Shown piece after piece: positions 1 to 35,009 of a stretch of DNA of 35,009 nt. The position numbers and the translations under genes were made by a program. Within the stretch, counting starts at the first letter, position 1. The number at the start of each line of letters is the position of its first letter. Where the stretch lies: positions 80,026-115,034 of the forward strand of contig PBJD01000014.1 of assembly GCA_002720635.1 (NCBI GenBank). The letters run 5' to 3'. The notes under the pieces are model-generated. The model ran no database searches. It was not told where the DNA came from and saw only the letters and a program-made list of their open reading frames with translations. This DNA is from Flavobacteriales bacterium (GTDB lineage: Bacteria > Bacteroidota > Bacteroidia > Flavobacteriales_C > GCA-002722245).

Positions 1-404
1 GTATCATTTTCATTAACAATGGGTATATAATCGTGTTTTAAAAGCTCTAAAATTGTTTCTTTTGTATTTACTCGAGAATCATTTCCTTTTAAATCATAAT
101 GGGTAAGAAGACATTGCGCGGCATTTAAGCCAAAGTCATTAAAAACCTCGATATATATCTGCATTAATTTAGGCTGACCAATAGCAGATAGAGCGGATTT
201 ATTTTTGATTATTTTTTTCTCATTATTCAATTTAATAAACTGACGAGCGGTTGCAATTGCACCTGAAGACACCAAAATGACACTGTATTCTTTTTTTAAC
301 TCAAGGATTTGTCTCGAGATATCTTCGATTTTCCCTCGAGAAATATTTTCTGTTCCGGCAGTTAAAGTAGAGGTGCCTATTTTTAAAACTATAATCGGTT
401 TCAT
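1..404 (-). CDS. proB: Glutamate 5-kinase, N-terminal part (truncated by window edge)
   Basis: This is the first enzyme of proline synthesis, phosphorylating L-glutamate to gamma-glutamyl phosphate in the cytoplasm. About 134 residues are visible, and the C-terminal part lies outside the window. The N-terminus reads MKPIIVLKIGTSTLT, the nucleotide-binding start of the amino-acid kinase fold. It is followed by VILVSSGAIATAR, then SAIGQPKLM, and near the edge VNEND, all typical of glutamate 5-kinase. The start is fixed by a TAATG junction: the A at 404 is the last base of the proA stop and the first base of this ATG, so translation is probably coupled to proA. The gene is the last visible member of a proC-proA-proB unit. 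Whether a PUA domain follows cannot be seen. Confidence 0.93.
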   Translation of the reverse strand, partial: MKPIIVLKIGTSTLTAGTENISRGKIEDISRQILELKKEYSVILVSSGAIATARQFIKLNNEKKIIKNKSALSAIGQPKLMQIYIEVFNDFGLNAAQCLLTHYDLKGNDSRVNTKETILELLKHDYIPIVNEND

Positions 405-1594
405 TATCCTCTTATTTGACCGTTTCCTTTAATAAACCATTTGTTGGTAACCAATTGTCCAGTAGCGACAGGTCCCCTGAAATGAAGCTTTTGTGTAGAT
501 ATTGCGATTTCAGCTCCAAAACCTAGTTGTCCTCCATCTGTGAATCGTGATGATGCGTTTTGATATACAGCAGCACAATCAACTCTGTTTTGAAAATCTT
601 CTGCTGTTGCATCATTTGATGCTACAATTACCGCTGAATGTCCTCCAGAATGTAAGTTTATTTTGTCGATGGCTTCATCTATATTGTTTACCTCTCCAAG
701 GAGAATCTTTGCAGCTAAAAATTCATCAGAGTAAACATTCTCCTCCATTTTATGAACGCCATTTATTGCTTCTATTTGCTCCCCATCCGCTAATATTTCC
801 ATATTCAATCGAGCTAATTCTTGTACTAAAGTTTCCACTTTTTCAGCGAAATTGGGCAGGCTTTTATGAATTAAAACTTTATCGATAGCATTGCAAACAC
901 TTAATCTACTTTTTCCATTCAGCACAATGTCAATAGCCATGTCAAAATCACATTTATCATGGATGTATACAAAGTTGTTTCCTCTTCCACTAATGAGAAG
1001 AGGGACGGAGGTATTTGTTCTGATATAATTTATTAAACCTTCGCCTCCTCTCGGGATAATCAGGTCTAATTTGTGCGTGTTTTCTTTTAATAACTTTTGT
1101 GTTTCTTCCCTATTAATATCAAGGTAGGTAACAAAATCGATTGGGATATTGTTGTTTTCCAGGGCTTTGTGCCATAGACCTACTAAAAAAAGATTTGAAT
1201 TTTTAGACTCTTTTCCTCCTTTTAACAAAATTTTATTTCCTCCTTTAAAGGCTGTTATCGCAGCTTCAATAGTAACATCTGGACGAGATTCATAAATAAT
1301 AAGTATGTTTCCAAAAGGGACTACCTTATTTTGAACAAGCATACCATTTGGATGTGTATATTCATGAAGAACTTTTCCCTGAGGATCTTCATCAGAGATA
1401 ATTTCTTCAACCGCTGAGACCATTCCGTCTACCTTTTTTTTGTCTACTTTTAATCGATCAATCAGAGTAGGGTCGATATTTTGAGCATTATCTAAATCAA
1501 TTTTATTTCGAGCAATAATTTCCGATTTGTTTTCGTCAATTAGTTTGGCTAAATCTTTTAGCGCTCTATTTTTTGTTTCGGTAGAGAAAATCAT
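404..1594 (-). CDS. proA: Gamma-glutamyl phosphate reductase (glutamate-5-semialdehyde dehydrogenase)
   Basis: The enzyme reduces gamma-glutamyl phosphate to glutamate-5-semialdehyde with NADPH, the second step of proline synthesis. At 396 aa it is slightly shorter than the usual 410-420. Visible landmarks are IIYESRPDVTIEAA near residues 99-112, the ILLKGGKES lysine region near 122-130, IIPRGG near 179-184, and the catalytic cysteine in SVCNAIDKVL at about residue 234. The C-terminus has the family's FGAEIAISTQKLHFRGPV stretch. One oddity is the segment before the catalytic Cys, which reads SGRGNNFVYIHDKCD where many ProA proteins carry a His/Asp-Gly-x-Cys-His pattern. It lies 20 bp after proC and overlaps proB by one base, so the three genes are very probably one operon. 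Confidence 0.94.
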   Translation of the reverse strand: MIFSTETKNRALKDLAKLIDENKSEIIARNKIDLDNAQNIDPTLIDRLKVDKKKVDGMVSAVEEIISDEDPQGKVLHEYTHPNGMLVQNKVVPFGNILIIYESRPDVTIEAAITAFKGGNKILLKGGKESKNSNLFLVGLWHKALENNNIPIDFVTYLDINREETQKLLKENTHKLDLIIPRGGEGLINYIRTNTSVPLLISGRGNNFVYIHDKCDFDMAIDIVLNGKSRLSVCNAIDKVLIHKSLPNFAEKVETLVQELARLNMEILADGEQIEAINGVHKMEENVYSDEFLAAKILLGEVNNIDEAIDKINLHSGGHSAVIVASNDATAEDFQNRVDCAAVYQNASSRFTDGGQLGFGAEIAISTQKLHFRGPVATGQLVTNKWFIKGNGQIRG

Positions 1595-1614
1595 ATTCTA
1601 AAGTTCGTAATATA

Positions 1615-2415
1615 TTATGAATTCCCAAGCTCTAAAGCTCGTTTATAAGCAGCAAAAGCCCCTTTTTTGATAGAATCTTTAACATTGTTGCTTTCAAATG
1701 AGTTGATTGCTTCAATTGTTGTGCCCCCTTTTGAACACACTTTTTCAATCCATTCCGATGTTGAGAGGTCGTTTCTACGATATAATTCAACCGCACCATC
1801 AAAAGTTTGACTTACTATTTTTTTTGCTTCTTCTTCAGAAAATCCAAACTCTTTAGCGGCATTTATAAGGCCTTCCATAAAGTATAATATGTATGCTGTC
1901 CCACTCCCGGATAACCCTGTTGATTTATCAATGTCATCCTCGGTTTTTACTTGAATCACTTCTCCTGTTGATTCCAAAATTTGAACAACAATTTTTTCTT
2001 CTTCAATAGAGAGATTTTTGGATGCAGTAAATGCTGTCATTCCTTTCCCTATCATAGCAGGTAGATTAGGCATTGAACGAACTATTTTTTCAAGGCCTAT
2101 ACCATTCTCAATAGTACTTATTTTTACCCCTGCCATAACGGAAATAACAACTTGATGTTTACTGGTGTGATTTTTGATAGATTCAAACACATCTTTGGCA
2201 TGAAAAGGTTTCACCGCAATTAATAGTATGTCTGCGTTTTTAATGCAGTCTTCAGCATTATTATATATATCAAAATCAGGTTCTGTCTTTACAAGTTGTG
2301 TGAATACATCTCCTGTTTCTAAAATTGAAATTCTTTCTGTTAATAAACCTGCCTGGTGGATTCCTTTTGCATAGGTAATGCCCATATTTCCACCCCCGAT
2401 AACTACTAGTTTCAT
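1615..2415 (-). CDS. proC: Pyrroline-5-carboxylate reductase
   Basis: This is the last step of proline synthesis, NAD(P)H-dependent reduction of pyrroline-5-carboxylate to L-proline. At 266 aa it has the normal family length. The N-terminus has a Rossmann motif (VVIGGGNMG, residues 4-12), the middle has VISVMAGVKI and RSMPNLPA, and the C-terminal dimerisation and active-site helix carries GLSGSGTAYI. The Rossmann start directly after MKL supports the ATG at 2415. It is the first gene of the proC-proA-proB unit. A -7-like element, TATATTTA at 2420-2427, lies four bases before the ATG, so the mRNA may have little or no leader. Confidence 0.95.
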   Translation of the reverse strand: MKLVVIGGGNMGITYAKGIHQAGLLTERISILETGDVFTQLVKTEPDFDIYNNAEDCIKNADILLIAVKPFHAKDVFESIKNHTSKHQVVISVMAGVKISTIENGIGLEKIVRSMPNLPAMIGKGMTAFTASKNLSIEEEKIVVQILESTGEVIQVKTEDDIDKSTGLSGSGTAYILYFMEGLINAAKEFGFSEEEAKKIVSQTFDGAVELYRRNDLSTSEWIEKVCSKGGTTIEAINSFESNNVKDSIKKGAFAAYKRALELGNS

Positions 2416-2419
2416 GATG

Positions 2420-2427
2420 TAAATATA
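2420..2427 (-). promoter_or_regulatory. Candidate -7 element of the proCAB operon
   Basis: Read on the minus strand this is TATATTTA, seven of eight matches to the Bacteroidota -7 consensus TAnnTTTG. It ends four bases before the proC ATG. A TTTG lies upstream at 2441-2444, but with only 13 bases between the elements, shorter than the usual 17-23, so the -33 box is not convincing. Confidence 0.4.
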
Positions 2428-2627
2428 GTAAAGGGCTTTACAAATACGAAGTTTAATTTTTATTCTACAGCCTTTATAAGGTTACCGGTTTTTTGTAGCG
2501 ATTTATCAAAAAGTCTAATTAGTAAAGGTCTTGATAAAGTTTTAAAAGATGAATTAAAACATGCTATACTATTTCTTTATAATTAACGTTTAGCTCATTG
2601 TTTTGATACAATCAAATTTGAACTAAC

Positions 2628-3362
2628 ATGAAATTCATCTTAAAATACATTCTTTTATTTTCACCAATTTTAGTTAAAAGTCAAAATTTTACTTACTTAG
2701 CTCTTGAATTTGGTCCTAAATTTGAAAATTATCAACATTTCGACAATGGTAATGAACTTCATACAAAGCCTTTTTTTCATAGTCCTATTGGTGGTTTGAT
2801 AGTTGGTCATGAGGTACAAAATAAATTAGCATTTGAAACAGGTTTTTTGATTAATAATTATGGAGAAAGCTATAGGTTTAAAGGTGATTTTGGAGATTTT
2901 ACATCTACATCTATTTTAGCCTGTCAACTGCCATTACGATTAAAAAACAGGATTAACTTATGGAAAAATAAATTAGATCTTTCGACAATAGTTGGTTATT
3001 CACTCGTAATTAATAATTATTATGATGTTACATCATCCGGTTTATATGAATCTTTTAGTTCGTCTTCCGGTAGTATTTACCACGTATATTCCGAGTATGT
3101 TTCCAAAAGTCAAAAAAGGTTCTTTGGGTTAATTGAAACAGGTGTTGAATTGGACTATAAATTAAATAATTCCTCAACTCTTTATCTAAGTACAACATAT
3201 TTAGCTGGCTTAAGTAAGGTGGTTGAATTAGATGTTTTGTACTCCATCAATGAGGGGAAGGAGGAAACAGCAAATGTTTTTTCAAATGGTGATTACTTTA
3301 GTATACTTTTTGGAATCAGATATCCCCTGGCAAATTTGCTGCCAGATAAAATACAAGACTAG
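2628..3362 (+). CDS. Exported protein, probable outer-membrane beta-barrel
   Basis: I do not recognise a named family. The 244-aa protein starts with a signal peptide (MKFILKYILLFSPILVKSQN, cleavage likely before QN), followed by alternating polar and hydrophobic segments rich in aromatic residues, Gly and Asn. Examples are the stretch with GFLINNYGESYRF and the C-terminal FSILFGIRYPLA. This pattern fits the small outer-membrane beta-barrel proteins (PorT-like or OMP_b-brl type) common in Bacteroidota, though the assignment rests on composition and pattern rather than a specific motif. It is a lone plus-strand gene between the proCAB and putA genes on the other strand. The 212-bp upstream region holds an imperfect promoter-like CAAATTTG at 2610-2617 and an 8-bp inverted repeat, TTTATCAA/TTGATAAA, at 2502-2538. 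Confidence 0.7.
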   Translation: MKFILKYILLFSPILVKSQNFTYLALEFGPKFENYQHFDNGNELHTKPFFHSPIGGLIVGHEVQNKLAFETGFLINNYGESYRFKGDFGDFTSTSILACQLPLRLKNRINLWKNKLDLSTIVGYSLVINNYYDVTSSGLYESFSSSSGSIYHVYSEYVSKSQKRFFGLIETGVELDYKLNNSSTLYLSTTYLAGLSKVVELDVLYSINEGKEETANVFSNGDYFSILFGIRYPLANLLPDKIQD

Positions 3363-3437
3363 TATAAAAGAGAGTTTGGTAATTGGAATAAGAGACCTTG
3401 TTTTTGTGTGTAGTAATTTTACTTCTCATATGAATTA

Positions 3438-6400
3438 TTAAATATTGGTTTCTCCCATTAAATTCCCATATCTGTGAAAGTTGATGGATAAACTTTGCTC
3501 TGTAAAGTAATTCAGGAGCTCAAATCGGCCGTTTGTATTCGGAGTTCGATTTGAAACATGTATGTTGTTCAGGTGACATTCTTTCATAAACTCTTCAGGT
3601 AGTATTTTTATTAAGCTCCTTAGTATGGTGTCTTCATCAATATCTTTGAGGATATTGTTTAGTTCGTCTGGTTTAATTGGTGTGCCGTTCAATTTATTGT
3701 TTGCGTCTGTTGAGAAGAGTGTAAAAGGCAAGTTAATCGTTTCGCATGAGAACCGTACGATTTCCAGGTCTTCTTTTTTGGTTTTTTCATCGATGAGAAT
3801 AATGACATTTTTTGCTTTTTGATACCGAAATATATTGTGTTGACCTCTAATTTTGGAGTAGTCAATCTCTTTTTTAAAGTGGTTTTCATAAATAGATTTG
3901 AAGCTGTCTTTTATTTCTGTATTCGAAATTTTATCTGGGTTATAATTTATAAATTGTCTGACGTAGTTTGGTCCTCCGGCTTTCATCCCAAATCCAAATG
4001 AAGAGGCTTTTATACCACCAAAAGGTTGTCTTTGAACAATTGCGCCGGTCGTACTTCTGTTGGCATATAAATTGCCCGCTTTCACCTTATTTTTCCAGTA
4101 CTCCACTTCTTGATGAGAGAGAGACTCTATGCCACTTGTTAGCCCATAAGGGGTGCCATTAACCAGGTCAATTGCCTCTTCCAGGTTTTCTGCTTTCATT
4201 ACACAAAGAATTGGTCCAAAAAGTTCGTTTTTATATTCAAAATCTTCTTTAGTTATTCCCCATTTGATACCTGGTGAGAGAATTTGATTTTCTTTGATCA
4301 ATGGTTTTAATAGCCAGTCTTTTTCTTTTGTGTTTTTTAACACCTTTTTTATTTTATCATTTATGGGAACAGTAATAGGGCCAATCTTTGTTTCAAAATC
4401 CCATGGATTACCCACTTTCTTACTTTCGGAAGCATCCTTCAGTAGTAGTTTAAATTGTTTGTTCTCATACACTTCTTTTTCCAAAATAAGCAATGATGTT
4501 GCTGAGCATTTTTGACCACTATTTCCAAAAGCAGAATTAACAACGTTCGAAATTGCTTGTTCTTTATCAGCTAATGCGGTTACTATAGTTGCATTTTTAC
4601 CCCCTGTTTCTGCATAAAGTTTTAAATAAGGGTTTCTTTGCAATAAAAATTGCGCGGTTTCATTACCGCCAGTTAAAATTACTGCGTCGAAAATATTTCC
4701 TGAACTAAGAAAGTTGTCCAAAGTTTTCTCTTCACTAGGCAAGAAATAAAAAGCATCTTTAGGAATTCCTGCATCCCAGAGACAGCTACTGATTAAATAT
4801 GCTGTTCCGGCAGCATTTTGGGATGGTTTAAGGATAACTCTTTTGCCTGACGCAAGCGATGCTAATACACCTCCAATGGGAATTGCAACGGGAAAATTCC
4901 ATGGAGAGAGAATTAAATTTATTCCGGAGCTGTTGTAGTCAATATTTTCTTTTTTTAAATCAAGAATGGATTCAGCGTAATAGTTTGCAAAATCAATTGC
5001 TTCTGATACTTCAATATCCACTTCTTTGGGAAGTTTACCCAATTCTGAAACAGCCATTCCAATTAAATCAGCTCTTTTTTCTGAGATGTGTTTGGCTACC
5101 TCTTTAAGCAGTCTATACCTCTGGTCTGGAGTTTTGGTATACCATGAAGAAGAGTTTTGAATTGCATTTTTATAGTCTTCCTCTGTGGCTAATTCGTATT
5201 CCCAGGGTAATTGTTTTCTCCAGTTTTTTTGGTGAATTTTTAAGCGGTTGTTTTTATGACTCGACCCAACAATCGGGATAATTGAAATATCGGATGTGTT
5301 CAGCCATTTTTTTCGGATTTTTCGAATCCAGTCTCGATTCAATTCATGTGTAAAGTCTGTATCGGGACAGTTTTTGAATCCATCTTCAATTTCATATTTC
5401 TCCGATAAGCGATTTTGTTTTCTGTTGGGGTCAATTTGCACAGAATTTATCATTTTTAAAGACGTTAAGAATTGGTCTTTTAAAACATTCCATTTCCTAG
5501 AGTCTATATCAAGATTGAATCCTTCTTTTAAAAAATTACCATCTTGAGTTCCTTCGTCAAGTCGTCTTACCAAATAGGCAATTGCATTTAAATAATTTTG
5601 TTTTTCAACAATTGGCGTATATAAAATTAGTCTTACACCTTTTTTATTGATTTCAATTGTGGTGGATTTTGCCATGCCCTCGAGCATTTCAAAATCTACG
5701 TGTTTTTGAAGGTTGTTTTTTAAAGTAAGGTTCAAACAAAATGCCAAGTCGAAAATATTATGTGATGCAACACCTACATTTAATGAAGCTACAGAAGATG
5801 GTACAAGAAGTTCCAGTAAAATCTTCTTGTAATTAGCATCTGTGTCCAGTTTATTGGAATAGGTTGCAAGTGGCCATCCATGCATGGAAGCTTCAGTTTT
5901 TTCCATTTCCAGATTTGCGCCTTTCACAATTCTGACCTTTACGGGCGCACCACCTTGTTTCACTCTTTCTTTTGCCCAATCTCTTAATTTTACGGATTCT
6001 TTATAGGTGTCAGGGAGGTACGCCTGCAATACAATTCCTGCCCTGATTGTTTTAAATTCTGGTTTGTTTAATGTGCGCTTAAATGTTTGAAGAGTAATGG
6101 ATAAATCTCGATATTCCTCCATGTCAAGATTTATGAATTTTTCAACGCCTGTAGACTCTCTTATTTTTAAGATCTCATGGTATAATATGGATAACCGTTG
6201 AATACATTCCTCAATTATTTCGTCGTGCGCAATAGCATCTATTTGGGAGTGTATTGTAGAAAGTTTAATGGATAAGTAATTAACGTTTTCATCATGTAAA
6301 AACTCAATGTATTTGTTGATTCTTTCTTTTGCCTCAAATTCTCCAATCAAAGTTTCACCAATTGGGTTCACATTAAGCGTTATTCCATGTTTTTTTCGTT

Positions 6401-6803
6401 TCAACACGTGTTCTTTAAACTTATTGGAGCCGTTAAAAAAAATGACTGGACTGGTCACTTCCTGGATTTGATTTAACATGAATGGAATGCTTACAGAGGG
6501 AAATTTATGTCCTATAATTCTGTACAAACGAACAAGAATACTCTCTGAAGGATTAAATAAGTTTTTATGTGCATTTGTAGAGTTGAAAAGATTGAATACA
6601 TAATTCGATATTCGGTCAAAATCGTTACTTCTAAAAGCAACATCCATGAGTTTTATCAGGAAATGTTTACTTTCTGGAGCGTCAAGTAAAGGACCTAGTC
6701 GGTCAGAGAAAGGATTTGTACCGTGGTTTTTGTTTGGCAGTTGAATTTCTTTGGCTAATTCAATGGTTTCATTAATTAATTCATCTGTTATTTTATTTGC
6801 CAT
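3438..6803 (-). CDS. putA: Bifunctional proline dehydrogenase / L-glutamate-gamma-semialdehyde dehydrogenase
   Basis: The enzyme oxidises proline to glutamate. An FAD-dependent proline dehydrogenase domain (about residues 60-440) makes P5C, and an NAD-dependent aldehyde dehydrogenase domain (about 530-985) makes glutamate. Dehydrogenase motifs are VRIVKGANLEMEK (291-302), VGVASHN (343-349) and the substrate-binding YLVRRLDEG, with Arg413-Arg414. The ALDH half has SPWNFPVAIPIGG, ILKPSQ (Lys659), AETGGKN (Glu732) and catalytic Cys766 in NSGQKCS. The last ~135 residues form an extra C-terminal domain ending in EQSLSINFHRYGNL; in long PutAs such a domain seals the substrate tunnel. There is no N-terminal ribbon-helix-helix DNA-binding domain, so it should not repress its own gene as E. 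coli PutA does. A 42-bp palindrome abuts the ATG. Confidence 0.96.
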   Translation of the reverse strand: MANKITDELINETIELAKEIQLPNKNHGTNPFSDRLGPLLDAPESKHFLIKLMDVAFRSNDFDRISNYVFNLFNSTNAHKNLFNPSESILVRLYRIIGHKFPSVSIPFMLNQIQEVTSPVIFFNGSNKFKEHVLKRKKHGITLNVNPIGETLIGEFEAKERINKYIEFLHDENVNYLSIKLSTIHSQIDAIAHDEIIEECIQRLSILYHEILKIRESTGVEKFINLDMEEYRDLSITLQTFKRTLNKPEFKTIRAGIVLQAYLPDTYKESVKLRDWAKERVKQGGAPVKVRIVKGANLEMEKTEASMHGWPLATYSNKLDTDANYKKILLELLVPSSVASLNVGVASHNIFDLAFCLNLTLKNNLQKHVDFEMLEGMAKSTTIEINKKGVRLILYTPIVEKQNYLNAIAYLVRRLDEGTQDGNFLKEGFNLDIDSRKWNVLKDQFLTSLKMINSVQIDPNRKQNRLSEKYEIEDGFKNCPDTDFTHELNRDWIRKIRKKWLNTSDISIIPIVGSSHKNNRLKIHQKNWRKQLPWEYELATEEDYKNAIQNSSSWYTKTPDQRYRLLKEVAKHISEKRADLIGMAVSELGKLPKEVDIEVSEAIDFANYYAESILDLKKENIDYNSSGINLILSPWNFPVAIPIGGVLASLASGKRVILKPSQNAAGTAYLISSCLWDAGIPKDAFYFLPSEEKTLDNFLSSGNIFDAVILTGGNETAQFLLQRNPYLKLYAETGGKNATIVTALADKEQAISNVVNSAFGNSGQKCSATSLLILEKEVYENKQFKLLLKDASESKKVGNPWDFETKIGPITVPINDKIKKVLKNTKEKDWLLKPLIKENQILSPGIKWGITKEDFEYKNELFGPILCVMKAENLEEAIDLVNGTPYGLTSGIESLSHQEVEYWKNKVKAGNLYANRSTTGAIVQRQPFGGIKASSFGFGMKAGGPNYVRQFINYNPDKISNTEIKDSFKSIYENHFKKEIDYSKIRGQHNIFRYQKAKNVIILIDEKTKKEDLEIVRFSCETINLPFTLFSTDANNKLNGTPIKPDELNNILKDIDEDTILRSLIKILPEEFMKECHLNNIHVSNRTPNTNGRFELLNYFTEQSLSINFHRYGNLMGETNI

Positions 6804-6804
6804 A

Positions 6805-6846
6805 ATCCGTTATTATTCATAGGCCTGCCTATGAATAATAACGGAT
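6805..6846. repeat. Perfect palindrome, 20-bp arms, 2-nt centre, abutting the putA start codon
   Basis: The left arm at 6805-6824 (ATCCGTTATTATTCATAGGC) is the exact reverse complement of the right arm at 6827-6846, with CT at 6825-6826 in the centre. Its end is one base from the putA start codon (ATG at 6801-6803 on the minus strand). In a putA transcript that includes it, the ribosome-loading region would sit in a near-perfect hairpin. No U-run follows on either strand, so it does not look like an intrinsic terminator for ridA. Candidate roles are an operator, a translation-blocking hairpin, an mRNA-processing site, or a dispersed genomic repeat. Confidence 0.97.
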
Positions 6847-6893
6847 AAAAATTCATAAAAGTTATTTCTTTAGTTATGCTATTTTCAATAGTA

Positions 6894-7274
6894 CTATTGG
6901 AATTCGGCAATAACAGAAATCTCAACACTTACGTCTTTTGGTAATCTTGCAACTTCAACACATTCTCGCGCTGGATGATTGCCTTCAAAATAAGATCCGT
7001 AAACTTCATTAATTCGTGCAAAGTCGTTTAAGTCTTTACAAAAAATAGATGCTTTTACAATATTGGATAAATCTAATCCAGCTTTGTTTAAAATTGCTTC
7101 TATGTTTTTCATCACCTGGTGTGTTTCTGCCTCTACAGATTCTGTAATTAGTTCCATTGTTTCAGGAATAAATGGAACCTGCCCGGAAACAAATAATAAA
7201 TTTCCTGTTCGAACAGATTGATTATAAGGCCCGATGGGAGCGGGAGCATTTTCTGTGTTGATTATTTCAGCCAT
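6894..7274 (-). CDS. ridA: RidA family reactive intermediate/imine deaminase
   Basis: RidA proteins hydrolyse the reactive enamine and imine intermediates released by PLP enzymes, protecting other PLP enzymes from damage. The 126-aa length is standard. The family signature is clear: IGPYNQSV near residues 14-21, LLFVSGQVP near 26-34, and HPARECVEVARLPKDVSVEI near 100-119, where Arg103 aligns with the substrate-carboxylate-binding arginine of E. coli RidA and the following Glu region is intact. It lies 20 bp after the lptD stop on the same strand as lptD, putA and proCAB, and is probably co-transcribed with lptD. PutA begins 90 bp downstream. Generic housekeeping imine removal is the safe reading. 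A specific link to the P5C imine made by PutA is possible but is inference only. Confidence 0.93.
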   Translation of the reverse strand: MAEIINTENAPAPIGPYNQSVRTGNLLFVSGQVPFIPETMELITESVEAETHQVMKNIEAILNKAGLDLSNIVKASIFCKDLNDFARINEVYGSYFEGNHPARECVEVARLPKDVSVEISVIAEFQ

Positions 7275-7294
7275 TTATTGAGTTTTTGTTAGTT

Positions 7295-9793
7295 TCATTC
7301 TTTTTCGGTAAAAGTTTTAGGTGGTATAATATTTTTCAGCATACTCGCTTTCGGAGATATTGTGAATACACAAAATAAACGATCTCGAAAAGGAAACCAA
7401 TTCATTTTCATTTCCCAGCAGTGTAAATTTCTTGTGAAGTTTAAATACCCTTCTTTTGCAAAGTTTTTAGTTTTTAGATTTACAGGTAAACTATAGTTAA
7501 ATTCTGTTTTTTTTGTTAGTTGTACTTTTCCTGTGACTCCAAGACTTTGGTTAATAATGGCATCAAATGTCGGTTTTTTATAGGTATAAGTATAGTTTAT
7601 ATCCATTGTCCAGCTAAAATTGTCTTTTGGACTTTTTTCCAGGCCAAACATCCATTTGGTAAGCATATTTCTATTTAAACTTAGGCGAGTTTGAGCAGTA
7701 AAATTTGTTAATCTTCCTAATTGTTTATTCTTCCAAAGTAATTCATTGTAAATTTTACCATTCTCGTTTATTGCGTATGGAGACAAAAACCCTGTAATAC
7801 TTAGGTTTTTCAAAAATACAGGAGCTGTACTTAGAGATATTCTAAAATCGCTCCAGTTCAAGGAGTCTTTCAATAAGTCATATTTAGAAGATAAACTGAA
7901 TTTATTTATGATGTCTATTTTTTTGTTTTTAAGTCCTGTTGAGTCGGACAGATCTCTAACTTTCGATTGAAGGTTTTGGTCTAAACTGAAATTTATTCTT
8001 GCAGCCTTGTTGGCGTTTGGACCATAAAGTGCTGTTGCATATCTATTGTATTCTTCATATTCGTTTGTGACAGTATCAAAAACATTTTTGTTAATTTTTT
8101 GAGCATCAATGAAAAAGTCTGGTTGGTAAGTGAAGTTTGCACTTGGGGTTATTGTGTGTCTAAAGCCCTTGACATAAAATTTGTCGTTAAGTTTATATGT
8201 TCCAAAGATTCTTGTATTTAATCCAATATTACCTAAAGACAGGTCATAAGCATAATTTAATAATTTGTTAGTCGTATCAATCAACCCGTTTTCGGACTGT
8301 ATTTTTGACATCTCTTCGGTAATTAAATAGGAGTTCCATGTAACTGTAGGGAGTGTTAATTTTAAATATTTGAACAAGCTTGGTTTATTGCTTACAAGTC
8401 CAACAATTACAGTTGCTCTGGCTCCGTTTTTAAAATTCTGTAATGTTTGTTGTGAGAAGAAAGTTGAATCTCCTGTTGTTACTTTGTTTTTTGTCTCTGC
8501 ACTTCCGGAAAATGAAAAGATTCCTTTTTTTATTGCTCTTGCACTTAAGTTTAAATGAGGAAGAGTCATCGTAGCTCTGTTTTCAGAAAAATTTTGATTT
8601 AAAGTGGATGTTGTTGTCAAACTCCATTTTTTATCAATCCAGCTCCATTTTAGCTGGGAGGCGTTTTGTCCTTGAACGGAAGATATGGCGTTTGACGTAT
8701 TAAGGTTTTGAGTTTGGTTGAATCGAGGAGATTTATAGTCAATAAATACTCTAAAACTACTTTTGGGGTGAACTTTTGAGTCTTGTTGGAAATTCCACCT
8801 GATATTAAAGTCTTTTGTTATTTTATATCCACTTATATCAGGGGTTCCTGAAACGGTCTTGTTGTGTCTGAAAAATATGTTTCCATTGTATTTATATCTT
8901 TTTTTGTATTTCAACTCTCCGGAAAGTATGGTTCTCCCTGAAAAGTAAATACTTGATAAAAATTCGGCATGTACATAATCGTTAATTGCCCAATGATAAC
9001 CCAAATTATCTAAACCAATTGATTCGCCTCTAACATCATAACCAGGCATAAGTATTCCTGATTTTCTTTTTTGATTGTTTGGGAAAATCCCAAAAGGTAA
9101 CCACATTGGTGTTCGTAGTTCTCTTATTACAAGGTTGGTTGGGCCGACAACTATTTTTTTACCTGGGATAACTTTTAATTTTCTTGATTCAAAGTAAAAG
9201 TGAGGGTGTTCGTGATCACAAGTGGTGAGTTTTCCTTTTGTTAAAAAAATATCGTTGTTGGGCATTTTTTTTCCAACGTTTGATAACAAATACATTTCAC
9301 CTTCCTGGGTAGTTGCCTGAATGATTCTTCCTTTTTTGGTGTTGAAGTTGTACTTCATTTCAGGGGCTTCAAAACTATCCCCGTCATCTGTGAAAATAAC
9401 TTTTTGCAAAATTTTACCTGTTAAGCTGTCTTTTTTACAAAATGCATGAACCTCGTTTTTACTTATAAAAACTTTTATTCTATCAGCTTCCAGGGAAATT
9501 TTATCATAATTAACTTTTGCCTCTCCGAAAAGGTATACTATTTGATTGGTATTGTCAAAGTTAATAGAATCCTTAGCAGTGTATTTAACAGGAAAATCAG
9601 GAGACCCATCAGAAATTTCATCAATATTAGTACTGTCTTTACTTGTAGTGTCCGGTGATAAAAAGACAGAGTTTGAATCCAGAAAAAGGTTTTTTGAAAA
9701 ATTGGAGTACTGTGTTTTTGAAAAACCATTGTTAATTAATAATCCAAGCAGAATTGCCAGAAACCTTGAAGTTATATTTAATTTTGATGGCAA
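7295..9793 (-). CDS. lptD: LPS-assembly outer-membrane protein LptD, Bacteroidota type
   Basis: LptD inserts lipopolysaccharide into the outer leaflet of the outer membrane. The N-terminal periplasmic part carries the OstA/LptA-like pattern (INFDNTNQIVYLFGEAKV, then LEADRIKV). It is followed by the conserved TTCDHEHPHFYF and the PMWLPFGIFPN stretch of this family, then a long beta-barrel region to the C-terminus. The start is uncertain because there is no ATG. In-frame options are TTG 9889, GTG 9880 and TTG 9793. I prefer TTG 9793 (832 aa), since it gives a short basic N-region directly before a signal peptide (FLAILLGLLINNGFS) and avoids overlapping the divergent amidase. RidA follows 20 bp downstream. 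Family identity is firm; the start is moderately supported. Confidence 0.9.
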   Translation of the reverse strand: MPSKLNITSRFLAILLGLLINNGFSKTQYSNFSKNLFLDSNSVFLSPDTTSKDSTNIDEISDGSPDFPVKYTAKDSINFDNTNQIVYLFGEAKVNYDKISLEADRIKVFISKNEVHAFCKKDSLTGKILQKVIFTDDGDSFEAPEMKYNFNTKKGRIIQATTQEGEMYLLSNVGKKMPNNDIFLTKGKLTTCDHEHPHFYFESRKLKVIPGKKIVVGPTNLVIRELRTPMWLPFGIFPNNQKRKSGILMPGYDVRGESIGLDNLGYHWAINDYVHAEFLSSIYFSGRTILSGELKYKKRYKYNGNIFFRHNKTVSGTPDISGYKITKDFNIRWNFQQDSKVHPKSSFRVFIDYKSPRFNQTQNLNTSNAISSVQGQNASQLKWSWIDKKWSLTTTSTLNQNFSENRATMTLPHLNLSARAIKKGIFSFSGSAETKNKVTTGDSTFFSQQTLQNFKNGARATVIVGLVSNKPSLFKYLKLTLPTVTWNSYLITEEMSKIQSENGLIDTTNKLLNYAYDLSLGNIGLNTRIFGTYKLNDKFYVKGFRHTITPSANFTYQPDFFIDAQKINKNVFDTVTNEYEEYNRYATALYGPNANKAARINFSLDQNLQSKVRDLSDSTGLKNKKIDIINKFSLSSKYDLLKDSLNWSDFRISLSTAPVFLKNLSITGFLSPYAINENGKIYNELLWKNKQLGRLTNFTAQTRLSLNRNMLTKWMFGLEKSPKDNFSWTMDINYTYTYKKPTFDAIINQSLGVTGKVQLTKKTEFNYSLPVNLKTKNFAKEGYLNFTRNLHCWEMKMNWFPFRDRLFCVFTISPKASMLKNIIPPKTFTEKE

Positions 9794-9830
9794 GATTATA
9801 CTATTCCTTTTAGGAAACTGTTTTAATAAA

Positions 9831-11186
9831 ATGAAAATGGTGTTTAAAATTACACAAAATTTAGGGTCTAATTTGTTCACACCATACAAAAAATATGCCC
9901 GAACATTTAAACGAAGAAGAGTTTATATTCTTCTCTCAATATTGTTTTTGTTTAGTATTTTCAAATCCTTAGGTCAAAATGATTCAGTTGAGTCAAAAAA
10001 ATTTGATGTTAAAACAATTGTAATAGATGCTGGTCATGGTGGCCATGATCCAGGTTGTTTAGGTTCTTCATCACAAGAAAAACACATTTGTCTGAGTGTT
10101 GCTTTAAAGCTTGGGAAATTGATAAATGCTTATTTTCCGGACGTTAATGTAATTTATACCAGAGATAAAGATGTTTTTGTGAAACTTCATGAAAGGGCGA
10201 ACATTGCAAATAGAAATAAAGCTGATTTGTTCATTAGTATTCATGCGAATTCAGCCCAAAATAAGAGTGCATATGGTACCGAGACTTATGTCATGGGTAC
10301 AAAATATACAGATAGAAATCTTGAATTATCAAAAAGGGAAAATTCTGTAATTTTCATGGAAAAAGATTATGAAAAAAATTATGATGGTTATGACCCGAAC
10401 AGCCCTTTAACCAATATTTTAATGGGGTTATATCAACAGGAATATTTACAATCAAGTATAAATTTTGCCACTAAGGTGGAGCATCAGTTCAAAACAAGAA
10501 ATAACAGGCACAGTAGGGGAGTTCGACAGAGAGTACTCCTGGTTATGTATAGAACAACAATGCCCAGTGTTTTAATTGAGCTTGGTTTTTTAACAAATAA
10601 ATCAGAGGAGGCTTTGCTTAAGGACAAAGTTGGTCAGGCGGAAACAGCAGCAGCCATATTTAGAGCTTTCGCAGAATATAAAAGAGAAATGCAAGGGTAC
10701 AATCCCAGTGAAATTATTGCTGAAGAGGCCAGATTGTTTTCGCAATTAGACTCTATGATACAAAATATTTTAAATGTCAAATTGGATAATGAAAAATTTA
10801 ATGAGCAACAAAAAAAGGTTGAGTTAAGTAATGATTCTATAGCTAAGGTTATTGAAATTCAAAAAGCTGAAGAGGTAAAGAAAGAGATTGAAAAACGCGA
10901 TCCAAAAAACAACGAAGTGCTTTTTAGGGTTCAAATAACTTCATCAAGTAAAAAAATACCCTTAAATTCACGCAGGTTTAAAGATGTGAAAGATGTCTTT
11001 GAATATAAATCGGGTGATGTTTTTAAATATGCTGTAGGAAACTGCGTTACTCAAGAGGAAGCGATAGAATTGCAGAAAAAAGTAAGACAAACTAGTTTTA
11101 ATGATGCATTTGTTGTAGCTTTCTACAAGGGAAACCGGGTTTCCGTTAAAAAAGCAAAAGAATTAATAGCGGAGGGAAAACAGTAA
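9831..11186 (+). CDS. N-acetylmuramoyl-L-alanine amidase with C-terminal SPOR-like domain
   Basis: The protein is a zinc amidase that cuts the bond between muramic acid and L-alanine in peptidoglycan, acting in the periplasm during cell separation. In the 451-aa product, the Amidase_3 domain spans about residues 61-275. Zinc ligands are His69 (VIDAGHGG), Glu83 and His138 (ISIHAN), and the catalytic glutamate is Glu250 (VLIELGFLTN). A basic stretch, KRRR, followed by hydrophobic residues 31-47 forms a signal peptide. The last ~85 residues resemble a SPOR peptidoglycan-binding domain. The reading frame stays open far upstream, but that part overlaps lptD and is not credible. ATG 9831, ATG 9837 or TTG 9873 are the possible starts. 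It heads a plus-strand run with an MCE gene and two Fe-S protein genes. Confidence 0.92.
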   Translation: MKMVFKITQNLGSNLFTPYKKYARTFKRRRVYILLSILFLFSIFKSLGQNDSVESKKFDVKTIVIDAGHGGHDPGCLGSSSQEKHICLSVALKLGKLINAYFPDVNVIYTRDKDVFVKLHERANIANRNKADLFISIHANSAQNKSAYGTETYVMGTKYTDRNLELSKRENSVIFMEKDYEKNYDGYDPNSPLTNILMGLYQQEYLQSSINFATKVEHQFKTRNNRHSRGVRQRVLLVMYRTTMPSVLIELGFLTNKSEEALLKDKVGQAETAAAIFRAFAEYKREMQGYNPSEIIAEEARLFSQLDSMIQNILNVKLDNEKFNEQQKKVELSNDSIAKVIEIQKAEEVKKEIEKRDPKNNEVLFRVQITSSSKKIPLNSRRFKDVKDVFEYKSGDVFKYAVGNCVTQEEAIELQKKVRQTSFNDAFVVAFYKGNRVSVKKAKELIAEGKQ

Positions 11187-11199
11187 AAATTGCAAAATA

Positions 11200-12351
11200 G
11201 TGAGTAAAGAATTTAAAATAGGACTAACTGTAACTTCAGCAATTTTCATGTTGTATTGGGGTGCTAATTTTCTGTCAGGAAATGACGTTTTTTCTGCCGA
11301 TAAAGGGATATATGCAAAATACCAAAATCTTGATGGGCTTGCATCTTCCAGTGGAGTTAACTACAGAGGTATGCAGGTTGGGTCAGTTAATAATATTGAA
11401 TTTGATTCAAGTGCAACGGATGGTTACTGTTGGGTAGTTAAGTTTGAAGTGGAAACAGATGGAATTGAGCTTTACGATAGCTGTATTGCTGAGATATCTT
11501 CCGTTGGTTTACTGAGTACCATGGTTATCGAATTATCAGATATTAAAAAAGGAGCTTCTCTTGTAGAAGTAGGAGATACACTCTTTGGTAAACTTTCTCC
11601 ATCGCTAAAAGATGAGGTTGATGCCAGGTTAGCTCCATTGCAAAATAAAGTTGATGAATTAATTTCTTCGGCTGATAAACTTGTAAAAACATTTGTTGTG
11701 GTAATGGATGATAAAACTCAAAGCAATTTAAAGAAATCCTTTGAGCAAATACCACTTGCGATGTCAAATATACTGCACGCAACAAACTCATTGGATTCAA
11801 TTACGACAGATCTTAAAAATGCAAAAGTTGAAAGAATAGTAGATCATATAGAGTCTCTGACAAAAACATTAAATAATAACAGCTCCAAAATTACCAGCAT
11901 TATAGAAAATTTAGACAATATTACCGACAGTATTGCAAAGTCTCGCATTACGCAAACTATAGCACGAGTTAACGATGTTCTTATGGAGACAGAATTAATA
12001 CTTGATAAAATCAACAAAGGTGAAGGTACTGTTGGAATGTTGCTTAACGATAAAAAATTATATGATCATTTAGTTTTGGCAAGTGCTGATTTGGATTTTT
12101 TATTGTTGGATTTAAAGCAAAATCCAGGAAGATACCTTAATGTATCCCTAATAAACTTTGGTAGTAAGCGTCAAAAGTCCGCCAATGGATGGGATTCAAC
12201 TGACTATGCAGTTCTAAAGGGGAATGCTCTCGTCTTGAAAAAACTCAATGAAGAAATATATGGCGTATTAGCGGCCGAGATAAGAGATTCTTGCGGAACT
12301 CCATGTGATTCGGTAAGATTGAAACAAATTCTCCAGAAATACAGTAAATAA
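11200..12351 (+). CDS. MCE (MlaD-type) family protein
   Basis: MCE proteins are periplasmic lipid-binding subunits, usually of ABC-type transporters moving lipids between the inner and outer membranes. The 383-aa product has one N-terminal membrane anchor (about residues 6-27) and one MCE domain (about 36-115, containing NYRGMQVGSVNNIEF and VGLLSTMVIEL). A long helical, probably coiled-coil C-terminal region follows, rich in Asn, Asp and Lys. The start is a GTG at 11200, 13 bases after the amidase stop, and the sequence SKEFKIGL right after it is typical for the family, which supports it. No MlaE permease or MlaF ATPase gene lies next to it, so any transporter partners must be encoded elsewhere. 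Co-transcription with the amidase is likely. Confidence 0.88.
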   Translation: MSKEFKIGLTVTSAIFMLYWGANFLSGNDVFSADKGIYAKYQNLDGLASSSGVNYRGMQVGSVNNIEFDSSATDGYCWVVKFEVETDGIELYDSCIAEISSVGLLSTMVIELSDIKKGASLVEVGDTLFGKLSPSLKDEVDARLAPLQNKVDELISSADKLVKTFVVVMDDKTQSNLKKSFEQIPLAMSNILHATNSLDSITTDLKNAKVERIVDHIESLTKTLNNNSSKITSIIENLDNITDSIAKSRITQTIARVNDVLMETELILDKINKGEGTVGMLLNDKKLYDHLVLASADLDFLLLDLKQNPGRYLNVSLINFGSKRQKSANGWDSTDYAVLKGNALVLKKLNEEIYGVLAAEIRDSCGTPCDSVRLKQILQKYSK

Positions 12352-12374
12352 TCTTAATAGATTACTTTACTTTC

Positions 12375-13712
12375 ATGCAATATCTTTCGAATATTATTTT
12401 TACTGTCTTACTTGTTGCTACTTCATTAACTTTTTACTTAAGAGTAAAGAAAATCAGAAGAAATATTTTTTTTGGTGTCGGTTATAAGAGAATAGACAAT
12501 AAGTGGGAGCGTTTAAAAACAATGATGCTTGTTGCAATAGGTCAAAGTAAAATGACCAAAAGACCTATATCTGCTGTGTTGCATATTGTGGTTTATGTTG
12601 GTTTTGTAATTATCAACATTGAGGTATTGGAGATTGTTCTGGATGGCATTTTAGGAACGCACAGGCTTTTCGCTGATTTTTTAGGCTCGTTTTATGACTT
12701 TTTGATTGCCTTTTTTGAATTTTTAGCATTGGGTGTTATTATTGTTTGTGCTATTTTTCTTGCAAGACGTTTCTCAAAGCGTATTAAACGGTTTGAAGGG
12801 GTAGCTATGACCGAGTGGCCTAAACGAGATGCATTAATTATCCTGTATGCAGAAATAGCATTGATGACCGCTTTTCTATTTATGAATGCTGCTGATTTGC
12901 AACTTCAAAAAATTGAATACGAGGGATATGTTCAAGCGGGATCATTCCCGGTAAGTGAATTTTTAATTCCTTTCCTAAATGATTTAAATATGCAACAGGT
13001 TTTTCTTGTTGAGAGAGGTTGCTGGTGGTTTCATATTATTGGAATATTAGCTTTTTTAAATTATTTACCTTTCTCCAAGCATTTTCATATCATATTGGCA
13101 TTTCCTAATGTTTATTATTCAAAATTAACGCCAAATGGAAAATTTACCAATATGGATAGTGTAAAGCGAGAAGTTGAATTAATGATGGACCCTAATGCAG
13201 ATCCATATGCTTCAAATCCGGAAACAAATGAAACAGCAAACGGAACTAGTGTCTTTGGGGCCAAGGATATTACAGATTTATCATGGAAGAGCATAATGGA
13301 TGCTTATACATGTACCGAATGTGGAAGGTGCACAGATCAGTGTCCTGCAAATCAAACCGGTAAATTGCTTTCACCACGGAAAATTATGATGGATGTAAGA
13401 GATAGAGCTGAAGAATATGGAAAAAGAGTTGATAAGCATGGAAAAGATGTAACAAAGATTAAAACACTGTTAAACGATTACATTACCATGGAAGAGCTTT
13501 GGGCATGTACTTCGTGTAATGCATGTGTGGAAGCATGTCCTGTTAATAATGACCCTTTGGCAGTAATTGTAGATTTAAGAAGATATTTAGTAATGGAGGA
13601 ATCCAAAGCAGCAAGTGAGTTAAATAATATGTTTGGAAATATAGAAAATAATGGAGCACCGTGGGCGTTCCCCTCAGCAGACAGACTTAACTGGGCAAAT
13701 GAAGAAGATTAG
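12375..13712 (+). CDS. Membrane-bound Fe-S oxidoreductase subunit (HdrE/NarI-like membrane part fused to an HdrC-like ferredoxin part)
   Basis: The 445-aa protein has about five membrane segments in residues 1-240 and two [4Fe-4S] motifs in its C-terminal half: Cys313/316/319/323 (CTECGRCTDQCP) and Cys378/381/384/388 (CTSCNACVEACP). His70, His220 (CWWFHIIG) and His236/238 (PFSKHFHI) are placed as in b-type cytochrome subunits of the NarI/HdrE kind, so heme binding and quinone contact are plausible. The architecture is that of a membrane electron-transfer protein pairing with an HdrB-like subunit. The next gene, with no spacer (TAG then ATG), encodes exactly that. The physiological electron donor and acceptor cannot be read from the sequence. 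Genome annotations often call this family simply (Fe-S)-binding protein. Confidence 0.88.
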   Translation: MQYLSNIIFTVLLVATSLTFYLRVKKIRRNIFFGVGYKRIDNKWERLKTMMLVAIGQSKMTKRPISAVLHIVVYVGFVIINIEVLEIVLDGILGTHRLFADFLGSFYDFLIAFFEFLALGVIIVCAIFLARRFSKRIKRFEGVAMTEWPKRDALIILYAEIALMTAFLFMNAADLQLQKIEYEGYVQAGSFPVSEFLIPFLNDLNMQQVFLVERGCWWFHIIGILAFLNYLPFSKHFHIILAFPNVYYSKLTPNGKFTNMDSVKREVELMMDPNADPYASNPETNETANGTSVFGAKDITDLSWKSIMDAYTCTECGRCTDQCPANQTGKLLSPRKIMMDVRDRAEEYGKRVDKHGKDVTKIKTLLNDYITMEELWACTSCNACVEACPVNNDPLAVIVDLRRYLVMEESKAASELNNMFGNIENNGAPWAFPSADRLNWANEED

Positions 13713-14501
13713 ATGGCAGCTTTAAAGGTTAATACAATAGCAGATTATCAATCGCAGGGAGAAAAACCTGATGTTTTATTTTGGGTTGGATGCGCAGGTA
13801 GTTTTGACGATCGGGCAAAAAGAATTACGCGTGCTTTTATTAAAATCTTAAATAAGGCAAATATCAAATATGCTGTATTAGGAAAAGAAGAAACCTGTAC
13901 TGGCGACCCTGCTAAAAGAGCTGGGAATGAATTTCTATTCCAGATGCAAGCAATGATGAATATACAGGTGCTGAATGGATACGGAATTCAAAAAATAGTA
14001 GCTACTTGTCCGCATTGCTTCAATACTTTGAAAAATGAATATCCCGAATTAGGTGGTAAGTACAAAGTAATTCATCATACGGAATTCATACAAAATTTAA
14101 TTGATGAAGGTAAAATTTCAATAGAAGGTGGCGAGTTCAAAGGTAAACGAATTACCTATCATGACCCTTGTTATCTGGGGCGTGGAAATGATATATACGA
14201 TGCTCCAAGAACTTTAATTGAAAAACTGGATACTGAGCTTGTAGAAATGAAAAGAAGCAGAAGAAAAGGTTTTTGTTGTGGAGCTGGTGGTGCCCAGATG
14301 TTTAAGGAGGCTGAAAAAGGAGAAAAAGAAATTAATATCGATCGGACTGAGGAAGCGTTGGAATTGGATCCAAATGTTATTGCAACAGGTTGTCCGTTTT
14401 GCAATACAATGATTACTGATGGAGTTAAATTGAAGAATAAAGGTAAGGATGTAAAAGTTTTGGATTTGGCGGAATTGGTTGCAAGGGCTTCTGATTTATA
14501 G
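13713..14501 (+). CDS. (Fe-S)-binding protein with two CCG domains (HdrB/GlpC/LutA-like)
   Basis: The 262-aa soluble protein has two cysteine-rich CCG (DUF224) domains, which in HdrB bind noncubane [4Fe-4S] clusters. The second domain is complete: Cys153, Cys188-Cys189 (GFCCGAGG), and Cys227/Cys230 (TGCPFC). The first is degenerate: Cys27, a single Cys62 (ETCTGDPAKR) where a Cys-Cys pair is canonical, then Cys99/Cys102 (TCPHC). The gene starts at the base after the upstream stop codon, so the two products are surely made together and probably form a membrane-attached redox complex. The LUD-domain partners of lactate-utilisation operons and the flavoprotein of glycerol-3-phosphate dehydrogenase are both absent nearby, so those names should not be transferred. 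Confidence 0.88.
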   Translation: MAALKVNTIADYQSQGEKPDVLFWVGCAGSFDDRAKRITRAFIKILNKANIKYAVLGKEETCTGDPAKRAGNEFLFQMQAMMNIQVLNGYGIQKIVATCPHCFNTLKNEYPELGGKYKVIHHTEFIQNLIDEGKISIEGGEFKGKRITYHDPCYLGRGNDIYDAPRTLIEKLDTELVEMKRSRRKGFCCGAGGAQMFKEAEKGEKEINIDRTEEALELDPNVIATGCPFCNTMITDGVKLKNKGKDVKVLDLAELVARASDL

Positions 14502-14546
14502 GCATAATTCCATAGGTTTAAAAATTCAATACTTTCCTAAAATTAT

Positions 14547-14554
14547 TAACTTTG
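14547..14554 (+). promoter_or_regulatory. Perfect -7 promoter element (TAACTTTG)
   Basis: TAACTTTG matches TAnnTTTG completely and ends four bases before the ATG at 14559. It lies in the 57-bp gap after the CCG-domain gene and suggests that a separate transcript starts here, with essentially no leader. No TTG is seen at the expected -33 distance. Confidence 0.5.
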
Positions 14555-14558
14555 GATT

Positions 14559-15041
14559 ATGGTTAAAATAGCGAATAATTTGCCCGATTCCTCTCGTGTC
14601 TGGGTGTATCAATCGAATAGAGCTTTTACAGATTCTGAGTTATCCGATCTCCATCAAGAACTTTCGAAATTTAATCTAAGCTGGGAGGCACATGGTAAGA
14701 AATTGAACAGTGCAATAGAGGTGTACTACAATCAATTTGTTGTGATTTACGTTGATGAAGCTTTTCAGCATGCTACGGGATGTTCAATTGACAAATCTGT
14801 TGCCTTAATGAAATCAATTGAAGACCATTTTGGTGTTGAAATGCTCGATAGAATGAATTTAGCGTACAAGTTGGATGATTCCATTCAAAATATAAAAATT
14901 GGAGATTTTCAGGAAAAAGCGCGTTCAGGTGAATTTAATACCGATATGATCGTGTTTAATAATTTAGTCAAAAATAAAGGTGAATTTATTTCCAATTGGG
15001 AGACTACAGTAAATAAATCATGGCATATTAACCTGTTCTAA
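14559..15041 (+). CDS. Conserved protein of unknown function (family often mislabelled ABC transporter ATPase)
   Basis: The 160-aa protein has no signal peptide or membrane segment. From memory it matches a Bacteroidota-wide family with the pattern SRVWVYQSNRAFTDSE near the N-terminus, then SWEAHGKKL, FVVIYVDEAF and ATGCSIDKSV. Members are frequently annotated as an ABC transporter ATPase, but no Walker A (GxxxxGKS/T), Walker B or ABC signature is present, so that label is unsupported. The ATGCSID core, with a conserved Cys and Asp, is the most functional-looking segment. It sits between the Fe-S pair and mnmD. A perfect -7 element directly before the ATG and zero spacing to mnmD suggest that it leads the transcript carrying mnmD and the Nudix gene. 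Function unknown. Confidence 0.75.
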   Translation: MVKIANNLPDSSRVWVYQSNRAFTDSELSDLHQELSKFNLSWEAHGKKLNSAIEVYYNQFVVIYVDEAFQHATGCSIDKSVALMKSIEDHFGVEMLDRMNLAYKLDDSIQNIKIGDFQEKARSGEFNTDMIVFNNLVKNKGEFISNWETTVNKSWHINLF

Positions 15042-15716
15042 TTGGACCTTTCAAAAAACAGAAGAATAATTACTACCAATGATGGTTCGCACACTTTGTT
15101 TGTTCCAGCGTTGAATGAGCAATACCATTCTATTCATGGTGCTGTAAAAGAAGCAGAGCACGTCTTTTTAAAAATGGGCCTGGACGAATTTATACATCCC
15201 GATAGAGTTTCTGTAAATGTTTTTGAAGTAGGTTTTGGAACGGGATTGAATGCATTGCTTTCAGCTCAATGGTCAACTTTCAAACAGAAAAAATTAGCAT
15301 ATACTTCCATTGAAAAATTTCCTGTTTCAAAGAGGGAATTTCAACAACTGAACTATGGGGGAATTGTTGATGCAAATGATTTGTACACTAAGATTACGGA
15401 TGCTGCCTGGAATGGTTTTACGGTTATTTCTGAATCGTTCAAATTGCGAAAGCTGAAATTGGATTTACTTAGAGATGTTTTACCAAATGGCTTTGATATC
15501 GTTTTTTTTGATGCTTTTGCTCCCAACAAGCAACCTGAACTTTGGGATACTTCAGTGTTTGAAAAAATATATTCATTAATGAATAAAAATAGTTTAATGG
15601 TTACCTATTGCTGTCAGGGTCAGGCCAAAAGAAATATGATTTCAGCAGGATTTGAGGTTGAAAAGGTTCCTGGTCCTCCTGGTAAACGCGAAATGTTAAG
15701 AGCAAGAAAGTTATGA
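15042..15716 (+). CDS. mnmD: tRNA 5-methylaminomethyl-2-thiouridine methyltransferase, stand-alone MnmD
   Basis: The enzyme uses S-adenosylmethionine to methylate the nm5 group of (2-thio)uridine at the tRNA wobble position, the last step of mnm5s2U synthesis. The 224-aa protein has the MnmD (DUF752) layout: TTNDGSHTLFVP near the N-terminus, YHSIHGAVKE, the SAM-binding FEVGFGTGLNALL, the DAFAPNKQPELW motif, and near the end VPGPPGKREMLRA. The oxidase half found in E. coli MnmC is absent, as is usual in this phylum. The start is a TTG at 15042 immediately after the previous stop codon; homologs begin just before the TNDGS segment, which fits. The gene overlaps the next one by an ATGA junction, indicating translational coupling. 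Confidence 0.92.
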   Translation: MDLSKNRRIITTNDGSHTLFVPALNEQYHSIHGAVKEAEHVFLKMGLDEFIHPDRVSVNVFEVGFGTGLNALLSAQWSTFKQKKLAYTSIEKFPVSKREFQQLNYGGIVDANDLYTKITDAAWNGFTVISESFKLRKLKLDLLRDVLPNGFDIVFFDAFAPNKQPELWDTSVFEKIYSLMNKNSLMVTYCCQGQAKRNMISAGFEVEKVPGPPGKREMLRARKL

Positions 15717-16144
15717 TTCCATCACGTTTCAATATAAGGGTATATGGTATTTTAATTCAAGAAGGAAAAATTTTAGTTACCGATGAAATACGCAGCGGGG
15801 TGAAAATGACAAAATTTCCAGGCGGAGGCTTAGAATTTGGTGAAGGAATTGTTGAGTGTTTAATTCGAGAATTTAAAGAGGAATTAAATGTAAAAATTAC
15901 TGTTAAAACTCTTTTTTATGTCAATGATTTTTATCAATTTTCTTCCTTCAATAAAAATGAGCAACTGATTAGTATATATTATAAAGTTTCACTTGATGAA
16001 GGTGAAATTAATACCACGGAAACTCCTTTTTTGTTTGAAACAAATGAACCGCAATGCTTCAGATGGTTGGATTTGAACAAAATAAATCCAAATGACGTTA
16101 CATTTCCTATTGATAAAATTGTTGTCGGAAAACTGTGTGTTTGA
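15713..16144 (+). CDS. Nudix hydrolase
   Basis: Nudix enzymes cleave nucleoside diphosphates linked to another group, and the substrate of this one cannot be told from sequence. The 143-aa protein contains the Nudix box in GLEFGEGIVECLIREFKEEL. The catalytic REFKEE core is intact. The Gly normally found two residues after the final Glu of the box is Asn here (EELNV instead of EExGU). That position mainly shapes the loop, so activity is still likely. The gene overlaps mnmD by four bases (ATGA) and ends in a TTGA overlap with the following lipoprotein gene, so the three are translated as a coupled set. Confidence 0.9.
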   Translation: MIPSRFNIRVYGILIQEGKILVTDEIRSGVKMTKFPGGGLEFGEGIVECLIREFKEELNVKITVKTLFYVNDFYQFSSFNKNEQLISIYYKVSLDEGEINTTETPFLFETNEPQCFRWLDLNKINPNDVTFPIDKIVVGKLCV

Positions 16145-16842
16145 GAAATTTAATCTTCATATCGCTTGTTTTTTTCATGGCAAGTTGCGCACCAACCAGA
16201 TATGTTGTTCCCTTAACAAAAAAAGAAAAATCAATTAGTGTTTCTTTTGGTGGTCCGATAATTGAAGAAAGAGGGTATATTACTCCTGCACCTTTTCTAA
16301 GTTTTACTTATGCGAAAGGAAAAACGAAAAGTTTAACTTATTTTGGAGGACTTCAACTTTCCTCGCTTTTTGATGGCTTTTTTGCAGTAGAGGCTGGAGC
16401 ATTAAAAGAGTGGAAATGGTGGAGTAAAAAAAAGATAGGTTTTACCACTAATTTTGTTGCCAATGCAATGACCGATGGCATAGATGGAGGTTTTACGTTT
16501 TTTCCTCAATTTGACGCAAATCTTTACTGGCACTTTATGAGTGATCCTCATTATTTTTGCGATTGTCCGGGAGATCCTAAATGGAACATGTTTTTGTTTA
16601 CCGGTTTTCAGTCCCATTATAATGTTGTTTCTGATTTTGATTTGAAAACACCATTTAACAGTGATTTTTTATTTTCCCCACACCTGGGGCTTAGTATTGG
16701 GCCAGGAGCGTCAAGATTGGCAGCCGAGGTCAAATGGATTCAGCCATGGGTGGACAACACCTTACACAATCCTCAAATATGGAATCCTTTCATGGAAACA
16801 GGAACATTTGGGGGATTTATATCCTTTTATCATAATTTTTAG
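16141..16842 (+). CDS. Lipoprotein of unknown function, possibly beta-rich
   Basis: I do not recognise the family. The N-terminus has a lipoprotein signal peptide with lipobox MASC; the Cys is residue 17 if translation starts at TTG 16141, giving a 233-aa product. A GTG at 16135 is the alternative and adds only two residues. TTG 16141 forms a TTGA overlap with the Nudix stop. The mature part is rich in Phe, Trp, Gly and Asn with repeated short hydrophobic stretches (SVSFGGP, FLSFTYAKG, FGGFISFYHNF), suggesting a beta-barrel or beta-sandwich. A CDCPGD segment in the middle adds two cysteines. The protein should be anchored in the outer membrane or periplasm. It ends directly against the stop of the convergent FG-GAP gene with no spacer. 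Confidence 0.72.
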   Translation: MRNLIFISLVFFMASCAPTRYVVPLTKKEKSISVSFGGPIIEERGYITPAPFLSFTYAKGKTKSLTYFGGLQLSSLFDGFFAVEAGALKEWKWWSKKKIGFTTNFVANAMTDGIDGGFTFFPQFDANLYWHFMSDPHYFCDCPGDPKWNMFLFTGFQSHYNVVSDFDLKTPFNSDFLFSPHLGLSIGPGASRLAAEVKWIQPWVDNTLHNPQIWNPFMETGTFGGFISFYHNF

Positions 16843-18939
16843 TCATCTTACTATTTTAATGGATATGATTTCAAACAATGATTCTGCTCGAATAAAAAAT
16901 ACTCCATTATTCTTTGGGAGTAGAATACGGTTCCCGATAGATTGAGCGATCAGCTTTCCATTTAAATCCCATAATTCTATTTTTTGAATGGGTATTGAAT
17001 TGATTTGAAGCATATTTTCGGATAACAGATATTCTATTTTCCTTGTTGATATAATTTTACTTGATTTTTCAGGCTCTATTCCCATATAGAACGCAAGACC
17101 TCCGCATTGATTCCCAATTATCAGTTCTGGATTTCCGTCTGCATTTAAATCACCAAGTAGTGGTTTACTATTTCCTCCATCTTTTGTGTTGTGAAAGTCA
17201 GAAAAGTCAAGCTGCAGGCTTGAGTTAATTTCCTCTTTAATATCCATATACCCTAATGTTCTTCCCGATTCTCCACCAACCAATAAATTAATTTTTTCAT
17301 CATCTTTGAAAAAATACGGAGTTGAGTATCCAAAGAAAATTCCTTCTGAATAATTTTGTGTGGAAACTCCTCCAAAATCTTCTATTTCAACAGAGTAATC
17401 GTACCCAGAATAATTTTGATTTTCATAGTAGAACAAACTTCCATGTTGTTCACCAATGGTTAAGTCAATTGCAGAATCTCCATTTACATCAAACAAAACA
17501 GGTGCAGCATAATTGCCCACATCAATGTTTTCAAATTCAGCAGAAGCAATGAAAAAATCATAGGGCATATTAGCTCCCGCCTGATTGTTAAGGTAAAGAA
17601 CTTTCCCATTTTGAAGACCAATAAGCAAATCATCATCACCGTCCTTGTCTAAATCACCTATGGCTGGATATAAATAGGCTTCTTCATTTTCTGAAAAGTT
17701 TAAGTAGTCATCCGTGATGATTTCAAAAGAAGGATTGGATTGAGTACCTGAGTTACGAAGTAAACTTAAGGATGCTTTTGCAATTCCATTGTGATTTAAG
17801 GCGTTACTTCCAACAAGAATATCGGTTAATCCATCTTGATTTTCATCTACCCATATCGGGTATGCTCCTGTTCCAAAATCCAGCATTTCTCCTACCAGAA
17901 ATGAGTTTGTTTGAAAAGAAAAAGTATCTGTTTCAGTTCCAATATTTTTATAGTACAGAATCTCTTTGTTATTACCGATTAAAGCATTATTACTTGAAAT
18001 TACAAGATCTTTTTTTGAGTCATGGTTTACATCGACATATGATGCATAAGGGAATAGATACATATTAACTGGGTTATCATAACCCGGGAAGTTGTTATCA
18101 ACATCAACAATATTACTGGCCAGTCGATTACCTCCATTTGTCAAGTAGTTTAAATTGTTGAATGAAACATCTCCAATAATCAGATCAATGGGGTCATTGG
18201 CAGACGTATTGATGGTTGTGATTGTACTTCCCGTATGCTCTCCACCGCCAAGAATACTCATATCACTTCCAGAGCAACTTTGATTTAAAGTGATGTCATT
18301 TGTTGTTGGACTTTCAGAAAAATTACCCCAGCAATTCGATTCCAGGATAAATTCCAATCCGCATAAACCTGTGTTTTCAACGGATGTGTTTTTGTGATAT
18401 TCAACGAATTTACCTGTATTGTCAAAAGTTAGTACATCCAGATCACCGTCACCATCAATATCCGTAATTCCCGGTATGTCTTCACTTGAAACAGAAAGGT
18501 TTGAAATAAAAGAACCAAGGTCGGATTGCAGCTGATATGTTTCCGGAATAAATGAAAAGTTTCCATTGTTTTTATAAACTTTTATTCCACCTGGGGTCCC
18601 CGTAAAAATATCAGGTAAATTATCGCAGTTAAAATCTCTGAACAGAACCCATTTATCAAGATTCAGATTCAGTGTAAGGGGCTCAAAATGAAGTTCGTTG
18701 TTTTTGAAAACAATAAGGCGGTTACCACTTTTATCAAACGAAATTAAATCCTGATTTCCATTACTATTAAAATCAACATTACTAAATATTGGGTAATTCA
18801 AACCTCCTTCCCATGCTCTTGTTAGACTTTTATTGTTTTTTGTTACTACAATTTTATAGTTCCTCTCAAAAGAAAACTGGGCAAAAACCGAGAATGTGTA
18901 AAGGTGTAATAGCGTGATAGTCAGTGTAATGCGCGTCAT
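16843..18939 (-). CDS. T9SS-secreted FG-GAP/VCBS repeat protein
   Basis: The 698-aa protein has an N-terminal Sec signal peptide (cleavage near VFAQF) and then a chain of FG-GAP/VCBS-like units with calcium-binding Asp loops: DFNCDNLPD, DIDGDGDLD, DENQDGLTD, DLDKDGDDD, DVNGDSAID and DLNADGNPE. Together these would form a beta-propeller like that of integrin alpha chains. The last ~60 residues fit a type A T9SS sorting domain, with KIELWDLNGKLIA followed by a short beta segment and a C-terminal IKIVR. The protein is therefore expected to pass the outer membrane through the type IX system and be attached to the surface or released. Ligand and role are unknown. Its stop codon directly abuts that of the convergent lipoprotein gene. 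Confidence 0.9.
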   Translation of the reverse strand: MTRITLTITLLHLYTFSVFAQFSFERNYKIVVTKNNKSLTRAWEGGLNYPIFSNVDFNSNGNQDLISFDKSGNRLIVFKNNELHFEPLTLNLNLDKWVLFRDFNCDNLPDIFTGTPGGIKVYKNNGNFSFIPETYQLQSDLGSFISNLSVSSEDIPGITDIDGDGDLDVLTFDNTGKFVEYHKNTSVENTGLCGLEFILESNCWGNFSESPTTNDITLNQSCSGSDMSILGGGEHTGSTITTINTSANDPIDLIIGDVSFNNLNYLTNGGNRLASNIVDVDNNFPGYDNPVNMYLFPYASYVDVNHDSKKDLVISSNNALIGNNKEILYYKNIGTETDTFSFQTNSFLVGEMLDFGTGAYPIWVDENQDGLTDILVGSNALNHNGIAKASLSLLRNSGTQSNPSFEIITDDYLNFSENEEAYLYPAIGDLDKDGDDDLLIGLQNGKVLYLNNQAGANMPYDFFIASAEFENIDVGNYAAPVLFDVNGDSAIDLTIGEQHGSLFYYENQNYSGYDYSVEIEDFGGVSTQNYSEGIFFGYSTPYFFKDDEKINLLVGGESGRTLGYMDIKEEINSSLQLDFSDFHNTKDGGNSKPLLGDLNADGNPELIIGNQCGGLAFYMGIEPEKSSKIISTRKIEYLLSENMLQINSIPIQKIELWDLNGKLIAQSIGNRILLPKNNGVFFIRAESLFEIISIKIVR

Positions 18940-18944
18940 AACAT

Positions 18945-18952
18945 TAAATGTA
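18945..18952 (-). promoter_or_regulatory. Candidate -7 element of the FG-GAP gene
   Basis: Read on the minus strand this is TACATTTA, seven of eight matches to TAnnTTTG, five bases before the ATG at 18939. No TTG is visible at a suitable upstream distance. Assigned mainly by analogy with other starts in this window that have the same spacing. Confidence 0.35.
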
Positions 18953-19007
18953 GTAAAATATGGTTAATTATCCTCACTAGAAATATGGCTAATCGATTGG
19001 TATGATT

Positions 19008-19015
19008 TATCTTTG
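19008..19015 (+). promoter_or_regulatory. Perfect -7 promoter element of secDF (TATCTTTG)
   Basis: TATCTTTG matches TAnnTTTG completely and lies 26 bases before the secDF ATG, leaving room for a leader of about 20 nt. A matching -33 TTG is not evident. Confidence 0.55.
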
Positions 19016-19041
19016 TTGGTCTTATTTGAACAAATTTTAAT

Positions 19042-21960
19042 ATGCAAAACAAAAAAGCAATCAAGATTTTATTAGCCATTATTGGAGTGGTTTGTCTTTT
19101 TGAGTTTTCGTTCACCTATTTTGCAAGAGGGTTCGAGCAGGAAGCTGATGAATTAACGAATACTCCCGAGGAAGCAAGGAAGTGGTTAAAAGAAAACTCT
19201 GATCAGGAGATCTGGTTGGGTTACTCCTATATAGAATGTAAGAAAAGAGAAATTAATTTAGGGCTGGACTTAAGAGGAGGCGTATCCGTAACATTGGAAA
19301 TTGCTGTTGATCAACTGGTTGGTTCATTAGTTGGTAGTAATATTAAAAGTTCGCCAAAATTTAAGGAAGTTACCGCAAGAGCTAAAGAGCTAAAAAAAGA
19401 GCAGCCGGGGAGCTATATTGAGTTGTTCGAACAAGCTTATTTTGAGAAAATGAATGGTGTACCTATGGCAAAATGGTTTGCTGGTAAGGGCGATATTGAT
19501 GTGAACTCATCAGATGATGATGTAATTGAAATGTTAAGAGAATCTGCTTCAGGTGCCATAGGTCAGGCAAAAGAAGTTTTAAGAACTCGTGTCGCGCAGT
19601 TTGGAATTGCTCAACCGGATATTAAGTTAGTTGGCAATACCGGGAGAATTGTTGTCGATCTACCCGGAATTAAAGACATAAAAAGAGTAAGAGGATTGTT
19701 GCAGGGATCCGCGAACTTGGAGATTTGGGATACATATTCTTATTCAGATTTACAGGCCTCCTTCATAGCATTAGAGGAAAAAGCGAGAGATTATTACAAC
19801 CTGAAAAATCCTCTTGATTCAGCCGATTTTGAGGGGTTGGATTCTGAAGACAGTCTGGCTTTGGTAGCAAAAAGAAATTCACCATTAACGTCTTTGATAG
19901 TACAAGATGAGGAGTTGTTGAAAAGTAGAAATAGAGCAGGTGTAGGAATTTTTAGAATCAGTGATACTGCTAAAGTCAATGAAATTATTAAAATCGGTTA
20001 TGACAAGAAGGTTTTTAATAAGCGATTAAAATTGGCATGGTCTTCAGAAACGGATTTAGGTGAGAAATCAAATGCGTTACAACTTTATGCTTTAAGAAAA
20101 GAATCAAATGGAGGTGCTTACATGTCGGGGGAATTTATTAAACGTGCTTCTCGTCAACTGGAAAATGGGCGAGATATAGTATTACTCGATTTTAAAACAA
20201 AAGCTGCCGGTAAATGGGAGCAGATTACAGGTAAATCTTACAAAGCGCAAGGAAAACCAATTGCTATTGTATTGGATGGTCTGGTTTATGCTGCTCCGGG
20301 CGCGAATAATGGTCCTATATCAGGTGGCGGAACTCAAATTACACCCGGAAATATGGAAAATGCATACGAGTGGGCTTCAGATTTGGCAAATGTTTTGAAT
20401 GCGGGTAAATTTCCTGCACCTGCAAAAATCGTACAGGAAACTTTTGTTGGTCCGACTCTGGGAGAACAGGCTATTAATGCAGCGGTTTGGTCGTTTGTTT
20501 TTGCATTGTGCCTTGTGTTGATATATATGGTATTTTATTACAGCTCTGCCGGATGGGCTGCCAATGTGGCTCTGGTCGCGAATATTTTAATTATAATTGG
20601 TGTACTTGCCGCTGCTCCAACTATATCATTAACTCTCCCTGGTGTTGCCGGAATTGTTCTTACCGTTGGTATGTCGGTTGATGCAAACGTTTTGATTTAC
20701 GAAAGAATTCGTGAAGAATTGAAAATAGGTAAAAGTTTAAAGTTAGCTATCTCTGATGGTTACAAACATGCTTATACAGCTATTTTGGATGCCAACATCA
20801 CAACATTAATTACGGGAGTTATTCTTTGGTACTTCGGTACATCAGTTATTGAGAGTTTTGCTCAAACACTAATCATTGGGATTTTTACTTCTTTATTTTC
20901 CGCAATATTTATTACGCGTTTGATTTTTGATTCATTGTTGGGAAAAGAAAAGAATATTAAATTTTCTACTGAGAAAACAAAAGATTGGTTTACGAAAACA
21001 ACCTATAACATTATATCTTCTCGAAAGAAATTTTATGTAGCCTCAGGATTGTTAATAGTTATTGGATTATTATCAATATTCACCAAGGGATTTGATTTAG
21101 GTACAGATTTTTCAGGTGGTAGAACTTATAAAGTTGCTTTTGAAAACGTGCCTGATGTTCAAACTTTGAAATCAGAGCTTAAAGGTGTGTTTTTGGAAAA
21201 TGGGAAAGAACTTGAACCGGAAGTAAAAACAGGAGGAACGGGTAATCTTATAATTACTACAAAGTTTTTGGCCAGTGATGAGTCAAAAGAAGCGTCTAAC
21301 AAGGTAGAGAGTTTTCTTTATGCAGGAGTTAAGAAGTATTTGCCTGCAGACATGACATCTGAAAAATTTGTAAGTCAATATGACGGCAAAAATAAAGGAG
21401 TTCTGGAAAGTGCTCATGTTCAAAGTACTATTGCTGATGATATTATGGATGCTTCTTACACATCTGTTGTATATGCCTTAATTGCTATTTTCCTGTATGT
21501 TGCCTTCCGATTTCGTCAGTGGCAATTTGGATTAGGTGCTTTAGTGGCTATTTTTCATGATGTAATTATTGTTTTGGGTATTTTCTCATTATTACAGGAT
21601 GTTCTTCCTTTTTCTTTAGAGATTAATACTGCCTTTGTTGCAGCTGTTTTAACGGTTGTAGGTTACTCAATAAACGATACAGTAGTTGTATTTGACAGAG
21701 TAAGGGAGCGAACTTCAGGGACCAATTCAGAAGGCATTAACGTTGTTGTAAATAAAGCACTTAATAGTACCCTTTCGCGAACATTCAACACTTCTATGAC
21801 GATTTTAGTAGTATTGTTGGCGATTCTTATTTTTGGTACAGGTTCTTTACAAGGATTTGCTTTTGCGTTATTGGTAGGAGTTATCGTTGGTACGTATTCA
21901 TCAATTTGTATTGCATCTCCTATTTATACAGATTTAGTCAGAAAGAAGGAAAACAGTTAA
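19042..21960 (+). CDS. secDF: Protein translocase subunit SecDF (fused SecD and SecF)
   Basis: SecDF uses the proton motive force to help pull secreted proteins through SecYEG at the inner membrane. The 972-aa fusion starts with one membrane segment (residues 8-28). The SecD signature LGLDLRGGVSVTLE follows at about 73-86, then a large periplasmic domain. The first membrane bundle starts after FVGPTLGEQAINAAVW and contains GMSVDANVLIYERIREE. The SecF half begins with another membrane segment, then FDLGTDFSGGRTYKV, and has a second bundle with VVGYSINDTVVVFDRVRE. Both conserved D-x-N/D-type proton-pathway regions are present, so the fusion looks intact. It stands alone between its own promoter and a strong terminator. 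Confidence 0.96.
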   Translation: MQNKKAIKILLAIIGVVCLFEFSFTYFARGFEQEADELTNTPEEARKWLKENSDQEIWLGYSYIECKKREINLGLDLRGGVSVTLEIAVDQLVGSLVGSNIKSSPKFKEVTARAKELKKEQPGSYIELFEQAYFEKMNGVPMAKWFAGKGDIDVNSSDDDVIEMLRESASGAIGQAKEVLRTRVAQFGIAQPDIKLVGNTGRIVVDLPGIKDIKRVRGLLQGSANLEIWDTYSYSDLQASFIALEEKARDYYNLKNPLDSADFEGLDSEDSLALVAKRNSPLTSLIVQDEELLKSRNRAGVGIFRISDTAKVNEIIKIGYDKKVFNKRLKLAWSSETDLGEKSNALQLYALRKESNGGAYMSGEFIKRASRQLENGRDIVLLDFKTKAAGKWEQITGKSYKAQGKPIAIVLDGLVYAAPGANNGPISGGGTQITPGNMENAYEWASDLANVLNAGKFPAPAKIVQETFVGPTLGEQAINAAVWSFVFALCLVLIYMVFYYSSAGWAANVALVANILIIIGVLAAAPTISLTLPGVAGIVLTVGMSVDANVLIYERIREELKIGKSLKLAISDGYKHAYTAILDANITTLITGVILWYFGTSVIESFAQTLIIGIFTSLFSAIFITRLIFDSLLGKEKNIKFSTEKTKDWFTKTTYNIISSRKKFYVASGLLIVIGLLSIFTKGFDLGTDFSGGRTYKVAFENVPDVQTLKSELKGVFLENGKELEPEVKTGGTGNLIITTKFLASDESKEASNKVESFLYAGVKKYLPADMTSEKFVSQYDGKNKGVLESAHVQSTIADDIMDASYTSVVYALIAIFLYVAFRFRQWQFGLGALVAIFHDVIIVLGIFSLLQDVLPFSLEINTAFVAAVLTVVGYSINDTVVVFDRVRERTSGTNSEGINVVVNKALNSTLSRTFNTSMTILVVLLAILIFGTGSLQGFAFALLVGVIVGTYSSICIASPIYTDLVRKKENS

Positions 21961-21982
21961 TTTGACGTTCTTCAAAAAGAAT

Positions 21983-22012
21983 AAAAAGCCACCCTGATGA
22001 GGGTGGCTTTTT
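21983..22012. terminator. Bidirectional intrinsic terminator between secDF and the GH20 gene
   Basis: A 13-bp perfect stem (21983-21995 with 22000-22012) closes a GATG loop. Its GC core AGCCACCCT/AGGGTGGCT is flanked by an A-run on the left and a T-run on the right, giving U-tracts on both strands. It lies 22 bases after the secDF stop and 22 bases beyond the stop of the convergent hexosaminidase gene, so it can end both transcripts. Confidence 0.93.
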
Positions 22013-22034
22013 TATTTCATAAAATATCAAAAAA

Positions 22035-23870
22035 TTAAAGACGTTTCAGTAGTTCTTTTCTGTGAATTTGAAGAGTTCTACCTATTCCTTCGCCATTTAA
22101 AAATGATTGAGTTCTTAAACTTAAATCACCATTAGGTATTTCAAAAGGGGCTATATATTTTTCCCCGAATTGAACAGGATATGTATTGTCAATACTATAA
22201 TAAATGATTGTTCCAGGAATATTATTTTCAAGTTTACACATTAATTTTTCACCAGATTTGTATACTGTTATAATAGGATCTAAAACAGCTTTGGATATAT
22301 TTATGTTTTGTTCATTAAATCGATTAAAATGAAATAGTGTTTTCTTAGCAAAGTTTTCCCAGTTTTTCTTTTCCATGGGGCTCCATAATGTTTCAGAAAT
22401 TGATAAGGCCCTTGGATAAGTCATGTAGTAGGCAAACGAAAGTGTAGGGATAACTTCAGTCCATAAGTTTGCTTGTCCTCCCATTATATACTTTGGGTTT
22501 ACACTATCGGGAACGGGTTCGAATTTATAGGATTTTTCCAGGCTTAAACCAGCGTAAATTGAATTTTCTACGCTTTTATCGCCTTGAATATAATCCAGGT
22601 ATGCGTAGGTGGTTGGTGACATTACTACTTTATGTCCGAGTTTTGCTGCCTTGATTCCCCCTTTCATTCCCTGCCAACTCATTACAGCTGCGTCCTGGTT
22701 TAGGTGCCCTTCAGTAATTTCATCCCATCCAATCATTTTTTTACCCTTTGATTCAATTATTTTTTGGACTCTATCAATAAAGTAAGCTTGAAGGTCATGC
22801 ATGTTTTTCATTTTGTTCTTTTTCATGAATTTTTTTACTTCATTACTTTCTTCCCAATATCCTTTATAGCATTCATCACCACCCATATGAATGTATTCTC
22901 CTGGAAATAAACTGGCAATTTCAGTGTAAATTTTGTTTAATGTTTTATATACTTTTTCGTCTGAAGGATTGAGCATGTTTTCTGTGTGTATTTTAAAACT
23001 GCCGTCGCCTAACCATTCTGCAAATTTATGGCCAACTGAAACTTGTGTGATTTCTTTTTTTGTTGACAGCTCAGGGTACGCGGCCAGAAGTGCCATACTG
23101 TGTCCTGGAACATCAATTTCGGGAATAATAGTTATGTTGCGTTTTTCAGCAAATTCAACAACTTCTGTAATTTCATCTTGGGTATAAAAACCGCCGTATG
23201 TTTTAGGTTCATTGGCAGTTGGAGATGGACGTTGATCTCCAAATCTTCCGTTTCTTTCTCCCCTCCATGCACCAATTTCAGTTAGTTTAGGGAGAGATTT
23301 AATTTCAATTCTCCACCCTTCATCATCTGTAAGATGCCAATGAAATTTATTGAATTTAAATTCAGACATTTTGTTGATGTAGTCTTTAACTTCTGCTACA
23401 GTAAAAAAATGTCGGCTTACATCCAGCATTAATCCTCTCCATTCAAATCTTGGTTCATCAATGATTTTACAAAAAGGTATCTCAATGGGTTTACTTGAGA
23501 GTTTAGTCGGAAGTAATTGTTTTAATGTTTGCAGGGCATTATGGAAACCACCAAAACCACTTGCACCAATACTTATTCCTTTTGAATTTACTTCAAGAGT
23601 GTATCCTTCCTTGTTTTTTACGGAATTTGTATAGTTAAGCTCAATATTTGTTGTTCCTTCGGTAAATAATTCAATGGACTTGAGGTATTCTGTAAATATA
23701 GTTTTCGCATACTTAACCTTCTTTAGTTTCGAGTTGTCTTTCAAAATAAATCCACCAGTAATTAATGTTCCTTTCATTTCTTCATAAGAAAAAGGCTCAG
23801 GAATTATAGAATGATTAGCTTTTGCAAAAAATCCAATACAGCAGAATGTGAGAATGAGAAATGTTTTCAT
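22035..23870 (-). CDS. Beta-N-acetylhexosaminidase, glycoside hydrolase family 20
   Basis: GH20 enzymes remove terminal beta-linked GlcNAc or GalNAc from chitin oligosaccharides, glycans or peptidoglycan fragments. With ATG 23870 the product has 611 aa and a clean signal peptide (residues 1-18, ending FFAKA); the frame remains open 46 codons upstream, but that stretch lacks signal character. An N-terminal GH20b domain (about 21-140) is followed by the catalytic barrel (about 145-480), with FHWHLTDDEGWRIEI and the catalytic pair Asp332-Glu333 in HMGGDECYKG. The last ~75 residues form a small beta domain like the C-terminal modules of bacterial hexosaminidases. It lies 103 bp downstream of a TonB receptor gene and may share its transcript. 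Confidence 0.92.
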   Translation of the reverse strand: MKTFLILTFCCIGFFAKANHSIIPEPFSYEEMKGTLITGGFILKDNSKLKKVKYAKTIFTEYLKSIELFTEGTTNIELNYTNSVKNKEGYTLEVNSKGISIGASGFGGFHNALQTLKQLLPTKLSSKPIEIPFCKIIDEPRFEWRGLMLDVSRHFFTVAEVKDYINKMSEFKFNKFHWHLTDDEGWRIEIKSLPKLTEIGAWRGERNGRFGDQRPSPTANEPKTYGGFYTQDEITEVVEFAEKRNITIIPEIDVPGHSMALLAAYPELSTKKEITQVSVGHKFAEWLGDGSFKIHTENMLNPSDEKVYKTLNKIYTEIASLFPGEYIHMGGDECYKGYWEESNEVKKFMKKNKMKNMHDLQAYFIDRVQKIIESKGKKMIGWDEITEGHLNQDAAVMSWQGMKGGIKAAKLGHKVVMSPTTYAYLDYIQGDKSVENSIYAGLSLEKSYKFEPVPDSVNPKYIMGGQANLWTEVIPTLSFAYYMTYPRALSISETLWSPMEKKNWENFAKKTLFHFNRFNEQNINISKAVLDPIITVYKSGEKLMCKLENNIPGTIIYYSIDNTYPVQFGEKYIAPFEIPNGDLSLRTQSFLNGEGIGRTLQIHRKELLKRL

Positions 23871-23973
23871 AAGATTTAAAATTTTGTTTTCACAATATAC
23901 ATCACGATACAATAAATGTCTACTTTTTTTACCGGACAAAATCAGTCGCATTAGGCGGAAAAACACAGGACAA

Positions 23974-26382
23974 TTATAGTTTAAATACTGCAGAAACCCA
24001 GTATACACGGCCTTCCGATGGAATTATTCCAGGTCCGGGATAAGAGTTGGCCCTTTGAGTAAAGTAACTCTTGTTGGTTACATTGTTTACAGACAATTGT
24101 AACGTAATATTTTTGAAATTATAGCCACCTTTGACATCAATTACATAAAAAGAAGGTATTAACCCATATACGCCATTCATACTTTCTATTGCATTTGTTG
24201 CTTCAGAAAATTGTGTTGTTTGAAAATTAATTAAGCCAGAAAAAAGCCATTTTTTGTATTCGTGGGTTAAGGAAGATTTAAGAGTTAACCAAGGTACCAT
24301 TTCAACTCGATTACCATAAACGATCGCAGCCGTATCAATATACTTCGCATAGTTGCTGGTAATATTTGTCATCAGATTTAGTTTGTGAATGGTGTCGTTT
24401 AGTCCGGTTAGCTCTCCCAGGTTAATCCAGTTGGTAAGCTCTGCTCCAATAGTTCTGGAGGCAGAGATATTTGTTCTGTATTGATAGGTGTCAAATGTTA
24501 GATCATCGGTTTGCCAAATTAAGCCAATTCGGTTGTCATAGTGAAGCATATAGCCGGTTACACTTAAAAATGCTGTTTTGTTCCATCCCTTACTATATGT
24601 TATATCAGCCGTATATCCTTTTTCATCTTGAATGTTGGGATCAACCCGCAAACTGGGAACCACAATATTTATATCACTGAAGTTTACCGATCTGAAATTT
24701 TTTGAAATATTAGCAATCCACTTGCCATTTTTTGCAACATTGTAGGTAAGTCCTGTTCCGAAAAGGTGTATGTCTCTGTTGCTAACGAAATCTGTTGGTG
24801 AATTTGTTATTAAAAGAGTATCATTAGCATTGTTAATTACATATTTATTGTAGTATCCGTCTGTTTCAGTACTTATATATTCATAACGATAACCGGGCGT
24901 TAAAAAAAACTTTTTTGTCAGGAAAAGTGTGTTTTCAAAAAATAGTGATGCATTCGCACTGGGAAATTGATATTGGGAATGTTCCGGAACTTCAGGTATC
25001 GAAAAATCAGCGTCGTAGTTTTTTGTGCCTAATGCCTGAGAGGTTTGAGCCCAACCTTTATAAAGTCTCAGGCCGCTTATTAATGCAGCATTTTTATTTT
25101 TAATTGTATAACGCTTGATCCACCGTGTCTCGTTACCTAAATTTTCAAAATTACCGGCTATTATTGCTCTGTCTCCTAACGGGTCAGTCCGTTGAGGATT
25201 TTCCATGTAACCAACAGAATTTCTGGAGGCATTTACATAAAATGTTTTAGAATTAATCCACGAATTGGAGTTGAATTTATAATGCGCAATTAAAGCAGCA
25301 ATATTCCAGTCTATGCTGAACCAGTTTCTTTCTCTAAAACTTTGTTGTGGATTATTATAGAATTGCTTGTCTGTTAATCCACCTGCCTGTTGAACATTAT
25401 AATAATATTTAGTTAATTGAAATTTTAAATTTAATTTTTTATTGATTTGACAGGAGATACTTGAGTATCCTGTATGCGAATTGTAACTTGAATTGTCTCT
25501 CCACCCATCCCCGATTTTATAATGGTAAAAAGAATATGTTTTTATGTTTTTACTTTTTGTAGCAATACTATTAAATGTATGGAATTGTTTATAGCTTCCG
25601 TATTTATTATTGGAAATCAGTTCAAATTTCTTTTTTGGATTTGATGGACCATCTTTTAAAATGAAATTGATCATTCCTCCAAATTGAGGTCCAAATTGCA
25701 ATGAGGCTGCGCCTCTTAAAATACTTATTTCCCGAATTGATTCACTTGAAGGGGTGTAATAAGTCTCTGGGTATCCAAGTGCATCTGCACTGATTTCATA
25801 GCCGTTTTGGCGGGTGTTGTAATGTGCTGTTCTTTTTGGATTTAATCCTCTTCCACCAATACCGAGTTGAAGTCCTGCACCATCATATTCAATAATATTT
25901 ACCGGAGCATCAATTGTTCTGTTTAATGAAGAAGATGTTCCTTTTTCAGCATCTTGTTTGATAACAATTTTATTTTTTCCAATAGAAATTTGATCCTCTG
26001 AGATTTCTTTACCTCGGCTTAAAGGCGCACTTACATTTATTTCAACATTATCAAGTTCAGCTGCTTTTGCAAATAAAATAACAGTAATAGAAGTGATTTT
26101 TTCTTTAGTAACCGTCACTTTTTGTAAGGACTCTCGATAATTTTTATGTGAAACAAGAACTGTATAAATTCCGGCAGGAAGGTTGGGAAACTTGAACTTT
26201 CCATTATGGTTTGATATAATAGTACTTTCTGTTTCTTCAATTAATATTTTTGCATTGTGTATTGGACTGTAGTCAGTATTTAATATAACTCCTTTTAAAC
26301 CCGAAGCAGTTATAGTCTCTGAGAGTACTAAACTGAAGAACAGGAGAAATATAAAATTTATTTTAGAAGAGACTCCAAACAT
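23974..26382 (-). CDS. TonB-dependent receptor, FecA-like, with N-terminal carboxypeptidase-regulatory-like domain
   Basis: The 802-aa protein is an outer-membrane gated transporter. A signal peptide (about 1-27) leads into a CarboxypepD-regulatory-like domain (about 28-110, GLKGVILNTDYSPIHNAKI). The plug domain contains GIGGRGLNPKRTAHYNTRQ, ADALGYPETYYTPSSE and EISILRGAASLQFGPQFGG, which resemble ferric-dicitrate receptors of the FecA type. The remainder is the 22-strand barrel region, ending in the typical VYWVSAVFKL. Substrate is probably an iron chelate by family, but no FecR/sigma regulators or siderophore genes lie nearby. No SusD partner follows, so it is not a SusC-type glycan importer. 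The GH20 gene 103 bp downstream may be co-transcribed. Confidence 0.9.
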   Translation of the reverse strand: MFGVSSKINFIFLLFFSLVLSETITASGLKGVILNTDYSPIHNAKILIEETESTIISNHNGKFKFPNLPAGIYTVLVSHKNYRESLQKVTVTKEKITSITVILFAKAAELDNVEINVSAPLSRGKEISEDQISIGKNKIVIKQDAEKGTSSSLNRTIDAPVNIIEYDGAGLQLGIGGRGLNPKRTAHYNTRQNGYEISADALGYPETYYTPSSESIREISILRGAASLQFGPQFGGMINFILKDGPSNPKKKFELISNNKYGSYKQFHTFNSIATKSKNIKTYSFYHYKIGDGWRDNSSYNSHTGYSSISCQINKKLNLKFQLTKYYYNVQQAGGLTDKQFYNNPQQSFRERNWFSIDWNIAALIAHYKFNSNSWINSKTFYVNASRNSVGYMENPQRTDPLGDRAIIAGNFENLGNETRWIKRYTIKNKNAALISGLRLYKGWAQTSQALGTKNYDADFSIPEVPEHSQYQFPSANASLFFENTLFLTKKFFLTPGYRYEYISTETDGYYNKYVINNANDTLLITNSPTDFVSNRDIHLFGTGLTYNVAKNGKWIANISKNFRSVNFSDINIVVPSLRVDPNIQDEKGYTADITYSKGWNKTAFLSVTGYMLHYDNRIGLIWQTDDLTFDTYQYRTNISASRTIGAELTNWINLGELTGLNDTIHKLNLMTNITSNYAKYIDTAAIVYGNRVEMVPWLTLKSSLTHEYKKWLFSGLINFQTTQFSEATNAIESMNGVYGLIPSFYVIDVKGGYNFKNITLQLSVNNVTNKSYFTQRANSYPGPGIIPSEGRVYWVSAVFKL

Positions 26383-26389
26383 TCGGGCA

Positions 26390-26397
26390 CAAAAATA
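26390..26397 (-). promoter_or_regulatory. Perfect -7 element before the FecA-like receptor gene
   Basis: On the minus strand this reads TATTTTTG, a full match to TAnnTTTG, ending seven bases before the ATG at 26382. It lies just downstream of the 26405-26428 hairpin. Transcription from it would give a leader of at most a few bases. No -33 TTG is evident, and the T-run could produce the match by chance. Confidence 0.4.
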
Positions 26398-26404
26398 CTT
26401 TTAA

Positions 26405-26428
26405 AAAGCATAGTGAAATGCTTTTTTT
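26405..26428. terminator. Hairpin with T-runs, probable terminator of the small membrane-protein gene
   Basis: The 9-bp arms AAAAAGCAT (26405-26413) and ATGCTTTTT (26420-26428) enclose a 6-nt loop. Only the GCAT core is strong. U-rich 3' arms exist on both strands. It lies between the stop of the small membrane-protein gene (26456, minus strand) and the start of the FecA-like receptor gene. Confidence 0.55.
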
Positions 26429-26455
26429 TATACCGCATTTGTAGTATTCAATGAT

Positions 26456-26866
26456 TTAATTCTCGATTTCATTAAATCTTACAAGAAAAAAGAAAACACC
26501 TAATGCAATTTGAAGGCCTAGTGGAAAAAATAAGTTCTGACCGCTATACATTCTATCTAAGTTGAATGTGATATTATTTTCAGGATATTTTTTATGATAA
26601 TAGATTTTAATACTTTTTTCAGGGATTTCTCCTCTTAGGTTAAAAGCATGAGAGCTAACATATCTATATCCGTTTAAAGTATATATAAACGCGTAAAATC
26701 GGGTAGTTGATTTTCCATAGATATTTATTGGAAGAGCTATTGTAGATTCTCCAAAAAGAAATAAATACCAGTTTTTAGTTATAGGAGTTAACCAACCCAA
26801 CATTATTAAACCTAAAAAAAACCACCATTTTGCATAAAAAGGCCTTATGTTTTTTATTAACTTCAT
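26456..26866 (-). CDS. Small membrane protein, possibly DUF3592-like
   Basis: The 136-aa protein has one membrane segment near the N-terminus (about residues 14-27, WWFFLGLIMLGWL) and one at the C-terminus (about 113-130, FFPLGLQIALGVFFFLV), with a soluble stretch of ~80 residues between them. The middle part, with YTLNGYRYVSSHAF and IKIYYHKKYPENN, resembles DUF3592 proteins, where a Y-x-Y...G pattern and V-Y-Y-x-P segment lie between two membrane helices. That is a judgement by pattern, not a firm match. No function is known. The gene is divergent from the pseudouridine synthase gene, with about 50 bp between the starts, and upstream of the FecA-like receptor, separated by a hairpin. Confidence 0.7.
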   Translation of the reverse strand: MKLIKNIRPFYAKWWFFLGLIMLGWLTPITKNWYLFLFGESTIALPINIYGKSTTRFYAFIYTLNGYRYVSSHAFNLRGEIPEKSIKIYYHKKYPENNITFNLDRMYSGQNLFFPLGLQIALGVFFFLVRFNEIEN

Positions 26867-26916
26867 TTGATATTTAAAGTATTCGATATACTACTTAACG
26901 CTATAGTTCTTTGAAT

Positions 26917-27807
26917 ATGTATAAACTAAAATCGCATATTGTAAAAACGTTACATTCTTCTACTCGGGTAGAAGCATATTGCAGAGGCTTATTTGAGGAG
27001 TTGCCTTCAAATAAAAGTGTTAAGAAGTCAGTTTTAAAAGGGGTAATAAAAGTGAATGGTAAAAATGTTTCAACAGCTTATCATATCAAAGAAGGAGATG
27101 AGATTGAATTTTGGGAATTGGAGGAAAGGGTTCCACCAGCTTATGATATTCCTATCAGGATTGTTTTTGAAGATGATGATTTAGCGGTTGTTTTTAAACC
27201 TGCAGGATTACCTACTTCCGGAAATTTTTATCGAACTCTCGAAAATGCCGTTCAAGGAAAGTTATATAAATCAAGGAATAATCCTTTAAAATGGCCTAAA
27301 CCCGTTCATCGTCTGGACTCTCCTACAAGTGGTTTGGTTATTATTGCTAAATCAATACACGCAAGAGTAAAACTAGGTTGGATGTTCGAAAATCGAAAGA
27401 TTCAAAAAACCTACTGTGCCTTGCTGTGTGGTAGATTAGCGGAAAATATCCGTATCGAAATTCCACTCGATGGAAAAGATTCGACTTCTGAATTATCAAT
27501 TATTGAATGCAAAGAAAGTTTAAACAATAAATACATAACGAAGGTTTTCATGAAACCACTTACAGGCAGAACTCATCAGTTAAGAAAGCACGCAGCTTTA
27601 ATTAACCATCCCGTTATTGGTGATGTAACATACGGTGAAAAAGGCAATACGCTTTTACATAAAGGACTTTTCTTATCTGCAATAAAATTAAAGTTTAATC
27701 ATCCAGTAACTGAAGAGGAAATAAATATCGAATTGGATCCTCCAAAAAAATTTGACAAGCTAATGGATAGGGAGTTTAATCGCTTTATGAAATATAAAGA
27801 TGATTAG
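26917..27807 (+). CDS. RluA-family pseudouridine synthase
   Basis: The enzyme isomerises uridine to pseudouridine in rRNA or tRNA. The ATG at 26917 is preferred over an in-frame TTG two codons upstream, giving 296 aa. An S4-like RNA-binding domain occupies about residues 16-65 (VLKGVIKVNGKNV). The catalytic domain follows, with the family signature KPVHRLDSPTSGLVIIAKS, where Asp134 is the catalytic aspartate, and a later TGRTHQLRKHAALINHPV box that is standard for RluA/RsuA-type enzymes. The target site (RluA, RluC or RluD type) cannot be assigned by eye. The WD40 gene downstream has its own candidate promoter, so the two may not be co-transcribed. Confidence 0.92.
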   Translation: MYKLKSHIVKTLHSSTRVEAYCRGLFEELPSNKSVKKSVLKGVIKVNGKNVSTAYHIKEGDEIEFWELEERVPPAYDIPIRIVFEDDDLAVVFKPAGLPTSGNFYRTLENAVQGKLYKSRNNPLKWPKPVHRLDSPTSGLVIIAKSIHARVKLGWMFENRKIQKTYCALLCGRLAENIRIEIPLDGKDSTSELSIIECKESLNNKYITKVFMKPLTGRTHQLRKHAALINHPVIGDVTYGEKGNTLLHKGLFLSAIKLKFNHPVTEEEINIELDPPKKFDKLMDREFNRFMKYKDD

Positions 27808-27849
27808 AATAAAAAAGTGAATTTAAACTAAAACTGTGAAACAAATCCA

Positions 27850-27857
27850 TAATTTTG
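27850..27857 (+). promoter_or_regulatory. Perfect -7 promoter element (TAATTTTG) of the WD40 gene
   Basis: TAATTTTG matches TAnnTTTG completely and ends four bases before the GTG start at 27862, implying a leaderless transcript. No -33 TTG is visible upstream. Confidence 0.5.
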
Positions 27858-27861
27858 TAGT

Positions 27862-28752
27862 GTGTATAAGCTCTTGCAAAAATATAAAAAGCATACCGGA
27901 CCTCTTTATGCCGTTGCATATTCAAAACAGCATGATTTACTTTTTACCGGAGGTTCTGATAAGGTTGTTGCCACCTGGGATTTAGATAGGGGTGAGAATA
28001 CTCCATTATCGATTAAGACAGATTCTGCAGTATTAAATTTTCAATTATTAAATAATGAAAAACACCTTTTTATAGGTTTGTTCAATGGTGATTTCCATAT
28101 AATTGACATTGATACTCGAAAAGAAATCAGCTTTTTTAAAAGGCATAAATTGGGTGTGTTTAGTTCGTGTTATTTAAGTGATCGCAATATGCTTTTTGTA
28201 GGGGCAGGAGATGGTACTCTATCAATTTGGGATACAAAAAGTTTTCAACTTTTAGCAAGCCATCAATTGGGCAAAGGTAAGATAAGAGCCATTCAATCCG
28301 TGGGTAATGATGTTTTTATTGCCAATTCACAAGGTCAAATCTTTACAATTAACTTGTTTGCCATTGAAGAATATTCCTTGTTTACAACCATTAATCATCC
28401 TATTTTTTGTTTAAGTAGCTTTTCATCCAACAACTCCCTATTGATTGGAGACAAGAATGCACATTTAACAGAAATTGAGATTGAAAGTAAACAAGTTCTT
28501 AAATCTATACCTGCTCATAATTGGCCAATTTACAGGATAGAATGGTTAAACTCAAAAGAATTTGTAACCTGCAGTAGAGATAAAATTTTAAAAATTTGGG
28601 ATGCTACTTCAATGAAGGTCAAACAAAGATTGTCTTTTCCTGAATTTCAAGGCCATATAAATTCTGTGAATAACCTGGTTTCAATATCTTCTACTCAGTC
28701 TATTGTTTCTGTTGGGGACGATAAGCAAATTTGCCTTTGGAGGAAAAGCTAA
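27862..28752 (+). CDS. WD40 repeat protein
   Basis: The 296-aa cytoplasmic protein is built almost entirely of WD40 repeats. Repeat-type motifs are visible at LFTGGSDKVVATWDLD, LFVGAGDGTLSIWDTK, FVTCSRDKILKIWDAT and VSVGDDKQICLWRKS, with weaker units between them, which is about enough for one seven-bladed propeller. No catalytic or membrane domain is attached. Such proteins act as binding platforms, and the partner is unknown. The start is a GTG at 27862: the first repeat begins within a few residues, so little is missing, and the -7 element four bases upstream supports it. It lies 54 bp after the pseudouridine synthase gene and converges on serC. Confidence 0.87.
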   Translation: MYKLLQKYKKHTGPLYAVAYSKQHDLLFTGGSDKVVATWDLDRGENTPLSIKTDSAVLNFQLLNNEKHLFIGLFNGDFHIIDIDTRKEISFFKRHKLGVFSSCYLSDRNMLFVGAGDGTLSIWDTKSFQLLASHQLGKGKIRAIQSVGNDVFIANSQGQIFTINLFAIEEYSLFTTINHPIFCLSSFSSNNSLLIGDKNAHLTEIEIESKQVLKSIPAHNWPIYRIEWLNSKEFVTCSRDKILKIWDATSMKVKQRLSFPEFQGHINSVNNLVSISSTQSIVSVGDDKQICLWRKS

Positions 28753-28766
28753 AACAGGAATCTTAG

Positions 28767-29837
28767 CTAACCTCTGGCGTTTTCAAATTCTTGCATTACT
28801 TGAACCAAGGCTTGAACACTTTCAATTTCCATGGCATTGTACATTGATGCCCTAAAACCACCAACTGATCTGTGTCCTTTTAATCCATTTATCCCGGCTT
28901 CAATTGATTTATTAAGGAATTCCTCATTTAAAGTTTTATTGCGTAATACAAAAGTAGGGTTCATGACAGATCTGTCTTCAGTTTTTGCCGTGCCTTCAAA
29001 TAGTGAATTTCTATCAATTTCCTGATACAATAAATTTGATTTGGCTAAATTTCGTTTTTTTATTTCTTGAATCCCCCCAAGTTCTTTTAGCCATTCCATA
29101 GTCAGCATGGTAGTATATATACTGAAGCATGGGGGGGTGTTAAACATAGATTCTTTGGCTATATGGATTTGATAATCAAGCATGCTTGGAATGGATCTTC
29201 CTGTTTTTCCAAGCGCATTTTTGTTAACGATAACTAATGTAACTCCTGCAGGTCCGAGGTTTTTCTGAGCTCCGGCATATATTAAATCATATTTTTTGAC
29301 ATCAATTTCCCGGGTCATTATATCGCTGCTCATATCACATACCAACCTCAGGTCAGTATCGGGTAAATCTTTAAATTGCGTTCCGAAAATTGTGTTATTG
29401 GAAGTGTAATGCAAAAAACTTGCATTGTTTGGAATATCATAATTTTTGGGAATATAATTGAAGTTTTCTTCTTTACTGGAGGCCACTTCATAAATGTTAC
29501 CTAAAAGTTTGGCTTCTTTTATTGCTTTAGAACTCCAGGTGCCCGTATTTATGTATGCTGCTGCACCATTTTCAGGTAGTAAGTTTAATCCACTCATATA
29601 AAATTGCATTGAAGCCCCTCCCTGTAAAAAAAGAACGTCATACCCTTCAGGAACATTCATTAATTCCTTTACTAAACTTGTTGCTTTTTCCATTACGGAA
29701 ATGAAATCTTTACTTCGATGACTCATTTCAGCGATTGAAAGTCCGGTATTGTTGTAATTCACTAAAGATTCAGCTGCTTTCTTAAACACAGATTTTGGCA
29801 AAATACATGGACCTGCACTAAAGTTGTGGATTTTCAT
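28767..29837 (-). CDS. serC: Phosphoserine aminotransferase
   Basis: This PLP enzyme converts 3-phosphohydroxypyruvate and glutamate to phosphoserine in serine synthesis, and in many bacteria also acts in pyridoxine synthesis. ATG 29837 gives 356 aa starting MKIHNFSAGPCILP, which matches the usual SerC N-terminus; a TTG six codons upstream is less likely. Other landmarks are LFLQGGASMQFYM, HYTSNNTIFGTQF, CDMSSDIMTREID and the PLP lysine Lys192 in YAGAQKNLGPAG. The C-terminal GLKGHRSVGGFRASMYNA is also conserved. No serA or serB is adjacent. The gene is divergent from the CxxC receptor gene, and the 191-bp space between them contains the AGTCTAAA repeats. Confidence 0.95.
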   Translation of the reverse strand: MKIHNFSAGPCILPKSVFKKAAESLVNYNNTGLSIAEMSHRSKDFISVMEKATSLVKELMNVPEGYDVLFLQGGASMQFYMSGLNLLPENGAAAYINTGTWSSKAIKEAKLLGNIYEVASSKEENFNYIPKNYDIPNNASFLHYTSNNTIFGTQFKDLPDTDLRLVCDMSSDIMTREIDVKKYDLIYAGAQKNLGPAGVTLVIVNKNALGKTGRSIPSMLDYQIHIAKESMFNTPPCFSIYTTMLTMEWLKELGGIQEIKKRNLAKSNLLYQEIDRNSLFEGTAKTEDRSVMNPTFVLRNKTLNEEFLNKSIEAGINGLKGHRSVGGFRASMYNAMEIESVQALVQVMQEFENARG

Positions 29838-29976
29838 TTGAAAAAGTTTTCGCAAAGAAATGATATTTATTGGAAAAGCCCAATATGATTTTGATCTAAT
29901 TTAGAAATTAAGCTCATTCACTCAATTAATGTTATGTTATTGCAGAATCACGGCGTTCTTAAATGAAGTCTAAAAT

Positions 29977-30000
29977 AATTTTTAGGCGAGTCTAAAAATT
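29977..30000. repeat. Inverted repeat overlapping the middle AGTCTAAA copy
   Basis: The arms AATTTTTAG (29977-29985) and CTAAAAATT (29992-30000) are exact reverse complements separated by six bases. The right arm includes most of the second AGTCTAAA copy. It may be a dimeric protein site within the repeat array, or a weak hairpin; the arms are AT-rich, so significance is moderate. Confidence 0.7.
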
Positions 30001-30002
30001 GT

Positions 30003-30010
30003 TATATTTA
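30003..30010 (+). promoter_or_regulatory. Candidate -7 element (TATATTTA) of the CxxC receptor operon
   Basis: Seven of eight matches to TAnnTTTG, 18 bases before the GTG start at 30029. It is framed by the second and third AGTCTAAA copies. No -33 TTG is found, which would fit a promoter that depends on a regulator. Confidence 0.4.
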
Positions 30011-30028
30011 TAGTCTAAACTGTTGGGT

Positions 30029-32269
30029 GTGCAAAAGCTAATCTTTTTTTTGCTTATTTGTATTTCTTTTTTGGGATATGCTAAATCCGGAAATGTTTAT
30101 GGAGTTGTCAAGAGTCAAAAAGGTCCTTTAGCTTTTGTTAATGTTTTCATAGAGGGAACAAGTCATGGGGTTTTTACAGATCAAAATGGAGAATTTGTTA
30201 TAAAGTCTGTTCCATATGGACAATATGTTTTAAGAGCTCAACTTTTGGGTTATACAAATTATAGTGCACCATTGACAGTGAATTCAATTTCTGTTGAAGT
30301 AAATCCTGTTCTGGAGGAATCTGATAATCAAATTGATGAAGTTGTTGTTTCTGGAACCTTGAAATCAATAAGCAAATCAAATAGTCCGGTTCCTGTTGAG
30401 GTATATAGTTCAGAGTTTTTTAAGAAAAATCCAACCACGTCGATTTTTGAATCCATGGCTAATATAAATGGTGTTCGTCCTCAATTGAATTGTAATATTT
30501 GCAACACGGGAGATATTCATATCAATGGACTTGAAGGCCCCTACACCATGGTGCTTATTGATGGGATGCCTATTGTAAGTGGTTTATCAACCGTATATGG
30601 TTTAATGGGGATTCCTCAATCTTTAATTAATCGAGTTGAGGTTGTTAAAGGTCCTTCATCTACCTTGTATGGTTCTGAAGCTGTTGGTGGAATAATCAAT
30701 ATCATAACAAAATCGCCACAAAGCGCTCCACAATTTAGTGCTGATGTTTTTGGATCAACATGGGGTGAAATAAATTCTGATATTGGAGTTAAGTTCAAAG
30801 TAAAAAAAGCATATAGTTTAGTAGGTATAAATCATTTTAATTATCAAAATAAAGTAGATAATAATGATGATGGAATTACGGATTTAGCTCTTCAGGATAG
30901 AATTTCGGTGTTTAATAAATGGAGTTTTGATAGAAAGGATAATCGTTTATTTACAATTGCCGGACGCTATTTATATGAAGACAGATGGGGTGGGGAGCTT
31001 AACTGGACACCTGAATTCAGAGGTGGGGATTCCATTTATGGAGAATCAATCTATACGAATAGATGGGAATTGTTTGGTGTGTATCAATTACCACTTAAAG
31101 AAAAGGTGAATTTTTCTTTTTCTGCAAACAGTCATGATCAAAATTCAGTCTATGGAACAACAGAATATATTGGGAATCAGGACGTTTTGTTTGGTCAATT
31201 AACCTATTTTAAAACTATAAAAAAACATGATTTTACTGCAGGAATGGCTTATCGATACACCTATTACGATGACAACTCCATAGCTACTGTTCAGCCGAGT
31301 CAAATTCATTTACCGGGTGTTTTTATGCAGGATCAAATTCAGTTTTCAAAACAATCTACGTTACTATTAGGGGGAAGGTATGATTACAATACAAATCACG
31401 GGAACGTATTTTCACCAAGAGCCAATTACAAATGGATGTCCAAAAGCAGGAAAACAATTTTAAGATTTACTGCGGGTAATGGTTTTAGAGTAGTTAATAT
31501 ATTTACAGAAGAGCATCAGGCTTTTACGGGGACACGGGAATTAATTATTCAGGAAGAATTAAAGCCCGAGAAATCGTGGAATGGGAATGTTAATTATGTC
31601 AGGAAGTTTTTGTTAAAAAACGATGTTTTTCTGAGTTTTGATTTTACCGGGTTTTATACCCATTTCAGCAATCAGATTTTACCTGATTACAGCACTGATC
31701 CAAATGCAATAATATATGATAACCTGGATGGATATTCTGTTTCTAAAGGGCTTTCCCTGAATACGGATTTTTCATTTCCTAATGGACTTAATCTACTTAT
31801 GGGGGCTACCCTTATGGATGTTTCTTTTACAGAGCAGGAGGTAACAGAGCGTCAGATTTTAACCGAGAGATTTACAGCCACATGGGGGATCTCATACAAA
31901 CTCAAAAAGAAGGGACTGACATTTGATTACACCGGCAATTTATATAGTCCTATGTTATTGCCATTATTAGGTGATAAAGATCCTCGTAATCCCGAATCAC
32001 CATATTGGAGTCTTCAAAACTTTCAAGTGACCAAAAAAATTAAGAAAAGCTGGGAGATGTATTGTTCTGTAAAAAACATTTTGAATTTTACTCCTCCTGC
32101 AAATAGTATCTGGGGGGCTCATGATCCTTTTGAGAAGAGAAACAATTCAGAAACTCCTGGTATTGATGATAAAGATCCCGATGATCTGGGATTTGATCCA
32201 GCATATATGTTCGCCCCAAATCAAGGAATTAGAGGGAATTTTGGAATAAGATACACATTTAAAAAATGA
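30029..32269 (+). CDS. TonB-dependent receptor with CxxC motif in the plug domain
   Basis: This is an outer-membrane gated transporter. GTG 30029 gives 746 aa with a compact signal peptide (MQKLIFFLLICISFLGYA); an in-frame TTG at 30023 is the alternative. A CarboxypepD-regulatory-like domain (about 20-95) precedes a TonB-box-like DEVVVSG and the plug, with LIDGMPIVSG and VEVVKGPSSTLYGSEAVGG, then the barrel ending FGIRYTFKK. Unusual is NCNICNTGDIHING in the plug, with cysteines at about 155 and 158; plug cysteines are uncommon in TonB receptors. The stop overlaps the start of an exported thioredoxin gene (ATGA), tying the two functionally. Metal, perhaps copper, or heme is a possible ligand, but this is inference. 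Confidence 0.9.
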   Translation: MQKLIFFLLICISFLGYAKSGNVYGVVKSQKGPLAFVNVFIEGTSHGVFTDQNGEFVIKSVPYGQYVLRAQLLGYTNYSAPLTVNSISVEVNPVLEESDNQIDEVVVSGTLKSISKSNSPVPVEVYSSEFFKKNPTTSIFESMANINGVRPQLNCNICNTGDIHINGLEGPYTMVLIDGMPIVSGLSTVYGLMGIPQSLINRVEVVKGPSSTLYGSEAVGGIINIITKSPQSAPQFSADVFGSTWGEINSDIGVKFKVKKAYSLVGINHFNYQNKVDNNDDGITDLALQDRISVFNKWSFDRKDNRLFTIAGRYLYEDRWGGELNWTPEFRGGDSIYGESIYTNRWELFGVYQLPLKEKVNFSFSANSHDQNSVYGTTEYIGNQDVLFGQLTYFKTIKKHDFTAGMAYRYTYYDDNSIATVQPSQIHLPGVFMQDQIQFSKQSTLLLGGRYDYNTNHGNVFSPRANYKWMSKSRKTILRFTAGNGFRVVNIFTEEHQAFTGTRELIIQEELKPEKSWNGNVNYVRKFLLKNDVFLSFDFTGFYTHFSNQILPDYSTDPNAIIYDNLDGYSVSKGLSLNTDFSFPNGLNLLMGATLMDVSFTEQEVTERQILTERFTATWGISYKLKKKGLTFDYTGNLYSPMLLPLLGDKDPRNPESPYWSLQNFQVTKKIKKSWEMYCSVKNILNFTPPANSIWGAHDPFEKRNNSETPGIDDKDPDDLGFDPAYMFAPNQGIRGNFGIRYTFKK

Positions 32270-32700
32270 AAAAGTTAGCAATTTTATTATTGTTTGGCAT
32301 ATCTCTGAATAATTCAGCTCAGGATATTAACTGGGTTACTTTTGATAGATTGCCTGGTTTAATTCAAAGTGAACCAAAGCCAGTTATGATTTTTATTCAT
32401 ACGGATTGGTGTAAATATTGTTTAATGCAAGAAAAAATAACGTTTAAAGATTCTTCTATTGTAAATGAATTAAATGAAGACTACTATTGTATAAAGCTGA
32501 ATGCTGAATCCAGTGAGCCGATTTATTTTTTGAATAGAATATACACGAAGAAAGGAAGTAATCATTCTTTGTCATGGGTTTTAGGTGCTCAAAATAACGA
32601 GCTTATATTTCCAACTACAGTTGTTCTTTCTCCAAAATTTCAAATTACAAACAGGTGGGTTGGTTATCTTTCAAAAGAACAGCTTGGAGTTATTAACTGA
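32266..32700 (+). CDS. Exported thioredoxin-family protein
   Basis: The 144-aa protein has a signal peptide (about residues 1-18) and a thioredoxin-like fold with the active site WCKYC, Cys49 and Cys52. After it come a conserved FPTTVVLSP segment containing the family's cis-proline (Phe-Pro-Thr) and a short C-terminal helix. It should work outside the cytoplasm as a disulfide reductase, or as a sensor or carrier of thiol-bound ligands. The start ATG overlaps the receptor stop (ATGA), so the receptor and this protein are made together. It has no membrane anchor besides the signal peptide, and no DsbD-like electron source is adjacent, so how it is kept reduced is not visible. Confidence 0.88.
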   Translation: MKKLAILLLFGISLNNSAQDINWVTFDRLPGLIQSEPKPVMIFIHTDWCKYCLMQEKITFKDSSIVNELNEDYYCIKLNAESSEPIYFLNRIYTKKGSNHSLSWVLGAQNNELIFPTTVVLSPKFQITNRWVGYLSKEQLGVIN

Positions 32701-32721
32701 CGTACAAGAAATTATTATTTT

Positions 32722-33438
32722 TTATTCATGAGCATTGAATTTTCTGGAAGCGAGTTCCGGGTGTCTTCTGTAAAATTCATATTCAGTTTTATGTGGTATG
32801 TGTGTGGATTTTAAGCACCAGTCAGCTAACAACTCTTCTTTTTCATCTTCTGTCAAATGGTAATTTATACTCGATTTTCTTAATTGGGTTGTAATCTGAT
32901 TGAGGCAAATTGCGGTTGATACACTTATATTAAAACTTTCTGAAAATCCAACCATTGGAATTTTCACAAATTCATCAGCATGTTCCTTAACAATGTCGGA
33001 TATTCCTTCTCGTTCATTTCCCATAACGAGTGCCATTTTTCCTTTACTTATATCCAATTCATCCAGATCAACATTGTTAATATGCGGTGAGGTGGCTACA
33101 ATTCTATATCCTTTTGTTTTCAGGGTTTTCAGGCAATCCAGTGTGTTGTTTTCTTTCTTATTGTATCTGTGGATATTCACCCATTGGTTAGCCCCTTTTA
33201 AAACAAGAGGATTAATTGTATAGTTGTATTCGTTTTCGATGATGTGCGTGTCCTGAATCCCAAAGCAATCGCAGGATCGGATTACTGCACTGGCGTTTTG
33301 AGATTGAATAATATTCTCTAAAACAATTGTGATGTATTTAGTTCTTTCCTGTAAAACTTTATGAAACTTTTCTATTCGTTCTTCCTGCACATATTCTTGC
33401 ACAAAAGCAATGAACTTGTTTCTTGTCGCTTTATCCAT
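32722..33438 (-). CDS. trmH: tRNA (guanosine-2'-O-)-methyltransferase, TrmH/SpoU family
   Basis: SPOUT-class methyltransferase, 238 aa. All three family motifs are visible: motif 1, QNASAVIRSCDCFGI, near residues 43-57; motif 2, MALVMGNEREGIS; and motif 3, ESFNISVSTAICL, which together form the knotted SAM site. The NEREG Glu/Arg and the motif-3 Asn/Ser are as in TrmH, which methylates G18 of tRNAs. The C-terminal extension (WCLKSTHIPHKTEYEFYRRHP) also resembles TrmH rather than the rRNA enzyme RlmB, which usually has an N-terminal substrate-binding domain absent here. The promoter candidate lies directly upstream, and the next gene on that side is divergent. Symbol fairly secure; exact tRNA targets not readable. 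Confidence 0.88.
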   Translation of the reverse strand: MDKATRNKFIAFVQEYVQEERIEKFHKVLQERTKYITIVLENIIQSQNASAVIRSCDCFGIQDTHIIENEYNYTINPLVLKGANQWVNIHRYNKKENNTLDCLKTLKTKGYRIVATSPHINNVDLDELDISKGKMALVMGNEREGISDIVKEHADEFVKIPMVGFSESFNISVSTAICLNQITTQLRKSSINYHLTEDEKEELLADWCLKSTHIPHKTEYEFYRRHPELASRKFNAHE

Positions 33439-33442
33439 TTAA

Positions 33443-33472
33443 CAGAATTAATAGTTTTTTTTAATAAAACAA
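33443..33472 (-). promoter_or_regulatory. Candidate trmH promoter (TTG-N19-TAATTCTG)
   Basis: On the minus strand TTG (33472-33470) is followed after 19 bases by TAATTCTG (33450-33443), one mismatch from TAnnTTTG and at the expected spacing. The -7 box ends four bases before the trmH ATG. The -33 box directly touches the palindrome at 33473-33497. Confidence 0.5.
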
Positions 33473-33497
33473 CAAACCGTAAACTTATTACGGTTTG
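33473..33497. repeat. Perfect 10-bp-arm palindrome in the trmH divergent intergenic region
   Basis: CAAACCGTAA (33473-33482) and TTACGGTTTG (33488-33497) are exact reverse complements around ACTTA. It lies between two divergent genes and next to the candidate -33 box of trmH. A dimeric regulator site is the simplest reading. A hairpin in the transcript of the small gene to the right is an alternative if its promoter lies further upstream. Confidence 0.85.
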
Positions 33498-33536
33498 ATA
33501 TGGTATTATTGTATTATAACCTTAAATATGTGTATT

Positions 33537-33824
33537 ATGAATACTGTTGTATACTGCAAAATAAATGGAAAAAAATTGAAAATAACGAATAATTCCGTTG
33601 AAATAGAGGATTCTTTTTTACAGGTTGAATTGGTTAAAAAATTAATTGAATGTAAGTCAATTACTCCACCTGGCGAGAGTTCATTGCCTTTGTTATTTAA
33701 TAAGCATTTAAGAAACTATAAGATTTCAGACGTCGTATTTTGTGAAGCCAAATCCAATCCTGTTTTTGAAATGGATTTTGAAGAAACCTACATAGATGAT
33801 ATGGTAGCTGGAATAGCGGCTTAA
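33537..33824 (+). CDS. Small protein of unknown function
   Basis: I do not recognise this protein. From ATG 33537 it is 95 aa, starting MNTVVYCKINGKKLKI; an in-frame ATG at 33528 adds three residues, and the frame stays open to a TTG at 33495 inside a palindrome, which is not credible as a start. The sequence shows no signal peptide or membrane helix. It is acidic at the C-terminus (EMDFEETYIDDMVAG) and contains three cysteines. The N-terminal half alternates like a small beta fold. It is divergent from trmH and 111 bp upstream of the SirB1-like gene. Coding status is supported by base use like its neighbours and a clean position between genes, but there is no functional clue. Confidence 0.6.
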   Translation: MNTVVYCKINGKKLKITNNSVEIEDSFLQVELVKKLIECKSITPPGESSLPLLFNKHLRNYKISDVVFCEAKSNPVFEMDFEETYIDDMVAGIAA

Positions 33825-33935
33825 ATCATTTAAATTGATTGTAAAGTAACCTTCTTCACAAAAATCTGTGTATAATAACATAGAAACGTAAAGTATGTTT
33901 TTTAATAAATATTCTTTCTTTGTTAGAAGTCAATT

Positions 33936-34808
33936 ATGAAACAAAACCAATTAGATGCTCTAATCAAACTTTTAGATGATCCTGATGAAGGAGTATACAT
34001 TCATGTTCGAGAAAGATTTTTAGAGTTGGGTCTTGATGCAGTTCCCCATTTAGAAAATAACTGGGAAATTTCCGAGGAGATTATTGTGCAGCAAAGAATT
34101 GAAAATTTAATACATTCCATTAAATCTCAAGACGTGTTTCAGCAATTGAAAAGTTGGAAAGAAAACGGGGGACAAAACTTATTAAACGGAGCAATTTTAG
34201 TTGCCAAATATCAGTATCACAATATTGACGAGGAAAAAATTCGATCAAAAATAAATCAAATAAAGCAAGACGTCTGGATAGAGTTAAATGATGATTTAAC
34301 TGCATTTGAAAAAATAAAAGTTCTGAATCATATTATTTTTAATTTGCATGAATTTAAAGGAGATAGAGAGGATTATCACAATCCAAAAAATTCATTCATA
34401 AATCGCGTTCTCGACTCGAAAAAGGGAAGCCCTTTGTCTATAGGGATTCTTTATGCAATAATCGCTCAAGGATTAGATATTCCTGTATATGGCGTTAATT
34501 TGCCGCATCATTTTATTCTCGCTTATGAGGATGAGTTTTTAGCTAATTTTGCACCTGAGGAAATGGCAACACCCGGGATATTGTTTTACGTTAATACATT
34601 TAGTCGTGGAGCAGTTTTTGGAAAACAGGATGTTTTGGCTTTTTTGGAGCAAATAGAAGTGGAGCCAAAAGATAGCTATTTCAAACCTTGCAGTAATATT
34701 GCAATTGTTAAAAGGATGATAACAAACATTTGTTATTCGTATCAAAAAGTAAACAAGCCTGAAAAAGAGGCACATTTCAACGAATTATTAAAGCTTTTCA
34801 CGCAATAG
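33936..34808 (+). CDS. SirB1/transglutaminase-like family protein
   Basis: The 290-aa cytoplasmic protein matches the SirB1 N-terminal (transglutaminase-like) family. The core stretch NSFINRVLDSKKGSPLSIG and IIAQGLDIPVYGVNLPHHF corresponds to the family's N-x-V-L-x-x-R/K-x-G-x-P and G-x-P-x-H-F motifs. The usual catalytic Cys of true transglutaminases is not evident at this position (SIGILYAI), as in other SirB1 proteins, so a binding or regulatory role is more likely than catalysis. The N-terminal ~100 residues are helical and repeat-like (LIKLLDDPDEGVYIHVRERF), similar to a HEAT unit. The biochemical role is unknown. It sits upstream of a helicase gene that has its own promoter. Confidence 0.82.
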   Translation: MKQNQLDALIKLLDDPDEGVYIHVRERFLELGLDAVPHLENNWEISEEIIVQQRIENLIHSIKSQDVFQQLKSWKENGGQNLLNGAILVAKYQYHNIDEEKIRSKINQIKQDVWIELNDDLTAFEKIKVLNHIIFNLHEFKGDREDYHNPKNSFINRVLDSKKGSPLSIGILYAIIAQGLDIPVYGVNLPHHFILAYEDEFLANFAPEEMATPGILFYVNTFSRGAVFGKQDVLAFLEQIEVEPKDSYFKPCSNIAIVKRMITNICYSYQKVNKPEKEAHFNELLKLFTQ

Positions 34809-34832
34809 TTAAAAATTAGTAGAATACAAGTG

Positions 34833-34867
34833 TTTGGACTATCTAGTTTTTAAATATCCTATCTTTA
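34833..34867 (+). promoter_or_regulatory. Candidate promoter of the DEAD-box helicase gene (TTTG-N23-TATCTTTA)
   Basis: TTTG (34833-34836) and TATCTTTA (34860-34867, seven of eight matches to TAnnTTTG) are separated by 23 bases, at the upper end of the spacing used in flavobacteria. The -7 box ends four bases before the ATG at 34872. Confidence 0.5.
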
Positions 34868-34871
34868 CCGT

Positions 34872-35009
34872 ATGAAGTTTAGCAATTATCCTATATCTGA
34901 TGAGGTAAAAAGAGGGATTATCGGGTTAGGGTTTAAAAAGCCAACAGACATTCAATTTAAATCCATTCCATCAATATTAAAAGGTGAGGATGTTTTAGGT
35001 ATTGCTCAA
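34872..35009 (+). CDS. DEAD/DEAH-box RNA helicase, N-terminal fragment (truncated by window edge)
   Basis: Only 46 codons are visible; the reading frame is open at the window end. The N-terminus has the layout of DEAD-box RNA helicases. A conserved aromatic lies upstream of the Q motif, GFKKPTDIQFKSIPSILKG follows with the Gln that contacts the adenine of ATP, and then DVLGIAQ leads to where the Walker A motif should come just beyond the edge. These enzymes unwind RNA in ribosome assembly, mRNA decay or cold adaptation; which one this is (RhlE, DeaD and others) cannot be told from the fragment. Confidence 0.88.
   Translation, partial: MKFSNYPISDEVKRGIIGLGFKKPTDIQFKSIPSILKGEDVLGIAQ

Follow-up and report, generated by a model that had tools for sequence, protein, structure and literature searches.

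The window, as the whole 35,009-nucleotide stretch of Flavobacteriales DNA analysed is called here, holds on its forward strand a TonB-dependent receptor gene (30029..32269) directly followed by the gene of an exported thioredoxin-fold protein (32266..32700). The receptor is a protein of 746 aa with an N-terminal CarbopepD_reg_2 domain, a plug bearing a CxxC motif and a TonB-receptor barrel, the Plug (PF07715) and barrel (PF00593) domains both scoring above the Pfam cut-off. Its open reading frame extends over 30023-32269, with the TTG at 30023 as alternative start; the GTG at 30029 (M-Q-K-L) is the start favoured by the genus alignment, the sister genome G002 starting with TTG at the same codon. 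The AF2 model of the receptor (pLDDT 86.6) finds its closest folds in BtuB, Cir and FepA. The stretch NCNICNTGDIHING is found in the protein, and within the plug the motif Cys155-Asn-Ile-Cys158 occupies positions 30491..30502 (Cys155 at 30491-30493, Cys158 at 30500-30502) and is followed by TGDIHING at 30506-30529, so that the TonB receptor with a plug CxxC reported in the preliminary description is confirmed in both motif and domains. In the model, CNIC forms the turn of a plug beta-hairpin, with strands 149-155 and 160-165 on either side. The CxxxM motif of OprC/NosA type was also looked for in this plug and is absent from it. Further downstream, an acidic loop D277-x-N279-x-D281-x-x-x-D285 is encoded at 30857..30883 (+); D277, N279, D281 and D285 are invariant in a 60-row alignment of receptors, and DxNxD[NG]FTD types occur among 190 homologues. 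It is an early barrel loop of dockerin/EF-hand-like pattern, and a likely role is that of an extracellular loop for Ca or a metal.

The thioredoxin-fold protein (144 aa) starts with a signal-like helix without lipobox cysteine, carries TDWCKYC with the active site W48-C-K-Y-C52, and has a cis-proline at position 116, thus presenting the WCxxC and cis-Pro of a thioredoxin fold. W48, C49, C52 and P116 are invariant among 33 receptor-linked thioredoxin proteins. Its best structural matches are DsbD-gamma domains, which are reductants, and a DsbD_TM protein, a possible electron source, is encoded in the window genome (G000) and its sisters. The fold and the D-W-C-x-x-C site are shared with the DsbD gamma domain and the Thioredoxin_7 family, from which the window protein differs in being free-standing, secreted, 144 aa long and encoded with a receptor. 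Stop and start codons of the two genes overlap in an ATGA at 32266..32269, from which translational coupling would be expected; the same -4 overlap is seen in 12 of 60 linked receptor-thioredoxin pairs, most others lying no more than 20 bp apart. Both the overlap and the exported WCKYC protein had been proposed earlier and hold as described.

Genes flanking the pair (serC-like, WD40, SpoU methylase, transglutaminase-like) are unrelated to it. A second TonB receptor, of siderophore type by NCBIfam similarity, lies at 23974-26382 (-), its 3' end overlapping a beta-hexosaminidase-like ORF; it shows neither a CxxC plug nor a DtxR-type box. A small WD40-repeat protein is encoded within two or three genes of the CxxC receptor in two distantly related genomes (window 27862-28752; L137:5624-6541), which may be coincidence.

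Upstream of the receptor, a perfect 7+7 inverted repeat, TTTTTAG-GCGAGT-CTAAAAA (29979..29998, +), is predicted to be a DtxR/MntR-type operator, 0.10 such repeats being expected by chance across the window even when one mismatch is tolerated. It is accompanied on the same strand by additional half-sites, AGTCTAAAA (29967..29975) and AGTCTAAA (30012..30019), and comparable half-sites lie ~26 bp after the box in G002 and G003; the dedicated regulatory array mentioned in the preliminary description is therefore real in the sequence. Its core, TTAG-N6-CTAA, is that of the DtxR family, DtxR/IdeR included. It stands ahead of 141 of 160 CxxC receptors, where first-order shuffles predict 1.6, and precedes 159/185 CxxC receptors versus 1/27 other receptors. 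The box precedes the receptor in all four receptor-bearing genomes of the window's genus, and the mntR operons of the genus share the TTAG-N6-CTAA palindrome (L133:5799, L134:8563, L135:8081). A genome-wide scan with TTTAG-N6-CTAAA alone was unspecific, its matches equalling those of a reversed-pattern control, and those of its other matches that were inspected lay inside genes or adjoined unrelated genes.

Neighbouring genes, typed by sequence motif with representatives confirmed by Pfam, place the receptor in a metal context. Of 79 loci with flanking sequence, 57 have a DtxR/MntR-type gene in the vicinity of the receptor, usually divergent, the other neighbours in this set including ZIP (30), NRAMP (7) and FeoB (2). 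The earlier claim of a defined system is supported, as one that is regulated and concerned with a metal. The mntR gene of the window's genus is located away from the receptor, at the head of a TroABCD-type operon that also encodes a TroA-like binding protein, its ATPase partner and two permeases and is preceded by the same box; no mntR was found in the window's own draft genome (78% complete), and the gene is present in the sisters G002-G004. The regulator is a 218-aa DtxR-FeoA protein whose profile scores 158-189 bits against Mn regulators (DR2539-type 5zr4, ScaR, SloR and a relative) and ~82-96 against IdeR/DtxR, favouring the former by 60-90 bits, and the residue corresponding to Cys102 of DtxR is Glu. 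The profile match, the Glu residue and the transporter context together point to manganese as the best-supported candidate metal, with iron as the main alternative. Copper, the default metal of the preliminary description, is not what the regulator and the inner-membrane partners (ZIP, NRAMP, TroABCD) indicate, which is Mn or Mn/Fe. A copper link through HMA or CusB neighbours was considered and rejected, such neighbours being confined to single genera or loci.

A scan of genome contigs found at least 589 receptor loci, and 190 distinct homologues from several classes of Bacteroidota, with 32-89% identity to the window receptor, were examined. Both plug cysteines, in the form C[NGSA][VI]C, are kept in all 190, even at 32% identity, which bears out the conserved cysteine pair claimed before, and none of the 190 has a CQNC motif. 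In the nearest paralogues (~27% identity), D and S replace the two cysteines, as checked at these columns for two of them. A related receptor family of ~27% identity (L023-L037) is also widespread and lacks the DtxR-type box in all but one of its receptors; in L023 and L024, GAKKIQMLGLDG stands where the CxxC would be. Among the structure alignments read, no solved receptor with a CxxC plug was found. Of 198 genomes sampled evenly from the class, 70, about a third, encode the CxxC receptor.

The thioredoxin is a less constant companion. The pair occurs in 13 of the 70 receptor genomes of that sample, in which all 12 thioredoxin matches with E <= 1.2e-45 adjoin a receptor and one weaker match is adjacent too. 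When the 190 receptors were scored for an adjacent thioredoxin, 5 were unscorable, and of the remaining 185 it was found in 60 and not in 125. The linked/unlinked label switches ~20 times on the receptor tree, against a shuffled mean of 51. The window thioredoxin falls in a tree group of 57, all beside a receptor (including L011, whose receptor is cut by the contig end), although the branch joining the whole group is weakly supported (36) and its subgroups are better supported. Another class (family code f79) has, next to the receptor, thioredoxins from a separate lineage with WCTYC or WCGWC; at these loci (L283-L286, L296, L297) a MntR-type gene is adjacent in four of six, and in L284/L286 the thioredoxin is grouped with mntR, sometimes in its transcription unit, and not behind the receptor. 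The partner is thus optional and belongs to at least two lineages, more than one of which was probably recruited to the receptor. The association of a thioredoxin with the receptor is thus supported, the window clade occurring only beside it and the other lineage adjoining it in the second class; an obligate pair is not, as the 125 scorable receptors without an adjacent thioredoxin keep both cysteines. Separation of the two genes, which had been named as speaking against the system, is found in one direction: receptors without thioredoxin are common, and this thioredoxin clade is almost never seen without the receptor. Therefore, presence of the window-clade thioredoxin predicts that of the receptor but not the other way round, and, since two thirds of the scorable receptors do without it, the thioredoxin is inessential to the role of the cysteines unless other reductases substitute for it. 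In one genus (L021, L218, L221) an exported, thiol-rich HMA-like protein (INCDHCKQCESCGGR) is encoded directly downstream of the CxxC receptor, where the thioredoxin gene would otherwise be. A plasmid search for proteobacterial CQNC relatives gave, among the matches listed, identities all below 35% and no CQNC receptor, and the only plasmid thioredoxin match does not adjoin a receptor.

Regarding the position of the cysteines, the segment G148-G167 of the receptor and G51-G70 of BtuB are equal in length, so that C155 and C158 align on BtuB Gly58 and Gly61. The BtuB hatch loop with these glycines contacts cobalamin and faces outwards, which makes the substrate site on the outward-facing apex, rather than the periplasmic face, the probable location of the plug cysteines. 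Reduction of the seated plug by the thioredoxin in the periplasm, as the preliminary description envisaged, becomes doubtful because the CxxC aligns with the outward-facing apex of the BtuB/CirA plug. The reductase could then reach its target only ahead of assembly or while the plug is being remodelled by TonB.

The closest described counterpart is a gene pair of Stenotrophomonas maltophilia, a receptor with a CQNC plug and a thioredoxin-fold protein, which becomes derepressed when mntR is mutated and which 80 nM Mn is enough to silence (PMC13217887, Argueta-Zepeda et al. 2026, May). The thioredoxin is proposed by its authors as the reductase of the CQNC motif, and the CQNC TBDR-pTFP module is reported only from Lysobacterales, Sphingomonadales and Opitutales, Bacteroidota being unmentioned (PMC13217887). 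Both arrangements consist of a TonB receptor with a plug CxxC followed by the gene of an exported thioredoxin-fold protein; the S. maltophilia module is MntR-regulated and lies near mntR and mntH, while the Bacteroidota side offers a predicted operator and a linked regulator gene. Likened here by their described features, the receptor groups differ in motif (CQNC there, C[NGSA][VI]C here), the thioredoxins in active site (CAPC there, WCKYC here), and the Bacteroidota loci further in their common ZIP or TroABCD partners, 218-aa DtxR-FeoA regulator and optional thioredoxin. The core intuition of the preliminary description is thus backed independently by published work on a different phylum, where the metal is Mn and not copper. 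With known MntR proteins (PgMntR, ScaR, SloR, DR2539) the regulator shares the DtxR family, the C-terminal FeoA/SH3 domain and the predicted control of Mn transporters; unlike them, it appears to control a TonB receptor too, and has Asn, not Asp/Met, at the first metal position. The copper receptors OprC and NosA similarly have a plug cysteine near the substrate site, but differ in their CxxxM motif, metal and regulation, and have no CxxC. MnoT of Burkholderia thailandensis reportedly works with TseM, a Mn-binding protein secreted by a T6SS, and is not known to have a CxxC/thioredoxin pair. It is likewise described as a TonB-dependent outer-membrane importer of Mn (PMC13217887, introduction).

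Considering all the above, the reading we prefer, with a confidence slightly better than even, is that of a metal-starvation operon for a TonB-dependent importer of Mn2+ (or Mn/Fe), whose CxxC would be kept reduced by the exported DsbD-gamma-like thioredoxin. As we infer the metal, the function of the cysteines and the client and timing of the thioredoxin, a DtxR/MntR-family repressor would leave the operator at 29979-29998 upon Mn (Mn/Fe) starvation, and receptor and thioredoxin would then be produced together. The receptor would be an importer dedicated to one kind of divalent transition metal: Mn2+ is the likeliest, as free ion or weak complex, and Mn/Fe is possible. Capture would take place on the outward side, where the plug dithiol would be part of the site or its gate, functional if reduced. 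TonB would then open the plug and an inner-membrane transporter import the ion, presumably the TroABCD-type ABC transporter in the window's genus and ZIP, NRAMP or a FeoB in relatives. In some lineages the thioredoxin may hold or restore the plug cysteines as dithiol, on the unfolded receptor before insertion or at TonB plug remodelling, these moments being the most plausible because the seated apex faces outward; in lineages without it, general reductases may serve, or oxidation may be no problem in the habitat. Several points count against this importer. Cysteine is a rare ligand of Mn2+, which would make direct binding as Mn-thiolate chemically unusual; TroA-type binding proteins and ZIPs carry Zn and Fe too; most scorable receptors keep the cysteines with no thioredoxin next to them; the draft window genome yielded no mntR; and in the closed receptor the apex CxxC would be beyond the reach of a periplasmic enzyme. 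PgMntR does use a Cys ligand for Mn (PMC4805248).

The i/i+3 spacing of the cysteines at a hairpin turn and their invariance with or without the optional thioredoxin would also suit a structural disulfide that is permanent and gives the apex loop its shape, the thioredoxin then being a folding or quality-control enzyme of the receptor without a role in transport. That account we hold to be unlikely, as the thioredoxin at these loci resembles DsbD-gamma rather than DsbA/DsbC and has the DWCxxC site of a reductase type, and stabilising disulfides seldom require a dedicated reductase, though isomerisation could. The thioredoxin might also have another target than the plug, as a regulon member that reduces a different client, or the metal species itself, during Mn starvation and oxidative stress. 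Its optional character, with 20 gains or losses on the receptor tree, and its place with mntR in L284/L286 fit this idea, which is nonetheless given a minority share of our confidence, considering the tight coupling to the receptor itself (mostly within 20 bp, many by ATGA) and the fact that thioredoxins of separate lineages are linked to this one kind of CxxC receptor.

With respect to the metal, the presence of FeoB or NRAMP at some loci and a box whose TTAG-N6-CTAA is the DtxR/IdeR core as well could reflect a receptor for ferrous or weakly chelated iron, rather than Mn, under a dual Fe/Mn DtxR protein. PgMntR binds both metals (PMC4805248), and the S. maltophilia locus requires Mn plus Fe limitation (PMC13217887). 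On the contrary, the regulator profile is closer to Mn regulators, with Glu at the Cys102 position, ZIP/NRAMP/TroABCD partners prevail, and the S. maltophilia reporter is silenced by 80 nM Mn alone (PMC13217887), all of which makes iron specificity improbable. Even less credit is given to the original proposal that the cysteines mediate uptake of soft metals such as Cu or Zn, or of some ligand containing a thiol, with the thioredoxin freeing the cargo. The cysteine pair itself, the HMA-like protein replacing the thioredoxin in one genus, a convergent CusB-like gene in L014 and the plug Cys used by the copper receptor OprC speak for it; those HMA/CusB neighbours are the restricted cases already mentioned, typed by eye, and the near-universal signal is the Mn-type regulator with its box.

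A wider proposal, put forward as a speculation clearly less likely than not, is that these receptors form a widespread, previously undescribed Bacteroidota class of MntR-controlled TonB Mn importers in which a binding-site dithiol would act as redox gate, uptake proceeding only if the plug CxxC is reduced, and for which exported thioredoxins of different lineages would have been recruited repeatedly, Proteobacteria included, as the switch. The literature search found no described Mn TonB receptor of Bacteroidota, nor a description of how manganese crosses their outer membrane. Were the importer reading true, a substrate, a regulator and partners in the inner membrane could be predicted for a large receptor family, and the thiol-dependent receptor/thioredoxin arrangement of Stenotrophomonas would extend to a second phylum. 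The near-absolute CxxC offers a ready annotation signature for the family, and these receptors make redox chemistry in TonB transport directly testable in a Flavobacterium amenable to genetics; if the redox gate holds, metal import would be coupled to the redox state of the envelope.
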